Shown: piece after piece, positions 1 through 64,000 of the stretch
Position numbering within the stretch: the stretch's first letter is position 1
Layout: each line of letters begins with the position of its first letter
DNA from: Bradyrhizobium xenonodulans
GTDB lineage: Bacteria; Pseudomonadota; Alphaproteobacteria; Rhizobiales; Xanthobacteraceae
Length of the DNA stretch: 64,000 bases
NCBI RefSeq assembly: GCF_027594865.1
Contig: NZ_CP089391.1
Span: 5,858,501 to 5,922,500, forward strand
Reading direction: 5' to 3'
Position numbers and translations under genes: made by a program
Notes under the pieces: generated by a model
The model's database searches: none
Told to the model about the DNA's origin: nothing
Seen by the model: the letters and a program-made list of their open reading frames with translations, nothing else

Positions 1-691
1 GCGAGGTCACCGCGAACGCCTTGATCGCACCGTTCTTGTATTGCGGCAGCGAGTTCGAGGCCTGATCGAACATGATGTCGATCTGGCCGGCAACGAGATC
101 GATCATCGCGGGCCCGGCGCCGCGATACGGCACGAACTGAAAATCGGTGCCGGTCTTCTCCTTGAAGAAGACGCCGGCGACATGCGCGCCTGTGCCGGCA
201 CCGGCCGTCCCGGCGGTGGCCTTGCCGGGATTGGCTTTCAGCCAGGCGATCATCTCTTTCAGATTATTGGCCTCGAGCGACTTCCGGCCGACGATGAGCT
301 GCGTCCCCATCGCGATCGTCGCGACCGGCTCGAAATCGGCGACCACGTCATAGGGCAGCTTGAGGACCGCGCCGTTGAGCACATGCGTGCCCCAATGGCC
401 GATCGTGATCGTGGTGCCGTCAGGTGTCGCGCGTGCGACGCGGGCGCCGGCGATGCTGCCGGAGGCGCCGGCGACGTTCTCGACCACGACCGTGGTGCGC
501 AGCTCTGCCGCGATCCGCTCGGACAGGATCCGCGCCAGCGTGTCGGTCGGGCCGCCCGCCGCGAACGGCACGATGAGGGTGATGGGGCGCGACGGGAACG
601 GCTGGGCATTGCCCGGTACGCTCCACGCACATCCAATTAGCGCGAGCGCGACAATCACATGACCGCGCAATCCGGCCCACAGCCCCCGCAT
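1..691 (-). CDS. Bug/TctC-family tripartite tricarboxylate transporter substrate-binding protein (3' end outside window)
   Basis: Partial gene. The ATG at 691 follows a GGGAGAG ribosome site and about 230 codons are present before the left edge. The N-terminus has a hydrophobic signal segment (residues 8-24) ending near PGNAQP, then FPSRPITLIVPFAAGGPTD, the typical start of mature Bug/TctC periplasmic binding proteins. Later it shows VPYRGAGPAMIDLVAGQID and FDQASNSLPQYK, the family's ligand-loop region. These proteins bind organic acids or similar small carboxylates for TctAB permeases, or act as orphan receptors. No permease gene lies beside it here; tctAB lies about 39 kb away. The ligand cannot be read from sequence. 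Confidence 0.88.
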   Translation of the reverse strand, partial: MRGLWAGLRGHVIVALALIGCAWSVPGNAQPFPSRPITLIVPFAAGGPTDTLARILSERIAAELRTTVVVENVAGASGSIAGARVARATPDGTTITIGHWGTHVLNGAVLKLPYDVVADFEPVATIAMGTQLIVGRKSLEANNLKEMIAWLKANPGKATAGTAGAGTGAHVAGVFFKEKTGTDFQFVPYRGAGPAMIDLVAGQIDIMFDQASNSLPQYKNGAIKAFAVTS

Positions 692-791
692 CAGTCTCTC
701 CCACCCTTTTTACCGCCCGCATGTTGTCAGCGGACTGGGGCCGGAGTGAACGCTGCCGGGCGGGCCGAGGCAAGCTGGAAATTCTGGCAGG

Positions 792-3125
792 CTATCCCGC
801 CGCCCGCCGCGGCGTCAGGTTAGCGGCGCCATCGGCCGGCGGCGCGACCTGCATCAAAATGGTCTGGACCGGGGATGCGACTTCGATGCCGTGCTGCTGG
901 AAGCGCAGCTTCATGCGGCGATTGAATTCGCGCTGGACCGGCCAGCGGCCGGTCTCGGTGCAGCGGATCTGGCCGACGATCGACACCATGGCGCCGTCGA
1001 CCTTGTCGATGCCCCAGAGCTCGAGGTCGCCGCGAATGGCGGCGCGAAACTCCGGCTCGCGCCGCATCTCGTCGACGATCTCCTTGAGGACCTGGCCGGC
1101 ACGGTCGGTATCCTCCTTGTAGGCGACATTGACGCTGACGGACGCATTGCCGGCGCCGCGGCTGGCATTGGTGATGGTCGTGACCGCGCTGAAGGGCACG
1201 ATGTGCACGGCGCCGTCGCCGGCGCGCAGGCGGATGGTGCGGATCGAAACATTCTCCACGACGCCCGTAAGGCCCGAGACGCTGACGGTGTCGCCGACCT
1301 GGACCGTGTTCTCCAGCAGCAGAAACAGGCCGGTGATCAGGTCCTGCACCAGCTTCTGCGAGCCGAAGCCGATGGCGATGCCGACGATGCCGGCGCCCGC
1401 GAGCAGCGGCGCGACATTGACGCCGATCTCGCTCAGCGCCGTGAGCCCGACCACCGTGGCGATCAGGCAGATCAACGCCGTCCGCAACATCGGCTGGAAG
1501 GTGCGCAGGCGCGCGGCGCGGGCGTAATGCCCGTCGCGCGAGAGCGTGTTGATCTGGCGGTCCATGAACGCGTTGCTGGCTTCCCAGATCGCCGCGGCGA
1601 TGATGACGGCGATGCCGATGGTCGCCACGGCCGAGATCAGCCGGCTGCCGATCTGGCCGCCATAGAACCAGACGATGGCATCGACGCCCCAGACTTCGAG
1701 CACGGCGACGAAGCCGACGAAGCCGATCACGCCCGAGACGATCCTGCGCAGCAGCGGCAGGTAGCGGTTGGCGCGGGTCTCGAGCCCGGGAAAGCGCTGG
1801 AGGATCTCCGGCTTGATGCGGAAGCCGCGATCGATCAGGCTCAGCGTCACCATGATGGCGACGCGCGTGATCAGCGCCACCACGACGGTGCCGACGAAAT
1901 ATTGCAGCAGCAGCGAATAGCCGTTGCGGATGTTGAGCGCCCACACCGCCCACAGCGCAAGATCGAGCGCGATGGCAAGATAGTGCCAGCCGCCGGCGAT
2001 GCGATTGCGCAGACGGGCCGCGATCCCCTGCCGTTCGGCTGGGGCGCGGATGGCCTCGGCGACCTGGCGGCGGCATTGCAGGATGATGACGACGACGAAG
2101 AGATGCACGACCAGCATGACCATGCGCAGCAGCGCCGCATAGCCGGCGCGGTGCAGGCCGAGCAGCAGCGCCACATTGGCGAAGGCGATGCCTGACACGC
2201 CGACACCGACGATACGCCGCGCCCAGATCTCGACATAGGCCGCGGTCTCGGCCCGCACCGGAAACAGGCCGAACGGCCCTGCCAGCGCACGGACCACGCA
2301 GATGAGGCCGCGCGAGAACGCATAGGCATTGGCGACCGCGAGGATCACGAGGCGAACGGTGGTGGGTTCGCCGATCTCCGTGCCGAGCAGCGCCGTGGCG
2401 ACGCCCACAAAGACGAACACGGGAAGCAGCTCGAGGACGAGGCGGCCAAGCACGAAGGGGAGCCGCAGCAACAACTGCCAGACCCGCGCGAGACTGTGAC
2501 GGCGCTTGTGCAAATCCGGCTCGGGGGTGACATCCGCCACGGATGACGGCGGATCGGCAATGGGCAGCGCCTGCGCCGGCAGGCGCGTGCTCTGCGGCAC
2601 GCGTCCTTCCAGGAACGCGACCGGACGCCGGATCAGGCGGAAGATGACCCATTCGGCGCAGAAGGCGCAGCCGAACACCAATGCGAGCTTCCACGCGATC
2701 TCGATCAGGAGATTATAGGCCGCGGGATCGTTCGCGGTCCGCACGATCCAGTAGTAGAACGCCGGGAAATTCGTCAGCGTCCGCGCGACGCCGGCGATCT
2801 CGCTCGAGATCTCGCCGATCTCCTCCGACACCGTGAGCAGGAGCTGCGCGCCGAGACCGTCGGCCGAGAGCGGAATCGGCGACTTCTGCTCAGGCGCGGG
2901 CGGCGCCGGCTGTTGCGGACCTGATACATTCGCGATCGCGCGCAACGTGTCGATCATCTGCGCACGCTTCTTGTCGTCCTGGAGCGTCTCCAGCGCACGC
3001 CTGGCGTCCTCCGGCGACAGCGCAGCAGCGCTGCTGGCGGCCGGCGGCTCGGCGCGGGCGCTGGAGAAAGACGAGACCGCGAGGAAGAGAGCGGCGAGGA
3101 GCGCCGGGACGAGCTTATGCGACAC
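792..3125 (-). CDS. Large MscS-type mechanosensitive ion channel
   Basis: A 777-residue inner-membrane protein with a GTG start at 3125 preceded by AGGGA. Residues 1-25 form a signal peptide (cleavage near SARA-E), followed by a periplasmic region and about ten hydrophobic helices. The C-terminal third is the MscS domain: the pore-lining helix with Gly/Ala pattern and GIAIGFGSQKLVQDLITG from about residue 582, then the beta domain (VQVGDTVSV..GVVENVSIRTIRLR) and an alpha/beta cytoplasmic cage. It belongs with the long MscS relatives (YbdG/MscM/MscK-like), which release osmolytes on hypo-osmotic shock. It appears monocistronic. The extra N-terminal helices probably tune tension sensing; that is inference. 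Confidence 0.92.
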   Translation of the reverse strand: MSHKLVPALLAALFLAVSSFSSARAEPPAASSAAALSPEDARRALETLQDDKKRAQMIDTLRAIANVSGPQQPAPPAPEQKSPIPLSADGLGAQLLLTVSEEIGEISSEIAGVARTLTNFPAFYYWIVRTANDPAAYNLLIEIAWKLALVFGCAFCAEWVIFRLIRRPVAFLEGRVPQSTRLPAQALPIADPPSSVADVTPEPDLHKRRHSLARVWQLLLRLPFVLGRLVLELLPVFVFVGVATALLGTEIGEPTTVRLVILAVANAYAFSRGLICVVRALAGPFGLFPVRAETAAYVEIWARRIVGVGVSGIAFANVALLLGLHRAGYAALLRMVMLVVHLFVVVIILQCRRQVAEAIRAPAERQGIAARLRNRIAGGWHYLAIALDLALWAVWALNIRNGYSLLLQYFVGTVVVALITRVAIMVTLSLIDRGFRIKPEILQRFPGLETRANRYLPLLRRIVSGVIGFVGFVAVLEVWGVDAIVWFYGGQIGSRLISAVATIGIAVIIAAAIWEASNAFMDRQINTLSRDGHYARAARLRTFQPMLRTALICLIATVVGLTALSEIGVNVAPLLAGAGIVGIAIGFGSQKLVQDLITGLFLLLENTVQVGDTVSVSGLTGVVENVSIRTIRLRAGDGAVHIVPFSAVTTITNASRGAGNASVSVNVAYKEDTDRAGQVLKEIVDEMRREPEFRAAIRGDLELWGIDKVDGAMVSIVGQIRCTETGRWPVQREFNRRMKLRFQQHGIEVASPVQTILMQVAPPADGAANLTPRRAAG

Positions 3126-3331
3126 GAGGATTCCCTGAAAAAATGAATGCGCCGGCGGAGTCGGGACCGTTACCGCCGAAGCACTGCGTCATGTCGGATC
3201 GTTGTTATTCGCCCGGGCGCTGTGTCGGAAGTTGGCCAACGCGGCGACATTCTCTTGGCATTTGCCGCAGTGCAGGATCGGGAACCGTGGGCGCGGCGCG
3301 CGCAAATCCGGTGCGCACAAGGCCCTCTCGC

Positions 3332-3360
3332 GTCATTCCAGGGATCGGACCTGGAATGAC
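3332..3360. repeat. Short palindromic unit GTCATTCCAGG
   Basis: Arms GTCATTCCAGG and CCTGGAATGAC match perfectly over 11 bp around a 7-base loop. GTCATTCC-type palindromes are a common dispersed intergenic motif in Bradyrhizobium-like genomes. It lacks a following T-run on either strand, so a transcript-end role is possible but not shown. Confidence 0.6.
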
Positions 3361-3755
3361 GGTGAGGAGGAGGAGAGAGATGAGATTCGCAGCTTATCCG
3401 CGCCGGTGACGCGTCACGGCATCCGACACGATCGGTGCTTGCAAAACGCACAGCGCCGGGCAGGTAGGGGCCATGCCACACTGATGCGGCCCTCTAGACC
3501 TGTACCCGGCGTGCCGTTCGCGGTTTCTGCCGCTATGCGATAGTCCGAACGAGCTCCATCGCACTTAACGCGGCTGGATTTGCGGAGGTGGAGTCATAGA
3601 CCTCCCCTTGCTCATGAGATGGACGTTGCGCGTCGCTTGTTTGCGACCCTTGCGATGGTCCTCCCGTGACATAAGACTGTCAAGCGGGATCAATAGCGCC
3701 GGTATCACATTTGAGAACGCGTTCCCTTGCCATCGCGAGGGATAGGCGACGGCGG

Positions 3756-3777
3756 GGGAGGGAATAAATTCCCTCCC
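3756..3777. repeat. Near-perfect 22-bp palindrome
   Basis: Arms GGGAGGGAAT and ATTCCCTCCC (10 bp, no mismatch) are separated only by AA. The loop is too short for a stable RNA hairpin without opening the stem, so a protein-binding site or recombination relic is as likely as a terminator. It lies 164 bases beyond the stop codon of the polyphosphate kinase gene. Confidence 0.55.
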
Positions 3778-3800
3778 GGGCGATGGTGACATCATGTCCC

Positions 3801-3911
3801 TGTTTTGCCCGACGAGTCAAAATAATTTCGTAAAATCAGCAGCCATTCGCAACGATCCCCAAGCCATTGATTTCGCTATCCTCGGCTACTGTGCATGGGG
3901 TTGTTTTCGCA
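3801..3911. repeat. Dispersed intergenic repeat, copy A
   Basis: Shares conserved blocks, in inverted orientation, with 48911-49015: TGTTTTGCCCGACGaGTCAA at the left end (one difference), AAGCCATTGATTTC in the middle, and TGCATGGGGTTGTTTTCGCA, which is identical, at the right end. The interior is diverged. Both copies lie between genes. I recognise these end sequences as recurring in Bradyrhizobium genomes, but the copy number cannot be judged here. Confidence 0.75.
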
Positions 3912-3940
3912 TTTTTTTGTGCGTGGCTACGAGCGCGGAC

Positions 3941-4870
3941 TCACTTCGTGCGCTTCTTGCCTCCCTGTCCCTCTTTCTCCAGCGCCTTGCGCACCTGCTC
4001 GAACTCATCCAGCGAGGCCTTGTCGGCGCGCGGGAAGCGCAGATCGAGCTTTTCGAGCGCCGCCACGATCGCCGAGCCGATCACGACGCGGGCGAACCAT
4101 TTGTGGTCGGCGGGCACGACGAACCACGGCGCATGAGGCGTGGCCGTGTGCCGGACGATGTCCTGATAGACCGCCTGGTAGCGCGGCCACAGCGCGCGCT
4201 CCTTGATATCGTCCATGGAGAACTTCCACTGCTTGGCCGGCTCCTCCAGCCGATCGAGGAAGCGCTCGCGCTGCTCGTCCTTGGAGAGGTTCAGGAAGAA
4301 CTTCAGGACCAGCGTGCCGTTGCGGCAGAGATAGCGCTCCCAGGCGGTGATGTCCTCGAACCGCTCCTTCCAGATGTTCTTGGTGACGAGCTTTGGCGGC
4401 AGCTTCTCCTTGGCGAGAATCTCCGGATGCACGCGCGTCACCAGGCATTCCTCGTAATGGGAGCGGTTGAAGATGCCGATATGGCCGCGCTCCGGCAGCG
4501 CGATCACGTGGCGCCAGAGGAAATCGTGATCGAGCTCCTTGCTGCTCGGCGCCTTGAAGGCACTGACTTCGCAGCCCTGCGGATTGATGCCCTCGAAGAT
4601 CGCCTTGATCGCAGAATCCTTGCCGCCGGCGTCCATCGCCTGGAACACGATCAGCACCGACCAGCGGTCCTGGGCATAGAGCTTCTCCTGAAACGCGATC
4701 AGCCGCTTCTTGTTCTCGTCGAGAATCTCCTGTGCGGTCTCCTTGTCGAGATCGCCCTTCGCATCGGTCTTGTGGTCCTTGAGATGAAACTTGCCCGATC
4801 CATCGTAGCGGAACGGTGTGATGTAGCGGTCAAGTTCCTGGGCGAGCGATCTGGACGGCTTCTTGCTCAT
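3941..4870 (-). CDS. ppk2: Polyphosphate kinase 2 family phosphotransferase
   Basis: A 309-residue cytosolic enzyme of the PPK2 family, which transfers phosphate between inorganic polyphosphate and nucleotides (AMP, ADP or GDP depending on class). Visible hallmarks are the Walker-A-like QAMDAGGKDS (77-86), FNRSHYEE (134-141), the basic lid region and WKFSMDDIKER near the C-terminus. The length fits a single-domain PPK2. The gene starts inside livM: its first 41 bases overlap the livM 3' end in another frame, so it is probably co-transcribed with, and possibly translationally coupled to, the liv operon. The exact class (I, II or III) is not assigned. Confidence 0.92.
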   Translation of the reverse strand: MSKKPSRSLAQELDRYITPFRYDGSGKFHLKDHKTDAKGDLDKETAQEILDENKKRLIAFQEKLYAQDRWSVLIVFQAMDAGGKDSAIKAIFEGINPQGCEVSAFKAPSSKELDHDFLWRHVIALPERGHIGIFNRSHYEECLVTRVHPEILAKEKLPPKLVTKNIWKERFEDITAWERYLCRNGTLVLKFFLNLSKDEQRERFLDRLEEPAKQWKFSMDDIKERALWPRYQAVYQDIVRHTATPHAPWFVVPADHKWFARVVIGSAIVAALEKLDLRFPRADKASLDEFEQVRKALEKEGQGGKKRTK

Positions 4871-5849
4871 GAGCGCGGGGCACCTTGCGTTGCGGCTTCA
4901 GTCGGTCGAGCACGCTACCAAGGATACCCTTGGGAAGGAATATGATGAAAAGCACGAGCAGCACGCCGTAGACGAGATTGTCCCAGCCGACCGCCTTGGT
5001 GCCGAAGCCGATGCGCAGGGTTTCCGCCAGCAGAATCGTGATCACGGCGCCGAAGGTCGGGCCGAGCGAGACGAACAGGCCGCCGACGATCGCTGCGAAC
5101 ACCATCTGGAGCGACACCGCGATGCCGCTGACGGTGTCGGGCGTGATGAACATCTGATACTGGCAGTAGATCGCGCCCGCGAGCGCGGTCATCACCGCGC
5201 TGAGCAGCGTGATCTTCAGCTTCTCCGCGGTGACGTCGACGCCGGCGGCGGCCGCAGCGTCCTCGTCCTCCGAGATCGCCTCCAGCGCATGGCGGGCCAT
5301 GCTGCGGTCGACCCAGTGCCAGATCACGATGCCGAACAGCCAGACCGCGAGCGCGAGCAGGTACCAGCTCGTCTTGTCGTCGAATTGCAGCGCCAGCAGC
5401 TTGTTGCCCGACGCGCGGTTGGGCGTATAGCCGAGCGAGCCGCCGGTATAGTCGCGCGTCGCCGTGATGACCTGGAGCACGATGCCTGACAGCGCCAGCG
5501 TCACCAGCACGAAATAGTGCCCGGTGATGCGAAAGCGGAAACAGGGATAGCCGACGATCAGCGCCAGCGCGCCGGCCGCGACCATGCTGATGGGGATGCC
5601 GATCCAGGGCGACAGACCCAGATGATTCCAGAGCAGCGCGGTGACATAAGCGCCGATCCCCATGAAGCCGCCATGGCCAAGCGAGACGAGGCCAAACCGC
5701 CCCATCATCGACCAGGACGTATAGGCGAACGACCAGATCAGGATCAGCACGAGGATGTGCAGATGATAGGGATCGCGATAGACGAACGGCAGCGCGACCA
5801 GCGCCGCCAGTCCGATCCCCCAGGCCGCAAGCCGCCCCTGCCCCGTCAT
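4830..5849 (-). CDS. livM: Branched-chain amino acid-type ABC transporter permease LivM
   Basis: A 339-residue inner-membrane permease. I place the start at the ATG at 5849 (MTGQGRLAAWG), because it overlaps the livH stop as ATGA and opens directly into the first hydrophobic helix; the open frame itself runs further upstream. Eight or more transmembrane segments are visible. The LivM core GRFGLVSLGHGGFMGIGAYV and the cytoplasmic coupling loop near ARHALEAISEDEDAAAAAG are present. It works with LivH as the membrane heterodimer. The C-terminus overlaps the polyphosphate kinase start. The substrate may be branched-chain amino acids or related compounds (amides, aromatic acids). Confidence 0.93.
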   Translation of the reverse strand: MTGQGRLAAWGIGLAALVALPFVYRDPYHLHILVLILIWSFAYTSWSMMGRFGLVSLGHGGFMGIGAYVTALLWNHLGLSPWIGIPISMVAAGALALIVGYPCFRFRITGHYFVLVTLALSGIVLQVITATRDYTGGSLGYTPNRASGNKLLALQFDDKTSWYLLALAVWLFGIVIWHWVDRSMARHALEAISEDEDAAAAAGVDVTAEKLKITLLSAVMTALAGAIYCQYQMFITPDTVSGIAVSLQMVFAAIVGGLFVSLGPTFGAVITILLAETLRIGFGTKAVGWDNLVYGVLLVLFIIFLPKGILGSVLDRLKPQRKVPRAHEQEAVQIARPGT

Positions 5850-6727
5850 CGGCGCCTCGCAAGCAGGCCCGCGGGCCGGATGAACATCATGACGATGAAG
5901 AAGGCGAAGGCGAGCACGTAACCCCATTCGAGGTCGGAGAACAGGCCGCCGAGCGAGATGATCTCGGCGAACACGAAGGCGGCGATGAAGCCGCCGATGA
6001 AATTGCCGAGGCCGCCGAGCACACAGATCAGGAAGGTGATCGGCCCGAACGAGAGACCGACGAAGGGATGCACGTCATATTGCAGCACGAGAAGACAGGC
6101 GGCGAGCCCCGCCAGCCCGCCGCCGAGGGCGGAGGTGACGAGATAGATCCGCTTGGTGTCGACGCCCATCAGCGCCATGATCTGCCGGTCCTGCGAGATC
6201 GCGCGGATCGCGGTGCCGGTGAAGGTCCGCGTCATGAACAGATAGACCGCGACCATGCCGACAAGCGCCGCCAGGAACGAGAGCAGCCGGGCATAGCTGA
6301 AATTCATGTCGCCGAAGGCGAGCACCGGCAGGCGGATGCCGAGATTGCGGAAGTCGATGCCGAACGCGACGGTGGCAAAGCTCTGGAGCACGAACAGCAC
6401 GCCGCCGGTCGCGAGCAGCTGATTGATCGGCGGCGCTGTCAGCAGCGGCGCGATCACGAGGTAGTGCAACGCCGCGCCGAGGGCCCCGACAAGCACGACG
6501 GTGAGCGGCGCGGCGATGAAATAACTGATGCCGTAGACCTGCACCATGAAATACATCGCGTACATGCCGATCATCACGAGCTCGGCGTAACAGATCCAGG
6601 TCACGTCGATGACACCGAAGATCAAATTGAGCCCGAGCGCGAGCAGCGCCAGCACGCCGCCGAGCAGGATGCCGTTGATCACGGCCTCCAGCAGGTAGAT
6701 GTCGAAAATGTCCAGAAATGCCTGCAT
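5846..6727 (-). CDS. livH: Branched-chain amino acid-type ABC transporter permease LivH
   Basis: A 293-residue inner-membrane permease, normal length for LivH. The N-terminus MQAFLDIFDIYLLEAVINGI leads into GGVLALLALGLNLIFGVIDV, the conserved first helices. The coupling region (RTFTGTAIRAISQDRQIMALMGVD) is the EAA-like loop that contacts the ATPases. The gene overlaps livM by ATGA and lies 13 bases after livF, within one minus-strand operon in the order binding protein, livG, livF, livH, livM. Confidence 0.93.
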   Translation of the reverse strand: MQAFLDIFDIYLLEAVINGILLGGVLALLALGLNLIFGVIDVTWICYAELVMIGMYAMYFMVQVYGISYFIAAPLTVVLVGALGAALHYLVIAPLLTAPPINQLLATGGVLFVLQSFATVAFGIDFRNLGIRLPVLAFGDMNFSYARLLSFLAALVGMVAVYLFMTRTFTGTAIRAISQDRQIMALMGVDTKRIYLVTSALGGGLAGLAACLLVLQYDVHPFVGLSFGPITFLICVLGGLGNFIGGFIAAFVFAEIISLGGLFSDLEWGYVLAFAFFIVMMFIRPAGLLARRR

Positions 6728-6740
6728 GCCTGCCTGAACC

Positions 6741-7445
6741 TCACACCCCGAGATACGCTTCCTTGACCGTGTCGCTCGCCAGCATCTCGGCCGAGGTGCC
6801 GGACGCCCTGATCGTGCCCGCCTCGATCAGATAGGCGCGATCGACCACTTTCAGCACCTGCTGCACGTTCTGCTCGACGATCAGCACCGTCAGGCCGCGC
6901 GCGCGGATCCGCTTCACCAGCTCGAACACCTGCTGCACCACGACCGGCGCCAGCCCCGCGGAGGGCTCGTCGAGCAGCAGCAGTTTTGGATTGGACATCA
7001 GCGCGCGGCCGATCGCGCACATCTGCTGCTCGCCGCCGGACATGGTGCCGGCCATCTGGTGGCGGCGTTCCTTGAGGCGCGGAAACAGGTCGAACACGAC
7101 CTCCAGGCGCTCGGCATAGTGGTTGCGCGCCTCCTTCATGAAGGCGCCCATCTTGAGATTGTCGTCGACCGTGAGCTGCGGAAACAGCCGCCGGTTCTCC
7201 GGGACATGCGCGATGCCGAGGCTGACGATCTTGTGCGCCGGCGTCGCCACGACGTCGACACCCTCCATCTTGATCGAGCCGCGCGTGGGCCGGATCAGGC
7301 CGGAGATGACGCGCATCAGCGTGGTCTTGCCGGCGCCGTTCGGGCCGATGACGCCGACAGCCTCGCCGGCCTTGACGTCGAGACTGACGTCGAACAGCGC
7401 CTGGAACGTGCCGTAGCCGGCATTGACGGAACGAAGCTCCAGCAT
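6741..7445 (-). CDS. livF: Branched-chain amino acid-type ABC transporter ATP-binding protein LivF
   Basis: A 234-residue ABC ATPase. Visible motifs are Walker A GPNGAGKT (about 33-40), the signature SGGEQQM, Walker B LLLLDEPSAGL with catalytic Glu, and an H-loop replaced by the LivF-typical VEQNVQQ. It powers the LivHM permease at the cytoplasmic face. The start codon lies five bases after the livG stop. Confidence 0.94.
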   Translation of the reverse strand: MLELRSVNAGYGTFQALFDVSLDVKAGEAVGVIGPNGAGKTTLMRVISGLIRPTRGSIKMEGVDVVATPAHKIVSLGIAHVPENRRLFPQLTVDDNLKMGAFMKEARNHYAERLEVVFDLFPRLKERRHQMAGTMSGGEQQMCAIGRALMSNPKLLLLDEPSAGLAPVVVQQVFELVKRIRARGLTVLIVEQNVQQVLKVVDRAYLIEAGTIRASGTSAEMLASDTVKEAYLGV

Positions 7446-7450
7446 CGCGA

Positions 7451-8218
7451 CTAGCCTCCCGCGCGGCGGCGCGCTTCGGCGGCCGCGGCCTGCGTGGTCT
7501 CGGCATCGGTGCCGAGATAGACCTCGATGACGCGTGGATCGCCCGCGACCGCGCTCGGCAAGCCTTCCGAGATCTTCTCGCCGTGATCGAGCACCATGAC
7601 GCGGTCGACGACACGCATCAAGACGCCCATGATGTGCTCGACCCAGATGATGGTGATGCCGAGCTCGTCGCGGATGTTGCGCAGCATGTCCGCGGCCTGG
7701 TCCATCTCGGTTTCGTCGAGACCGCCGAGGCTCTCATCGGCGAGCAGAAGTTTTGGCGCGGTGGCGAGCGCCTTCGCCAGCTCGAGCTTCTTGAGGCCGG
7801 CAGCGCCGAGGCCATCGACGCTGGCGTGACGATCGGTCGGCAGGCCGACCATGGCGAGCGAGCGCTCGGCCGCCTCCTCCGCCTTCGCGCGGCTGTGACG
7901 GCCCTGACCGTAGAAGCCGGCGAGCGCGACGTTCTCGAAAATGGTCAGGCGGCGGAACGGCCGCGGGATCTGAAAGGTGCGGCCGATGCCGCTGTTGATG
8001 ATCCGGTGTGGGGCGAGGCCCGCGATCTCATGCCCGCCGAACAGGATCGAGCCGGATGTCGGCGCCAGCGTGCCCGAGAGCATGTTGAAGATCGTGCTCT
8101 TGCCCGAGCCGTTGGGGCCGATCAGGCCGAGGATCTCGCCCTGATCGACTTTGAACGACACGTTGTTGACGGCGGTGAAGCCGCCAAACCGCTTCACCAG
8201 CCCGCTGACTTCCAGCAC
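7451..8218 (-). CDS. livG: Branched-chain amino acid-type ABC transporter ATP-binding protein LivG
   Basis: A 255-residue ABC ATPase that pairs with LivF. The start is a GTG at 8218 behind GGAGAG. Walker A is GPNGSGKS and Walker B LLLADES keeps the Asp-Glu pair. The ABC signature is unusual: where LSYGQ-type sequence is expected, this protein has GLGAAGLKKLE. The H-loop region VEHIMGV is normal for LivG. The degenerate signature is shared by some LivG subfamilies, so the transporter is probably active through the LivF signature. The C-terminal tail is Ala-rich. Confidence 0.92.
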   Translation of the reverse strand: MLEVSGLVKRFGGFTAVNNVSFKVDQGEILGLIGPNGSGKSTIFNMLSGTLAPTSGSILFGGHEIAGLAPHRIINSGIGRTFQIPRPFRRLTIFENVALAGFYGQGRHSRAKAEEAAERSLAMVGLPTDRHASVDGLGAAGLKKLELAKALATAPKLLLADESLGGLDETEMDQAADMLRNIRDELGITIIWVEHIMGVLMRVVDRVMVLDHGEKISEGLPSAVAGDPRVIEVYLGTDAETTQAAAAEARRRAGG

Positions 8219-8233
8219 CGAAGCTCTCCGCCG

Positions 8234-9544
8234 CTACTGGTTGCTGTAGGTGGTGCCCTTCGGCAGCGGCAGCACGGCCTCGCGCTGCGCCTGGCTCTTG
8301 GGCCACACCACCGAGGACTTGTCATCGATATACTGGATCACGACCGGGAAGGAGCGCTCGTTCTGTCCCGCCATCGGCGTGCCCTCGCCGTAGAATTTCA
8401 CGCCGAAACCGAGCATGGTGCCGCCCTCGGGGATGTCGGTGTCGAGCGCGGCTTTGCGCAGGGCATCGGGATCGACGCCGCCATATTTCTTGATCGCGCG
8501 CGGCAGCACGTCGGCCATGAACACGTAAGTGTTGGACGCGCCGATGCCGACATGGGCCGAGCGGATGGCGACGCCGGGCCTGATCTTGTCGAACTCCTCG
8601 CCGACCATCTTGATCACGGGCGGAAGCTTCGGATCCATGGTTTTCTGGTTGGCGAGCCAGATCGAGATCGGGTCGGCGTTGAAGATGTAGGTGGCGTCGG
8701 CCCCCATGCCTTCCTTCAGCTTCTCATAGACGCCGTAGCCCGCGCCATGCCCCATCAGCGCGCCGAACTTCAGACCCTGCTCGCGCGCCTGGCGCAGCAA
8801 TAGGGTGATGTCCGGATTGTAGCCGGTGTGGAAGATCACGTCGGGCTTGGCGCGCTTCAGTTTCGTGACCAGCGCGGAAAGATCGGGTGCGGTCGCCGAA
8901 TAGCCTTCCTTCATCACGACGTTGAAGCCCGCCTTCTTGGCGCCGGCCTCGTTGCCCTTGGAGACGTCGACGCCATAGGCGCCATCCTCGTGGATGATGG
9001 CGACGCGCAGGTCCTTCGGCTCCTTGTCGAACTTCGCCTTGGCGTTCTGCGCGATGAAATCCATCGTCATCATGCCGAACTGGTCGCCGCTCGCCTGCGG
9101 GCGAAAGACGTATTTGTAACCCTTCTCGTTGAACACGGCCGACGAGATGCAGGTCGTCATCCACATGAACTTCTTGAGCTGCTCGACGCGCGCGGCCACC
9201 GGCACGCATTGCGCCGAGGAGAAGAAGCCGAGCACCATGTCCACTTTTTCCTGCTCGAGGAGGCGGACGGATTCGTTGATGGCGATGTCGGGCTTGCTCT
9301 GCGCGTCGGCGTAGACCGCCTCGATCTTGTAGCCCTCGACGCCAGTCTTGGCGAAATGGTCGAGGATGATCTTTGCGCCGACATAGTTCAGCTCAGAGCC
9401 TCCGCCCGCGAGAGGCCCGGTCAAATCGAAAACGACGCCGATCTTGATCTTTTTCTCTTGAGCCTCGGCCGAAGCCACCAAGCCCGTCGCTGATATCGCG
9501 ACCAACAGCCCACGTACCAAACGGGCAGCCATGCGCAGGCGCAT
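8234..9544 (-). CDS. ABC transporter periplasmic amino acid-type binding protein (LivK-like)
   Basis: A 436-residue type I periplasmic binding protein. The start is the ATG at 9544, chosen for the AGGGAGG site five bases upstream and because it opens a signal peptide (MRLRMAARLVRGLLVAISA, cleavage near ASAEA-Q); the open frame extends further without such support. Mature residues KKIKIGVVFDLTGPLAGGG mark the Leu/Ile/Val-binding fold. Features such as SSAQCVPVAARVEQLKKF and an aromatic-rich lobe suggest a ligand other than simple leucine, possibly an amide or aromatic acid. It is the first gene of the liv operon and sets its specificity. Confidence 0.92.
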   Translation of the reverse strand: MRLRMAARLVRGLLVAISATGLVASAEAQEKKIKIGVVFDLTGPLAGGGSELNYVGAKIILDHFAKTGVEGYKIEAVYADAQSKPDIAINESVRLLEQEKVDMVLGFFSSAQCVPVAARVEQLKKFMWMTTCISSAVFNEKGYKYVFRPQASGDQFGMMTMDFIAQNAKAKFDKEPKDLRVAIIHEDGAYGVDVSKGNEAGAKKAGFNVVMKEGYSATAPDLSALVTKLKRAKPDVIFHTGYNPDITLLLRQAREQGLKFGALMGHGAGYGVYEKLKEGMGADATYIFNADPISIWLANQKTMDPKLPPVIKMVGEEFDKIRPGVAIRSAHVGIGASNTYVFMADVLPRAIKKYGGVDPDALRKAALDTDIPEGGTMLGFGVKFYGEGTPMAGQNERSFPVVIQYIDDKSSVVWPKSQAQREAVLPLPKGTTYSNQ

Positions 9545-9638
9545 CAAAACCTCCCTGGACGATTGTGCATTGCATTCTTCTTGCTTTTGCTTTTTGCCCA
9601 TCACATGGGCTGGGCGCAACGATGTCAAGCCTCGCGCG

Positions 9639-10343
9639 TCAGCGCGATGCGAACTGCTGCTCGACGAAGGCCGTGACAAATCGCGGCATGGACGGCGTGA
9701 GATCACTCACCCCGCGCACGAGATGAATGGTCGACAATTCGGGCTCGACCTCCCGTGCGAGATTGGCTTCGATCCGCGCACGGGCCACCTCGCCCGGCAC
9801 ATTCATGTTGAGAACCTGCATCATCGCAATCGACGGGCCGGTGACGACGCAGTGCCAGTCCGGCTCGGCCCGGTAGTCCGCCTCGGTCAGCCCGGTCTCT
9901 TCGCCCAGTTCCCGGGCAACACTGCCGGGAATGTCGAGCGCACCGTCCCTGACATCGTCGAGATCGGGCGTGCCCGAGGGGAAATAGATACGGCCCGCAT
10001 TGGCGGTATGGGCCGCCATCTCGCCCATGACGAAAGCACCGTCGGAGGCGCGCAGCGCGCCCATGCCAAAACCGTTGAACACGGCCTTGTCGGGAAAGCC
10101 CCAATCGCGCCAGGCGAGGAAGCTCGCGAAGTCGGTCTCGAAATAGGTCGCAGCGAGATGGCCGTCGGTAAACACGGCATCGCACCCAAGGAGAACGCGG
10201 CCGTTCCAGATCTTCGGCCGCTCGCGCTGTTTCTCGGCGAAATGCGCTTCGATCTCGGCGCGGCGCTCCTCCGCGAACGGCCAGACGATGGGCCGCACGG
10301 CAAGATCGAGCGTCGTGACGCGATGGATGGTCAGTGACGTCAT
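9639..10343 (-). CDS. NUDIX-fold hydrolase-like protein
   Basis: A 234-residue cytosolic protein. The best signature is RELGEETGL (144-152), the REUXEEXGU core of the Nudix box, which binds the metal for pyrophosphate cleavage. The upstream half is imperfect: the Gly is present (DGALDIPG) but the Glu normally spaced after it is not obvious. The N-terminal 100 residues resemble the domain preceding the Nudix fold in hydrolases of nucleotide-sugar type. The substrate is unknown. The neighbours on both sides are ABC binding proteins and do not reveal a pathway. Confidence 0.75.
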   Translation of the reverse strand: MTSLTIHRVTTLDLAVRPIVWPFAEERRAEIEAHFAEKQRERPKIWNGRVLLGCDAVFTDGHLAATYFETDFASFLAWRDWGFPDKAVFNGFGMGALRASDGAFVMGEMAAHTANAGRIYFPSGTPDLDDVRDGALDIPGSVARELGEETGLTEADYRAEPDWHCVVTGPSIAMMQVLNMNVPGEVARARIEANLAREVEPELSTIHLVRGVSDLTPSMPRFVTAFVEQQFASR

Positions 10344-10372
10344 GACGCCTGACTACAACGCCAAAGCGTCAG

Positions 10373-11398
10373 CTATTTGGCGTTCCCCGTGGTCTTCTTG
10401 GCCTGGTCGACGAACTTGTTGGTAAAGGTCTTGCTGACGTCGATCTTGGCGTTGGCGACCTCGGGCGACCCCACGCTGAACACGGCGAGCACGGCATCCG
10501 CGCCCTTCGGGTCCATTTTGCCGGTCTCCGAGAACATCGGGATCGTGTTCTTCAGCGCGGCGAGATAGAGGTCTTTGTTCTTGCCGACCATCTCGTCCGG
10601 CATCTTCGCCATGATCTCCTCGGGCGAATGCGAATGGATCCAGGCGATCGTGGCGAGCATCGCATTGGTGAGCGCCTGCGTCTCCTTCTCGTGGCCGTTG
10701 ATCCAGGCCACGGTCGAGTACAGCGCGCCGCCCGGATATTCGCCGCCGAACGTCTCGAGCGTATCCTTCTGGGTGCGGGTGTCCGAGAGGATGCGCAGAT
10801 CCTTGTGGCTGCCCTGGAGCACGGTTACGGAGGGATCGAGCATCACGGCGGCGTCGAGCTGGCCCTGCTCCATGGCGGCGACCGCGGTGGCGCCGAGACC
10901 GACGCCGATCACGGCAGTGCCGGCGGGGTCGAGCCCGTTCTTCTTCAAGAGATATTTCAGGAAGAAGTCGGTGGAGGAGCCGGGCGCGCTGACGCCGACC
11001 TTCTTGCCGGCGAGATCCTTGATCGACTTGATGTCGTTGGTACGCGCAGGCGCGACCACCAGCACGAGGCCGGGATAGCGGTCATAGACCACGAAGGCCT
11101 GAAGCTCCTGCTTCTTGGCGGCGAGATTGACGCAATGGTCGAAATAACCGGAGACGACGTCGGCGCTGCCGCCGAGCACGGCCTTGAGCGCGTCCGAGCC
11201 GCCCTTGAGGTCGACCAGCTCGACATTGAGGCCGGCCTTCTCGTACTCGCCGAGCTGCTTGGCCAGCACCGTCGGCAGATAGCACAGACAGGCCCCGCCC
11301 CCGACCGCGACGGTCACCTTGCTTTGCGCCGCGGCAAGCGAGGTGGTGAGCGTCAGCGCGAGCAGCGCGCCGGCGAGCCTGGCAATCGTGTTCTTCAT
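10373..11398 (-). CDS. NMT1/SsuA-type ABC transporter substrate-binding protein
   Basis: A 341-residue periplasmic binding protein. The start is the ATG at 11398 behind GGAGG, giving a clean signal peptide (MKNTIARLAGALLALTLTTS, cleavage near LAAAQ-S). The mature start KVTVAVGGGACLCYLPTVLA and the GYFDHC and VSAPGSSTDFFLKYLL segments are typical of the NitT/TauT family (NMT1/SsuA), which bind sulfonates, nitrate, pyrimidine precursors or similar ligands. The two Cys in ACLCYLP are unusual and may form a disulfide. Its likely partners are the permease (12029-12814) and ATPase (12814-13632), separated from it by an opposed cupin gene. Confidence 0.9.
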   Translation of the reverse strand: MKNTIARLAGALLALTLTTSLAAAQSKVTVAVGGGACLCYLPTVLAKQLGEYEKAGLNVELVDLKGGSDALKAVLGGSADVVSGYFDHCVNLAAKKQELQAFVVYDRYPGLVLVVAPARTNDIKSIKDLAGKKVGVSAPGSSTDFFLKYLLKKNGLDPAGTAVIGVGLGATAVAAMEQGQLDAAVMLDPSVTVLQGSHKDLRILSDTRTQKDTLETFGGEYPGGALYSTVAWINGHEKETQALTNAMLATIAWIHSHSPEEIMAKMPDEMVGKNKDLYLAALKNTIPMFSETGKMDPKGADAVLAVFSVGSPEVANAKIDVSKTFTNKFVDQAKKTTGNAK

Positions 11399-11535
11399 TG
11401 GTTTCCTCCGTTCGGCTGGCGGCACCATAGAGCAGCCGGACAGGCTTGAGAAGCGCGGCCGAAGGCTCTGGCCATCGGCCTTTCGGCGCAATAGCATGAG
11501 CCCACAAGAACAATTCTTGATGGGGAGGATCATCC

Positions 11536-11985
11536 ATGAACCGCTGGACTGCCGGGCTCGCTCTGGCCGCCGCCTTTGCCGCAGGATGCGGCGCGAACCA
11601 GCTGCTTCGGCCGGCGCTGGCCGCCGAGAACATCGCGGCGCAGATCATCCATACCGGCGAGATGGAAGGCGACGCGCTCGGCCCCGCCAACAATGTCGGC
11701 TACCGCTCAAAAATGTTCGCAAGCGCCGACGGCGCCACCATCTCGATCCAGGTCGGCAACGTGCCCAAGCACATGCATCCCAACACCAACGAGATCCAGT
11801 ACATCCTGGACGGGACCGGCACGATCTGGCTCGGCGACAAGGAGGTCACTGTGAAGCCGGGCGACCTCGTCATCATCCCGAAGGGCACGCCGCATGGCGG
11901 CACCAAGCCGATCAGCGGCCAGGTCAAGGCGATCGCGATCAAGACGCCGCCGCAGGCTCCTGACGATACCAAGCTGCTGGATTGA
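11536..11985 (+). CDS. Exported cupin-domain protein
   Basis: A 149-residue protein with an N-terminal hydrophobic segment ending in AFAAGCGANQ. That may be a lipoprotein lipobox (Cys near residue 19) or a signal-peptide region. Residues 70-140 form a small cupin barrel: KHMHPNTNEIQYILDGTG holds metal-binding His-X-His and Glu, and GDLVIIPKGTPHGG holds the later His. A GGGGAGG ribosome site precedes the ATG. It is transcribed against the ABC genes on both sides. Function is unknown beyond probable metal-dependent small-molecule binding in the periplasm or at the membrane. Confidence 0.85.
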   Translation: MNRWTAGLALAAAFAAGCGANQLLRPALAAENIAAQIIHTGEMEGDALGPANNVGYRSKMFASADGATISIQVGNVPKHMHPNTNEIQYILDGTGTIWLGDKEVTVKPGDLVIIPKGTPHGGTKPISGQVKAIAIKTPPQAPDDTKLLD

Positions 11986-12028
11986 ACTCTTGCTATCGGG
12001 GCTCGCGCGGACGCGGGCCCCATCGCTT

Positions 12029-12814
12029 CTAGCCACGCCCGTCCACGGTCGGACGCCAGATCAGCAGCCTGCGCTCCACCAGCGTCACCCCGAAGTCGAT
12101 CAGGATCACGAAGGCCGACAGCACGAACATTCCGGCGAACACGCCGGCAACGTCGAAGATGCCTTCAGCCTGCTGGATGAGATAGCCGAGCCCCGCCGCC
12201 GATCCCAGATATTCGCCGACGACCGCACCGACCACGGCGAAGCCGACCGAGGTGTGCAGCGAGGAGAACATCCAGGACAGCGCCGACGGCCAATAGACGT
12301 GCTGCATCAATTGCCGCTCGCTCATGCCGAGCATGCGGCCGTTGTCGAGCACGGTACGGCTCACTTCCTTGACGCCCTGATAGACGTTGAAGAAGACGAT
12401 GAAGAACACCAGCGTCACGCCGAGCGCGACTTTGGACCAGATGCCGAGGCCGAGCCACAGCGCGAAAATCGGCGCCAGCACCACGCGCGGCAGCGCGTTG
12501 ACCATCTTCACGTAGGGATCGAACACCGCGGCCACCAGCGGCTGGCGCGCGAACCAGAAGCCGACCAGCACGCCGCCAGTCGATCCGATCACGAAAGCGA
12601 GGATCGATTCCGTTAGCGTGATGCCGAGATGCTTCCAGATCACGCCGGACGAGAACCACTTCACGATCTGGGCAAAGACATCGAAGGGGTTGGAGAAGAA
12701 GAACGGCGGCAGCAGGATCTTGCCGAACACTGGAACGGTCGACAACACCTGCCACAGCACGATGCAGACGACCGCGACCAGGATTTGCAGCGCGAGCAGC
12801 GTCGGGCGCGACAT
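12029..12814 (-). CDS. NitT/TauT-type ABC transporter permease
   Basis: A 261-residue inner-membrane permease of the SsuC/TauC family with about six transmembrane helices. The coupling (EAA) loop is LDNGRMLGMSERQLMQHVYWPSA, with the conserved Gly, around residues 165-190. Its ATG shares the A of the upstream ATPase stop codon (TGATG), which indicates tight coupling. With the ATPase it should import the ligand captured by the binding protein encoded at 10373-11398. Confidence 0.92.
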   Translation of the reverse strand: MSRPTLLALQILVAVVCIVLWQVLSTVPVFGKILLPPFFFSNPFDVFAQIVKWFSSGVIWKHLGITLTESILAFVIGSTGGVLVGFWFARQPLVAAVFDPYVKMVNALPRVVLAPIFALWLGLGIWSKVALGVTLVFFIVFFNVYQGVKEVSRTVLDNGRMLGMSERQLMQHVYWPSALSWMFSSLHTSVGFAVVGAVVGEYLGSAAGLGYLIQQAEGIFDVAGVFAGMFVLSAFVILIDFGVTLVERRLLIWRPTVDGRG

Positions 12815-13632
12815 CAGACCGCCTCCGTCGCGTGAGTGGACTGCGCGTAACCCTTCATCACCTCGTCCTTCAGCACGCTCCAGATCTCGCGGTGGAGCGC
12901 ATGGAACTCCTTGTCCATCCGCACCTCGAAGATGTCGCGCGGGCGCGGCAGTGTGACGCGCCAGTCGCCAATGATGCGCGAGGACGGCCCCGCCGACATG
13001 ATCACAACGCGGTCGGCAAGCGCGATCGCCTCTTCCAGATCATGGGTGACGAACAGCACGGCCTTGCGGTCGGCGTTCCACAAGTCGAGCAGCAGATTGC
13101 CCATCACCTGGCGCGTTTGCGCATCGAGCGGCCCGAACGGCTCGTCCATCAGCAGGATTTTTGGATCGCGGATCAAGACCTGTGCGAGGGCCACGCGCTT
13201 GCGCTGGCCGCCCGAGAGCATGTGCGGATAGCGGCCCGCGAAGGCGCCGAGGCCGACCGAGGTCAGCCATTTCTGCGCCCGCGGCAGCGCTTCGGTGCGC
13301 GGCGTGCCCTGGATCTCGAGCCCGATCGCGACATTGTCGACCGCGGTCTTCCAGGGGAACAGCGCGTCGGCCTGGAACAGGTACCCGGCATCCCGGTTCA
13401 GCCCCGCGAGCGGCCGGTCGAAAATCTTGACGCTCCCGGCCGCCGGCTTGAGCAGCCCCGCCGCGACATTGAGCAGCGTGGATTTCCCGCAGCCGGTCGG
13501 GCCGACAATGGCGACGAACTCGCCCTGCGCGACCGCAAGATGCGCCTTCTCCACCGCCGTATAGACCCGCCCGTCCCCCAGGCGAAACGCGACCTTGGCA
13601 TCTTCCAGCGCCACTGCCGTAGGCGTTGACAT
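12814..13632 (-). CDS. NitT/TauT-type ABC transporter ATP-binding protein
   Basis: A 272-residue ABC ATPase of the SsuB/TauB type. I use the ATG at 13632 (MSTPTAVALED), preceded by GGAGG; the frame is open further but lacks a site. Walker A is GPTGCGKS (44-51), signature LSGGQRKRV, Walker B ILLMDEPFGPLD and H-loop THDLEEA. First gene of the permease operon. It is divergent from the osmoprotectant-type transporter at 13769, with only 136 bases between the starts, so the two promoters share that interval. Confidence 0.93.
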   Translation of the reverse strand: MSTPTAVALEDAKVAFRLGDGRVYTAVEKAHLAVAQGEFVAIVGPTGCGKSTLLNVAAGLLKPAAGSVKIFDRPLAGLNRDAGYLFQADALFPWKTAVDNVAIGLEIQGTPRTEALPRAQKWLTSVGLGAFAGRYPHMLSGGQRKRVALAQVLIRDPKILLMDEPFGPLDAQTRQVMGNLLLDLWNADRKAVLFVTHDLEEAIALADRVVIMSAGPSSRIIGDWRVTLPRPRDIFEVRMDKEFHALHREIWSVLKDEVMKGYAQSTHATEAV

Positions 13633-13768
13633 GTATTTCCTCCGAATTTGGCTTGATGCCTTAGCCGCTCGCGCGGCCAAGTTCAATCGAGCCGCCAAGC
13701 GTGCTACGCATAGGCTCTTGCCGTGGCTCTTACCCTCCGGGGAGGGTAAGGAAGAATGAGCGCGTCGA

Positions 13769-14551
13769 ATGCCATCCGAACTTGCCATCACCTACCGACA
13801 CGTCACCAAGAGCTTCGGTCCGCTCAAGGCCGTCGACGATGTGTCGCTCGACATCGCCGAGGGCGAGTTTGTGGCCGTCGTCGGCGGCTCCGGCTCGGGC
13901 AAGACGACGCTGCTGCGGCTCGCCAACCGGCTGATCGAGGCCGATGGCGGCACCATCACCGTCGAGGGTGAAGAGGTGCGAAACGTCGATCCGGTCGCAC
14001 TGCGGCGCCGGATCGGCTACGTGTTCCAGAGCGGCGGGCTGTTTCCGCATTTGAGCGTCGCCGACAATATCGGGATCACGCCGAAGCTGCTCGGCACATC
14101 GACAGCGGATATCACAGCGCGCGTCGACGAGTTGCTGGAGCTCGTGCAGCTCGACCGAAGTGCACATCGCGACCGGCTGCCGGAGGCACTCTCGGGCGGC
14201 CAGCGCCAGCGCGTCGGCGTGGCGCGGGCACTCGCGGCACGTCCCCGCATCCTGCTGATGGACGAGCCGTTCGGCGCGCTCGATCCCCTCACCCGCGATG
14301 CGCTCGGCGAAGATTATCGAGACTTGCACCGCAAGCTCGGCCTGACCACCGTGATGATCACCCACGACATGACGGAAGCCATCTTGCTGGCCGACCGCAT
14401 CGCGGTGATGCGCGGCGGACAGCTGCTCGCGCAGGGCACGCCGGCGGAACTCTCGCAAAGCAGCGACGCCTATGTGCTGGAGCTGTTGCGCACGCCGCGG
14501 CGCCAGGTCGAGCGGCTGAACACGCTCTTGCCAACGAGCGGTGCGGCATGA
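13769..14551 (+). CDS. Opu/ProV-type ABC transporter ATP-binding protein
   Basis: A 260-residue ABC ATPase most like OpuCA/ProV of glycine-betaine, choline or ergothioneine importers. Walker A is GGSGSGKTT (39-47), signature LSGGQRQRV, Walker B ILLMDEPFGALD and H-loop THDMTEA. The protein ends soon after the ATPase core; the CBS tail of many OpuCA and ProV proteins is absent, so ionic-strength sensing through CBS domains is not expected. Its stop overlaps the next start as ATGA. The ribosome site is weak. Confidence 0.9.
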   Translation: MPSELAITYRHVTKSFGPLKAVDDVSLDIAEGEFVAVVGGSGSGKTTLLRLANRLIEADGGTITVEGEEVRNVDPVALRRRIGYVFQSGGLFPHLSVADNIGITPKLLGTSTADITARVDELLELVQLDRSAHRDRLPEALSGGQRQRVGVARALAARPRILLMDEPFGALDPLTRDALGEDYRDLHRKLGLTTVMITHDMTEAILLADRIAVMRGGQLLAQGTPAELSQSSDAYVLELLRTPRRQVERLNTLLPTSGAA

Positions 14552-16107
14552 GCCTCTTCACCGATCCGCGCTGGGGCGAGGCGCTGTCGCATCTGCCCGA
14601 CTATCTCGGCAACCATGTTCGGGTGAGTCTTGCCGCGCTCGCGCTTGGCCTCGCCGTCAGCCTGCCGCTCGCGATCCTCACGCGCAACCGCCCGGCGCCA
14701 CGCACGATTTTGCTCGCGCTTGCCAGCATCGTGCAGACAGTGCCGGGACTGGCGCTGCTCGCGCTGTTCTATCCGCTGCTACTCGCGGCCGCCTCCGTGA
14801 CGCTCGCCTGGTTCGGAATCTCCTTCTCCGCCTTCGGCTTCCTGCCGGCGATGCTGGCGCTGGCGCTCTATTCGATGCTGCCGGTGCTGCGCAACGGCAT
14901 CACCGGCCTCAACGGCATCGATCCGGCGCTGATCGAAGCCGCCAAGGGTGTCGGCATGACCGCGCGGCAGTCGCTCGTGATGGTCGAGCTGCCGCTGGCG
15001 CTGCCGGTGATGATGGCGGGCATTCGCACCGCCGCGGTGTGGGTGATCGGCACCGCGACGCTGTCGACCCCGATCGGGCAGACCAGCCTCGGCAATTATA
15101 TCTTTGCCGGGCTCCAGACCCAGAACTGGGTGTTCGTGCTGTTCGGCTGCGTGGCCTCGGCCCTGCTGGCGCTCGCCGTCGATCAGTTGCTCGGCCTGAT
15201 CGAGGGCGGCCTTCGGCAACGCAGCCGCCTGCGCGCCGCGCTCGGCGGCATTGGCATCGCAACGCTGGTCGCCGCGACGCTGGTGCCGACGATGGGGCGC
15301 TCGTCGCAGGGCTATGTCGTCGGTGCCAAGACCTTTGCCGAGCAATATGTGCTGTCGGCTTTGCTCAGGGATCGCCTCCAGGCCGCCGGTCTCTCCGCCA
15401 CCGCGCGATCGGGCCTCGGCTCCAGCGTGATCTTCGAGGCGCTGAAGGCCGGCGATATCGATCTCTATGTCGACTATTCCGGCACGCTCTGGGCCAACCA
15501 GCTTCACCGCACCGACATCAAGCCGCGCGCGGAGTTGGTGGCGGAGCTGAAGACGGCGCTCGCGAAAGAGAACATCACCCTGCTGGGCGAGCTCGGCTTC
15601 GAGAACGCCTACGCGCTGGTGATCCCGAAGCAGCGTGCCGAGGCGCTTGGCATCCGCACCATCGCCGATCTCGTTGCACATGCGCCATCCCTGTCGATCG
15701 CCGGCGACTATGAGTTCTTCTCGCGGCCCGAATGGGCGGCGCTGCAAAAAGCCTACGGCCTGTCGTTCCGCGCCCAGCGGCAGATGCAGCCGGACTTCAT
15801 GTATGCAGCCGTCGCCAGCGGTGAGGTCGACGTGATCGCCGGCTACACCAGCGACGGCCTGATCGCGAAATACGATCTCGTCGCGCTCGACGATCCCAAA
15901 CACGCGATCCCGCCTTACGACGCGATCCTGCTGCTCGCACCGAAGCGCGCCGGTGACGAGCGATTGCAGGCAGCGCTCAAGCCGCTGCTCGGCAGGATCG
16001 ACATCACCACCATGCGCGAGGCGAACCTGCGCGCCAGCGGCAACGACGCGAATTCATCGCCGGATGCGGTGGCGAAGTGGCTGTGGGGGAAGGTGGGCGG
16101 GCGCTAG
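14548..16107 (+). CDS. Fused ABC permease and substrate-binding protein (OpuCB-OpuCC / EgtU type)
   Basis: A 519-residue fusion. Residues 1-215 form an Opu-type permease with about six helices and the coupling loop EAAKGVGMTARQSLVMVELPLALP. A further hydrophobic helix lies at about 233-250. Residues 255-519 form an extracytoplasmic type II binding domain (VVGAKTFAEQYVLSALL, GDIDLYVDYSGTLW, VIAGYTSDGLI, AIPPYDAILLL), so the receptor is tethered to its own channel. The architecture matches choline/betaine OpuC fusions and the ergothioneine importer EgtU of Helicobacter and Streptococcus. Ligand residues were not aligned, so quaternary amine or ergothioneine uptake is inference. Confidence 0.9.
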   Translation: MSLFTDPRWGEALSHLPDYLGNHVRVSLAALALGLAVSLPLAILTRNRPAPRTILLALASIVQTVPGLALLALFYPLLLAAASVTLAWFGISFSAFGFLPAMLALALYSMLPVLRNGITGLNGIDPALIEAAKGVGMTARQSLVMVELPLALPVMMAGIRTAAVWVIGTATLSTPIGQTSLGNYIFAGLQTQNWVFVLFGCVASALLALAVDQLLGLIEGGLRQRSRLRAALGGIGIATLVAATLVPTMGRSSQGYVVGAKTFAEQYVLSALLRDRLQAAGLSATARSGLGSSVIFEALKAGDIDLYVDYSGTLWANQLHRTDIKPRAELVAELKTALAKENITLLGELGFENAYALVIPKQRAEALGIRTIADLVAHAPSLSIAGDYEFFSRPEWAALQKAYGLSFRAQRQMQPDFMYAAVASGEVDVIAGYTSDGLIAKYDLVALDDPKHAIPPYDAILLLAPKRAGDERLQAALKPLLGRIDITTMREANLRASGNDANSSPDAVAKWLWGKVGGR

Positions 16108-16117
16108 GCCCGGATTT

Positions 16118-16225
16118 CGTAGGGTGGGCAAAGGCGCGCAAGCGCCGTGTCCACCGTCTCTCGAGACGCGATCTCTCGACACGCGCGACAGGAGGGTGGG
16201 CACGCTGCGCTTTGCCCACCCTACG
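16118..16225. repeat. Palindromic dispersed repeat, GGGTGGGCAAAG family (long form)
   Basis: The ends CGTAGGGTGGGCAAAGGCGC and GCGCTTTGCCCACCCTACG are inverted repeats of each other with one base extra; the middle holds further short palindromes (TCTCGAGA). A 43-base short form of the same family occurs at 33527-33569. Both sit between the 3' ends of convergent genes. The family is common in Bradyrhizobium-like genomes. It may fold in both transcripts as a bidirectional terminator. Confidence 0.85.
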
Positions 16226-16249
16226 ATCTCTTGCGGCCAAAGCAAGGAG

Positions 16250-17962
16250 CTACAGCCCCCGGATCAGCCCCGCGTCGATCAGCAGCCGGTTCAACCGCCG
16301 CGCTTCGGCGCCGTTCTTGCAGCCGTAGAAGAGGCCCTTGCAGCGAAGCATGATCTCCTTCTGCTCGGCGAAGGACGGATCGAGCGGGATGCCGGCCGCC
16401 TCCTGGATCGCCAGCGGCAGATAGGGACCGTCGATCGTGTCCATCACGGCTTCGCTCTTCACCGGCTCGAAATTGACGGCGTCGATCGCGTAATAGGTCG
16501 CATAGAGACGCGGATCGTAGGCGTCGAGCTTCTTGCCGAGAGCGCCTTCGTCGAGCCCGGGCTCGAGGATAGCAGGCGCGAACTCGGGCTGGTGATCACC
16601 GTAGCGTACGATCAGGAAGGGCTCGCCCGGAAAATTCTTCTTCAGCCCCGCAATGAAGGCCTTGTACTGCTCGGCGCTCATCGCCTGCCGGCGCAGATAT
16701 TCGTCGATCGACGCCACATTGCCCGGCGCGCGCCAGTTCGGCAGCAGGTCGGGGCGGAAGCGCGTCTCCCAGGGGAAATGATTGGCGCCGAGATAGATGA
16801 AGGTGAACAGCGGCTTGTTCGGCGGCTGCTGCCCCATCAGCTGGAGCGCCTTGTCGTAGAAGAAGCTGTCCGGCTCGACGTCCCTGGCGCCGAGATCCTT
16901 CGAATCGAGGAAGCGCTCGACGCCGGTCGTCATCTGGAAGCTGCGCGCCGCCATGAAGCCGCCATAGGCGGGATAGAGCGACATCGTGTCATAGCCGCAG
17001 CGGCGCAGCGCCAGCGGCAGGCCGCGCTCGACGCGGCCTGTTGCGATGCGCGTCACGAAATAGGCGAAGCGGCCGAACGAGCGCGAGGAGAGGCCCGCGA
17101 GCACATTGTACTCGGTAAACCAGCTCGGCCCGCCATTGCTTTCGGCGAGGAACGTGCGCTGCTTGCCGTCCCAGGACTTGAAGTGATCGCCATAGCGCGG
17201 CGGCACCTTGATGCCCCGCGCAGCGCGGATGTCGAAGCTGGATTCATCATGGATCATGATGATGTTCGGCCGGCGGCCGGCGGGATGGCAGGCCTCGACC
17301 AGCGGCAGGTTGAGGCGCTCGCTGGTCGAGGCGGCCGACTCCATGAAGCCGTACTGCACGAAGTCGGAAACCGAGCTGACGCCGGAGCGGAAGAATTTCG
17401 AGAGATAACCGTCGTCGTAATAGCCGCGCCAGGCTTCATCAGGATGATAGAGCGAATAGCCGACCAGTGCGGCAAGGCAGGCGAGCTTGCAGGCCAGCGC
17501 CGGCAGGCGGCGAATACGGAACGGGTCGAGCCACCACAGCGCGTACATCAGCGGCAGCGTGACGAGGCCGGCCAGGATCACCGACCAGCGCAAATTCGGG
17601 AAGATCGTGAACAGGAACGCGACGGTGTCGCGGTCGATCATCATCAGGTCGATGAAGTTGACCGTCATCTGCACGACGTCGTGCTTGAGCCGCGACAGCA
17701 GCACCAGCACCACGACCATGGTCAGCGACAGCGCGCCCGACAGCGCCGGCCGGCGCAGCAGCGTGATCCAGAAGAAGTTGAGGATGCCCCAGGCCAGCGC
17801 GAAGGAGAGCCGCGAGCCGAAATCGGTCTCGGTCTCGTACATCAGCGCGAGTGCTGCCAGATGCGGCGCGGCGACCGCGAGCAGCCGCCAGATTCCGAGC
17901 GCGGCGACGCTCGCCAGCACGGCGGTCGTGGCAGAAGGACCTGGATTGGGCGCGGACGCCAT
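16250..17962 (-). CDS. LTA synthase-like membrane sulfatase/phosphoglycerol transferase
   Basis: About 570 residues from an ATG at 17962 (start uncertain; no strong ribosome site, and the frame stays open upstream). Five hydrophobic helices fill residues 10-175, followed by an extracytoplasmic alkaline-phosphatase-fold domain. NIIMIHDESSFD holds the first metal ligand, GGPSWFTEYNVLAGLS carries a Ser or Thr at the usual nucleophile position, and IVRYGDHQPEF the Asp-His metal ligands. This resembles LtaS and OpgB-type enzymes that move phosphoglycerol onto glycans or act on lipid head groups. Modification of periplasmic glucans or envelope polysaccharide is plausible. It is convergent with the Opu fusion gene. 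Confidence 0.82.
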   Translation of the reverse strand: MASAPNPGPSATTAVLASVAALGIWRLLAVAAPHLAALALMYETETDFGSRLSFALAWGILNFFWITLLRRPALSGALSLTMVVVLVLLSRLKHDVVQMTVNFIDLMMIDRDTVAFLFTIFPNLRWSVILAGLVTLPLMYALWWLDPFRIRRLPALACKLACLAALVGYSLYHPDEAWRGYYDDGYLSKFFRSGVSSVSDFVQYGFMESAASTSERLNLPLVEACHPAGRRPNIIMIHDESSFDIRAARGIKVPPRYGDHFKSWDGKQRTFLAESNGGPSWFTEYNVLAGLSSRSFGRFAYFVTRIATGRVERGLPLALRRCGYDTMSLYPAYGGFMAARSFQMTTGVERFLDSKDLGARDVEPDSFFYDKALQLMGQQPPNKPLFTFIYLGANHFPWETRFRPDLLPNWRAPGNVASIDEYLRRQAMSAEQYKAFIAGLKKNFPGEPFLIVRYGDHQPEFAPAILEPGLDEGALGKKLDAYDPRLYATYYAIDAVNFEPVKSEAVMDTIDGPYLPLAIQEAAGIPLDPSFAEQKEIMLRCKGLFYGCKNGAEARRLNRLLIDAGLIRGL

Positions 17963-18178
17963 CAACGACACGCAACAGCTGGTCCGGCGCAGTGATGACC
18001 TAGCCGTCTGGCCGGCCTGACGGCGGCTAGGGCGTCCGGCGCAGCCGGAAGCCTGCACCGTGTCATAAAACTGTAACGGAACGGTCAAGGACAGGCAACG
18101 CACGCCGCGGTCCGACCTTCGCCTATTATCGGTGGCGGCGATGGACCGCGCGGCGGCGGGCGGAGCGGCTCGCCTGCC

Positions 18179-18832
18179 TTAGGGCTTCGCGATCCCCGCG
18201 ATGAAGAGGTCGATCACCCCTTCCGCCATCCGGTCGATCTCGCCCTCCTCCACGCCCCAGCGCGGAAAATGACCGTCGAGATTCATCCGGGCGAAGCCGT
18301 AGACCAGCGCCCGGCCGGCGATCTGGACGCGCTTGAGGTCGGCCGACCGGAGCAGGTCCTGCGCCGCCGCGTCGGCCAGCATCTGTTCCGACAGAGCGAT
18401 CAACTCGGCATTGTCGCGCGTCAGTTCCGCGGAGCTGCCATGGACGAAATAGCGTCCCGTGGAGATGATCTCGAAATGCGCGGGATTGCGCATCGCCCAG
18501 CGCAGATAGGCGAGGCCGAAGGCGCGGAAGCGGCCGAGCGGATCGCTGGCCGGCGCCTGGCCCAGCGCCACCTCGATCTCGGCTCGAAAGCGCCGCTGCG
18601 CCTCCGCGGCCGCCGCCGCCATCAGGGCATCGCGGTTGGGAAAGTGACGGAACGGTGCCCCCGGCGACACGGCGGCGCGGCGCGCGGCCTCACGCACCGA
18701 GACTTCGGCCCCCTCAGCAGCCAGTTGCAGCGCAGCATCAATCAGCACCCGGCGGAGATCGCCGTGGTGATAGGGCCGGGCTTCGGCGGTCTGGCGGCGC
18801 GGGCGAGGCTTGGACGGCTGTCGGGCAGGCAT
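18179..18832 (-). CDS. TetR-family transcriptional regulator
   Basis: A 217-residue regulator from the ATG at 18832 (MPARQPSKPRPRR); ATG codons at 18847 and upstream in the same frame are alternatives. The N-terminal helix-turn-helix lies around residues 25-70 (ALQLAAEGAEVSVREAARRAAVSPGAPFRHFPNRDALM); the rest is an all-helical ligand and dimer domain of the TetR_C_33 type. It is divergent from a ferric-reductase-like membrane gene, and two TGTAA-N7-TTACA palindromes lie between them, so it probably represses both. The ligand is unknown. Confidence 0.92.
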   Translation of the reverse strand: MPARQPSKPRPRRQTAEARPYHHGDLRRVLIDAALQLAAEGAEVSVREAARRAAVSPGAPFRHFPNRDALMAAAAAEAQRRFRAEIEVALGQAPASDPLGRFRAFGLAYLRWAMRNPAHFEIISTGRYFVHGSSAELTRDNAELIALSEQMLADAAAQDLLRSADLKRVQIAGRALVYGFARMNLDGHFPRWGVEEGEIDRMAEGVIDLFIAGIAKP

Positions 18833-18861
18833 GAGGCGTTCTAGCATCACCCGAACGTGAA

Positions 18862-18878
18862 TGTAAGCAGCGATTACA
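18862..18878. promoter_or_regulatory. Candidate TetR operator 1 (TGTAA-N7-TTACA)
   Basis: TGTAAGCAGCGATTACA is an imperfect palindrome with 5-bp conserved arms and the same spacing as operator 2, 43 bases away centre to centre. It lies just upstream of the TetR start at 18832. Confidence 0.65.
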
Positions 18879-18903
18879 CCATTGACCGGGCCTCCGTCAC
18901 GAA

Positions 18904-18922
18904 ATGTAATCAATGATTACAT
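18904..18922. promoter_or_regulatory. Candidate TetR operator 2 (perfect palindrome)
   Basis: ATGTAATCA and TGATTACAT are perfect 9-bp arms around one base. The site ends 17 bases before the ATG of the ferric-reductase-like gene and next to its ribosome site, a position that would block transcription when occupied. Confidence 0.75.
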
Positions 18923-18938
18923 AAGGGAGGAGATTGCC

Positions 18939-19559
18939 ATGTCGCAACGTCAAAGCTGGTTCGAAGGCTGGCGGCTGCTTGCTGCCCTCGCCCTGAGCCT
19001 TATCGCGCTCAGCCTGTGGATCGCCTCGATGCGGCAGTTCGAAGTCGAAGGCGTGCGAATGGTGATCCGCTTCACGGCACGCAGCTCGCTGCTGCTGTTC
19101 TGCCTCGCCTTCAGCGCCGCAGCGCTGGCGCGGCTGTGGCCCAACGCCGGGACGCGCTGGCTGCGCCGCAACCGCCGCTATCTCGGCTTGAGCTTTGCGG
19201 CCTCCCACGCCATCCACGCGGTGGCGATCATCGTCTTCGCCAACATGGATCCGGCCGGCTTTGCGGAGGCCACCTCGGCCGCCTCCTATATCTTCGGTGG
19301 CATCGGATACGCCGCCATCATCGCCATGAGCGCGACCTCGTTCGACCGCACCGCCACGCTGATCGGACCGCGCGCCTGGCGCGCGCTGCACCTCGCGGGC
19401 GGCTATTATCTCTGGTTCCAGTTCATGGTGTCGTTCGGCAAGCGCGTGCCGGCGATGCCGCTCTACGCCGCCTTCCTCATTCCGCTGCTCGCCGTGATGG
19501 CGCTGCGACTGATCGCGATGGCCGCCCGCCCCCACCAACGGACGGTCGAAGCACGCTGA
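18939..19559 (+). CDS. Ferric reductase-like six-helix membrane protein
   Basis: A 206-residue inner-membrane protein from the ATG at 18939 behind GGGAGGAG. Six hydrophobic helices are visible. His pairs in ASHAIHAVAI (about 90-98) and RALHLAGGYYLW (about 165) fall where haem-ligating His residues occur in ferric-reductase-like/MsrQ domains. No FAD or NAD(P)H domain follows, so a partner would be needed for electron transfer. The two operators upstream indicate control by the divergent TetR protein. The physiological substrate is unknown. Confidence 0.78.
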   Translation: MSQRQSWFEGWRLLAALALSLIALSLWIASMRQFEVEGVRMVIRFTARSSLLLFCLAFSAAALARLWPNAGTRWLRRNRRYLGLSFAASHAIHAVAIIVFANMDPAGFAEATSAASYIFGGIGYAAIIAMSATSFDRTATLIGPRAWRALHLAGGYYLWFQFMVSFGKRVPAMPLYAAFLIPLLAVMALRLIAMAARPHQRTVEAR

Positions 19560-19566
19560 ACGTCGA

Positions 19567-20418
19567 TCAGCCCTGCGGCAGGAATCCGAGCCGCTTGGCG
19601 ATGATGCGGTCGAGCGTCCGTTTCGGCAGCAGGGCACCGATCAGATGGCGCAGCGGATCCGGCGTGATCTGGTAACGCACCCTGGGGCTTGCCGCCGTCA
19701 GCGCCTCGAACACGATCTCGGCGATCCGCTCGGCCGGCAGGCCCTTCGCGGCGAGATCCATCATGAACGCCATGACCTTGTTGAGCGCCGGCAGATAGGG
19801 CGAGTTCTGGTAGACCGCGAGATCGATCTGCTCGGCCTTGCTCCAGATCGGCGTCTTCACCGCGCCGGGGGCGACGATGATGACGTCGATGCCGAACAGC
19901 ATCAATTCGCGCCGCAGGCTCTCCGACAGTCCTTCGATGGCATGCTTGGAGGTGCAATAAGGCGCCGACAGCGGATTGCCGTTCCTGCCCGCGACCGAGC
20001 TGATCATCACGATCCGGCCCTTCGGCCCCTTCAGCGACGGATCGGCACCGAGCAGCGGCCCGAAGGCCTGCGTCGCGATGACAGGGCCGATCACGTTGAT
20101 GTCCATCTGGCGGCGGAAATCGTCAGCCGACAATTCGAGCACGGGCCCGGCGACCGCGATGCCGGCATTGTTGACGAGACCGGCGAGCGTCTCGCCGCCC
20201 AGCGCTTCGCGGACATCTCGCGCGGCAGCGCGGACCGCGGCCTCGTCCGTCACATCAAAAAGAAGCGGCACGAAATTGACGCCGAACTCACTCTTGAGCC
20301 GGTCGGCGTCGGTTTGCTTGCGGACGCTGCCGAACACGCGATAGCCGCGCCCTATCAAAAATTTCGCAATGGCCCAGCCGATGCCGGTGGACGCACCGGT
20401 GACGACGACAGATCGCAT
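19567..20418 (-). CDS. Short-chain dehydrogenase/reductase (classical SDR)
   Basis: A 283-residue NAD(P)-dependent oxidoreductase. The cofactor loop is TGASTGIG (7-14), the structural motif NNAG (about 87-90), and the catalytic Ser and YxxxK are in ISSVAGRNGNPLSAPYCTSK. An Arg after the second strand (SVRKQTDADRL) suggests NADPH preference. The C-terminal extension (to IAKRLGFLPQG) is typical of SDRs acting on hydrophobic substrates. GGGGAGGGG precedes the start. It converges with the ferric-reductase-like gene with 7 bases between stops. Confidence 0.9.
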   Translation of the reverse strand: MRSVVVTGASTGIGWAIAKFLIGRGYRVFGSVRKQTDADRLKSEFGVNFVPLLFDVTDEAAVRAAARDVREALGGETLAGLVNNAGIAVAGPVLELSADDFRRQMDINVIGPVIATQAFGPLLGADPSLKGPKGRIVMISSVAGRNGNPLSAPYCTSKHAIEGLSESLRRELMLFGIDVIIVAPGAVKTPIWSKAEQIDLAVYQNSPYLPALNKVMAFMMDLAAKGLPAERIAEIVFEALTAASPRVRYQITPDPLRHLIGALLPKRTLDRIIAKRLGFLPQG

Positions 20419-20498
20419 GATCCCCTCCCCTTAAGGTTTCCGCGATCATGGAGGAGAAGCGCGCCGGTGCGCAATGCCCGCCAGTGCTTCCGCTGACC

Positions 20499-20601
20499 TA
20501 AAGCGCGATGAGATTACGATGAATCGTCATCGCGCTTTAGGCTGTTGTTTGAGCATGATCTTTTCGGAAAACCGCTTCGCACTTTTCCGGATCATGCTCT
20601 A
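20499..20601. repeat. Dispersed palindromic repeat, GAGCATGATC/GATCATGCTC family
   Basis: Two nested hairpins. TAAAGCGCGATGA pairs with TCATCGCGCTTTA (13-bp arms, 20499-20539). GAGCATGATC pairs with GATCATGCTC (20551-20599), with inner CGGAAAA/TTTTCCG pairing. It is a widespread rhizobial intergenic repeat. Its right end supplies the stop codon (20599-20601) of the DUF2336 gene. Confidence 0.85.
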
Positions 20602-21702
20602 GCAGGGGTCTTGCTTCGACCGCTCGCGAAGGCGGTAGAACTGAAGCGCGGCCATCGCGGTGCTCGGCTTCAGCCGCATGAAGCTTGCAAAGCACGTATC
20701 CGAACGCTCGCGCGTGATGTCATTAGGACCGCCCTGAAATCTCAGCATCGCCTTGGTAGTTTCCCAGGACAGCCCGATGGCTCGGGCGAGGATGAGGAGC
20801 AGTTCAGGCTCGCGTTGGGCCAGCGCACGCTCGATCACCCCGATGGGGAGATCACACCTCAGCGACAGCGTGACCGCGGTTTTATCGAAGGACCGTTCCT
20901 CGACGAACCTCAGCAAGCACGCCTCGTCGAGCATTCCCCGTGAATTGATCGCACGAACTTCGGCCAACGCCTGGGCATATTCGCCGGACCCGGTGCGCGC
21001 CGTCGTCTGAAGTTCGTCGGAGGCTTGCAAGACTGCGCCACGGATCTGCGCGGCCCGGCGAGGATCGGCCGCCTCGAGCTTGCGCCTTACCAACTCCGAG
21101 GCCTGGCCGAACAATTTCAGGACGGTCTCGCGCGGGATATCCGGACGAGACCAGATGCACATGGCGAGCGCGCTGTTGTCTCGCGCCCTCCTGACAAGAG
21201 TGGACATTCCCTGGGTCGAGAATCTTGCGCCGCGGTTGCCGGCGGTCCTCGCGGCGACCTCGTTGTTGCCGCGTTCGAGCAGGACGTCGGTCACAGGCTC
21301 GCTCAACTGACTGCGTCCTGCGATCGCCAGCAGGTGATCCTGGCTTTTGGTCCGCGCGTTTTCCGTCAAGGCCGCCTCGTCGAGGCGCGGTGAGTGCTCC
21401 AGGACGGCGGCGGCGACGTCGATGGCGTCGTCGAACGCCAGCAGACGGATCGTCCTGCTGGGGGCATCAGGCAGCGTGGCCAGCCTGCTTCCGAAGGCGA
21501 CGCGAGCGGAGAGCTCGATCGTCTCGACGAGCTTGCTCATGACCTCGTCGAACAAGTCGATCTGCTTGCCTGTGAACTTGCCCGAACCGAACACGAAGAG
21601 GTCGGTGACGTGTCGCAGGACTTCGGCGCGCTTGGACAGCTCTTTGCTTGCCAGAGCGCCTTCGAGCTGATCGATCAGACTGTCCTGCATGCCCTTTGCC
21701 AT
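20599..21702 (-). CDS. DUF2336 protein, copy 1
   Basis: A 367-residue, largely helical cytosolic protein with no signal peptide. It matches the DUF2336 pattern seen in alphaproteobacteria: degenerate alpha-helical repeats (SRTIRLLAFDDAIDVAAAVLEHSP, SQDHLLAIAGRSQLSEPVTDVLLERG) and a C-terminal segment around LPIGVIERALAQREPELLLILARA. It shares this layout with the gene at 55421. The start may be the ATG at 21702 (GGGAGG directly adjacent) or the ATG at 21690. It follows a GGDEF-EAL gene with 27 bases between, so a role in the same signalling pathway is possible. Function is unknown. The stop codon lies in a dispersed repeat. Confidence 0.8.
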   Translation of the reverse strand: MAKGMQDSLIDQLEGALASKELSKRAEVLRHVTDLFVFGSGKFTGKQIDLFDEVMSKLVETIELSARVAFGSRLATLPDAPSRTIRLLAFDDAIDVAAAVLEHSPRLDEAALTENARTKSQDHLLAIAGRSQLSEPVTDVLLERGNNEVAARTAGNRGARFSTQGMSTLVRRARDNSALAMCIWSRPDIPRETVLKLFGQASELVRRKLEAADPRRAAQIRGAVLQASDELQTTARTGSGEYAQALAEVRAINSRGMLDEACLLRFVEERSFDKTAVTLSLRCDLPIGVIERALAQREPELLLILARAIGLSWETTKAMLRFQGGPNDITRERSDTCFASFMRLKPSTAMAALQFYRLRERSKQDPC

Positions 21703-21729
21703 CCTCCCGAATGCTTCTGCGCCGCCTGC

Positions 21730-24700
21730 TCAGGCGACATGCTGCTCCGCCGGAATCGTCATCTCAAAATCGACGTCGGAGCAGGGTACGGGACGTCCGA
21801 AAAGATAGCCCTGAACGAAATCCACGCCTGTCGCGACCAGGCTTTCGAACTGCTGCCGGCTTTCGACCCCCTTCGCGACCGTTGCGATGTCGAGACCATT
21901 GGCGAGGGCGATCGCCGAGGCAACCGCGGCAGCGCAATCCCTTCGGGCCGTGCATCCCTGCACGATCGCCCGATCAATCTTGATCTTGTCGAACGGGAAC
22001 CCCTGGAGAAAACTGGCCGCCGAATACCCCATTCCGCAATCGTCGAGCACGATCGAGACGCCCAGATTCTTCAACTGCCGCATCGTGAGCAGCTGTGCCG
22101 CTGGATTCCCGTCGAGCACCGCGCCGGAATTAACCTCGAGCTCGAGCCGTTCGGGCGAGAGGCCGCTCTCGACCAAGGCACATAGCACCACATCGAAAAA
22201 GTCCCCCCTGTGCAACTGGGCGGCGCTGACGTTGACGGCGATCCTGACATGCGCCGGCCAAGCGGCAGCGTCCAGACACGCCTGCTGCAGGATCCATTCT
22301 CCAAGAGGCAACAACAGTCCCGCCGACTCGGCCGCTCCCAGGAACTGTCCGGGCAGCAGCACACCCTTTGACGGATGATGCCAGCGCACGAAAGCTTCCA
22401 TCCCGCTCACCGCGCGGGCCCTTGCATCGACCACCGGTTGATAGTGCAACTCGAATTCGTCACGGGCCATCGCCTCCCGCAGTTCGACCTCCATCGACTT
22501 CTTGGTATCGGCGGATTCGGTCATGTCGGTCTGGAAGACACGGTAGTCGTTCCGGCCGGCCGACTTTGTCGCGTAGAGCGCGATGTCGGCCTTCCTGAGC
22601 AGGGTTTCGGCATCCGAGCCATGCTCCGGCGCGAGGGCAATTCCGATACTGGTCCCGACGCTGACCCGATTGCCACTGAGGTCGAAGGGTTGCTCGATCA
22701 GGCCGATGATCCTCAGCGCCAGGCCAATCGCACCTTCGCTTTGATTCTTTTCATTCTCCTGGATGATCGCAAATTCGTCCCCGCCAAGGCGCGCCAGCAC
22801 GTCGGTATCCCGAAGCGACGATTGCAATCGCCGCGCCACTTCAACAAGAAGCTGGTCGCCCGCGGCGTGACCGAGCGTATCGTTGACGGCCTTGAACCTG
22901 TCGAGGTCGAGCATCAGAACGGTGAATGTCGAGCCGTGCCGCTCGAGCCGCCGCGCCGCCTCGTCCAGCTTCTCGGAGAACACGGCGCGGTTCGCCAGGC
23001 CCGTGAGCAGGTCGTGCTGCGCCAGGAACGCGATCCGCTTCTCATTTCTCGCGCGGTCCGTAATGTCCTCGTGGGTCGTGAGCCAGCCGTCGCCGGGCAT
23101 CATGTGCCGCGCGATCGCGACCACCCGTCCGTCCGCGAGCTCGCGGATTTCGCTCAGCTGCTTCACGTTCTGCTTGCGATAGACGTCCGGTGCGACGTCG
23201 GCGAAATGGGTGCCCTGCTCGCGGCGATATTCGAGGATCTGTGCTAGCGAGATGCCTGGTCTTATCTGATCGCGGCCGAGGTGATAGATCTCCCCGTAGC
23301 GAGCGTTCGAGACCACGATCCTCTGATCCGCATCGAACAGGCAAAGCCCCTGGGACATGTTGTTGAGGGCGGCATCGAAGCGAAGGTTGATGGCCTCCAG
23401 TTCGGCGGCTTTCTCTGCCAGCATCTGCTCGCCGCGCCTCTGCTCGGTGACGTCTTCATGCGTCGCGACCCAGCCGCCATCCGGCAGCGGCTTGCGCTGG
23501 ATCAGGATCTGGCGGCTGTTCTTCAGTTGATAGTCCTGCTGGCGCTGGCTCGGCATCTTCTGAAGGTGCTGATTCACCGTCAGGTTCTGGTCTGCTTCGC
23601 CGCGGTCCGCATAGTACTGCAATATCTGCTGCAATGGTGTACCAGGCCTGACGAGCTCGTCCGGCAGGTCGTACATCTGCTGATAGCGGCTGTTCGAGAT
23701 CACGAGATTCTTCTCCGCATCGAACAGACACAGGCCCTGCGACATGTTGCTGATTGCAACATCGAACCGCGTATTGATGAGCTTCAGCTCGGTGGCATTC
23801 TCGGCCAGCAGGTTCTCGTCCCGCCGCCGCTCGGTGATGTCCTGATGGGTAGCCACCCAGCCGCCGTCGGACATGGGCGTGCGCAGGATCGCGATGATCC
23901 GGCCGTCGGCAAGCGTGAGGATCCGCGGCGCCCGGTGCTTTGCGCCCTCGAGGAATTCCTCCGCATCAAGTTCGGCTCCCGCAGCCTTGTAGTAGCCGAC
24001 GATGTCGCCGAGCGGCGTTCCAGGTACGACCTGCGACTCCGTCAGATCATACATCTCGCGGTAACGGCTGTTGGCGATCAGCAGCCTCGCATCCGCGTCG
24101 AACATGCTGAGCCCATCCGGCATGTTGCTCAATGCAGCGTCGAACCGGGCACTTGTGTCCGAAAGCGCGTTCGTCTGCCGCCGCAGCAGGAATGTGCCGG
24201 CCATGATGATGACGACGATCGCAGCAGCCAGCGGGCCGAACAGGTAGAGGTGCCGATACCATGGCACCAGCACATGACTGCGGGTATAAGTCACCACCAT
24301 GACGAGCGGCAGGTCAGCGACAGCCTTGTAGCCAGCGATGCGCGCGATGCCGTCAACCGGACTGGTCAGCTCGTAAGAGCCTGACTCGGCGGCCGGCAAA
24401 TATTGTGTGAAGAGGGGGCCTCCCGCGACAGATTTGCCGAGGACGCCCTTCTGTTCCGGCACCCGCGCCAGAATCCGGCCGTCACGATGCAGCAGAACCA
24501 CCGAGCCGTCTTGGCCGAGATCGATCTTGCGATAGATCTTGAGAAGATAGGATTGATCCAGCGGCGCGGTGACGATTCCTGCAAAGCTGCCGTCAGGATC
24601 ATCAAGCCGACGGGACGCGGCGCTGAACCATTTGTCACCGACTGCCGAGCGATAGGGCGGCGCAACAAACAGACCACGCCTCGCATCGCCGCGATGAACG

Positions 24701-25119
24701 AGAAAGTGGGACATATCCGAGATGTTGCTGCGCGGCGGCACATGATCATAGGAATGAGCCACGACGTTCCCGGACGCATCGGTCCAGCCGACTGCAACGA
24801 GGATGGATGAGCTCTTCACGAGCTGGCGCAACGCAGCATTGGCGTCACCGGGCGCGGCGTATTTTCCGGACGAGGAGGCTTTCCGGATCGCCTCGGCCTC
24901 GAGCAGGACGCGATCGATATCTTCGAACGTCACCGCGGCGTGCTCGGCCAAAATGGCCGCGAGGTTGAGAGCGTCGGTTTGGGCAGATGCAATGGCCTCC
25001 CGGTAGCGGGTGCCGAGATCGACCAGAAACAGGCCGACGATGGCTGCCGAAAGCAGCAGGCCCAGGATCGTCACAGACAATCCCGGCGCCCCGACCAGCC
25101 TTCGCCAAGCTCTCAGCAT
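21730..25119 (-). CDS. Cache-PAS-PAS-PAS-GGDEF-EAL c-di-GMP signalling protein
   Basis: A 1129-residue inner-membrane sensor. A transmembrane helix at 13-35, a periplasmic Cache-like sensor (about 40-285) and a second helix near 290-312 are followed by three repeated PAS modules, each opening with an FD-A-(L/I)-NM-(P/S)-(D/Q)-GL pattern. The GGDEF domain has an intact active site RLGGDEFAI and an inhibitory I-site RDTD five residues before it, so cyclase activity with feedback inhibition is expected. The EAL domain is degraded: MEAFVRW for EAL-RW, LEVNSG for LEITES, DDCGMGYS for DDFGTGYS and AKGVES for AEGVET. It probably does not hydrolyse c-di-GMP. It stands upstream of DUF2336 copy 1. Confidence 0.93.
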   Translation of the reverse strand: MLRAWRRLVGAPGLSVTILGLLLSAAIVGLFLVDLGTRYREAIASAQTDALNLAAILAEHAAVTFEDIDRVLLEAEAIRKASSSGKYAAPGDANAALRQLVKSSSILVAVGWTDASGNVVAHSYDHVPPRSNISDMSHFLVHRGDARRGLFVAPPYRSAVGDKWFSAASRRLDDPDGSFAGIVTAPLDQSYLLKIYRKIDLGQDGSVVLLHRDGRILARVPEQKGVLGKSVAGGPLFTQYLPAAESGSYELTSPVDGIARIAGYKAVADLPLVMVVTYTRSHVLVPWYRHLYLFGPLAAAIVVIIMAGTFLLRRQTNALSDTSARFDAALSNMPDGLSMFDADARLLIANSRYREMYDLTESQVVPGTPLGDIVGYYKAAGAELDAEEFLEGAKHRAPRILTLADGRIIAILRTPMSDGGWVATHQDITERRRDENLLAENATELKLINTRFDVAISNMSQGLCLFDAEKNLVISNSRYQQMYDLPDELVRPGTPLQQILQYYADRGEADQNLTVNQHLQKMPSQRQQDYQLKNSRQILIQRKPLPDGGWVATHEDVTEQRRGEQMLAEKAAELEAINLRFDAALNNMSQGLCLFDADQRIVVSNARYGEIYHLGRDQIRPGISLAQILEYRREQGTHFADVAPDVYRKQNVKQLSEIRELADGRVVAIARHMMPGDGWLTTHEDITDRARNEKRIAFLAQHDLLTGLANRAVFSEKLDEAARRLERHGSTFTVLMLDLDRFKAVNDTLGHAAGDQLLVEVARRLQSSLRDTDVLARLGGDEFAIIQENEKNQSEGAIGLALRIIGLIEQPFDLSGNRVSVGTSIGIALAPEHGSDAETLLRKADIALYATKSAGRNDYRVFQTDMTESADTKKSMEVELREAMARDEFELHYQPVVDARARAVSGMEAFVRWHHPSKGVLLPGQFLGAAESAGLLLPLGEWILQQACLDAAAWPAHVRIAVNVSAAQLHRGDFFDVVLCALVESGLSPERLELEVNSGAVLDGNPAAQLLTMRQLKNLGVSIVLDDCGMGYSAASFLQGFPFDKIKIDRAIVQGCTARRDCAAAVASAIALANGLDIATVAKGVESRQQFESLVATGVDFVQGYLFGRPVPCSDVDFEMTIPAEQHVA

Positions 25120-25426
25120 TGCATGTCTTCTTGCGAGCGAACGGCTTCACCATCGCCCGGCAGCGCTAAAGATTTGGTTGAGCCGCGGAACACCTGCCGA
25201 TTCCCCGTAATCCTGCGGGCCGGTCCGGGTGTTATGATACTTTCAATGCAAGATAATTTTGACGCAATCGGGGTCCGCAGCGCCCCGCCTTGATCATCCT
25301 CAGTCGAGGAAAGCGCCCGCTACGTCATTCGGCGCCGCGACAAAGTCGCGAAGCCAGAATTTGGCGAATGCGGATCGAGATGTCCACACTCGCGTCAGTC
25401 GGTCGGCGCCGACTTGGACATCAAAG
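25120..25426. other. Non-coding spacer with a degenerate repeat
   Basis: No gene seen. A stretch at about 25323-25360 (CGTCATTCGGCGCCGCGACA then a CGCGACAAAGTCGCG hairpin) resembles a decayed copy of the GTCATTCC dispersed palindrome. The remainder contains the upstream region of the GGDEF-EAL gene with no clear promoter. Confidence 0.5.
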
Positions 25427-25456
25427 AACCGAACTCGGGCGAACCCGAGCTCGGTT
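25427..25456 (-). terminator. Intrinsic terminator-like hairpin of ilvC
   Basis: AACCGA-A-CTCGGG and CCCGAG-C-TCGGTT form a 12-bp stem with one mismatch around a four-base loop that reads TTCG on the minus strand. It begins 11 bases beyond the ilvC stop and is followed on that strand by a short T-rich stretch. Confidence 0.7.
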
Positions 25457-25466
25457 GCAACCGTGC

Positions 25467-26501
<1,035 letters not shown>

Positions 26502-26620
26502 TCAGGGGCCGGAATCGGCCGTTGGTCAGGTCTCGGACGGTGAAATTTGCGGATTTCGGGGGCTGTCTAGAGCATTTTGGGCCCCCTGGGAAACCCGTTT
26601 CTGCATGGAAATCCGCGACA

Positions 26621-27223
26621 TCATGCATCCATGAAGACGGGGTAGAGGGAGGCCAGCAGCAGGATCGCCATCAGGATGTTGAAGGCGCGGACCAGCCGCT
26701 CCGAGGTCAGGACCGGCCGCAATGCGGAGCCGAACAGGGCCCAGACCACGGTCGAGATCGTGCCAATGAGCAGGGTGGTCAGGGTCTGGATCGCGATGTT
26801 GAAGGGGAATTGGGCGATAGCCGCATAGGCCGTGATGGTGCCGATCACGATCACCCAGCCTTTTGCGTTGATCCATTGGAACATGGCGGCGCCCCAGAAG
26901 GTCATCGGGCCGCGGCCGCCGTCGCCGCCCGGCCTGGTCGGGCCGGACGTGGCAATCACGGCAGCAAGATAGATCAGATAGGCCGCACCGGCATATTTCA
27001 GGATCGTCTGAAGGATCGGATAGGCCAGGAACACGGTGCCGAGCCCGACGCCGACCGCTGCGACCATGAAGGCAAAGCCGATGACGACGCCGGCGATGTG
27101 CGGGACGGTGCGCCGGAAGCCATAAGTCAGCCCCGAGGACAGCAGCATGATGTTGTTCGGCCCGGGCGTGAAATACATCACGGTCATGAAGGCGAAAAAG
27201 GCATAGAGCAGCGACTGGGACAT
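26621..27223 (-). CDS. LysE/RhtB-family amino acid exporter
   Basis: A 200-residue inner-membrane protein. I choose the ATG at 27223 because GAGG precedes it at proper spacing; a GTG two codons earlier is the alternative. The family signature TPGPNNIMLLSSGLTYGFRR (about 20-39) and six hydrophobic helices are present. LysE/RhtB proteins export amino acids or small metabolites; the position between ilvC and ilvIH hints at branched-chain amino acids or precursors, which is inference. It follows the EamA gene with 7 bases between. Confidence 0.92.
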   Translation of the reverse strand: MSQSLLYAFFAFMTVMYFTPGPNNIMLLSSGLTYGFRRTVPHIAGVVIGFAFMVAAVGVGLGTVFLAYPILQTILKYAGAAYLIYLAAVIATSGPTRPGGDGGRGPMTFWGAAMFQWINAKGWVIVIGTITAYAAIAQFPFNIAIQTLTTLLIGTISTVVWALFGSALRPVLTSERLVRAFNILMAILLLASLYPVFMDA

Positions 27224-27230
27224 GCTCACC

Positions 27231-28106
27231 TCACGCGGTCTTCGGCAGGATCTGCGGACGCTTCGCCAGCACCATCACCGCGATACCGCCGATCACGGTC
27301 AGCATGCCAGCGAGGCGCAGCGGCCCGAACCGCTCGCCGAACACGATGCTGGAGGCGGCCGAGCCGACAAACGGCACCAGCAGCGCGAACGGCACCACCT
27401 GCGCCGCCGGATAATCACGCAGCAACCGGCCCCACAGCCAATAGGCGATGCTGGTGGAGATGCCGCCGAGCATCAACATGCACAGTGCTGACGTCATCGA
27501 GATGTGCGTCAGCGATGACCAGGTCGGTGCCGGACCATTGGCGACCAGCGCCAGCGCAAACAGCGGCACCGCTGAAGTAAGGCAAAGCCAGGCGAACAGA
27601 TCGAACATCGGCACGCCGCGCGCGCCACGCAGCAGGAGATTTCCGACCGCAAAGCTGACCGGCGCGATCATCAGCACCGCAAAGGCGCCAACGCTGAAAT
27701 CGTAGCCGACGGTGCCGCAGATCATCAACAAGCCCGCCGCGGCGATGACGATGCCCAGCGTCTGCGCCGGCGTCGGCCGCTCGCCGAATGCGATCGCCGC
27801 AAAGCCGATCGTGAACAGCGCCTGGCTCTGCACGACGACACTGGTCAGCCCCACCGGCACGCCGTTGGCGATGCCGTAGGCCTGGGACAGGAACTCGCCG
27901 AGGAACAGCGTGAAGCTGATCGCGATCAGCAGCGACCAGGCGACCTTCGGCTTGGGAATGAACAGGCACGGCACCGCGGCAATGGCGAAGCGCATCGCCG
28001 TCATCAGCTCCGGCGAAAGCTCGTCGAGCGCGATTCGGCTTGCCACGAAGGCAAGGCCCCAGACGATCGCCACCAGGATGGCGATGAGGATATCGGCCGG
28101 CTTCAT
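27231..28106 (-). CDS. EamA/DMT-family transporter
   Basis: A 291-residue inner-membrane permease made of two tandem five-helix EamA repeats (MKPADILIAILVAIVWGLAF.. and ..DFSVGAFAVLMIAPVSFAVGNLL). I take the ATG at 28106, which opens directly into helix 1; the upstream open frame is low-complexity and Arg-rich. Members export amino acids, purines or other metabolites (RhaT/YdcZ/RarD-like). It is probably co-transcribed with the LysE gene. The substrate is unknown. Confidence 0.92.
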   Translation of the reverse strand: MKPADILIAILVAIVWGLAFVASRIALDELSPELMTAMRFAIAAVPCLFIPKPKVAWSLLIAISFTLFLGEFLSQAYGIANGVPVGLTSVVVQSQALFTIGFAAIAFGERPTPAQTLGIVIAAAGLLMICGTVGYDFSVGAFAVLMIAPVSFAVGNLLLRGARGVPMFDLFAWLCLTSAVPLFALALVANGPAPTWSSLTHISMTSALCMLMLGGISTSIAYWLWGRLLRDYPAAQVVPFALLVPFVGSAASSIVFGERFGPLRLAGMLTVIGGIAVMVLAKRPQILPKTA

Positions 28107-28153
28107 TGTTGTTCTCGGTTCTGCTTTGTCGCAGCCCTGTTTGTTATTCTGGT

Positions 28154-28849
28154 CTAGCCTTGCTCGCCGGCTTTGGGTTTGCGCAGCAGATAAGTGCCGT
28201 GCATGGGGGCGTGGTAATCGGCCGAGATCAGCGTGAAGCCGACGTCGGTCAGCATCCGCTCCATCACCCAGCCGAAGGTGGAATACTCGTCGCGCATATG
28301 CGTGACCACGCTTTCGCGCGAAAAATCGTGGTTCTTGATCTGGTAGTCGGCCCATTGCTCGACGTCGCGCTCGATCGCGTCCGGCATCGATGCATAGACG
28401 ATGTCGCGCAGATAGAAGCTGGCGCCTGGCTTCAATGCGCGAAAGATCCGCGACATCGCAACCGCCTTCCAGAAATCCGGCAGATGGTGCAGCGTGAACT
28501 CGCTGACGATCAGATCGTAGGATTCCGGCCGGTAGGCGAAGCTGAGCAGCCCCGCGGACTGGGTGCGCACGGGCGCCTTGCGATCGCGGGCGTAGATATC
28601 GGCCAGCGCCAGCATGGCCGGCGAAATGTCGATGGCGTCGACCTCGGCACCCATCAGCGCGGCTTCGGTTGCGAGCACGCCGTTGCCACAGCCGATATCC
28701 GCGATGCGCCAGCCGCGCTGGACCCCCAGCATTTTCAGCGCGGCGCGCGCCCGCAGATCGGCATCGTCATGGGCGTCGTAGATCGAAGCCACCGCGGGCT
28801 CGATGCCCATCCGGTTCCGCTCGTTATAATACCAGTCGCGCGCCAGCAT
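28154..28849 (-). CDS. Class I SAM-dependent methyltransferase
   Basis: A 231-residue Rossmann-fold methyltransferase. Motif I IADIGCGNGVLATEA (about 49-63), the acidic end of strand 2 (VDAIDIS) and motif post-I to IV (YDLIVSEFTLHHLPD) are clear, matching the Methyltransf_11/25 group. The C-terminal part (YASMPDAIERDVEQWADYQI) may form the substrate pocket. It begins 4 bases after the ilvH stop in the same direction, so it is probably part of the ilvIH transcript, but its substrate is not evident. Confidence 0.88.
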   Translation of the reverse strand: MLARDWYYNERNRMGIEPAVASIYDAHDDADLRARAALKMLGVQRGWRIADIGCGNGVLATEAALMGAEVDAIDISPAMLALADIYARDRKAPVRTQSAGLLSFAYRPESYDLIVSEFTLHHLPDFWKAVAMSRIFRALKPGASFYLRDIVYASMPDAIERDVEQWADYQIKNHDFSRESVVTHMRDEYSTFGWVMERMLTDVGFTLISADYHAPMHGTYLLRKPKAGEQG

Positions 28850-28852
28850 GAT

Positions 28853-29395
28853 TCACATCCCTTCAGGCCCGCGGCCGATCGCGGCAACGCCGGTGCGCGA
28901 CACCTCGACGAGGCCGAGCGGGCGCATCAGATCGATATACTGGTTGATCTTGTCGGTATTGCCTGTGATCTCGAACACAAAACTCTCGGTGGTGGCGTCG
29001 ATGACGCGGGCGCGGAACGCATCCGCCAGCCGCAGCGCCTCGACGCGATGCTCGCCCTGCCCGCGCACCTTCACCATCGCGAGCTCGCGCTCGATCGAGC
29101 GCTTGGTCTGGGTCATGTCGACGACCTGATAGACGGGGATCATGCGGTCGAGCTGGTGCTTGATCTGCGCGATCACCATCGGCGTGCCCGTGGTGACGAT
29201 GGTGATGCGCGACAGATGCTTCTGGGCCTCGGTCTCCGAGACCGTGAGGCTTTCGATGTTGTAACCGCGGCCCGAGAACAGGCCGATGACGCGCGCGAGC
29301 ACGCCCGGCTCGTTCTGCACGAGCACTGCGAGCGTGTGCGTCTCGTTCGGATCGTGACGCTCCTCGATGAAATAGGCGGATGCGGGCTGGTTCAT
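28853..29395 (-). CDS. ilvH: Acetolactate synthase small (regulatory) subunit
   Basis: A 180-residue regulatory subunit of acetohydroxyacid synthase. I use the ATG at 29395 (MNQPASAYFIEE); upstream in-frame codons run into a dispersed repeat. The ACT domain (HTLAVLVQNEPGVLARVIGLFSGRGYNIES, about 17-46) binds the feedback amino acid, usually valine, and the C-terminal half completes the regulatory fold. It lies downstream of ilvI with a repeat-filled 144-base gap. Confidence 0.97.
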   Translation of the reverse strand: MNQPASAYFIEERHDPNETHTLAVLVQNEPGVLARVIGLFSGRGYNIESLTVSETEAQKHLSRITIVTTGTPMVIAQIKHQLDRMIPVYQVVDMTQTKRSIERELAMVKVRGQGEHRVEALRLADAFRARVIDATTESFVFEITGNTDKINQYIDLMRPLGLVEVSRTGVAAIGRGPEGM

Positions 29396-29417
29396 TGTCG
29401 TCCCCTTATTCTTTCTT

Positions 29418-29526
29418 GTCATGCCCCGCGAATGCGGGGCATCCAATAATCACCAGCGTCAAGAGTCTCACATCTGCCGCGGCGTACTGGATCGCCCGGT
29501 CAAGCCGGGCGATGACAGCGGAGTTT
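29418..29526. repeat. Dispersed palindromic repeat between ilvI and ilvH
   Basis: Two hairpins: GCCCCGC-GAAT-GCGGGGC (29423-29440) and ATCGCCCGG-N5-CCGGGCGAT (29491-29513), flanked by GTCAT and GATGACAGCGGAGTTT. The layout is that of a common Bradyrhizobium intergenic repeat. It occupies almost the whole gap between two genes of one pathway, so it would fold in the ilvIH mRNA. Confidence 0.8.
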
Positions 29527-29539
29527 GCGGACATCGCGC

Positions 29540-31315
29540 TCACACCAGCGCCTTGCCGCCGGCAAATGCCTTTGCGGTGGCTTCGTCATTCGCCTGCTCG
29601 GGCAACAGCATCTCGTTATGCGCCTTGCCGGAGGGAATCATCGGGAAGCAGTTTTCCAGCGCGGCGACGCGGCAGTCGAACAGCACCGGGCGCTTGACCG
29701 AGATCATCTCCTGGATGGCGCCATCGAGATCGGCGGGCTTGTGCACCTGGAGACCGACGCCGCCATAGGCTTCAGCGAGCTTGACGAAGTCCGGCAGCGC
29801 CTCCGAGTAGGAATGCGACAGACGATTGCCGTGCAGCAGCTGCTGCCACTGGCGCACCATGCCCATGTACTGGTTGTTCAGGATGAAGATCTTGATCGGC
29901 AGCTCGTACTGAACCGCGGTCGACATCTCCTGCATCGTCATCTGCACCGAGGCATCGCCCGCGATGTCGATGACGAGGCTGTCGGGATGGGCAACCTGCA
30001 CGCCGACCGCGGCCGGCAGGCCGTAGCCCATCGTGCCGAGACCACCGGAGGTCATCCAGCGGTGCGGCTCCTCGAAGCCGAAGAATTGCGCCGCCCACAT
30101 CTGGTGCTGGCCGACCTCGGTCGTGATGTAGGTGTCCCGACCGCGCGTCGCCTCAAAAAGGGCCTGGATCGCGTGCTGCGGCAGGATGACGTCGTTGCTC
30201 TTCTTGTAATAGAGCGAATTGCGGGCACGCCACTGCGCGATCTGCTGCCACCACGCCTTGACGTCGGGCTTCTTCGCCTCCGCCTTGAACACCTGGAGGA
30301 TGTCGCCGAGGATGTTGCCGCAATCGCCGATGATCGGCACGTCGACACGGATGTTCTTGTTGATCGAGGACGGGTCGATGTCGATGTGGATCTTCTTCGA
30401 GCCCGGCGAGAACGCATCGACGCGGCCGGTGATGCGGTCGTCGAAGCGCGCGCCGACGCACAGCATGACGTCGCAGTCATGCATGGTCATGTTGGCTTCA
30501 TAGGTGCCGTGCATGCCCAGCATGCCGAGCCAGTTCTTGCCCGACGCGGGATATGCACCCAGGCCCATCAGCGTGGAGGTGATCGGGAAACCCGTGACCT
30601 CGACCAGCTCACGCAAGAGCTTGGTCGCCTCGGGGCCGGAATTGATGACGCCGCCGCCGCTGTAGATCACCGGGCGCTTGGCATTGGCGAGCAGCGACAC
30701 CGCCTTGCGGATCTGCGTCGCATCGCCCTTCACGCGCGGCGCGTAGGAGCGGTGCACGTCGGACTTGCGCGGCGGATGATAGGTGCCGGTGGCGAACTGG
30801 ACGTCCTTGGGCACGTCGACCAGCACCGGGCCGGGACGGCCCGTGGTCGCAACGTAAAACGCCTCGTGCAGCACTTTGGCGAGATCGTTGACGTCGCGCA
30901 CCAGCCAGTTGTGCTTGGTGCAGGGGCGCGTGATGCCGACCGTGTCGCATTCCTGGAACGCGTCGTTGCCGATCAGATGCGTCGGCACCTGGCCGGAGAT
31001 GCAGACCAGCGGGATCGAGTCCATCAGCGCGTCGGTCAGCGGCGTCACCATGTTGGTGGCGCCGGGGCCGGAGGTCACCAGCGCCACGCCCGGCTTGCCG
31101 GTCGATCGGGCATAACCCTCGGCGGCATGGCCCGCGCCCTGCTCGTGGCGGACCAGAATGTGCTGGACCTCGCTCTGCTGGAAGATCTCGTCATAGATCG
31201 GAAGCACGGCGCCGCCGGGATAGCCGAAAATGTCGGTCACGCCATGATCGATGAGCGCGCGAACGATCATCGCGGCGCCGGTCATCTGGTTCGGATCGTG
31301 GCTCTTGTCGCTCAT
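29540..31315 (-). CDS. ilvI: Acetolactate synthase large (catalytic) subunit
   Basis: A 591-residue ThDP-dependent enzyme that condenses pyruvate with pyruvate or 2-oxobutyrate, the first committed step to Val, Leu and Ile. The N-terminal domain opens with MTGAAMIVRALIDHGVTDIFGYPGG; the catalytic Glu is in HEQGAGHAAEGYAR. The middle FAD domain and the C-terminal ThDP-Mg motif GDASVQMTMQEMSTAVQYELPIKIFILNNQ are intact. Full length. Its expression is preceded by the leader-peptide attenuator at 31373-31550. The name ilvB would be equally valid. Confidence 0.98.
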   Translation of the reverse strand: MSDKSHDPNQMTGAAMIVRALIDHGVTDIFGYPGGAVLPIYDEIFQQSEVQHILVRHEQGAGHAAEGYARSTGKPGVALVTSGPGATNMVTPLTDALMDSIPLVCISGQVPTHLIGNDAFQECDTVGITRPCTKHNWLVRDVNDLAKVLHEAFYVATTGRPGPVLVDVPKDVQFATGTYHPPRKSDVHRSYAPRVKGDATQIRKAVSLLANAKRPVIYSGGGVINSGPEATKLLRELVEVTGFPITSTLMGLGAYPASGKNWLGMLGMHGTYEANMTMHDCDVMLCVGARFDDRITGRVDAFSPGSKKIHIDIDPSSINKNIRVDVPIIGDCGNILGDILQVFKAEAKKPDVKAWWQQIAQWRARNSLYYKKSNDVILPQHAIQALFEATRGRDTYITTEVGQHQMWAAQFFGFEEPHRWMTSGGLGTMGYGLPAAVGVQVAHPDSLVIDIAGDASVQMTMQEMSTAVQYELPIKIFILNNQYMGMVRQWQQLLHGNRLSHSYSEALPDFVKLAEAYGGVGLQVHKPADLDGAIQEMISVKRPVLFDCRVAALENCFPMIPSGKAHNEMLLPEQANDEATAKAFAGGKALV

Positions 31316-31372
31316 TGGCTTGCTCCGGATGCGCTGTTGTCAGCGGCTTCGTTCGTGTCGGGATCGGCAAAT

Positions 31373-31394
31373 AAAAAAGGCCCCGAAGAGGGCC
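31373..31394 (-). terminator. Intrinsic terminator of the ilv attenuator
   Basis: On the minus strand GGCCC-N6-GGGCC is followed directly by six T residues. It stands between the leader peptide and the ilvI start (58 bases upstream of it), the expected site of an attenuator terminator. Confidence 0.85.
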
Positions 31395-31397
31395 CAT

Positions 31398-31446
31398 GCA
31401 CACCGCCTGTCATGTGGATGGCAGCTAGCCACCCCCGGCGGTGTGC
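31398..31446 (-). promoter_or_regulatory. Pause hairpin of the ilv attenuator
   Basis: GCACACCGCC (31398-31407) and GGCGGTGTGC (31437-31446) are perfect 10-bp complements. The arm transcribed first is the last part of the leader-peptide coding sequence, and the peptide stop codon (31425-31427) lies in the loop. Ribosome stalling upstream at Ile/Leu/Val codons would leave this arm exposed, while translation to the stop would cover it, as in classical attenuation. Confidence 0.75.
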
Positions 31447-31490
31447 CTGGGTACGACGGCGATAAGGAGTTTGGTAATAATGTTACGCAT
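31425..31490 (-). CDS. ilv leader peptide (attenuator)
   Basis: A 21-codon open frame from the ATG at 31490, too short for routine gene calling. It begins MRNIITKLLIAVVPRH and ends with Thr-Ala-Gly-Gly-Gly. Within residues 4-13 it has Ile-Ile, Leu-Leu-Ile and Val-Val: seven of ten residues are the three end products of the pathway it precedes. A sigma-70-type promoter lies about 25-35 bases upstream of its likely message start, and a pause hairpin plus terminator follow. Attenuation of ilv operons through such peptides is known in enterics and has been described for Caulobacter ilvBN. The ribosome site is weak. Confidence 0.88.
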   Translation of the reverse strand: MRNIITKLLIAVVPRHTAGGG

Positions 31491-31522
31491 GGCAGGTGCC
31501 CGGCTTCCCAAAGGTTGCGCGA

Positions 31523-31550
31523 AACATAGCGGCCAAAGCCCGGATGTCAA
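31523..31550 (-). promoter_or_regulatory. Promoter of the ilvIH leader transcript
   Basis: On the minus strand TTGACA (31545-31550) is separated by 16 bases from TATGTT (31523-31528), a perfect -35 box and a 4-of-6 -10 box. The predicted start near 31516 lies about 25 bases before the leader peptide ATG. Confidence 0.75.
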
Positions 31551-31642
31551 GGCAATGCGGCCGATCCCGCGCGATTTTGGCAGTGTAGCGGTGTTCCCGG
31601 GGTTCGGCGAGAGGTAAATTCGGGAACCGGGGCACAAAAGCG

Positions 31643-32584
31643 TCAGTCGGGACCCCGTGCCGCGTTCACGATGGCGGCGAGCCATCCCCTCGCCTCCTCC
31701 GGCTTCACCCACTCGAATTGTGGCAATTGGTGTCGGAACCAGGTGAACTGGCGCTTGGCGTAGTGGCGGGTATCGGCCCGGCCGATCGTGGCGGCTTCCT
31801 CCAGGCTGAGCTCGCCGCGCAGATGCCGGATCAGCGCCGGCACGCCATGGGCCTTCATCGCCGGCAGCAGCGGATCGAGTTGGCGGGCGGCGAGCCGTTC
31901 GATCTCCTTCAGCGCACCGGCGCCCAGCATGGCATCGAAGCGGGCATCGATCCGGGCATAGAGCTCGTCGCGCTCGGGCGCGAGAAACACTGCGCGAAAA
32001 CTGTCCTTCGGCAATAGCGGCGGTTGGCCCTCGTGGTGCCAATCGAGCAGCGAACGGCCGGTCGCTTCGACCACTTCGAGCGCGCGCGCGATCCGGGTGC
32101 GGTCGCGCAGGTTCAATCGCTCGGCGGCGCGCGGATCGCGCCGCGCGAGTTCCGCGTGCAGCGCCTCGACGCCGTTGCGCTCCAGCCGCGCTCTCACATC
32201 GTCACGAACATCGGCGGGGATCGGCGGCACCACAGAGAGACCGGCCGTCAGGGCCTTGAAATAGAGCCCGGTGCCGCCGATGAAGATCGGCAGGCGTCCT
32301 TCGGCCTTCGCCTCTTCGAGAGCCTTGGCCGCATCACTCACCCAGGCGCCGGCCGAGAAATTCACGGCCGCATCGACGTGGCCATAGAGACGATGGGGAA
32401 CGCGCGCTTCCTCGCCATGGGTGGGGCGCGCCGTGATGATGCGGAGGTCGCGGTAGACCTGCATGGAATCGGCATTGATGACGATTCCGCCCGCGCTGAG
32501 AGCAAGCTCCAGCGCCAGCGCCGACTTGCCGCTGGCGGTCGGGCCTGCGATAAGCACGGCCTTGCTTGAATGCCCCTCGCTCAC
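31643..32584 (-). CDS. miaA: tRNA dimethylallyltransferase
   Basis: A 313-residue enzyme that adds the dimethylallyl group to N6 of A37 in tRNAs reading UNN codons. The P-loop is GPTASGKS (14-21), the catalytic Asp is in [11 protein letters not shown], and [22 protein letters not shown] and the C-terminal [12 protein letters not shown] binding helix are present. The start is a GTG at 32584. It is divergent from serB with their first codons overlapping or adjacent, and it lies upstream of the ilv leader in the same direction. Confidence 0.96.
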
Positions 32585-32595
32585 GAAAACCTCAA

Positions 32596-33501
32596 ATGTC
32601 CCTCGTCGCCACGCTGATCTGCAACCCGAATAATCCTGCGCTCGATTCTACCATCGTCGACGGCGCCCGCGCCGTGCTGCCGAAGGCGCAACCGGCACAC
32701 TGGCTGTTCGACGGGGTTGCAGTCGACATCCCCTTCGGCGCGCAGGATAACCTCGAAGGCGACCGTCACGCCATCGAGCAGCGGCTCCGCGAGCTCCGCG
32801 GCGACCTGCCGATCGACATCGTGGTGCAGCCAGTCGGCTTCCGGCGCAAGAAGCTTTTTCTCGCCGACATGGATTCCACCATGATTGGCCAGGAATGCAT
32901 CGACGAGCTCGCCGATCTCGTCGGGATGAAGGCCCATGTGGCCGCCATCACCGAACGCGCGATGCGCGGCGAGATCGAGTTCGAGCCGGCGCTGCGCGAG
33001 CGCGTCGCGCTTCTGAAGGACCTTCCCGCCGGCGTCGTCGACGAGGTGCTGGCCAAGCGCATCACGCTGACCCCGGGCGGACGTGAGCTGGTCGCGACCA
33101 TGCGCGCCCACGGCGCCTATACCTGCCTCGTCTCCGGCGGCTTCACCCTGTTCACGCGCGCGGTGGCCGCAAAAATCGGCTTCCAGGAGAACCGCGCCAA
33201 CGAGCTCGTCGTGCGCGAGGGCAAGTTCACCGGCGAGGTGAAGGAGCCGATTTTGGGTCGCGCGGCAAAGCTCGCGACACTGGTGGATTTGATGGAATCG
33301 TTCGATCTCGACGACATCGACTCCGTCGTGGTCGGCGACGGCGCCAATGATCTCGCGATGATCCAGGCGGCGGGGCTCGGCGTTGCGTATCACGCCAAGC
33401 CGGCGGTCGCCGCTGCGGCGGCGGCACGGATCGATCACGGCGATCTCACCGCGCTGCTTTATGCGCAGGGGTATCGGCGCGACGAGTTCGTGGAGGCGTA
33501 G
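32596..33501 (+). CDS. serB: Phosphoserine phosphatase SerB
   Basis: A 301-residue HAD-superfamily enzyme for the last step of serine synthesis. I use the ATG at 32596 (MSLVATLIC); the frame extends ten codons further into the miaA 5' end. An N-terminal ACT-like region (1-85) precedes the HAD motifs: DMDSTMI (nucleophile and acid Asp), VSGGFT (motif II), the Lys near GRAAK and [11 protein letters not shown] (motif IV metal ligands). It is transcribed divergently from miaA and convergent with degP. Confidence 0.95.
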
Positions 33502-33526
33502 CCTCACTTGCGGTGCGCGCAGCGGC

Positions 33527-33569
33527 CGTAGGGTAGGCAAAGGCACGCTTGCGCTTTGCCCACCCTACG
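33527..33569. repeat. Palindromic dispersed repeat, GGGTGGGCAAAG family (short form)
   Basis: CGTAGGGTaGGCAAAGGCAC at the left mirrors GCGCTTTGCCCACCCTACG at the right with one mismatch in the outer arms; only 43 bases long. It lies between the convergent serB and degP stop codons (33501 and 33584), like the longer family member at 16118-16225. Confidence 0.85.
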
Positions 33570-33583
33570 AGATCGTACCGCGA

Positions 33584-35077
33584 CTACTGCACGCTCAGCG
33601 CCACGAAGCGCAGCTCGCCATCAGCATTCGAGACCAGCAGCAGCACGGACTTCTTGCCGTCCTTCTTGAGCTGGTCGACCCGCTTCTGGATCTCGGCACC
33701 GCTGGAGACGGCTTCCTGCGCCACCTCGACGATGACGTCGCCAGCGGAGAGGCGCTTCTCGGCAGCGTCCGAATTGGCGTCGACATTGGTGACGACCACA
33801 CCCTTGACGCTCTCCTTGATCTTGTAGCGCGCGCGCAGATCCTTGCTCAGCGCTGCGAGATCGAGGCCGAGCGCCTTCTGCGTCACCAGCTTCTCCGGCG
33901 CGGGCTCGTCGGTCTTCACCGCGGCCTGCACCTTGTCGGGATCCTGGAGACGGCCGAGCGTGACCTTCTTGGTCTCTTCCTTGCCCTTGCGGATGATGAC
34001 GACGTCGACCTCCTTGCCGACCGCCGTGTCGGCGACGACGCGGGACAGGTCCTTCGGGTCCTTGACGTCCTTGCCGTCGAACTTGACGACGACGTCACCG
34101 GGCTCGATGCCGGCGGGTTTCGCCGGGCCCTTGTCGTCGACGCCGGCGACCAGCGCGCCGCGTGCGGGCTTGATGTTGAGGCTCTCGGCGATCTCGTCGG
34201 TGACGCTCTGGATGCGCACGCCCAGCCAGCCGCGGCGCAGCTCGCCGAACTGGCGGAGCTGGTCGACCACGGCGACGACCGTCTTCGACGGCACGGCGAA
34301 GCCGATGCCGATCGAGCCGCCGGAGGGCGAGATGATCAGCGTGTTGACGCCGATCACGTCGCCATCGAGATTGAACAGCGGGCCGCCGGAATTGCCGCGG
34401 TTGATGGAGGCGTCGGTCTGGATGTAGCTGTCATACGGCCCCGACGAGATGTCACGGTTCTTGGCCGAGACGATGCCGGCGGTCACCGTGCCGCCCAGGC
34501 TGAACGGGTTGCCGATCGCGACCACCCAGTCGCCGAGGCGTAGCTTGTCGGAGTCGCCGAACTTCACCGCGACCAGCGGCTTGGTCGGCTTGAACTTCAG
34601 CACGGCAAGGTCGGTCTTCTTGTCGACACCGACCAGCTCGGCCTTGATCTTGGTACCGTCATTGAGGATCACGTTGATCTCGTCGGCGTCCGCGATGACG
34701 TGGTTGTTGGTGACGACGACGCCTGACGTATCGATGATGAAGCCGCTTCCGAGCGAATTGGTCTTTTTCGGCGGACCGTTGTCGCCGCCCTTGCTGCCCC
34801 CGCCGGGACCCCTGCGGTTCTTGAAGAAGTCGTCGAAGAACTCCTCGAACGGCGAGCCGGGCGGTAGTTGCGGCATGGAGTTGCTGCCGCCGCCCTTGGC
34901 TTCGACCGTCTGCGAGGTCGAGATGTTGACGACCGCGTCGATCACCTTCTCGGCGACGTCGGCGATGCCGTCCGGGCCGCGGGCATAGGCCGGAGTGCCG
35001 AACGCGCTGAATGCACTGACGGCGAGCGCGGCCAGCCCTAAGCGCAAGCGGGTCGGGGCAATGGTGGCAGCGGTCAT
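33584..35077 (-). CDS. degP: DegP/HtrA-family periplasmic serine endoprotease
   Basis: A 497-residue periplasmic protease and chaperone for misfolded envelope proteins. A signal peptide spans residues 1-33 (cleavage near AYA-R). The trypsin-like domain has His in TNNHVIAD, Asp in KKTDLAVLK and Ser in NRGNSGGPL. Two PDZ domains follow (GWLGVRIQSV.., and the region before VSNADGELRF). A Gly/Pro-rich loop (PGGGSKGGDNGPP) corresponds to the LA loop. It forms a quality-control cluster with DUF2065, hflC and hflK upstream. A 14-bp tandem repeat lies in its leader region. Confidence 0.95.
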   Translation of the reverse strand: MTAATIAPTRLRLGLAALAVSAFSAFGTPAYARGPDGIADVAEKVIDAVVNISTSQTVEAKGGGSNSMPQLPPGSPFEEFFDDFFKNRRGPGGGSKGGDNGPPKKTNSLGSGFIIDTSGVVVTNNHVIADADEINVILNDGTKIKAELVGVDKKTDLAVLKFKPTKPLVAVKFGDSDKLRLGDWVVAIGNPFSLGGTVTAGIVSAKNRDISSGPYDSYIQTDASINRGNSGGPLFNLDGDVIGVNTLIISPSGGSIGIGFAVPSKTVVAVVDQLRQFGELRRGWLGVRIQSVTDEIAESLNIKPARGALVAGVDDKGPAKPAGIEPGDVVVKFDGKDVKDPKDLSRVVADTAVGKEVDVVIIRKGKEETKKVTLGRLQDPDKVQAAVKTDEPAPEKLVTQKALGLDLAALSKDLRARYKIKESVKGVVVTNVDANSDAAEKRLSAGDVIVEVAQEAVSSGAEIQKRVDQLKKDGKKSVLLLVSNADGELRFVALSVQ

Positions 35078-35110
35078 TGTGATCTCCAGAGAATAGGGAT
35101 TCGGCGCCAG

Positions 35111-35180
35111 GGACTCGACTCCAAGGCTTCAACTCCAAGGATTCGAGCCCAGGGCTTCAACTCCAAGGCTTCAACTCCAA
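35111..35180. repeat. Tandem 14-bp repeat upstream of degP
   Basis: Five head-to-tail copies of a 14-base unit. Units 2, 4 and 5 are identical (GGCTTCAACTCCAA); units 1 and 3 are diverged (GGACTCGACTCCAA, GGATTCGAGCCCAG), and a sixth decayed unit may follow. It ends 34 bases before the degP start in the 5' leader or promoter region. There are no spacers, so it is not a CRISPR array. Confidence 0.85.
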
Positions 35181-35291
35181 GACTGCGCTCGAACGGGGCG
35201 ACGGCGCAAGCGCGGACCTTGACGGGTCTCAAGACCCCGACAATACGGCGAAAACCCGCCTCTCGCCTTCACTTTGGCGTTGGCGCGAGGC

Positions 35292-35498
35292 TTAAACCGG
35301 GCGCCGCATCACCCAGATCAGGATCAGGCCGGCCACGGCCGAGCCGATCCCGACCACCCGCAGGATATTGTCCGGCGTGGCGATAGCGCTCTTCATGGCC
35401 TTGCGCATCCAGTTTGGACTTGCCGCGAACATCAGGCCTTCCAGCACGAACAGGATGCCTAGGCCGATGAGGAAGTCGGCGAACGCAATGGACCTCAT
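35292..35498 (-). CDS. DUF2065 small membrane protein
   Basis: A 68-residue protein with two transmembrane helices (about 5-27 and 46-64) joined by a basic loop (NWMRKAMKSAIATPDN). Length and pattern (FLIGLGILFVLEGLMFAASP, then RVVGIGSAVAGLILIW) fit the DUF2065 family, which usually sits beside hflK/hflC and degP as here. It may assist the FtsH-HflKC complex. Function is unproven. GGGAGG lies upstream of the ATG at slightly long spacing. Confidence 0.88.
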   Translation of the reverse strand: MRSIAFADFLIGLGILFVLEGLMFAASPNWMRKAMKSAIATPDNILRVVGIGSAVAGLILIWVMRRPV

Positions 35499-35569
35499 CG
35501 GATTGGAACCTCCCGTTGTACTGTTCTTGTCTGGACGAGGGGCGGCTGGATCCGCCGCCCCTGTCTAGC

Positions 35570-36460
35570 TTACGGCTTCGCCGGCGCCGCCGTCTTGCCG
35601 GACGCGTTACCGAAATACCGGAAGAAATCCGAGTCCGGCCGCAACAGGAAGCGGGTGTCGCTCGACTTCAACCCATTCTCGTACGCCGTCATCGACCGGT
35701 AGAAAGTGAAGAAGTCGGCATCCTTGCCATAGGCCTCCGCGAACAGGCGGTTGCGCTCGGCGTCGCCGATGCCGCGCGTCTGCTCGGCCTGCGACCTGGC
35801 TTCGGCCTCGATCACCGTCGCCTCGCGGTCGGCCTTGGAGCGGATCTCCTGCGCCTTCTGGCCGCCCTGTGCGCGGAACTCGGCCGCCTCGCGCTGGCGC
35901 TCCGTCTTCATCCGGTCGTAGACCGCCTGGCTGTTCTGGTCGGGCAAGTCGGCGCGGCGAATTCGAACGTCGACGACCTGGATGCCGTAGCCATCCGCCT
36001 CGCGATCGAGTTGCTCGCGGATGCGCAGCATCAGCTTCTCGCGCTCGTCACGCACGACATTGATGAAATTGACCTCGCCGAGCACGCGGCGGAGCGCAGC
36101 GTTGAGCAGCGTGGTGAGCTGGATGTTGGCGGCCTGGATCGAGCCGACGCTCTGATAGAAGCGTAGCGCGTTCTTGATGCGATAGCGCGCAAAGGCGTCG
36201 ACGACGAGACGACGCCGATCGAAGGCGATGACTTCCTGAGACGGGTTCTCGAGATCGAGGATCCGCTTGTCGATGTTGATCACGGAGTTCCACGGCGCCT
36301 TGAAGTGCAGGCCGGGATCTGTGACGACGTCGACGGGTTCGCCGAACCTCAGCACGATGGTCTGCTCGGTCTGCTGCACCGAGAACAACGACATATAGGC
36401 CACGATCAGAACGAGCAGGAGCCCGAGCAGCGCGACGATGCCTGTAACCGGAGACCTCAT
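35570..36460 (-). CDS. hflC: FtsH protease modulator HflC
   Basis: A 296-residue membrane protein with one N-terminal helix (about 5-25) and a periplasmic SPFH/prohibitin domain (about 25-190), then a long helical segment (ERQREAAEFRAQGGQKAQEIRSKADREATVIEAEA) that assembles with HflK in a ring around FtsH. YFGNASGKTAAPAKP is the C-terminal tail. Its ATG overlaps the hflK stop as ATGA. Confidence 0.95.
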   Translation of the reverse strand: MRSPVTGIVALLGLLLVLIVAYMSLFSVQQTEQTIVLRFGEPVDVVTDPGLHFKAPWNSVINIDKRILDLENPSQEVIAFDRRRLVVDAFARYRIKNALRFYQSVGSIQAANIQLTTLLNAALRRVLGEVNFINVVRDEREKLMLRIREQLDREADGYGIQVVDVRIRRADLPDQNSQAVYDRMKTERQREAAEFRAQGGQKAQEIRSKADREATVIEAEARSQAEQTRGIGDAERNRLFAEAYGKDADFFTFYRSMTAYENGLKSSDTRFLLRPDSDFFRYFGNASGKTAAPAKP

Positions 36461-37593
36461 CGGTTGCCTCCGCTCGACTGCTGACCGGCGGCCGGCGGCC
36501 GCTTGGTCGTCAGCTCATTGAGCGGCAGATAGGGCACGACGCCCTGGCCCGAGGGGCCGCCGTCATAGACGAGCTTGTCGGCACCGCCGAGCACGCGCTC
36601 CATCGTCTCCAGATAGATCCGTTCACGCGTCACGTCGGGCGCCTTCCTGTACTCATCATAGACTTTCAGGAAGCGCGCGCTCTGGCCCTTGGCCTCGGCG
36701 ACCGCCTGTTCCTTGTAGCCCTCGGCGGCCTGAAGGATCTGCGCCGCGCGTCCACGCGCCTGCGGCACCACCTGATTGGCATAGGTCTCCGCTTCGTTCT
36801 GCACGCGCACCAGATCGGCTTGCGCCGCCTGAACGTCGCGGAAAGCGTCGATCACCTGTGCCGGCGGATCGACTTTCTGCATCTGTACTTGGCTGATGAG
36901 AATGCCCGCGCCGTAGCTGTCCAGCGCTTTCTGCATCAAGTCCTGCACGGTGGATTCCGTCTGTGTCCGCGCGCCGGTCAGGATCGGCTGGATCTGCGAG
37001 CGGCCGATCACCTCGCGCATCGCGCTCTCGGCGACCGCCTTCACGGTGCCTTCGGGATTCTGGATGTTGAAGAGGAAGTCGCCGACACCGTCCGGCTTGA
37101 TGCGCCAGAGCACGGTGAAATCGACGTCGACGATGTTCTCGTCGCCGGTCAGCATCAGGCTCTCTTCCGGCACGTCACGAATGGAGCGGCCGCGCCGCGC
37201 CGGATCCTCGATCAGCGTCATGCCGATGGAGATGGTGGAGACGCGAAGCGCCTTCGGCAGCAGCACGGTCTCGATCGGATAGGGCAGATGATAGTTCAGG
37301 CCCGGCTGCACGGTGCGGACATGCTTGCCGAAGCGCAGCACGACGCCGAGCTCCTCGGACTGCACCCGGAAGAAGCCCGACAGCAGCCAGAATGCGACGA
37401 TGAGCAGGACGATCAGCGTGATGCCGATGCCGGAGAAATAGCCGCCCGGCATGATCTGCTGAAGGCGGTCCTGGCCGCGCCGCAGAAGGTCTTCCAGATC
37501 CGGCGGCCTCGGCCCGACCGGTTGCGGGCCGTTGCCCCATGGTCCCTTCGGACCCGAGCCCCATGGGCCACCGCCCTGATTCTTCCACGGCAT
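36457..37593 (-). CDS. hflK: FtsH protease modulator HflK
   Basis: A 378-residue partner of HflC. I take the ATG at 37593 (MPWKNQGGGPWGSG); the upstream frame is open but not family-like. Order: a Gly/Pro/Trp-rich cytoplasmic tail (1-40), a membrane helix (about 64-90), the SPFH domain with RVQSEELGVVLRFGKHVRTVQPGL and YPIETVLLPKALR, and a helical C-terminal stretch with AQADLVRVQNEAETYANQVV. HflKC controls degradation of membrane proteins by FtsH. First gene of the hflKC-DUF2065-degP cluster. Confidence 0.95.
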   Translation of the reverse strand: MPWKNQGGGPWGSGPKGPWGNGPQPVGPRPPDLEDLLRRGQDRLQQIMPGGYFSGIGITLIVLLIVAFWLLSGFFRVQSEELGVVLRFGKHVRTVQPGLNYHLPYPIETVLLPKALRVSTISIGMTLIEDPARRGRSIRDVPEESLMLTGDENIVDVDFTVLWRIKPDGVGDFLFNIQNPEGTVKAVAESAMREVIGRSQIQPILTGARTQTESTVQDLMQKALDSYGAGILISQVQMQKVDPPAQVIDAFRDVQAAQADLVRVQNEAETYANQVVPQARGRAAQILQAAEGYKEQAVAEAKGQSARFLKVYDEYRKAPDVTRERIYLETMERVLGGADKLVYDGGPSGQGVVPYLPLNELTTKRPPAAGQQSSGGNR

Positions 37594-37746
37594 TCGACGC
37601 TCTCCTCGGCAGGGTGGATTTGCCCCCGCCCGCATTGTCCGGTCCGGCTTTATAGGGGACAGGCAAGTCCCTTACAACGCAGCCCGGGCCGTCTTTCGAG
37701 CTATGCTCGGGCACGAAAAAGTCAATGTAAACATTGGCGAAAGCGG

Positions 37747-38256
37747 TTAATGGCGGGGCCGCCGACGATATGTCACATAGGAGAAGTCGGCGCTGTCGTC
37801 GGGTCCGGCGGGATGACGGATGCGCTCAACCACGTCCCACTCCGCCTTGTCGATGTCGAAATGGGTGTCGCCTTCCGGGCGCGCGTGCACCTCGGTGATT
37901 TCGAGGCGATCGGCGCGATCGAGCCATTGCCGAAAGATCTCGGCGCCGCCGATCACCGCGATCTCGGCGACCGAACGCCGCAGGGCATCGCCGCGTGCAA
38001 CCGCGCCCGCATCCGCAGACGACGTCGTGACGACGGCACCGTTGGCGCGATAAGCCGGATCGCGCGTGATCACGATGTTGGTGCGGTTCGGCAGCGGCCG
38101 GGGCAGGGATTCGAAGGTCTTGCGGCCCATGACCACGGGCTTGCCGATGGTCAGCGCCTTGAAGCGCGCCATGTCGGACTTCAATCGCCACGGCATCGCA
38201 TTGCCCGCGCCGATGACGCCATTCTCCGCGATCGCGACGACGAAGACGATCTCCAT
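37747..38256 (-). CDS. folA: Dihydrofolate reductase
   Basis: A 169-residue enzyme that reduces dihydrofolate with NADPH, restoring the folate oxidised by ThyA. MEIVFVVAIAENGVIGAGNAMPWRLKSDM shows the Met20-loop region and active-site acid (Asp in LKSDM). GRKTFESLPRPLPNRTNIVITRD is the NADPH-binding core and VIGGAEIFRQWL the conserved GG motif. The start (38256) shares a base with the GNAT stop (TGATG). Confidence 0.96.
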   Translation of the reverse strand: MEIVFVVAIAENGVIGAGNAMPWRLKSDMARFKALTIGKPVVMGRKTFESLPRPLPNRTNIVITRDPAYRANGAVVTTSSADAGAVARGDALRRSVAEIAVIGGAEIFRQWLDRADRLEITEVHARPEGDTHFDIDKAEWDVVERIRHPAGPDDSADFSYVTYRRRPRH

Positions 38257-38741
38257 CAGGCAGAGCTCCCGGCAAGCCGCGTCAGCGCAGGGCCGGTGAC
38301 GCGGCACAGCGTCCAGTCGTCCATCATGACGGCGCCGAGCGATTTGTAGAACGCGATCGAGGGCGCGTTCCAGTCGAGCACCGCCCATTGCAGGCGCGAC
38401 CAGCCGTTGTCGACGCATTCCCTGGCAAGATAGACCAGCAGCGCCTTGCCGAGGCCCCTGCCCCGATGCGACGGCCGCACATAGAGATCTTCGAGATAGA
38501 TGCCGTGGCGGCCGCTAAAGGTGGAGAAATTGAGAAACCACACCGCGAAACCGACCGGCTCGCCGTTCCACTCCGCGATCGCGCAATGGAGTTGCGGTCG
38601 CTCGCCGAACAGCGCGTCCGCAATCATCGCCTCGGACGCCTCGACCTCGTGCGAAAGCTTTTCGTACTCGGCAAGCTCGCGGATGAAAGAGAGAACCAGC
38701 CCGGCTTCGCCCGGACGCACGCGGCGGATGTTGAGCGACAT
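38256..38741 (-). CDS. GNAT acetyltransferase (spermidine/thialysine type)
   Basis: A 161-residue acetyltransferase. The acetyl-CoA loop is VRPSHRGRGLGKALL (about 88-102), preceded by GRHGIYLEDLYV and followed by the Asn-rich WAVLDWNAPSIAFYKSLGA motif. Overall it resembles diamine/SSAT-like N-acetyltransferases. It is wedged between thyA and folA with end-to-end coupling, so it is co-expressed with folate/thymidylate genes. No direct metabolic link is evident. Confidence 0.9.
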   Translation of the reverse strand: MSLNIRRVRPGEAGLVLSFIRELAEYEKLSHEVEASEAMIADALFGERPQLHCAIAEWNGEPVGFAVWFLNFSTFSGRHGIYLEDLYVRPSHRGRGLGKALLVYLARECVDNGWSRLQWAVLDWNAPSIAFYKSLGAVMMDDWTLCRVTGPALTRLAGSSA

Positions 38742-39536
38742 CTAGACCGCGACTTCCGCCTTGATGTGCGGATGCGGGTCGTAGCCGACGAGCTCGAAAT
38801 CCTCAAAGCGGAAGGAGAAGATGTCCTTCACATCAGGGTTGATCCGCATCACCGGCAGCGCCCGCGGCGCCCGCGTGAGCTGGAGCCGCGCCTGCTCCAG
38901 ATGGTTGGAGTAGAGGTGAGTGTCGCCGAGCGAATGCACGAAGTCGCCGGGCTTCAGGCCCGTGACCTGCGCGACCATCAGGGTGAGCAGCGCATAGGAT
39001 GCGATGTTGAAGGGCACACCGAGGAACACGTCAGCCGAGCGCTGATAGAGCTGGCACGACAATTTGCCGTTGGCGACATAGAACTGGAACAGCAGGTGGC
39101 AGGGCGGCAGCGCCATCTTCTCGACGTCGGCCGGATTCCAGGCGGTGACGATCAGCCGGCGCGAATCCGGGGTGCGCTTGATCATGTCGATGACATTGGC
39201 GATCTGATCGATGCTGCGTCCGTCGGCCGTGGGCCAGGAGCGCCATTGATGGCCGTAGACCGGGCCGAGATCGCCATTGGTGTCGGCCCACTCGTCCCAG
39301 ATGGTGACGCCGTTGTCCCGCAGATATTTGATGTTGGTGTCGCCCTTCAGGAACCAGAGCAGCTCATGCACGATCGCCTTCAGCGGCAGCCGCTTGGTGG
39401 TCAGCATCGGGAAGCCGGCGGACAGATTGAAGCGCATCTGATGGCCGAACACCGACAGCGTACCGGTACCGGTCCGGTCGGTCTTCTCAGCGCCGTCTGA
39501 AAGAATCCGCTCGAGCAGGTCCTGATACTGGTGCAT
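38742..39536 (-). CDS. thyA: Thymidylate synthase
   Basis: A 264-residue ThyA enzyme, the usual length, making dTMP from dUMP with methylene-tetrahydrofolate. [16 protein letters not shown] (dUMP phosphate Arg), the catalytic Cys in [32 protein letters not shown] and the C-terminal [18 protein letters not shown] are all intact. First gene of the thyA-GNAT-folA operon. Confidence 0.98.
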
Positions 39537-39671
39537 GTGCCAAAAACCTTAGGAAGACGGCAGCCTTTGGGGAGGCGGCGAACTTAACGGCGCCCCCCGC
39601 GCTGCGACAGCGGCGATTCGCTGTCCTCACCGATTATACCCGGAAAAGTGAGCCTTCCCGGTACAAACGAC

Positions 39672-39699
39672 AAGAGGCGGAACTTGCGTTCCGCCCCTT
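39672..39699 (-). terminator. Hairpin downstream of tctA
   Basis: AAG-A-GGCGGAAC and GTTCCGCC-C-CTT give an 11-bp stem with one mismatch around a four-base loop. It lies 57 bases past the tctA stop; the following minus-strand sequence is only moderately T-rich (TGTCGTTTG). Confidence 0.6.
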
Positions 39700-39755
39700 G
39701 CCTATCGGCTTGATCCTGCTGCCGATTCGACTTCCGAATGCGGCGCGCGACGCCC

Positions 39756-41270
39756 TCAGTTCTCGGATTCGGTGAACACCTCGTCGCGCTTGGCGCGCAA
39801 CGCGGGCAGCACCGTGAGGATCAGCAGAAACGCCGCGATCGCCAGCAGCACGGCCGACAGCGGACGCGTCAGGAACACGCTCCAGTCGCCGCGCGAGATC
39901 AGCAGCGCGCGGCGCAGGTTCTCTTCCATCAGCGGTCCGAGCACCATGCCGAGCAGCAACGGCGCCGGCTCGAAATCGTGCTTGATCAGCCAGTAGCCGA
40001 CGAGGCCGAACACGCCTGCGAGGATGACGTCGACCGGCGCGTTGTTCACCGAGTAGATGCCGATCGCGCAGAAGATCACGATCGAGGGGAACATCAGCCG
40101 GTAAGGCACCCGCAGCAGCCGCACCCAGATGCCGACCAGCGGCAGGTTGATGATGATCAGCATCAGATTGCCGATCCACATCGAGGCGATCATGCCCCAG
40201 ACGAGGTCAGGCTGCTTCTGCATCACCTGCGGGCCCGGCACGATGCCGTGGATGGTCATCGCGCCCACCATCAGCGCCATCACCGCGTTCGGCGGGATGC
40301 CGAGCGTCAGCAGCGGGATGAAGGAGGTTTGTGCCGCGGCATTGTTGGCGCTTTCCGGCGCCGCCACGCCCTCGATCGCGCCGCGGCCGAACCGCCTCGG
40401 ATCCTTCGCGATCTTCTTCTCCAGCGTATAGGCGGCGAAGGACGCGATGACCGCGCCGCCACCCGGCAGGATGCCGAGGATCGAGCCGAGCACGGTGCCG
40501 CGCAGAATCGCAGGCGTCGAGTCTTTCAGATCCTTCCTGGTGGGCATCAGGCCGGTGATCTTCTGCTGCACGAGGTCGCGGTTCATCTCGGCGCCGGCGT
40601 CAAGATTGCGGATGATCTCGGCAAAGCCGAACACACCCATCGCGACCGTCGCAAAGCCGAGACCGTCGGCGAGCTCCGGAATGTTGAACGCCATGCGCGA
40701 GGCGCCGGTTTCGATGTCCGAGCCGACCATCGACAAGAGCAGGCCGAACACGATCATCGCGATCGCCTTCAGCACCGAGCCCTTGGCGAGCACGACCGCG
40801 AAGATCAGGCCGAGCACCATCAGCGAGAAATACTCGGCCGGACCGAATGCCAGCGCGAGCTTGGTCAGCGGGGCGCCGAGGACGGCGATGAGGACGGTCG
40901 CGACGCAGCCGGCGAAGAACGAGCCGATCGCCGCGATCGCCAGCGCGGGGCCGGCGCGGCCCTGCTTGGCCATCTGGTGGCCGTCGATGGCGGTGACGAC
41001 CGATGTCGCCTCGCCGGGGATGTTGACCAGGATCGACGTGGTCGAGCCGCCATACTGGGCGCCGTAATAGATGCCGGCGAGCATGATCAGCGCGCCGACC
41101 GGCGGCAGTCCGAACGTGATCGGCAGCAGCATCGCGACCGTCGCGATGGTGCCGATGCCCGGGAGAACGCCGACCAGCGTGCCGACGAGGGCGCCGATCA
41201 GGCACATCAGGAGGTTGATCGGAGACAGCGCGACGGCAAAGCCGTGGGCGAGGTTGGCAAAAATATCCAT
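39756..41270 (-). CDS. tctA: Tripartite tricarboxylate transporter large permease TctA
   Basis: A 504-residue inner-membrane protein with about twelve helices. I use the ATG at 41270 (behind GAGGG); an in-frame GTG one codon earlier is possible. Family motifs GVLPGIGTIATVAMLLP (about 35-52), IYYGAQYGGSTTSILVNIPGEA and LGILPGGGAVIASFAAY are clear; these paired Gly/Pro-rich loops form the substrate and Na+ site. It works with TctB and a periplasmic TctC receptor. No receptor gene is adjacent; the nearest in this window is at 1-691. Confidence 0.95.
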   Translation of the reverse strand: MDIFANLAHGFAVALSPINLLMCLIGALVGTLVGVLPGIGTIATVAMLLPITFGLPPVGALIMLAGIYYGAQYGGSTTSILVNIPGEATSVVTAIDGHQMAKQGRAGPALAIAAIGSFFAGCVATVLIAVLGAPLTKLALAFGPAEYFSLMVLGLIFAVVLAKGSVLKAIAMIVFGLLLSMVGSDIETGASRMAFNIPELADGLGFATVAMGVFGFAEIIRNLDAGAEMNRDLVQQKITGLMPTRKDLKDSTPAILRGTVLGSILGILPGGGAVIASFAAYTLEKKIAKDPRRFGRGAIEGVAAPESANNAAAQTSFIPLLTLGIPPNAVMALMVGAMTIHGIVPGPQVMQKQPDLVWGMIASMWIGNLMLIIINLPLVGIWVRLLRVPYRLMFPSIVIFCAIGIYSVNNAPVDVILAGVFGLVGYWLIKHDFEPAPLLLGMVLGPLMEENLRRALLISRGDWSVFLTRPLSAVLLAIAAFLLILTVLPALRAKRDEVFTESEN

Positions 41271-41277
41271 CACGCCC

Positions 41278-42039
41278 TCACTGGATCAGGAAACGCGGAA
41301 ACATCGGCATCGGCAAGCCGAGCACGTATGGGAACAGGATGGCGCAGCCGAGTGTCAGGCAGGCGCCGACGATGGCGGCCTCCAGCCAGCGCGTCTCGTC
41401 CGATCCGGTCGCAGCGATCATGAAGCTGACGAAGGCCGTGACCACGAGGCCGAGCGGCCGGATCGCCAGCGCAAAGAACAGGATCGCGAGCATCACGAAC
41501 AGCGGCCCGCGCCAGGAATAATGGGCGAGCGCCGCCCCCTCCGTCAGGAGCCCGGTCAGGGCGATGCCGGCGGACAAGGCGACCAGGAGACCGCCGAACA
41601 TACGTGGCGCGGTGCCTGCGCCGAAGGAGAAGCCACGCATGCCCTGCAAGTCGCTCCCAGCCCACAGCGCGAACAAGGCGAGCGCCATCAGGACGATCCC
41701 GCCGATATAGTCCTGGGCCGACCGGATGGTCATGAACAGCGTGAGGATGGCCACCGCAAAGATCGGATAGGAATAGATCAGCGCCAGCAGCACATCCGAT
41801 GACGCCTTCTTGGTGTCACCGCCGATCGCTCCGATCAACGTACCCGGCGCGCCGGCGAGCAGCGCCGTGGCGTGGCTGATCAGGACGGTGGCCGGGCCCC
41901 GTCCGGCGCCCCAGCCAAAAATCGTCCCGATCGACCAGATGAATTCGAAAATCTGCGGCGCGATCGCCAGCAGACAAAAGCCGAGCGCCACCTGGGTGTT
42001 TCGGGTGGCCGTCGCTGAGTGGCCCATCGTATCGGCCAT
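41278..42039 (-). CDS. tctB: Tripartite tricarboxylate transporter small subunit TctB-like
   Basis: A 253-residue inner-membrane protein. The C-terminal 150 residues (SAQDYIGGIVLMALALFALWAGSDLQGMR.. to FPYVLGLPMPMFPRFLIQ) match TctB with four helices. The N-terminal 100 residues add one or two helices and a GTIFGWGAGRGPATVLISHA loop that looks like a TctA-type fragment, making it longer than usual. GGAGGAGA precedes the start, and tctA follows within 8 bases. Confidence 0.88.
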   Translation of the reverse strand: MADTMGHSATATRNTQVALGFCLLAIAPQIFEFIWSIGTIFGWGAGRGPATVLISHATALLAGAPGTLIGAIGGDTKKASSDVLLALIYSYPIFAVAILTLFMTIRSAQDYIGGIVLMALALFALWAGSDLQGMRGFSFGAGTAPRMFGGLLVALSAGIALTGLLTEGAALAHYSWRGPLFVMLAILFFALAIRPLGLVVTAFVSFMIAATGSDETRWLEAAIVGACLTLGCAILFPYVLGLPMPMFPRFLIQ

Positions 42040-42134
42040 GCATGTCTCCTCCGCGACCCGTAAGTCACGAGCACTGTTGTTCTAAATCGGCTGGAAATGG
42101 ATCCCCCGCCCGGACCACTGCCTAGCGATTTTCA

Positions 42135-42665
42135 TCACACAATGCCAGCAAAACCCAACAGGCCACCGGCGAGCAGAAGCCACAGCGGATTGATGCGCGA
42201 GACGGAGGCGATCGCTGCAACCGTCGCGGTCAGAAGCAGTGCAACAAAACTGCGATCGGTCGACTGGGCGAGGATCAGGGCGCTGGCTGCCATCAATCCG
42301 ATCGAAAGCGGAACCAGTGCAGCCTGAATCAGGCCGGGCCAGCGCGACTGGCTCGGCCTGTTCAGGAGACGGCTGACATAATAGGCAAGCAGCGCCGTCG
42401 GCAGGCACATCGCCAGCGTCGCCGCCAGCGCGCCGGAGATCCCGGCGACGGCATAACCGATTAACGTCACGATAAGCACGTTCGGACCGGGCGAGAGCTG
42501 CGCGATCGCATAGGCGTCGGCGAACTGCTTCTCGGTCATCCAGTGATGCACCTCGACGGCGATGCGGTGCATCTCCGGCACCGCCGCCGCGGCGCCGCCG
42601 ACTGCGAACAGCGACATTAGGCCAAAGGTGGAGATCAGCGCCCAGATCGGGTTTTCGCTGTTCAT
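42135..42665 (-). CDS. chrA: Chromate transporter (ChrA) half, C-terminal-type
   Basis: A 176-residue membrane protein from the ATG at 42665, overlapping the previous stop as ATGA. One ChrA domain: FGLMSLFAVGGAAAAVPEMHR, then the conserved QLSPGPNVLIVTLIGYAVAG. Two separate short ChrA proteins encoded in tandem replace the usual fused two-domain protein and are expected to work as an antiparallel heterodimer exporting chromate or a related oxyanion. The real substrate is unproven. Confidence 0.88.
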   Translation of the reverse strand: MNSENPIWALISTFGLMSLFAVGGAAAAVPEMHRIAVEVHHWMTEKQFADAYAIAQLSPGPNVLIVTLIGYAVAGISGALAATLAMCLPTALLAYYVSRLLNRPSQSRWPGLIQAALVPLSIGLMAASALILAQSTDRSFVALLLTATVAAIASVSRINPLWLLLAGGLLGFAGIV

Positions 42666-43264
42666 GCTGCCTTCCGCCACATCAAATACGTGACGCCGAT
42701 GCTGACGGGGATCGCGACCAGCAACACCGCCTGGAGCGGCAGGCGGAGCACGCCGATGGCCACGAACACGCCGAGCATCAGGATGAGCGCGACGGCGTCC
42801 ATCCGCTTGAACAAGGGCGTCATCATCCGGAAGACCACCGCGATCAGCAGCCCGACCGCCGCGCAGGAGATACCCGCGAGAATGCGGCGCAGCACCTCCA
42901 CATCGCCGAACCGGGCATAGATCATCGCGAGCACGGTCATGATCAGCGTCGGCGGCAAGAGCAGCCCGGTAAAGGCGGCAACGCCGCCGGCGATCCCGCG
43001 CAGCCGCGACCCGAACACCATCGACAGATTGACGATGTTGGGCCCGGGCAGGAAATGGCAGAGCGCGAAGGTCTCGTTGAATTCGTCCGCCGTCATCCAG
43101 CGGTGCTGATCGACGATAGCGTGCCGGGCAAACACCAAAACCCCACCGAAACCGGCCAGCGACATCCGGGCGAAGGCCAGGAACAGCGCAACGAGGCCGG
43201 GCGGAGCGGTATGGGCGATTGGTTGATCCGGCTCTTGGACGGCCGGTGCTGAATCCGCGGACAT
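42662..43264 (-). CDS. chrA: Chromate transporter (ChrA) half, N-terminal-type
   Basis: A 200-residue membrane protein. ARMSLAGFGGVLVFARHAIVDQHRW and CHFLPGPNIVNLSMVFGSRLRG are the ChrA domain motifs (PGPN loop), followed by several hydrophobic helices ending in WRKAA. It begins 135 bases upstream of the predicted tmRNA start, on the other strand, so their promoters are divergent. Coupled by ATGA to the other half. Confidence 0.88.
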   Translation of the reverse strand: MSADSAPAVQEPDQPIAHTAPPGLVALFLAFARMSLAGFGGVLVFARHAIVDQHRWMTADEFNETFALCHFLPGPNIVNLSMVFGSRLRGIAGGVAAFTGLLLPPTLIMTVLAMIYARFGDVEVLRRILAGISCAAVGLLIAVVFRMMTPLFKRMDAVALILMLGVFVAIGVLRLPLQAVLLVAIPVSIGVTYLMWRKAA

Positions 43265-43362
43265 GTCAGGAGCTTAGACCGGGCGCGGCGATGGGGCCAA
43301 GATTACAGGTGAGCCCCTGGGGAACCTATCCCAAGGGAACATTGCGAGGGCCCTCGAAACAC

Positions 43363-43392
43363 CTGTCATTTGAAACCTTTGCCCCCTATATT
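43363..43392 (+). promoter_or_regulatory. Promoter of the tmRNA gene
   Basis: CTGTCA (43363-43368) and TATATT (43387-43392) are separated by 18 bases, a good sigma-70-type match. The predicted start near 43399 coincides with the expected 5' end of the acceptor half of the tmRNA. Confidence 0.65.
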
Positions 43393-43399
43393 GGGGGTG

Positions 43400-43730
43400 C
43401 CGGTTCGCCGGCTATGGAAATAAACGGTCGTCGCAATAAACCATTCGGACCCGGGGGCGGTACCCGGCGCCTCCACCAAAGCCCACCAGCGGGGCTACCC
43501 AAGAGCGGGCTTTGGCGGGGGCGAAATAGGATCGACGAGGGCGTAAAGGGCGAACTTTTTCCCGGTATTGTTCCGCCGTTATCGGGCTATGCAATAGTTG
43601 CCAACGACAACTTTGCTCCGGTTGCTCAGGCTGCGTAACGCAGTTTGAAAGACCATTCTGAAGTCCTAACGGGTTAAGCTCCGTTAGGCGGGGTTCGGAG
43701 GCACCTGGCAACAGAAGCCTCCACTTACCT
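43400..43730 (+). ncRNA. ssrA: Two-piece (permuted) transfer-messenger RNA
   Basis: Circularly permuted alphaproteobacterial tmRNA that frees stalled ribosomes and tags the nascent protein. The acceptor half comes first (about 43400-43478): T stem CCGGG/CCCGG, then CGCCTCC and the encoded ACCA end (43475-43478). A 38-base intervening segment is removed. The coding half starts at 43517 with GGGGGCG, which pairs with CGCCTCC (one G-U), and GAAATAGGATCGACG. The tag reads GCC to TAA at 43600-43638, encoding ANDNFAPVAQAA. Hairpins CCTAACGG/CCGTTAGG (43667-43690) and GGAGGC/GCCTCC near 43700-43728 close the piece. End positions are estimates. Confidence 0.93.
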
Positions 43731-43839
43731 TTGATTTCCTCCCCGGCGGGGACTCCTGCTCACCCGTCAGGCGCGGTACTATTGCGGCTTGGCGAGTCGG
43801 GCCGGCAGGACCCAACTCCTGGAATGCAACAGGACCACC

Positions 43840-44358
43840 ATGGCGACCGATCATATCCGATACGATGTGCTGGCCCGCGACGCGCTGCGCGGCGTGCTGC
43901 GGAAGGTGCTGACCGATGCCGCGTCCCAGGGACTGCCGGGCGAGCATCATTTCTTCATCACCTTCGTATCGAAGGCCGAGGGCGTGAAGCTGTCGTCGCG
44001 GTTGCTCGCGCAATACCCGGAAGAGATGACGATCATCCTGCAGCACCAGTTCTGGGATCTGACCGTGCTCGAGGACCGTTTCGAGGTCGGCCTGTCCTTC
44101 GGCGGCATTCCGGAGCGGCTGATCGTGCCGTTCAGCGCCATCAAGAGCTTCCTCGATCCGTCCGTGAAGTTCGGCCTCCAGTTCGACACTTCCGATGTCG
44201 CCGAGGTCGCGTCCGAAAATCTGCCGACCGCTCCCGCAGCCTCGGCCGTCGCGATGCCGGCCCCTGCCACTGAAGCGGCGGAAAGCACCGACGAGCCGAC
44301 CGCCCCGAACCAGGGCGGCGCCGAAGTGGTGCGGCTCGATCGTTTCCGCAAGAAATGA
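43840..44358 (+). CDS. sspB: SspB-family ClpXP adaptor
   Basis: A 172-residue protein of the alphaproteobacterial SspB type. I use the ATG at 43840 (MATDHIRYDVLARDALRGVL). Residues 1-125 form the peptide-binding fold (GEHHFFITFVSKAEGVKLS, FWDLTVLEDRFEVGLSFGGIPERLIVPFSAIKSF). An Ala/Pro/Glu-rich linker follows, and the C-terminal tail AEVVRLDRFRKK resembles the ClpX-binding peptide of SspB. It delivers ssrA-tagged proteins to ClpXP; in alphaproteobacteria it recognises the N-terminal part of the tag (AANDNF-like). It lies about 110 bases after the tmRNA gene that encodes its ligand. Confidence 0.93.
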   Translation: MATDHIRYDVLARDALRGVLRKVLTDAASQGLPGEHHFFITFVSKAEGVKLSSRLLAQYPEEMTIILQHQFWDLTVLEDRFEVGLSFGGIPERLIVPFSAIKSFLDPSVKFGLQFDTSDVAEVASENLPTAPAASAVAMPAPATEAAESTDEPTAPNQGGAEVVRLDRFRKK

Positions 44359-44459
44359 TCTAGGTTGGGCGCGAAGCCGTCGCGCCCGGCCAAACTGCCT
44401 ATATAGAAGAGCACATGACAAGGCCGTGCGGCGTTTCGCGCGGCAGAATGGATGTGCTC

Positions 44460-45881
44460 ATGGCCAAAGCTGCCCGCGCGAAGACCGCCCGCCCCGCGAC
44501 CCGTATCGAGACCGACAGTTTCGGTCCCATCGAGGTCCCCGCCGATCGCTATTGGGGGGCGCAGACCGAACGCTCGCGCCAGAATTTCCGCATCGGGACG
44601 GATCGCATGCCGATCTCGCTCGTGCATGCGCTCGGCATCGTCAAGCTTGCCGCGGCGCAGTCCAACCTCGAGCTCGGCCTGCTCGACCAGCGCCGCGCGG
44701 GCGCCATCATCCGCGCCGCGCGCGAGGTGATCGAGGGCAAGCTGGACGATCATTTCCCGCTGGTGGTGTGGCAGACCGGCTCCGGCACCCAGAGCAACAT
44801 GAACCTCAACGAGGTGATCGCCAACCGCGCCAATGAGCTGCTCGGCGGCGAGCTCGGCGCCAAGAAGCCGGTGCATCCCAACGACCACGTCAACATGAGC
44901 CAGTCGTCGAACGACTCGTTTCCGACCGCCATGCACATCGCGGCTGCAAGCCGCATCACTGCCGATCTCGTCCCTGCGCTCGGCGAGCTGCTCCGCGCGC
45001 TGCGCAAGAAGGAGAAAGAGTTTTCGAAGATCGTCAAGATCGGCCGCACCCACACCCAGGATGCGACGCCACTGACGCTCGGCCAGGAGTTTTCAGGTTA
45101 CGCCGCGCAGGTCGAAAGCGGCATTGCGCGACTGAAGGTCGCGGTGAAGGAGCTCTATCCGCTGGCGCAGGGCGGCACCGCCGTCGGCACCGGTCTCAAC
45201 TCCAAGCCGCGCTTTGCAAAACTGTTCGCAAAGCACGTTGCCGGGATCACGAAGCTGCCCTTCACCAGCGCCGCCAACAAATTCGAGGCACTGGCCTCGA
45301 ACGACGCCTATGTGCTGGCGCACGGCGCCATCAATTCGGTCGCGACAGGCCTGTTCAAGATCGCCAACGACATCCGCCTTTTGGGCTCAGGCCCGCGTTC
45401 AGGCCTCGGCGAGCTGATCCTGCCGGAGAACGAGCCGGGCTCGTCGATCATGCCGGGCAAGGTCAATCCGACGCAATGCGAGGCGATGACCATGGTGTGC
45501 TGCCAGGTGTTCGGCAATCACACCGCCATCACGATCGCCGGCAGCCAGGGCCATTTCGAGCTCAACGTCTACAAGCCCGTGCTGGCCTACAACATGCTGC
45601 ACTCGATCCGCCTGATGGCCGACGCCGCGCGCTCCTTCACCGAACATTGCGTCAGCGGCATCCGCGCCGACGAGAAGCGCATCAAGGAGCTGATGCAGCG
45701 CTCGCTGATGCTGGTGACGGCGCTTGCCCCGAAGATCGGCTACGACAACGCCGCGAAGGTGGCCAAGACCGCACACGCCAACGGCACCACGCTGAAGGAG
45801 GAGGCGCTCCGCCTCGGCTTCGTCTCGGCGGATGAATTCGACCGCCTGGTGCGTCCCGAGAAGATGACCAGCCCGGGATAA
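44460..45881 (+). CDS. fumC: Class II fumarate hydratase
   Basis: A 473-residue oxygen-stable, iron-free fumarase of the TCA cycle. I use the ATG at 44460 ([12 protein letters not shown]); ATGs at 44448 and 44415 are in frame. Signatures: [16 protein letters not shown] near the N-terminus, [13 protein letters not shown], the [21 protein letters not shown] active-site block, and [15 protein letters not shown], which carries the catalytic Ser loop. The length is normal apart from a short basic N-terminal extension. Confidence 0.97.
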
Positions 45882-46154
45882 AATTCCGAATTCCGATAGC
45901 CATCCGTAGTGATACGGACGCTTGATTCGCAGAAATGTAGGGCTTTGGGGGCGGGATTTGATTACCGTCAATGTTGCGGTCGGGCGGCGTGTTACGCAGC
46001 CCCTGCCCCGACGGGGCGAAATTCATCGTTTGATGGCCCGAGGCCGATTGACGAGGACGAGCGAATGGCGATCAAGTCTTTTGGGGCGCGACGCGGCCCC
46101 CTGTTTCTGAATGTTTCATCCTGCCTGAAGAGGATCGGATGATGGAGACGCGGC

Positions 46155-46343
46155 ATGGGGAACGTCATCAACCTGAATCGTTTCCGGAAGCGCGCCGAGC
46201 GGGAAGCCTCGGTGAAGCAGGCGGACGCCAATCGGGCGAAGTTCGGCCGCACGAAGGCGGAGCGGTCGGCGGAGGAGACGCACGCGGACAAGGCGAAGGC
46301 GCAGCTGGACCAGCATCAGATCGATCACGAGGATCCGTCATGA
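46155..46343 (+). CDS. DUF4169 small protein
   Basis: A 62-residue highly charged protein (MGNVINLNRFRKRAEREASV, then QADANRAKFGRTKAER). The N-terminal VINLNRFRKR motif is the DUF4169 hallmark, common and usually found beside fumC and a ribbon-helix-helix gene in rhizobia, as here. Probably helical; function is unknown. GGAGA precedes the ATG. Its stop overlaps the next start as ATGA. Confidence 0.85.
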   Translation: MGNVINLNRFRKRAEREASVKQADANRAKFGRTKAERSAEETHADKAKAQLDQHQIDHEDPS

Positions 46344-46594
46344 AGTCGCCCGTCGTGAAACGGTCGATCGTCGTCGCCGGCCACAAGACCAGCGTCAGCC
46401 TGGAAGAGGCGTTCTGGAACGGCATGAAGGAGATCTCGGGCCTGCGCAACATGACGTTGTCCGAGCTCGTCGGCGAGATCGACGGCGCCCGCCAGCAGGG
46501 CAATCTGTCCTCGGCGATCCGCCTGTTCGTGCTCGACTACTTCAAGAGCCGCGCCATGGCTGCCATCCAGCCGGAAAAGGTCGCGGCCCAGTAG
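46340..46594 (+). CDS. Ribbon-helix-helix domain protein
   Basis: An 84-residue protein. SPVVKRSIVVAGHKTSVSLE forms the strand of an RHH_4-type domain and EEAFWNGMKEISGLRNMTLSELVGEID the two helices; the tail QGNLSSAIRLFVLDYFKSRA is a third helix. Families of this type are DNA-binding or regulatory and are often mis-annotated as sulfotransferases. It is translationally coupled to DUF4169. The target is unknown. Confidence 0.85.
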   Translation: MKSPVVKRSIVVAGHKTSVSLEEAFWNGMKEISGLRNMTLSELVGEIDGARQQGNLSSAIRLFVLDYFKSRAMAAIQPEKVAAQ

Positions 46595-46627
46595 GCGTCG
46601 GGGGCCTATCCCCAACGCGCCCCAGTT

Positions 46628-46656
46628 CTGCACTTTAAAATCACTCTAAGGTGCAG
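46628..46656. promoter_or_regulatory. Candidate iron-responsive operator upstream of feoAB
   Basis: CTGCACTTTA and TAAGGTGCAG are 10-bp arms with one mismatch (9 of 10) around a 9-base core, 53 bases before the feoA ATG. The interior TTTAAAA..TCTAAGG loosely recalls the Irr (ICE) box TTTAGAA-N3-TTCTAAA of Bradyrhizobium, but the match is imperfect. The position before iron-uptake genes is the main argument. Confidence 0.45.
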
Positions 46657-46709
46657 CTTCGGCGCGCCAGCGCGCTTGACCTCAATGCCCTGCGTTGAAA
46701 ATACAGGGC

Positions 46710-46985
46710 ATGACCGACACCAATGATACGCGTTCGCAAATGCCGCTGGGCCTGGCCCAGCGCGGCTATACCGGCGTCATTCAGCACCTCTCCGCCAGGG
46801 ACGCGGGCTCGGCCCTCTCGGACATCGAGCTGGAGAGCCGGCTGATCGAGCTCGGCTTCGTCGAGGGCGCCCGGGTCGAGGTCCTGCATGAGGGGCTGGT
46901 CGGGCGCGACCCGATCGCCGTCCGTGTCGACAACATCACGATCGCGGTCCGCCGTCGTGAAGCCATGGCCATCATCGTCGCCTAG
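46710..46985 (+). CDS. feoA: Ferrous iron transport protein FeoA
   Basis: A 91-residue cytosolic SH3-like protein from the ATG at 46710. Residues 30-90 (GYTGVIQHLSARDAG.. LIELGFVEGARVEVLHEGLVGRDPIAVRVDNITIAVRRREA) are the FeoA domain, which assists FeoB. It is slightly longer at the N-terminus than many FeoA proteins. feoB follows after 35 bases. Confidence 0.94.
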   Translation: MTDTNDTRSQMPLGLAQRGYTGVIQHLSARDAGSALSDIELESRLIELGFVEGARVEVLHEGLVGRDPIAVRVDNITIAVRRREAMAIIVA

Positions 46986-47020
46986 ATAGCGACCCGGACC
47001 CCGATCCAAGGCCTGATCCC

Positions 47021-48892
47021 ATGGAATTACCCTTGCTGCATCTCGCCCTGGTCGGCACGCCCAACAGCGGCAAGACCTCGCTGTTCAACGCGCTGACCGG
47101 CAGCCGGCAGAAGGTCGCGAACTATCCGGGCGTCACGGTCGAGCGCAAGGAAGGCTTCTTCGTCACGCCGCAGGGCCGCCAGGTCTCGGTGGTCGACCTG
47201 CCCGGCACCTATTCGCTGCGCGGCCGCAGCCCGGACGAGGAGATCACCCGCGACTTCGTGCTCGGCAAGGCCTCCGGCGAGACCGTGCCCGACCTCGTGC
47301 TCTGCGTGGCCGATTCCACCAATCTGCGCCTGACCATCCGCCTGCTGCTTGAGCTGAAGCGCACGGGACGGCCGATGGTCCTCGTGCTCAACATGTTCGA
47401 CATCGCGAGCCGCCGCGGCATCACGGTCGACGTCGAACGGCTCGCCAAGGAGCTCGGCGTGCCCGTGGTCACCTCGATCGCGGTGCGCAAGGGCGGCACG
47501 GCCGATCTCCTGGCGCTGACGGACGAGATTTCGGCCAAGCTCGCCGCCGAGCCGCAGGAAAACAGCTGGCGCGCGCTCAGCGTCGCCGAGCTGCGCGCCA
47601 CCCAGCGCGAGGCCGACCGCATCATCGCCGACTGCGTCAGCCTGCCGGCCCGGCCCGACACCTGGACCGCGCGGATCGATGCGGTGGTGCTGCATCCCGT
47701 CGGCGGGCTGATCGTGCTCGCGCTCATCCTGTTCGTGATGTTCCAGGCGGTGTTCGCCTGGGCGCAGCCGGTGATGGACCTGCTCAAGTCCAGCTTCGAT
47801 GCGCTCGGCGAGTTCGTGCAAGCCACCCTGCCCGACGGCTTGCTGCAGAGCTTCCTCCAGAACGGCGTGATCTCGGGCGTCGGCAGCGTCATCGTGTTCC
47901 TGCCGCAGATCATCCTCATCTTCCTGTTCATCCTGCTCTTGGAAGATTTCGGCTACATGGCGCGCGCCGCGTTCCTGATGGACCGCATCATGGGCGGCGC
48001 CGGCCTGCACGGCCGCGCCTTCATTCCGCTGCTGTCGAGCTTTGCCTGCGCCATTCCCGGCATCATGGCGACGCGCGTGATCGACGACAAGCGCGACCGC
48101 CTGACCACGATCCTGATCGCGCCGCTGATGACCTGCTCGGCGCGCATTCCGGTCTACACGCTGATCATCTCCGCCTTCATCCCTGCAAAAGACGTCTGGG
48201 GCTTCATCAACCTCCAGGGTCTCGTGATGTTCGGCCTCTATGCGGCCGGTATCGCCAGTGCGCTTGCCGTCTCGTTCCTGATCAAGTTCTTCATGCTGCG
48301 CGACTATGCGCCGGCCCCGTTCATGCTGGAGCTGCCGGACTACAAGATGCCGCAGCTGAAATCGATCGTGATCGGCATCTTCACTCGCGCAAAGATGTTT
48401 CTCTACCGCGCCGGCACCACGATCTTCTCGATGATGGTGCTGATCTGGTTCCTGGCCTCATTCCCGCAGCCGCCGGCAGGCAGCACGGAGCCCGCCATCG
48501 ACTTCAGCCTCGCTGCGATGATCGGCAAGGCGCTCGAGCCGCTGCTCGCGCCCGTCGGCTTCAACTGGCAGATCGCGGTGGCGCTGATCCCGGGCATGGC
48601 GGCACGCGAGGTCGCGGTCGCAGCGCTCGGCACCGTCTATGCGATCGAAGGCGGCAAGGAAGCCGCCGAGCAGATCGGCTCGGTGCTGGCGACGAAATGG
48701 TCGCTCGCCACCGCCCTGTCGATGCTGGCTTGGTACATCTTCGCCCCGCAATGCGCCTCCACGCTCGCCGTGATCCGGCGCGAGACCGGAAGCTGGGGCT
48801 GGATGGCGGCGACCTTCACCTACATGCTGGTGCTGGCCTATGCGGCGAGCCTTCTGACCTACAACGTCGCGGTCGCGCTCGGGGCGGGATAG
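47021..48892 (+). CDS. feoB: Ferrous iron transport protein FeoB
   Basis: A 623-residue iron transporter. The N-terminal G domain has G1 GTPNSGKT (12-19), G2 Thr in PGVTVERKEG, G3 DLPGTYSL, G4 as LNMFD and the S-x-x-x-x-T region. The GDI helical domain precedes a membrane part of about ten helices with the Gate motifs (SSFACAIPGIMATR and MTCSARIPVYTLII); the Cys residues in these line the iron path. It ends in LTYNVAVALGAG without the extra FeoC-like tail. Imports Fe2+ under reducing or micro-oxic conditions. Confidence 0.97.
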   Translation: MELPLLHLALVGTPNSGKTSLFNALTGSRQKVANYPGVTVERKEGFFVTPQGRQVSVVDLPGTYSLRGRSPDEEITRDFVLGKASGETVPDLVLCVADSTNLRLTIRLLLELKRTGRPMVLVLNMFDIASRRGITVDVERLAKELGVPVVTSIAVRKGGTADLLALTDEISAKLAAEPQENSWRALSVAELRATQREADRIIADCVSLPARPDTWTARIDAVVLHPVGGLIVLALILFVMFQAVFAWAQPVMDLLKSSFDALGEFVQATLPDGLLQSFLQNGVISGVGSVIVFLPQIILIFLFILLLEDFGYMARAAFLMDRIMGGAGLHGRAFIPLLSSFACAIPGIMATRVIDDKRDRLTTILIAPLMTCSARIPVYTLIISAFIPAKDVWGFINLQGLVMFGLYAAGIASALAVSFLIKFFMLRDYAPAPFMLELPDYKMPQLKSIVIGIFTRAKMFLYRAGTTIFSMMVLIWFLASFPQPPAGSTEPAIDFSLAAMIGKALEPLLAPVGFNWQIAVALIPGMAAREVAVAALGTVYAIEGGKEAAEQIGSVLATKWSLATALSMLAWYIFAPQCASTLAVIRRETGSWGWMAATFTYMLVLAYAASLLTYNVAVALGAG

Positions 48893-48910
48893 CCCTCTCG
48901 AAACCAAAAC

Positions 48911-49015
48911 TGCGAAAACAACCCCATGCACAGTAGACGGGGGGTGTGAAATCAATGGCTTATGCGTGTGCGAAATCGTCCCGGCCACGCCCCGGTTGAC
49001 CCGTCGGGCAAAACA
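48911..49015. repeat. Dispersed intergenic repeat, copy B (inverted relative to copy A)
   Basis: TGCGAAAACAACCCCATGCA at the left, GAAATCAATGGCTT in the middle and TTGACCCGTCGGGCAAAACA at the right are the reverse complements of the matching blocks of copy A (3801-3911). It lies between feoB and a GNAT gene. Confidence 0.75.
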
Positions 49016-49086
49016 CTGGCACGATGGCATCATCGGTGCCGACGACATCAAGATCGCGACCAACTCCAAAGCGGCAATCCGTTTCC

Positions 49087-49584
49087 ATGGATCACTTCAG
49101 CACCACGCGGCTAACCGCCGAGAGGCTGAACGAAAGTCACCTCGCCGATCTCGTCACGCTGCATCTCGATGCCGAGGTCTCGCGCTATCTCGGCGGCGTG
49201 CGTGCACCCGAGGTCACCAAGACCTATCTTGCGACCAACATGGCGCATTGGGACCAGCACGGCTTTGGACTCTGGACATTGCGCACGAAAGAGGGCGCGT
49301 TCGCCGGGCGCGCAGGCATCCGGCACATCCTGGTCGACGACATCGACGAGATCGAGATTTCCTACGCGTTCACGCGTGCGTGCTGGGGCCGGGGATTTGC
49401 AAGCGAGATCGCGACGGCGCTGACGGAGATCGGGCTGTCAAAGCTCGCGCTCGCCTCGCTCATCGGCATCGTCTACGCAGGGAACGTCGCATCGCGCCGC
49501 GTGCTGGAGAAATCGAACTATCTCCTGGAGCGAAGCACGATCCGCCACGGCAATGACGTCGTGATCTACCGCAAACGGCGATGA
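49087..49584 (+). CDS. GNAT acetyltransferase (RimJ-like)
   Basis: A 165-residue enzyme. I take the ATG at 49087 (MDHFSTTRLTAERL), where family similarity starts; the upstream open frame runs through the dispersed repeat. The TxRLxxxxL opening, RAGIRHILVDDIDEIEISYAF and ACWGRGFASEIATAL (acetyl-CoA loop), and NVASRRVLEKSNYLLE at the end fit the Acetyltransf_3 (RimJ/RimL-type) group. The acceptor is unknown. Confidence 0.9.
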   Translation: MDHFSTTRLTAERLNESHLADLVTLHLDAEVSRYLGGVRAPEVTKTYLATNMAHWDQHGFGLWTLRTKEGAFAGRAGIRHILVDDIDEIEISYAFTRACWGRGFASEIATALTEIGLSKLALASLIGIVYAGNVASRRVLEKSNYLLERSTIRHGNDVVIYRKRR

Positions 49585-49596
49585 AAGACCCGGCGC

Positions 49597-50082
49597 TCAG
49601 CCGGTGCGCAGCCGGACCACCGATTGCGGCAGCGAGGCGAGAAACAACACTGCGCAGACGCACAGCAGGACGATGTCCTTGAACAGGAATTCGCCGGTCA
49701 GATTCCACGCCATCGGATCGGTTGAAAGGCTCCATGTCACGACGCCCGGCGTCGTGAAGAAGAACGACCATGTGACGGCGAAGGTCACCACGCCCATGAA
49801 TGAACCGAGCGCGGACAGGACGGCGCTGAAGCTGCCTGCCGCGAGCAGCGCGGCAATCACGAACTCGACGACACCGAGAAAGTAGGCCTCTCCCCTCAAC
49901 CCGAACACCGACAGCCAGGAGACGAACGGACTGTTGCTGATGAACTGGGCGATGCCCTGTGCGGATTGCAATGTGAATTTCTGCATTCCGAACGACACGA
50001 AGATGATCACCATGACCCAGCGGAGAATGGCCAGCGGACGATAGGAACCGCCACCGTTCTCAGCGATGTTGAACCCTTTCAT
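49597..50082 (-). CDS. DUF417 (YkgB-like) membrane protein
   Basis: A 161-residue inner-membrane protein with four helices (GVVEFVIAALLAAGSF, SFMGVVTFAVTWSFFF and others). LRWVMVIIFVSFGMQKFTLQSAQGIAQFISNSPFVSWL is typical of DUF417, and LTGEFLFKDIVLLCVCAVLF closes it. The ATG at 50082 directly overlaps a three-codon upstream mini-frame (ATG-GTC-GGA-TGA) that has the better-spaced GAGGAGA site, so translation may be coupled. It is divergent from a LysR gene, a likely regulator. Relatives are linked to stress responses to chlorine and similar oxidants. Confidence 0.85.
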   Translation of the reverse strand: MKGFNIAENGGGSYRPLAILRWVMVIIFVSFGMQKFTLQSAQGIAQFISNSPFVSWLSVFGLRGEAYFLGVVEFVIAALLAAGSFSAVLSALGSFMGVVTFAVTWSFFFTTPGVVTWSLSTDPMAWNLTGEFLFKDIVLLCVCAVLFLASLPQSVVRLRTG

Positions 50083-50507
50083 CCGACCATGTCTCCTCGA
50101 TTGCACGTCCGTCAGCTGTGCGAAAATCGTTCGCTGACATCTGTACGAGGGAGATCTTCCGTCGTTACCTGCAGGCGCGGGTTCACGGATCACGACTGCG
50201 TGCAACAAGCGTGTCCGCACTACCGGACCGGCGGCGCCAGCCGCGGGCCCTCCTGCGCGGTGACGGCGAGACGCCACCGCGCAGGAGCCTGAGCCGCCCC
50301 CAGCCCCTCAGAGCGGCCCTGTGCACATCTCGCTCACCACGCGTAGCGCGGAGCCGTGCGGTGTCGGCATAGGTCCGCGCTCATTCCCATTCCAGACGAA
50401 CCAAGCTCTTTCAGCGATGAATCACTTGCCGCCCCGTCGTGAGATGACAAAGCATGTCTTCATGTGTCAAATTCATCAAAAGCAAAATTCAATGAGCTCA
50501 ACGCATC
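50083..50507. other. Divergent regulatory spacer between DUF417 and LysR genes
   Basis: About 425 bases with no convincing gene. It contains a strong 13-bp-arm hairpin at 50250-50287. A LysR-type T-N11-A operator near the gene starts could not be singled out. Confidence 0.5.
50250..50287. repeat. Strong 13-bp-arm inverted repeat
   Basis: CTCCTGCGCGGTG and CACCGCGCAGGAG are perfect complements around a 12-base loop; an inner GGCG-AGA-CGCC pairing competes. No T-run follows on either strand. It may be an attenuator-like leader structure or a palindromic repeat. Confidence 0.75.
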
Positions 50508-51452
50508 ATGATCACCATCCGGCACATCGAGATCGTCAACGCCCTCGCCCACCATCGTCATTTCGGCCGCGCGGCCGAGGCCCTGGGCATCACCCAATCG
50601 GCGCTGACGCGCGCGCTTCAGGCGCTCGAAGGCGATCTCGGGGTGCGGCTGTTCGACAGGGGAACGGGCGTCCCCGAGCCGACGATCTTCGGCCGCATCG
50701 TGCTGGAGCGCGGCGAGCCGGTGACGCGCAGCATGGACGTCCTGTCGCGCGAGATCCGTCTGGCCAGGGGGTTGGAGGTCGGCGAGATCACCGTCGTTGC
50801 CGGCACGTTTCCGTCCGAGCTCTGGGTGCCTCAGGCACTCGGACGTCTCGCGATGGAATTTCCGAATGTCCGCTGCCGCCTGCGTTCCACTGAAGCCCGG
50901 TTCGCGGTCAAGGAGGTGCTGAACGGCAGGGCTGATATCGCGATTGCCGACCGGGTCGAGGTCCGCGACCTCGACGATCTCGCGTTCGAGAAACTGGTCA
51001 CCGCCAAGGTCGCCCTGTACTGCCGGCGCGGCCATCCGCTGCTGCGGCACAAGGTGATCAAGCCGGACGACCTGCTGGACTATCCCCTGACCGGTCCTAG
51101 TCCCTCGCATTATTCGTCCGAGACGGTGGACGGCCCCGGCGACTACGGCGCATTGACCGTCCCGAAATCCGGCGGGTTCGTTCCGCGGATCTGGGCCGAG
51201 AGCTTCGCTGCGATGCGCCAGGTGGTGATGGCGAGCGACGCGGTCGGCTGGGCACCGGTCCCGCTCCTGGAGCCCTATTGGCGCCGGCGCGAGCTCGCCC
51301 ATCTGGTGATGAAGCCTGCGCCGATCGACATCGAATTCGGCCTCATCACCCAGCGTCACCGCACGCCGGCGCCGGCAGTGACGACGTTCATCAGGATCAT
51401 CTCGGCGATCGCCGCGAACAAACAAGTGCCGCGCGATCTGACCGGCGGATAA
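50508..51452 (+). CDS. LysR-family transcriptional regulator
   Basis: A 314-residue regulator. The N-terminal winged HTH is RHIEIVNALAHHRHFGRAAEALGITQSALTRALQALEGDLGVRLFDR (about 5-52), with the Glu/Leu-rich linker helix after it. The effector domain (about 92-300) has LysR substrate-like motifs (ITVVAGTFPSELWVPQALGRLAMEFPNV). It is divergent from DUF417, the usual target arrangement for LysR proteins. The ligand is unknown. Confidence 0.93.
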   Translation: MITIRHIEIVNALAHHRHFGRAAEALGITQSALTRALQALEGDLGVRLFDRGTGVPEPTIFGRIVLERGEPVTRSMDVLSREIRLARGLEVGEITVVAGTFPSELWVPQALGRLAMEFPNVRCRLRSTEARFAVKEVLNGRADIAIADRVEVRDLDDLAFEKLVTAKVALYCRRGHPLLRHKVIKPDDLLDYPLTGPSPSHYSSETVDGPGDYGALTVPKSGGFVPRIWAESFAAMRQVVMASDAVGWAPVPLLEPYWRRRELAHLVMKPAPIDIEFGLITQRHRTPAPAVTTFIRIISAIAANKQVPRDLTGG

Positions 51453-51476
51453 CGTCACCGCGGGGCCACGCGGGTC

Positions 51477-51640
51477 TTACCTGAAAGACCCCGGCACGAG
51501 ATCGACATCGGCGCTGTCCACCACCGCGCCGTTCAGCTCGGCGTCGATGACACGGCGGCAGGGCTTTGATTGCGGCATGGCCGCCGAGATCGTTGGCGGC
51601 TTCGAGCACAGCACGAACCGTCACGGCGAGGACGCCGTGA
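51477..51640 (-). pseudogene. Frameshifted remnant of the 81-residue protein gene at 55155
   Basis: Reads VLEAANDLGGHAAI in one frame and then, after an extra G in a run at 51561-51563, CRRVIDAELNG..SADVDLVPGSFR in another, ending at the TAA equivalent to the intact copy's stop. The intact gene (55155-55400) has VLEAANDLGDHAAIAACRRVIDAELNG without the shift. The first half of the protein is not recognisable upstream. Similarity to the intact gene covers about 51477-51615 versus 55155-55293, same strand. Confidence 0.8.
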
Positions 51641-51774
51641 TTGATCGTATCCGGCGGTGAATATCGCAATCGCCGGAGTGCGCGGAGGTCCGGACTTGCC
51701 TGTGTTCAATTTTGCACCGACACGAGCGAAACGTCGGCGCCTCCTTCCGACAGGCAGGAGACCGCCGATCGCCG

Positions 51775-51799
51775 GGAACTCGACCTCCGCTGAAGAGTT
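51775..51799 (+). promoter_or_regulatory. Candidate EcfG (general stress sigma factor) promoter of the KaiC-like operon
   Basis: GGAAC (51775-51779), 17 bases, then GTT (51797-51799). This matches the GGAAC-N16/17-GTT pattern of the alphaproteobacterial EcfG promoters. It lies about 90 bases before the KaiC-like start. A chance match cannot be excluded, as one short bipartite motif is all there is. Confidence 0.5.
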
Positions 51800-51890
51800 C
51801 CTTGTAAGGACCCGCGCTGGTCCCAGCCCCTAGCTTGCGGACGCTTGGGGCAAATAGCGGGCTTCAGGAAGATGCCTCAAGGGGGGTTCG

Positions 51891-53405
51891 ATGACTCATC
51901 CATCCCGGGCTGCTCTCGACAGCGCCTTCAAGGATTTGCCGAGAGTTTCGACCGGCAGCGATGGCCTGGATGACATCCTGGGCGGCGGCCTGGACGCCAA
52001 TCGGATGTACCTCTACGAGGGCCGGCCGGGCACTGGCAAGACCACGATTGCGCTGCAATTCCTTCTCAGGGGCGTGCGTGACGGCGAACGCGTCCTCTAT
52101 ATCTCCCTGTCCGAAACGAGGCGGGAGCTGGAGCTTGTCGCGCATCGGCACCGCTGGTCTCTGCAAGGCGTTGATATTTTCGAACTGGTCCCGCCGGAGA
52201 CAACGCTCGATCCGGAGCGAGAGCTCACGGTCTTCCATCCCGCGGAAATGGAGCTGAGCGAAACCACCAATCTGATCTTCAGGGAGGTCGAGAGGATCAA
52301 TCCCACCCGGGTGGTGCTCGACAGCCTGTCTGAACTACGCCTGCTGGCCCAGAACCCGCTTCGCTACAGGCGCCAGGTGCTGGCCTTGAAGCATTTCTTC
52401 ACCAATCGCAACTGCACCGTCATCCTGCTCGACGATCTGTCATCGTCTCAGGACGATCTGCAACTGCACTCCATCGCGCACGGCGTGGTGATGCTCGAAC
52501 AGCTTGCGATCGACTATGGCGCCGAACGGCGACGGCTCCGCGTGATCAAGATGCGCGGCATCCGGTTTCGCGGCGGCTTCCACGATTTTACGATCGCAGA
52601 AGGAGGCCTGAAGATATACCCCCGGCTCGTCGCTGCCGAGCATCACAAGAACTTTTCGGGTGAGTTCACGCCCAGCGGCAGCGCCGAGCTCGACCAACTG
52701 CTGGGCGGCGGCCTCGAGCGCGGCACCAACGCGCTTCTCATCGGCGCAGCGGGCGTCGGCAAATCGTCGCTTGCGCTAACCTATGCGATTGCGGCGGCCC
52801 GGCGTGGCGAGCACGCCGTGTTCTTCGCCTTCGATGAAGGCCGGGCCACCGTCGAAGCGCGGGCCCGCACGCTCGGCCTGCCGCTCCAGGAGCACATTGA
52901 GTCCGGACGAATTCGGTTTCAGCAGATCGATCCCGCCGAGCTGTCCCCCGGCGAGTTCGCCGCGAGCCTGCGCCAGAGCGTCGAGGTCGACAATGCCCGC
53001 GTGGTCGTCATCGACAGCCTGAACGGCTACCTGAACGCAATGCCGGATGAGCGGTTTCTCATCCTGCAAATGCATGAGCTCCTGAGCTATTTGGCGCAGC
53101 AGGGCGTGCTGACCATTCTGATCCTGGCTCAACATGGGCTGGTGGGCCCGATGGATACGCCGCTCGACATCAGCTATTTGAGCGATGCCGTGCTGATGCT
53201 GCGCTATTTCGAGTTCGGCGGAAGAGTGCGGCGCGCCTTGTCCGTCGTCAAAAAGCGCAGCGGCAACCACGAGCATAACATCCGCGAGTTTCGGCTCGCC
53301 AGCGCCGGAATCAAACTCGGCCCGCCTCTCCACGAGTTCAGCGGCATCTTTTCCGGCAATCCGCATTATACCGGCAAGGAGATCCCGGAAGGCCCGGCCG
53401 AATGA
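51891..53405 (+). CDS. KaiC-like double-domain ATPase
   Basis: A 504-residue RecA/KaiC-superfamily protein with two KaiC domains. CI has Walker A GRPGTGKT (44-51) and Walker B VVLDSL (D144); CII has Walker A GAAGVGKS (285-292) and Walker B VVVIDSL (D375). The catalytic pair is S74-E75 in CI and D315-E316 in CII, against Glu-Glu in cyanobacterial KaiC. The phosphorylation-site segment reads ISYLSD (427-432), so Ser431 is kept as S428 but Thr432 is Tyr429. C-terminal HEFSGIFSGNP resembles the KaiC tail. GGGGGG precedes the ATG. The downstream kinase overlaps by ATGA. No kaiA or kaiB is nearby. Probably a phosphorylation or stress-signalling device, not a proven clock. Confidence 0.92.
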   Translation: MTHPSRAALDSAFKDLPRVSTGSDGLDDILGGGLDANRMYLYEGRPGTGKTTIALQFLLRGVRDGERVLYISLSETRRELELVAHRHRWSLQGVDIFELVPPETTLDPERELTVFHPAEMELSETTNLIFREVERINPTRVVLDSLSELRLLAQNPLRYRRQVLALKHFFTNRNCTVILLDDLSSSQDDLQLHSIAHGVVMLEQLAIDYGAERRRLRVIKMRGIRFRGGFHDFTIAEGGLKIYPRLVAAEHHKNFSGEFTPSGSAELDQLLGGGLERGTNALLIGAAGVGKSSLALTYAIAAARRGEHAVFFAFDEGRATVEARARTLGLPLQEHIESGRIRFQQIDPAELSPGEFAASLRQSVEVDNARVVVIDSLNGYLNAMPDERFLILQMHELLSYLAQQGVLTILILAQHGLVGPMDTPLDISYLSDAVLMLRYFEFGGRVRRALSVVKKRSGNHEHNIREFRLASAGIKLGPPLHEFSGIFSGNPHYTGKEIPEGPAE

Positions 53406-55108
53406 GCGCCGACCGGGACCACAGGGTTCTGATCTTTGCTCCGATCGGGCGCGACGGACCGGCTTCGGCCGAGCTCTTTCGCGGCGCCAATCTGGAAGCG
53501 ATCAACTGCCGAGATCTCCCCGGACTCATCAGCGAGATGACTGAAGGTGTGGGCGCCGTATTCCTGGCCGAGGAGGGATTGTTCGGGAAAGACACGGCGC
53601 CGCTGGCACAATGGATCGCAAACCAGCCGCCATGGTCGGACCTGCCTTTTGTCGTTCTCACCAGCCATCGGGAGCAACCGGCGGTCATCGCCTGGCGGCG
53701 CAGTATCGTCGCGCTTCTCCGCAACGTTTCGCTGCTCGAGCGACCGGTTCAACCGATCACGCTGACCAGCGCGGTTCAATCAGCGATGCGAGCACGCCGG
53801 CGCCAGTATGAGATCCGGGCTCTGCTTGCCGCGCGCGAGCAGACGGCGCAGGAGCTCGAGAAGCTGGTGGTCGAACGGACGAGGGAGCTGGAGGAGGCCA
53901 ATAACCAGCTTCGCCTCGAAATGAACGAGCGCACTCGCGTGGAGGAAACTCTCCGCCAGGCCCAGAAGATCGAAGCCATCGGCCAGCTCACCGGCGGCGT
54001 GGCTCACGACTTCAACAACCTCTTGATGGTGATTTCCGGCGGGCTCGACATGCTCGACCGCCAGACGGATCCGAACCGCCGTCGGCGACTGATGGACGGG
54101 ATGATCCAGGCGGCGCAGCGCGGCGCCAGCCTGACCAAGCAGCTTCTGGCATTTTCTCGCCGGCAGAAGCTTCGTCCCGAACCCGTTGACGTCGCCGCGC
54201 AGATCGGCGGCATGCGTGAACTGCTCGATCGCAGCCTGAGGGGGGACGTCCATGTCGAGTTCGAATTCCCGGAATCGCTCTGGCCGGTCGAGGTCGATCC
54301 CGGCGAGCTCGAGCTGGTCATTCTCAACCTGGCCGTCAACGCCCGCGACGCCATGCCCAATGGCGGCACGATCATCGTGCGCGGGGAAAATCTGCCTGGC
54401 CTCAACGACGAGCAGATCGCGGGCGACTATGTCCGGCTGTCCGTCATCGATACCGGCGTCGGCATGAGTCCGGAGATCCTGTCGCGGGTGTTCGAACCGT
54501 TCTTCACGACCAAGGACGTCGGAAAGGGGTCGGGGCTCGGGCTCGCACAGGTCCATGGATTTGCGACGCAGTCCCGAGGCACGGTCCGAATTCAATCGGA
54601 GGTCGGCCGTGGCACCAGCATCGAGCTCTATTTGCCGCGATCGTTCGACGTTCCTTCCCGGGAGCGCCACCTCATCGACCTCACCAGGGTGCGGCCGAAG
54701 AAGAGCAGCCATGGCCGCATTCTCCTGGTCGAGGACGACGACGAAGTTGCGGCCCTGGTCGGCGAGATGCTCGGCCAGCTCGGTTACGACGTCACGCGCG
54801 CCGCCAGCGCCGCGGCGGCTCTCGGTGCGCTGGCCGACGGCCGCACCGTCGACCTGGTTTTTTCCGATATCATGATGCCGGGCGGAATGAACGGGGTCGA
54901 GCTCGCGCAGGAGATCAAGAAACGTCGAACCGACATCCCGGTCCTGCTGACCAGCGGATATGCCGAAGCCGCAGTCCACGAGGCCGAAGCTGCGGATATT
55001 CAGATCCTGGCAAAGCCCTATCACATCGACGAGCTGGCCGCCGCGCTGAGCGCGGCAAGGTCAAGCCTACGTCGCGATGCAGGATCCAGACGCTCCGGGT
55101 CCTGCTGA
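53402..55108 (+). CDS. Hybrid histidine kinase with C-terminal receiver
   Basis: A 568-residue cytosolic sensor kinase with no membrane helices. Residues 1-130 look like a degenerate receiver (no acidic pocket). Coiled coil at about 135-190, HisKA with phospho-acceptor His202 in GGVAHDFNNLLM, HATPase with NLAVNARDAMPNGG and DTGVGMSPEIL..GKGSGLGLAQVHGF (N and G boxes), and a complete C-terminal receiver (EDDDEV near 444, phospho-Asp489 in FSDIMMPGG, Lys in ILAKPY). It is translationally coupled to the KaiC-like gene, so the two probably form one pathway. No separate output gene with a DNA-binding domain is adjacent. Confidence 0.94.
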   Translation: MSADRDHRVLIFAPIGRDGPASAELFRGANLEAINCRDLPGLISEMTEGVGAVFLAEEGLFGKDTAPLAQWIANQPPWSDLPFVVLTSHREQPAVIAWRRSIVALLRNVSLLERPVQPITLTSAVQSAMRARRRQYEIRALLAAREQTAQELEKLVVERTRELEEANNQLRLEMNERTRVEETLRQAQKIEAIGQLTGGVAHDFNNLLMVISGGLDMLDRQTDPNRRRRLMDGMIQAAQRGASLTKQLLAFSRRQKLRPEPVDVAAQIGGMRELLDRSLRGDVHVEFEFPESLWPVEVDPGELELVILNLAVNARDAMPNGGTIIVRGENLPGLNDEQIAGDYVRLSVIDTGVGMSPEILSRVFEPFFTTKDVGKGSGLGLAQVHGFATQSRGTVRIQSEVGRGTSIELYLPRSFDVPSRERHLIDLTRVRPKKSSHGRILLVEDDDEVAALVGEMLGQLGYDVTRAASAAAALGALADGRTVDLVFSDIMMPGGMNGVELAQEIKKRRTDIPVLLTSGYAEAAVHEAEAADIQILAKPYHIDELAAALSAARSSLRRDAGSRRSGSC

Positions 55109-55154
55109 GATTGGTCTCGGATTACGCTCCCGCTCCATCAGGGCTGCGGCGCGT

Positions 55155-55400
55155 TTACCGGAAGTACCCCAGCACGAGATCCACATCTGCGCTGCCGGCG
55201 ACCGTGCCGTTCAGCTCGGCGTCGATGACGCGGCGGCAGGCTGCGATCGCGGCGTGGTCGCCGAGATCGTTGGCGGCTTCCAGCACGAGCCAGGCGGCGT
55301 CGACCGACGCCTTGTCCGATGCTCCGCCGCCGATATCGCCGGCCGGGGCCTTGTTGAGGTTCTTGGTCTTGCGAACTGCGGTGCCGAATTGAGGCAACAT
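55155..55400 (-). CDS. Small conserved hypothetical protein, intact copy
   Basis: An 81-residue protein (MLPQFGTAVRKTKNLNKAPA.. to DVDLVLGYFR) with no recognised domain. The C-terminal half is helical with a DAAWLVLEAANDLGDHAAIAACRRVIDAEL core. It lies between the kinase and the DUF2336 gene, in the direction of the latter (20 bases after it), so it is probably co-transcribed with it. A frameshifted relative lies at 51477-51640. Confidence 0.7.
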   Translation of the reverse strand: MLPQFGTAVRKTKNLNKAPAGDIGGGASDKASVDAAWLVLEAANDLGDHAAIAACRRVIDAELNGTVAGSADVDLVLGYFR

Positions 55401-55420
55401 TGCAAATACTCCCCTCTGGC

Positions 55421-56539
55421 TCAGTGCACCTGAAGCTCGGGCTGACGGCCCGCATCGGCACCCGCGCCGGTCTTGCGCGACTGGTAGAACTTCAGAACGC
55501 TGCGCGAGGTCTCGATCTTGAGCTTGCCGAACTCGCGCTCGCAGTCCTGAAGCTCGCGCGCCGTGATCAGATGATCCTTGGCGCCGAGGAACAGCAGCGA
55601 CATGGTCGTGTCCCAGGAGAAGTCGAGCGCCTTGCACAACACCAGAAGGATCTCGCGGTTGCGGTCCATCATCGCCCGCTCGATCACGTCGACCGGCAGT
55701 GACGACAGCAGCGACAGGCCGATCTGCACCTCGTCGAAGCGGTGCTGGCGCGCATAATTCGAGATCGAATCCTGGTTGAGGTTGCCCTGGCGGTGCTGCG
55801 TCGTCACCACCCGCTTGGCGACGAAATAGCTGCGCGAGGACGGGCCGAACTTGGACTGGAGATCGCCGGTGACCTCGGTCACCGAGCTCTGGATCTGCGA
55901 CATCATCTCGGGCCGCTCGGTCTCGAGCCGGCGGCGGACGTCCTCGGACGCTTTCGAGATCAGCTGCTGGAAGATGTGGCGCGGCACGTCCTTGCGCAGG
56001 CCGAGCTGCTCGGCAAGGATCGAATCGCCCTCCGCGCGCCGGACCATGTGCAAGAGGCCGGAGCCGGAGAAGCGCGCGCCCTCGTTTTTGGCGACGGAGG
56101 TCACGACCTGCTGGTCGCCGCGCTTGACCAGCACGTCGGTGACGGCTTCGCCGATCGATTGGCGCTGGGCGATCGCGAGCAGATGCGCCTGCCCCTTGGT
56201 CAAGGCGCTCTCGACCAGCATCTTCTCGTCGATACGATTGGAGTCGCGCAGCACGGGACCGGCGACGGCAATCTCGTCGTCGAGGGCGAGCTTCTCGATG
56301 ACGTTGAGCGGCGCGTGATCGCACGCCGACATCACGTCCGAGAGCTGCGCACGCGCGGCCACCTCGATCTCGTCGGCCAGCCGTCCGATGACCTCGCCGA
56401 ACATGCTGATCTCGTCGTCGCTGTAGCGGCCGGTGATCAGGATGTCGGTCGCATGCCACAACGCCTTCGCCCGGCTCTCGTCGGTGCCGCGTGCGATCGC
56501 GTCGTCCAGATCCTGTAGAAGCGATTTCGCCCCGTTCAT
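55421..56539 (-). CDS. DUF2336 protein, copy 2
   Basis: A 372-residue helical cytosolic protein from the ATG at 56539 (MNGAKSLLQDLDDAIARG); the frame is open upstream through AT-richer sequence that does not look coding. It shares with copy 1 (20599) the ordered helical repeats NVIEKLALDDEIAVAGPVLRDS, AHLLAIAQRQSIGEAVTDVLVKRG and GLLHMVRRAEGDSILAEQLG, and SSLPVDVIERAMMDRNREILLVL near the end. The C-terminus is Gly/Ala-rich. It is adjacent to the KaiC-like/kinase pair on the opposite strand. Function is unknown. Confidence 0.82.
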   Translation of the reverse strand: MNGAKSLLQDLDDAIARGTDESRAKALWHATDILITGRYSDDEISMFGEVIGRLADEIEVAARAQLSDVMSACDHAPLNVIEKLALDDEIAVAGPVLRDSNRIDEKMLVESALTKGQAHLLAIAQRQSIGEAVTDVLVKRGDQQVVTSVAKNEGARFSGSGLLHMVRRAEGDSILAEQLGLRKDVPRHIFQQLISKASEDVRRRLETERPEMMSQIQSSVTEVTGDLQSKFGPSSRSYFVAKRVVTTQHRQGNLNQDSISNYARQHRFDEVQIGLSLLSSLPVDVIERAMMDRNREILLVLCKALDFSWDTTMSLLFLGAKDHLITARELQDCEREFGKLKIETSRSVLKFYQSRKTGAGADAGRQPELQVH

Positions 56540-56755
56540 CTCGTTACCCCAGTTCTTGGCAGGTCGTTGGCGCGTCATCCTGTCTGTCGTGACAGGACGC
56601 CGGATTCCTCTGGGAGAAAGACTAGGGAACAAACGCGCAAATCCGGTAAAGTCGGTGCAGCAGTTTTGCCTAGGAAAATTCGCTAAAATGCGAGGGAATA
56701 GTTTACCGGCGGGCAAGGCCTTCGTAGGGGCCCGAACGTCGACGAACTCGGCCTT

Positions 56756-56869
56756 CATGGTTCGAGACGCGCCGTAAGGCGGCGCTCCTCACCATGAGGG
56801 TCTAAGATTTCACCGCGAAACAAGCCCTCATCCTGAGGGCCCGCCGAAGGCGGGCGTCTCGAAGGATGG
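56756..56869. repeat. Dispersed repeat, CATGGTTCGAGACG/CGTCTCGAAGGATGG family
   Basis: The left end CATGGTTCGAGACGCGCC mirrors the right end GGGCGTCTCGAAGGATGG; the middle has CCATGAGGG and CCCTCATCCTGAGGG, typical of a Bradyrhizobium intergenic repeat. It lies between the AsmA-like gene's stop (56894) and DUF2336 copy 2. Confidence 0.85.
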
Positions 56870-56893
56870 CCACGAGGAAATTGCCCGCCGCCC

Positions 56894-59800
56894 TCACGGA
56901 TTCTGTGGCGTCAGCACCAGCGGCGGCTTCGGCCTGGGTTTTGCGGGCGGCGGACCCGGGGCCGGCCTCACGTCGATCGGCGGCGGCAAGGGCGCGACCT
57001 GCTGGCTCGCGAGCGGCGGGCTCGTCAGTGGGGAACTTGTCGATGGAGGACTTGTGAGTGAAGGGCTTGGCGCTGCGGGGGCTGCCTGCGGAGCCTTCGG
57101 GCTCGGCGCGGCCTTTAGCTTCGGCGGCGGCGCGCGGCGCGGATCGCGGCCGGGCATCGGGACGTCGGTCAGTGACGGCTCCTGGACAGGATCCGGCGAG
57201 ACCAGCGTCGGCAGCGCGGCGGTCGCGGGCGGCGGCTCGCCGCGCTCGATCGCATCGAGCCGGCGCGTCTCGCGATCGATCGTGCGCACCGCGAGCCACG
57301 AGGACAGCGGCGCGAGGTCGACGGTGCGGTTGAGCCTGTCGGGAGGGCCTGCCGCGAACAACTGGATCTCCGGCGGCGCGCCGGAGAGCCCGGTCATGAT
57401 CGGCGTCAGGCTGGCGCGGATGTCGGCCTGGTCGGCGGGAATGTCGTAGCCGCCGGAGACGATGGCGCGGGCGTTCTTGGCTTCCAGCGGCGTCGCACCG
57501 ACGCGCAGGCGGCCGTCGCGGATCGTGAACGGGATCTGCGCCGAGGCGACCGCGATCGGTGCGGAAGCAAGTGCCGGCTCGACGAGCTGCCGCAGCCTGT
57601 TGTCGTCGGCGACCTGGCCGCCGTCGCTGGCGCGGATCGCGATCTCGAAGGCGCGCGGATTGAGGCCGGCAATTTCGGCGGCGGCCAGCGTCACCGTGCC
57701 GTTGCCGGCGAGCGCGCCGGTCAAGGCCGCAACGCTGCGGCCCTGGCTCGTGAGCGCCATCTGCACCGAAGCACGTCCCTTGGGCAGCGCGAGGTCGCGA
57801 TAGCGCAGCGCCGCCGCATCGACATTGGTGAGATCGAGATGCAGGTTGAGCGTAACGCCATTGGCGCCATTGCGTGCATCGAGGCTCGCCGACATCTCGC
57901 CGCCGCCGATGCCGCCCTTCAGCGCATCGAGCGCGAGCGACTGGCCGTCGCTCCGGATCGTGCCGCCGACCGGGCGCAGCTCGATGCCGCCCGGCAGCGT
58001 GCCATGCAACGTCTGGAAGGCGATGCGGCCGCGCCAGCCGCCGAGCAGCCCCGCACTCAAGGGCTCGCCGGCATCATGTCCGGCCGCGCCGATGGCCATC
58101 GCGAGCGCGGGCATGAGATCGAGCGCATCGAGGCCGATTTCGCCGTCGACGCTTCTGTCCTGATCCAGCGTCACCGCGAGACGCCCGCGCAGATGCGAGC
58201 CAGCCGCGCTGCTGTCGAGATCGTCGAAGGTCAGGCGGTTGCCGGAGAGGCCGACGCGGGAGGACAGGTTGACGCTCTGCACCGACTTGTCGGCCGGGCT
58301 GGTTCCGAACAGCGGCGCCAGATTGGCGCTCCGCACGCGCAGATTCACGCTGCCTTTCGGCTCCGACAATTCGACGCTGCCTTGCGCATCCGCGTCCAGC
58401 CCGCCGCCGCTGAGCTTTGCGTTCACTTGCAGCGGCCGGCGCCAGGCGCCGCTCACCTTGCCTTCGAACTGCGAGGCGCCCTCGCCTGCGGCAACCACGC
58501 GGTCGAGACCGAACAGCGCCAGCAAGGCGCCGGCTTGCGGCGTCGAGACTTTCGACTCAAGCGTGAAATCGCTGTTGCGCAATTTGTCGATGTCGATGCC
58601 GCCAATGGCGGCCACCGGCGCCTGCGCGGCCAGCGTCGCGGAGGCTTTGAGCTGCGGCGCGTCGAGATCGAGCACGGCACGTGCATTGCTGCGATCGGGA
58701 TGCTCGGCATTCTTGTCGAGGCTGAGGTCGAGCTTGAGGCGCGTCGCGCCCGGCAGCGGCGGGAGGGCATCGAACCGCGCGCGGACCGAAGGTGCAAACG
58801 GCTCGATCAGCGCGGTGAGCTCGCGCAACGAATTGGCGGAGGACTTCAGCGCGAGCTTGCCGGTGGCCTTAGTGCGATCAAAACTGCCGCTCGCCTCCGT
58901 GGTCACGCCGCTGGCCTGGCCGAACCGCAACTGCTCCAGCGACAGCGCCGCCGGCCCGTAGCCGAGCTTTGCCGTGAACGGCCGCAGCTCCTGCCCCGCT
59001 GAGATCGCGCGGCCGACATCGAGCGACAACTTTGCCTCTTCCGGCCATTCGCCCTGCGGCCCCGCGAGCGCGCGGACAAAACTTGCGGCGGCATCGAGGT
59101 CGAGACGATCGGCCTTGATGTCGGCGTCGATCCGCGAGCCCTTGCTCGCGCCTGTCTGCACGAAGGCGATGCGGCCATCCACCGCACCGCCTTCGATCTC
59201 GGCTTTCAGCTTGTCGATGGCGAGATGGTTGGCGGCGATGGTGACGTCGCCGGCGAGGCGCAGCGGCCGCGTGCTGCGGCGGTTGATCTCGCTGCGGCCC
59301 TGGAGCCAGGCCACCAGCGTATCGGGATCGGACGACTCCACGCTGAGGCGGCCGCTGAAACTGTCGGCGCCGGGCGTCGCGCCGTTGAGCGAGAGCTGCG
59401 TCATGCCGGGCGCGCGCAGCTCGAGCCGCTGGAAGGTCCAGGATCGTCCGTCGGTCTGAAGCTCGGCCGTGATGTTCTGGAGCGGACGGCCGCCCAGCAT
59501 GATCTGGTCGGAGTTGAACTCGATCTGCGCCGGGACCGGTGCCTGCGGGATCGCGGCAAGGCCGGCACGCAACGCCGGCATGACGCGCTGCGGATCGGCA
59601 TCGTCCTTGGCCGTCAGCTTGTCGGCATCGACCTGCCGCGCCGACAGCACCGCGCGCAGCAGCGGCGAAGCGCCGAACCTGAGATCGCCGACGCCGCCGA
59701 GCTTGAGCGCATTGTCTTCGGCCCCGAAGCTCGCGTCGATCTGCTCGAATTTGGCACCGGCCGGATCCACCTTGAGCTTCGTCGTCAACTTCCAGGGCGT

Positions 59801-60553
59801 CGACCCCGCCTCGCCCGCTTTCTTCGCCGGCACGGCGAGCGTCAGGGCGCCGTCGAATTTCGGCAAGCGGCTGTCGAAAGCAAGCACGCCTTCCAGATCG
59901 GCGAGGATCGGACGCTCGCCGGGATCGATGTTGAGGTGGAGGCGGGTGGCGCTGCCGTCGGCGCTCGGGCCGGAAGAGATGCGAAACGGGTAGCGCGTGC
60001 CCTTGGCCGAGAAGCTGCCGTCGCCGCGGACCGAGCCGGCCAGCGAACGGACGTCGCCGGAAAAGGCGATGTCGCTCAGCTCCAGCGTCGAGCGGCTGGC
60101 GGCGTCATGCAGGGCGATGCGCCCGGTCAGATTGACGCGCTCGATGGCGAGCGAAGCAAGGTTAAAGGTGCCGCTCGCGGTGGAGGGCAGATCGACCCGC
60201 CCCCTGGCATCGAGGCCGAGATCCACCGCCATGCCATTGACCGTCAGCTCGGTGGCGCGCCATTCGCCGCGCATCAGGGAGCTCAGGCTGAACTCGACGT
60301 CGAGCTTGTCGGCACGTAGACGGCCGAGATCGTTGTTGCCGCCGAAGGTTACCGCGCGCAGCCGCAAGGTCGGCGCCGGCAGCAGCCGCGCGTCCAGCTC
60401 GCCCGCCACCCGCACCGGCACGCCGATGATCCGGCCGGCCTCCGCCTCGAACTGGGGCCTGAACTGGTTCCAGTCGATGAAGTAAGGCCCGATCAGCGCG
60501 GCCAGAAGCGCAATGATGAAGGCAATCGCCAATCCGAGCAGCGTCGTCTGCAC
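56894..60553 (-). CDS. Giant AsmA-family protein
   Basis: A 1219-residue protein from a GTG at 60553, chosen because GGGGAGA stands just before it; a TTG at 60586 is in frame. One N-terminal membrane helix (about 2-22) is followed by the AsmA start PYFIDWNQFRPQFEAEAGRIIGVPVRVAGEL and a very long beta-rich periplasmic body with repeated strand pairs (SLSSLMRGEWRATELTVNGMAVDLG and similar). Residues from about 985 carry the C-terminal AsmA domain, and the last 130 residues are a Pro/Ala-rich tail. AsmA-like proteins are thought to move phospholipids to, or control assembly of, the outer membrane. Monocistronic. Confidence 0.9.
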   Translation of the reverse strand: MQTTLLGLAIAFIIALLAALIGPYFIDWNQFRPQFEAEAGRIIGVPVRVAGELDARLLPAPTLRLRAVTFGGNNDLGRLRADKLDVEFSLSSLMRGEWRATELTVNGMAVDLGLDARGRVDLPSTASGTFNLASLAIERVNLTGRIALHDAASRSTLELSDIAFSGDVRSLAGSVRGDGSFSAKGTRYPFRISSGPSADGSATRLHLNIDPGERPILADLEGVLAFDSRLPKFDGALTLAVPAKKAGEAGSTPWKLTTKLKVDPAGAKFEQIDASFGAEDNALKLGGVGDLRFGASPLLRAVLSARQVDADKLTAKDDADPQRVMPALRAGLAAIPQAPVPAQIEFNSDQIMLGGRPLQNITAELQTDGRSWTFQRLELRAPGMTQLSLNGATPGADSFSGRLSVESSDPDTLVAWLQGRSEINRRSTRPLRLAGDVTIAANHLAIDKLKAEIEGGAVDGRIAFVQTGASKGSRIDADIKADRLDLDAAASFVRALAGPQGEWPEEAKLSLDVGRAISAGQELRPFTAKLGYGPAALSLEQLRFGQASGVTTEASGSFDRTKATGKLALKSSANSLRELTALIEPFAPSVRARFDALPPLPGATRLKLDLSLDKNAEHPDRSNARAVLDLDAPQLKASATLAAQAPVAAIGGIDIDKLRNSDFTLESKVSTPQAGALLALFGLDRVVAAGEGASQFEGKVSGAWRRPLQVNAKLSGGGLDADAQGSVELSEPKGSVNLRVRSANLAPLFGTSPADKSVQSVNLSSRVGLSGNRLTFDDLDSSAAGSHLRGRLAVTLDQDRSVDGEIGLDALDLMPALAMAIGAAGHDAGEPLSAGLLGGWRGRIAFQTLHGTLPGGIELRPVGGTIRSDGQSLALDALKGGIGGGEMSASLDARNGANGVTLNLHLDLTNVDAAALRYRDLALPKGRASVQMALTSQGRSVAALTGALAGNGTVTLAAAEIAGLNPRAFEIAIRASDGGQVADDNRLRQLVEPALASAPIAVASAQIPFTIRDGRLRVGATPLEAKNARAIVSGGYDIPADQADIRASLTPIMTGLSGAPPEIQLFAAGPPDRLNRTVDLAPLSSWLAVRTIDRETRRLDAIERGEPPPATAALPTLVSPDPVQEPSLTDVPMPGRDPRRAPPPKLKAAPSPKAPQAAPAAPSPSLTSPPSTSSPLTSPPLASQQVAPLPPPIDVRPAPGPPPAKPRPKPPLVLTPQNP

Positions 60554-60687
60554 GGGTCTCCCCTCGGCCAAACCGGCCCGGGCCAAACCTGAGGGCCTCA
60601 GGCGCGCCGGAACAGCCCCTTATATAGGGGGAAGTGTGGCGAAGTCACAGCGACTGTTGCGCGCGGAGGTTAACGCGTCCCCTGCCT

Positions 60688-61920
60688 TTACCAGCTCGCC
60701 GGCAACGTCTTGAGGCCGCGCAGCACGAAGGTCGGCCGCCATTCCGGGGTCTCGACGTCGTCGATACGCAAGTCCGGCAGCCGGCGCAACAGCGTGGCGA
60801 TGGCGATCTCGGCCTCGATGCGCGCCAATTGGGCGCCCAGGCAGAAATGGATGCCGCCGCCGAACGACAGCGGCTTCACGTTCTGGCGGGTCACGTCCAG
60901 CCGGTCGGGTCGATCGGGATAGACCGCGGGGTCGCGGTTGGCCGAGCCCAGCAGGCAGAGCACGGTCTCGCCCTTGGGGATCCGCTTGCCGCCGAGATCC
61001 TCGATGTCCTCCAGCGTGACTCGGCCGGTCATCTGCACCGAGGAATCGTAGCGCAGGAACTCCTCGATCGCGCCCACCATCAGCTCCGGCCGCGCCTTCA
61101 AGAGCGCGAGCTGGTCCGGATTGCGGTGCAGCGCCAGCAGGCCATTGCCGATCAGATTGACGGTGGTCTCGTGGCCGGCGCCGAACAGCAGGATGATGTT
61201 GGCGGTCAACTCCTCGTTGGTGAGCTTGTTGCCGTCTTCCTCGGCCTGCACCAGCTGGGTGATGAGATCGTCGCCGGGATTTTTCCGGCGCAGCTCGAAT
61301 AGCTGCTGGAAATACATCTGCGCCATCATGTTGCCGGCGTTGCCCTTGGCGATCTCCTCCGGCGTAAGCGGCACGGGGTCGAGCAGCCGTCCGCCGTCGC
61401 GCGAGCTGTTGTAGAAGGTCTCGCGGTGATCCTCGGGGATGCCGAGCATGTCGCAGATGATGGTGACAGGCAGGCGAAAGGCGAAGTCCTCGATCAGGTC
61501 CATGTGGCCGCGATCGATCACGGCATCGATGGCCTGATCGACGATCGCTTGAATCCGCGGCCGCATGTCCTCGACGCGGCGGGCGGTGAAGGCCTTCACG
61601 ACGAGGCCGCGCAGGCGGGTGTGGTCGGGCGGATCGGCCTGCAGCATCCAGTGGCTCATGCTGCGAAACACCGGCTCGTCCATGATCTTGTCGCTGTAGC
61701 GGCGCTTGGAGCGCTCGACGAAATCCTTGCCGAAGCGCTTGTCGCGCATCACGAGGCTGACATCGGCATGGCGGCTGGCGACGAACTGGCCGAACGGCGT
61801 CACGTGGATCGGATCGATCGTGCGCAGCCGGTCGTAGTGCGGATAGGGATCGCGGATGAAGTCCGGCGACAGCGGGTTGAACAGCGGTCCGCCGCCTGCG
61901 CCTTGCACTTGCTCGTTCAT
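60688..61920 (-). CDS. Cytochrome P450
   Basis: A 410-residue soluble bacterial P450 from the ATG at 61920. Helix C HTRLRGLVVKAFT, the I-helix oxygen motif GAGHETT (247-253), ExxR at E287-R290 in EEFLRYD, and the haem loop FGGGIHFCLGAQLAR with ligand Cys360 are intact. Substrate is unknown; a small hydrophobic compound is likely. It is divergent from a TetR gene with a perfect operator between them, indicating substrate-inducible control. No dedicated ferredoxin or reductase is adjacent. Confidence 0.95.
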   Translation of the reverse strand: MNEQVQGAGGGPLFNPLSPDFIRDPYPHYDRLRTIDPIHVTPFGQFVASRHADVSLVMRDKRFGKDFVERSKRRYSDKIMDEPVFRSMSHWMLQADPPDHTRLRGLVVKAFTARRVEDMRPRIQAIVDQAIDAVIDRGHMDLIEDFAFRLPVTIICDMLGIPEDHRETFYNSSRDGGRLLDPVPLTPEEIAKGNAGNMMAQMYFQQLFELRRKNPGDDLITQLVQAEEDGNKLTNEELTANIILLFGAGHETTVNLIGNGLLALHRNPDQLALLKARPELMVGAIEEFLRYDSSVQMTGRVTLEDIEDLGGKRIPKGETVLCLLGSANRDPAVYPDRPDRLDVTRQNVKPLSFGGGIHFCLGAQLARIEAEIAIATLLRRLPDLRIDDVETPEWRPTFVLRGLKTLPASW

Positions 61921-62002
61921 GGTGACCTCAAATCGGTTGCCGCATGACACGAATACGCCGATCGCAGCCCCACGGCCCGGCGTAACCATCCTTTTGAATT
62001 AT

Positions 62003-62030
62003 CAACTCGATACATTATTGTATCGAGTTG
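62003..62030. promoter_or_regulatory. TetR operator between P450 and tetR (12-bp perfect arms)
   Basis: CAACTCGATACA and TGTATCGAGTTG are exact complements with a 4-base TTAT centre. The site lies 22 bases before the TetR start (62053) and 83 bases from the P450 start. The core GATACA-N4-TGTATC resembles known TetR-family sites. Confidence 0.85.
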
Positions 62031-62052
62031 CATTCTGCCCTAACCTGCGCCG

Positions 62053-62664
62053 ATGTCAAGGGTGAGAACCAGGCCGACCAGGGACGATACGCGCGACAAG
62101 CTGTTCGAGGCAGCCGCGCGCGTGTTCGAGGAAGACGGCATCGGCGGCGCCAGCATCGAGGCGATCGCGACTGCTGCGGGTTTCAGCCGCGGCGCGTTCT
62201 ATTCGAATTTCAAGAGCAAGGACGAGTTGATCATCGCCATGCTCGAAGACCATGTCGAGCAGTCGATCCGGCGCAACATGGACATCCTCGCCCAGCACGA
62301 CAATCTCGACGATTTCATCGCGGCCTTGAAGTCGATGGACCGCAGCAAACAGGACCCGCTCGGCCGCTCGCCCCTGCTGCACATGGAGATGATCCTGTTC
62401 GTCGCGCGCGCCGAGAAGCGCCGACCAGAGCTTGCCAAGCGGCTCCGCGCGCGGCGCAAGCTCATTGCCGACATCGTCGAGGCGACCTTGAAGAGCAACG
62501 GGCGCAACGACAATCTGAACCCGCCCTGGATGGCCTCCGTCGTGCTGGCGCTGGAAGACGGCTTTCGCCTGCACCGGCTGATCGATCCGGAGACCACGCC
62601 GGCCGACAGCTTCTTGCGCGCAATCACGGATCTGCGGCGGAGGACGGGATTGGCGTCGCATTGA
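62053..62664 (+). CDS. TetR-family transcriptional regulator (P450-linked)
   Basis: A 203-residue regulator. The N-terminal HTH lies at about 14-60 (LFEAAARVFEEDGIGGASIEAIATAAGFSRGAFYSNFKSKDELI); the C-terminal ligand domain is helical with a hydrophobic pocket region around LLHMEMILFVARAEKRRPELAK. It should bind the palindrome at 62003-62030 and control the divergent P450 and itself. The inducer is unknown. Confidence 0.93.
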   Translation: MSRVRTRPTRDDTRDKLFEAAARVFEEDGIGGASIEAIATAAGFSRGAFYSNFKSKDELIIAMLEDHVEQSIRRNMDILAQHDNLDDFIAALKSMDRSKQDPLGRSPLLHMEMILFVARAEKRRPELAKRLRARRKLIADIVEATLKSNGRNDNLNPPWMASVVLALEDGFRLHRLIDPETTPADSFLRAITDLRRRTGLASH

Positions 62665-62840
62665 GGCCTTGCTTCGCTAAATGCCGGTCTTGCCTTCGAA
62701 AGCGGACGGCGTTCGCAACAGCTCACAGCATCTAACAACGCCTAACGAGCTATTGGCCGGCTTCCAAGCCATGTTGCAGAGCCAGACGAAGGATTGTCCT
62801 GCCTCGCAGGCTCCGATCGTCTGAAGCAGGAGGCAGTCCC

Positions 62841-64000
62841 ATGCCCATGCCACACAATTCAGAGATCACCATTGATGCAGACCGGCGCTTGCTTCTGAGC
62901 ACCGCCGCGATTGGAATTGCAGCGGCGATTTCGGCGAGCGTGTTTCCCGTGCAGGAGGCGGCGGCCAACGAGAGTGCAATCAGCCCCTTCCGCATCGCTG
63001 TATCGGAGGAGGATCTCGTCGAGCTTCGACGGCGCGTGCTGGCGACACGATGGCCCGACCGCGAGACTGTTTCAGATCAGTCCCAAGGTATCCAATTGGC
63101 GAAGCTCAGGTCGCTCATGAACTATTGGGGCAAGGAGTACGACTGGCGGAAGATCGAGGCGAAGATGAACGCGCTTCCGCAATTCATCACCAATATCGAC
63201 GGGATCGACATCCATTTCATCCACGTCCGCTCGAGGCATCCCAATGCGCTCCCCGTCATCATAACTCACGGCTGGCCGGGATCGGTATTCGAGCAGCTCA
63301 AGGTGATCGATCCGCTCACGGATCCAACGGCCCATGGCGGCCGGGCTGAAGACGCGTTCGACGCTGTGATCCCTTCGATGCCCGGCTACGGCTTCTCAGG
63401 GAAGCCGATCGATACGGGCTGGGGCCCCGAGCGCACGGCGCGCATCTGGGCAGAACTCATGACGCGCCTCGGTTATCGCCATTATGTAGCGCAGGGCGGC
63501 GACTGGGGTTCGCCCGTTTCAGGCGCGATGGCACGGCTGGCGCCCGCAGGTTTGCTTGGCATCCATATCAACTTGCCGGCGATCGTACCGCCCGAGATCG
63601 CCGCGATCCTCACCGCCGGCGGACCTGCCCCGGCGGGGCTTTCCGACAAGGAACGCGCAGCGTTCGACGCATTCAGTGCGGCCGCCAAAATGGGCAACCG
63701 CTCCTACGCGTTGATGATGGGGACACGGCCGCAAACCATCGGCTACGGCTTGACGGATTCTCCCGTGGGTCTGGCAGCCTGGATGCTCGGCCACCCAGGC
63801 TTCTCGCATTGGAATTATGACGGTACCGACCCGGAAAAGTCGCGCGACGAGGTGCTGGACGACGTCACGCTCTACTGGTTGACGAACAGCGCGACCTCGT
63901 CCGCGCGGCTCTACTGGGAATATAGCGGGCGCAGCCCCGCGCTTGCCGGCCCGGAGAAGACTGCAGAAATCTCGCTTCCGGTGGCCATCACGGTGTTTCC
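62841..64000 (+). CDS. Tat-exported epoxide hydrolase (3' end outside window)
   Basis: At least 386 residues of an epoxide-hydrolase-family alpha/beta-hydrolase. The ATG at 62841 follows AGGAGG. A twin-arginine-like signal (DRRLLLSTAAIGIAAAISAS, about 14-33) indicates folded export. The EHN domain (FRIAVSEEDLVELRRRVLATRWPD) precedes the hydrolase core with the HGWPGS oxyanion loop and the nucleophile in GGDWGS; MPGYGFSGKP and SHWNYDGTDPEKS are family segments. The last catalytic residues are beyond the window edge. Confidence 0.88.
   Translation, partial: MPMPHNSEITIDADRRLLLSTAAIGIAAAISASVFPVQEAAANESAISPFRIAVSEEDLVELRRRVLATRWPDRETVSDQSQGIQLAKLRSLMNYWGKEYDWRKIEAKMNALPQFITNIDGIDIHFIHVRSRHPNALPVIITHGWPGSVFEQLKVIDPLTDPTAHGGRAEDAFDAVIPSMPGYGFSGKPIDTGWGPERTARIWAELMTRLGYRHYVAQGGDWGSPVSGAMARLAPAGLLGIHINLPAIVPPEIAAILTAGGPAPAGLSDKERAAFDAFSAAAKMGNRSYALMMGTRPQTIGYGLTDSPVGLAAWMLGHPGFSHWNYDGTDPEKSRDEVLDDVTLYWLTNSATSSARLYWEYSGRSPALAGPEKTAEISLPVAITVF

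Follow-up and report, generated by a model that had tools for sequence, protein, structure and literature searches.

Upstream of the acetolactate synthase genes ilvIH of Bradyrhizobium xenonodulans lies a leader that we read, with slightly better than even confidence, as a ribosome-mediated transcription attenuator in which the extended base of one hairpin (H) acts as antiterminator to an intrinsic terminator (T). By H we mean the whole structure: a 10-bp stem, an apical hairpin inside it and an extension at its base. This kind of element is well known, and leader-peptide attenuators are known for alphaproteobacterial ilvB and ilvBN. For the nitrogen-fixing symbiont Bradyrhizobium, the present leader would add a regulatory element of branched-chain amino acid synthesis that Rfam lacks, and codons that this genome seldom uses are kept in it. 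It also raises a puzzle: within the order Hyphomicrobiales both the leader and its hairpin show strong conservation, yet no antiterminator is predicted in most of the leaders examined. All positions are those of the window, the 64,000-nucleotide stretch analysed here (contig NZ_CP089391.1, positions 5,858,501 to 5,922,500).

The leader and its locus

The B. xenonodulans genome is a single contig of 8.28 Mb. Along the minus strand of the window the gene order is miaA (31643–32584), leader element, ilvI and ilvH, with serB on the opposite strand to all three genes. The gene that the element would control, ilvI (29540–31315, minus strand), encodes the acetolactate synthase large subunit (NCBIfam NF006581 and TIGR00118, above cut-off), and its protein is 97–99% identical to proteins of five named Bradyrhizobium records. 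The small subunit is encoded by ilvH (28853–29395, minus strand; the ATG at 29395 is taken as start), and the frame at 28856–29446 matches NCBIfam TIGR00119 and NF008864 above cut-off. Between the two genes (29415–29520) stand the short palindromes CGCCCGGCTTGACCGGGCG and ATGCCCCGCATTCGCGGGGCAT; similar letters near ilvI in L082, L087 and L107, read there in wrongly oriented stretches, suggest a dispersed repeat.

All features of the leader lie on the minus strand. The promoter (31523–31550) consists of TTGACA (31550–31545), a 16-base spacer and TATGTT (31528–31523), and transcription would start near 31516, leaving a presumed 5′ untranslated stretch of 26 bases (31491–31516). Contained in it, just past the presumed start site, is AACCTTTGGGAAG (31504–31516), which is nearly invariant in the Bradyrhizobium group defined below and showed no pairing with the leader in the loci of that group. 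The leader frame MRNIITKLLIAVVPRHTAGGG (31425–31490) runs through 21 codons and a stop, from ATG (31490–31488) to TAG (31427–31425), and its conservation suggests that it is translated. The putative control region covers codons 4–13 (31452–31481): Ile Ile Thr Lys Leu Leu Ile Ala Val Val.

The first arm of H, GCACACCGCC (31437–31446), lies inside the peptide frame and forms a perfect 10 bp with the second arm, GGCGGTGTGC (31398–31407); both arms covary across the order. The apical hairpin within (31416–31434) folds and is partly present in the alignment consensus. At the base of H, CCCA (31448–31451; codon 14 and the first base of codon 15) pairs with UGGG (31393–31396) in the predicted nascent fold of the window's leader, and the GGG of this second half is at the same time the first three bases of T (31373–31395). 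The GC stem of T (31395–31378; about −11.6 kcal/mol) leads into a run of six T (31378–31373), where transcription is expected to terminate. The prediction thus gives GGG (31395–31393) two possible partners, CCC (31451–31449) or the 3′ arm of T.

The initial annotation had described the promoter, the 21-codon frame, the 10-bp hairpin and the GC stem with six T, and we recover each of them to the base on the minus strand. It had also put the stop in the hairpin loop, and TAG does open the loop of the apical hairpin (31434–31416) inside the 10-bp stem.

Taken by itself, the window gives weak evidence for the element. The stretch from 30800 to 32000 holds a single promoter-like and a single terminator-like site, where shuffles average 0.2 and 0.4 respectively, and the single-sequence fold of the leader has a z of −1.64, with 13 of 200 shuffles as stable. 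An Rfam scan at gathering score matched no family to the leader element; tmRNA models alone matched in the window, where an alphaproteobacterial (permuted) tmRNA gene lies on the plus strand at 43360–43725 (316 bits).

Conservation of the leader

It is conservation that lifts the putative element above chance. Among 110 ilvI upstream regions (80 named, B. xenonodulans itself and 29 same-genus relatives), 103 have a leader, comprising a frame of 14–21 codons with an Ile/Leu/Val run and then a run of T; the frame or its start was set by hand in four of these (L066, L073, L099 and L101). The detector found no leader in L069, L070, L072 (which has only 33 bases upstream), L074, L077, L078 and L079. 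Leaving L072 aside, several of these loci are named Hyphomicrobium or Hyphomicrobiaceae, and genus-level neighbours have the leader.

The last Ile/Leu/Val pair stands exactly eight codons before the stop in 95 of the 103 leaders and is Val-Val in 93; the peptide differs between families while the Ile/Leu/Val run persists. A stem precedes the T run in 102. The exception is the metagenome-assembled L051, which keeps the frame but lacks, about 90 bases before ilvI, one arm of each structure, the second of H and the 5′ one of T, through either a deletion or an assembly fault; it was excluded from alignment A2 and from the folding sets. This survey (103/110 loci) supports the earlier claim that ilvIH has a leader-peptide attenuator, the control codons being conserved, and where free drift of the peptide codons among relatives was looked for, the codons proved to be kept.

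The Bradyrhizobium group comprises 44 loci (L001–L014 and L081–L110), delimited by ilvI identity and including two records named only Alphaproteobacteria or Hyphomicrobiales. In all 44, a TTGAC. box and a TA.... box stand 15–19 bases apart, a pattern imposed on the search, and the boxes are located 28–40 bases before the start codon; the presumed 5′ untranslated stretch has 26 bases in 41 loci and 25 in the other three. Frames of 21 codons occur in 43 of the loci and reduce to 28 distinct ones, which are not independent rows because of common ancestry. Ile5 (ATT), Leu8, Val13 (GTA), Pro14 and the presence of a stop are unchanged in all 28 distinct frames, codon 14 being CCC in 27 and CCT in one. 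Variation is seen at position 11 (Ala 12, Val 14, Ile 2), in the start codon (ATG 25, GTG 3) and in the choice of stop codon (TAG 21, TGA 6, TAA 1). Two of the kept codons are rare: in the 35 gene-like frames of the window, Val is encoded by GTA in 1.3% of cases and Ile by ATT in 7.6%.

H is likewise maintained in its outer stem. Across 62 distinct sequences of the order (57 others and five from the Bradyrhizobium group), 97.7% of cells are paired, against 86.8% in shuffles, and sliding the stem partner by one to three columns leaves at most 53.8% paired. Seven of the ten outer-stem pairs have changes on both sides, which only 1 of 500 shuffles matched. Within the Bradyrhizobium group alone covariation is weak, with two pairs changed on both sides, as many as 113 of 500 shuffles reach; the CCC:GGG extension is paired in 89.8% of cells there, with too little variation for a covariation test. 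L048 was dropped because its aligned stretch is the same as that of L042, and identical sequences were merged in the shuffle comparisons of pairing with T. To judge from the letters, then, the control codons, the stop, the rare codons, the exact spacing and the covarying stem argue for an attenuator.

Ribosome position and the terminator

The model that we favour entails a putative direction of response to amino acid supply. The leader frame would be translated while RNA polymerase moves on. With charged Ile and Leu tRNA plentiful, the ribosome would pass the control codons, open H and arrive at the stop; with the GGG that begins T left free, T would form and transcription would end at the U run. 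With Ile or Leu tRNA short, the ribosome would stall on Ile4–5, Leu8–9 or Ile10 and H would form ahead of it, its base extending to CCCA:UGGG and taking the first bases of T, so that the base of T could not close and transcription would continue into ilvI.

For every ribosome position we folded the nascent RNA, ending it in the loop of T; the ribosome was taken to cover the RNA as far as 12 bases beyond the point where the A-site codon begins. Sequestration was measured as the gain in free energy from allowing the 5′ arm of T to pair with upstream bases, by a folding method blind to kinetics, pseudoknots and proteins. Seven E. coli leaders served as positive controls: with the ribosome at or beside a control codon they reached −8.4 to −15.3 kcal/mol, and at the stop −0.0 to −3.7 kcal/mol. 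The 44 leaders of the Bradyrhizobium group had a median of about −7.5 at the early control codons and of −0.2 to −0.8 on the last three. Sequestration of −5 kcal/mol or lower was predicted in 42 of the 44 when the A site held Ile5 (eight codons ahead of the last Val), in 43 on Leu8 (five before it; the exception is L014), in 42 on Leu9 and in 34 on Ile10, these codon numbers being valid for the 43 leaders of 21 codons. It was predicted in none of the 44 on codons 11–13 and in six with the A site one codon past the last Val.

The early sequestration arises because CCCA at the base of H pairs with UGGG, whose GGG begins T; a ribosome on codons 11–13 covers CCC at 12-base coverage, and the predicted sequestration is lost in 44/44 leaders. 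With 15 or 18 covered bases, a different and weaker pairing appears at the last Val (−3.9 and −4.6 kcal/mol), so a role of Val is possible; the prevalence of Val-Val as the last pair (93 of 103 leaders) speaks for it too. The proposal that ilvIH senses charged Ile, Leu and Val tRNA jointly is thus only partly borne out, since folding backs stalls at Leu8 (43/44 leaders) and not at codons 11–13 (0/44).

Several comparisons bear on how specific this overlap is. Random 5-mers in place of CCCAG gave a mean of −2.1, with 10 of 300 as strong, and 3 of 24 synonymous codings of Pro-Arg, the real one included, reached the observed −6.6. Against same-composition shuffles of the bases before H, the Bradyrhizobium group had a median of −8.3 observed versus −5.9 shuffled (mean z −0.65), and 17 of 33 leaders exceeded their shuffle mean by more than 2 kcal/mol; the overlap of H with T is thus only moderately better than shuffles. 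In the full RNA the terminated fold is the lower (−46.5 versus −40.3), and with the ribosome at the stop a residual sequestration of −3.3 is left in the window's leader. Sequestration is predicted even without a ribosome (median −5.65), so that untranslated RNA would read through.

Two other pairings were considered and set aside. Taken as a classical 1:2 hairpin, the pairing of CCCAGG with the conserved 5′ stretch CCTTTGGG appears in the whole-RNA fold, but in nascent RNA its probability was only 0–0.27 (43 loci). The second arm of H paired with T more weakly than shuffles did. The initial annotation had called the attenuator complete, which is too strong, as we found no separate third alternative structure.

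Alternative roles of the hairpin

The antiterminator role of H makes a good hypothesis, which the folding model suggests and which competes above all with a pausing role. The initial annotation had taken the 10-bp structure for a pause hairpin; the hairpin is there, and we reread it as more likely an antiterminator because the pairing at its base, CCCA:UGGG, uses up the bases with which T begins. In the pausing alternative, which we consider unlikely, H would be a 1:2 hairpin at which RNA polymerase waits for the ribosome and which, once formed, leaves T free, and a stalled ribosome would have to break H so that its second arm could pair with the 5′ arm of T. H is positioned like the 1:2 hairpin of the E. 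coli trp leader, H and T are present together in minimum-energy folds, and in families without the overlap the median sequestration of T goes from −0.6 two codons earlier to −2.2 at the last control codon. The second-arm antiterminator that this alternative calls for is not seen, because the stretch from the stop to T pairs with T less than shuffles do, both in the Bradyrhizobium group (z +0.70, n 32) and in the others (z +1.05, n 66).

The 58 other leaders of the order bear on a further reading. Sequestration of −5 or lower was predicted in none of them at positions five to two codons ahead of the last control codon, in one at the codon before it and in two at that codon itself, the lowest values being those of L054 and L075; among 11 further same-order leaders, one (L203) reached −5.4, at its last control codon. 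A paired antiterminator formed in these other families from the bases before H was tried and was weaker than in shuffles (mean z +1.10, n 67). Although the order as a whole keeps H and the control-codon spacing, the 58 leaders are nearly without sequestration, as would be expected if the attenuator worked in all Hyphomicrobiales through an opposition of H to T beyond secondary structure (kinetics, tertiary contacts or a protein), with CCC:GGG incidental. We regard this as quite unlikely: there is no positive evidence for such a contact, and the overlap is present in 43 of the 44 Bradyrhizobium-group leaders.

A related and decidedly doubtful idea is that most Hyphomicrobiales have an ilvI attenuator without a base-paired antiterminator, in which a stall-dependent hairpin holding the stop controls a terminator that it does not overlap, and that the Bradyrhizobium group added the overlap; if true, a stalled ribosome would there block termination in a non-classical manner. 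That T merely terminates miaA, which ends about 250 bases upstream on the same strand, and that the short frame, open further upstream into miaA (ORF 31425–32042), has no regulatory use is very improbable, given the conserved start, stop and Ile/Leu/Val codons, the run that stays while the peptide changes between families, and the promoter-like site between miaA and the frame.

Comparison with known attenuators

The antiterminator reading of H finds its nearest parallel in Corynebacterium glutamicum ilvBNC, for which excerpts of PMC11857589 report mutational analysis supporting neighbouring hairpins that compete for a boundary trinucleotide; the control codons there, CUU and GUA, directly precede the antiterminator. 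As is predicted here, antiterminator and terminator are adjacent there, with the boundary trinucleotide common to both stems; by analogy this adds weight to the hypothesis of H as antiterminator. C. glutamicum differs in belonging to another phylum and in having an antiantiterminator hairpin, and no upstream antiantiterminator was found in the Bradyrhizobium group, where CCC pairs with the 5′ stretch at a probability of 0–0.27 (43 loci). The element would, on our model, work like the ilvBNC attenuator, and we do not class it as a member.

The E. coli trp, his, thr, leu, phe, ilvGMEDA and ilvBN leaders have in common with the present one a frame, control codons, a terminator and position-dependent sequestration. 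In the folding test their sequestration lasts over the last control codons, whereas that of the Bradyrhizobium leader ends before codons 11–13, and its overlap with the terminator, unlike theirs, is only 3–4 bases.

Among the Alphaproteobacteria, the Caulobacter crescentus ilvBN (ilvIH) leader is described, in the part of PMC4117421 covered (citing Tarleton et al. 1994), as acting by attenuation with tandem Ile and Val codons. By description it resembles the present leader in belonging to an alphaproteobacterial acetolactate synthase operon and in having a tandem-codon frame and a rho-independent terminator. Likewise, a screen of Alphaproteobacteria met a previously described ilvB leader peptide (an excerpt of PMC1273637, citing Vitreschak et al. 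2004), which by description also precedes an acetolactate synthase gene in these bacteria; Vitreschak et al. may already include the leader reported here.

In Sinorhizobium meliloti, trpL (rnTrpL) is a rhizobial leader-peptide attenuator that gives a short RNA (excerpts of PMC10117765 and PMC7298713). It differs in responding to tryptophan and in beginning directly at its AUG, as against the presumed 26-base untranslated stretch here. By eye, the −10-like box of Rhizobiaceae-type ilvI loci (L015–L068, for example L018 and L026) ends about 8 bases before the leader ATG, so that their leader mRNA may be leaderless, as those excerpts also describe trpL.

ilvB leaders are reported in Actinobacteria as well, and changing the candidate leader codons in Streptomyces coelicolor had no effect (excerpt of PMC1262725), a caution for any reasoning from leader codons. 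Rare codons in attenuators have been discussed in theory (excerpt of PMC1183508). A literature search on acetolactate synthase leaders found no paper, with most subscription journals outside its coverage, so that absence from print is not implied. In the excerpts covered we did not find stated the order-wide structure, the kept rare codons, or the boundary overlap in Bradyrhizobium and its absence elsewhere.

Distribution in the class

A covariance model of the element (R1) had one match in the B. xenonodulans genome, the copy described here (150 of 3355 first-look candidates were scored), and matches in 10 of 150 genomes of the order under stricter filters. R1 is too narrow to map the spread of the element, and upstream regions were therefore read directly. 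The class survey covered 84 genomes with ilvI matches, giving upstream regions from 79 of the 83 besides B. xenonodulans, and added 20 of 24 same-order genomes; 97 of the resulting 99 regions were long enough. A similar detector was positive in 17 of the 97; in a control with each region shuffled once, it was positive in 2 of 97. Judged by eye, 12 of the 17 are real and five are chance-like (L122, L124, L197, L198 and L204).

The 12 consist of 11 of the 20 added same-order regions and L146, which belongs to the same class and lies outside the order. Nine of the 11 are new, L200 and L208 being duplicates of L042 and L071. L146 has the leader MHRLVVIVGKWRMGR, and in the folding test its hairpin overlaps its terminator, with sequestration of −8.3 or lower up to the codon before the last Val; it would be either an independent case of boundary overlap or a relative.
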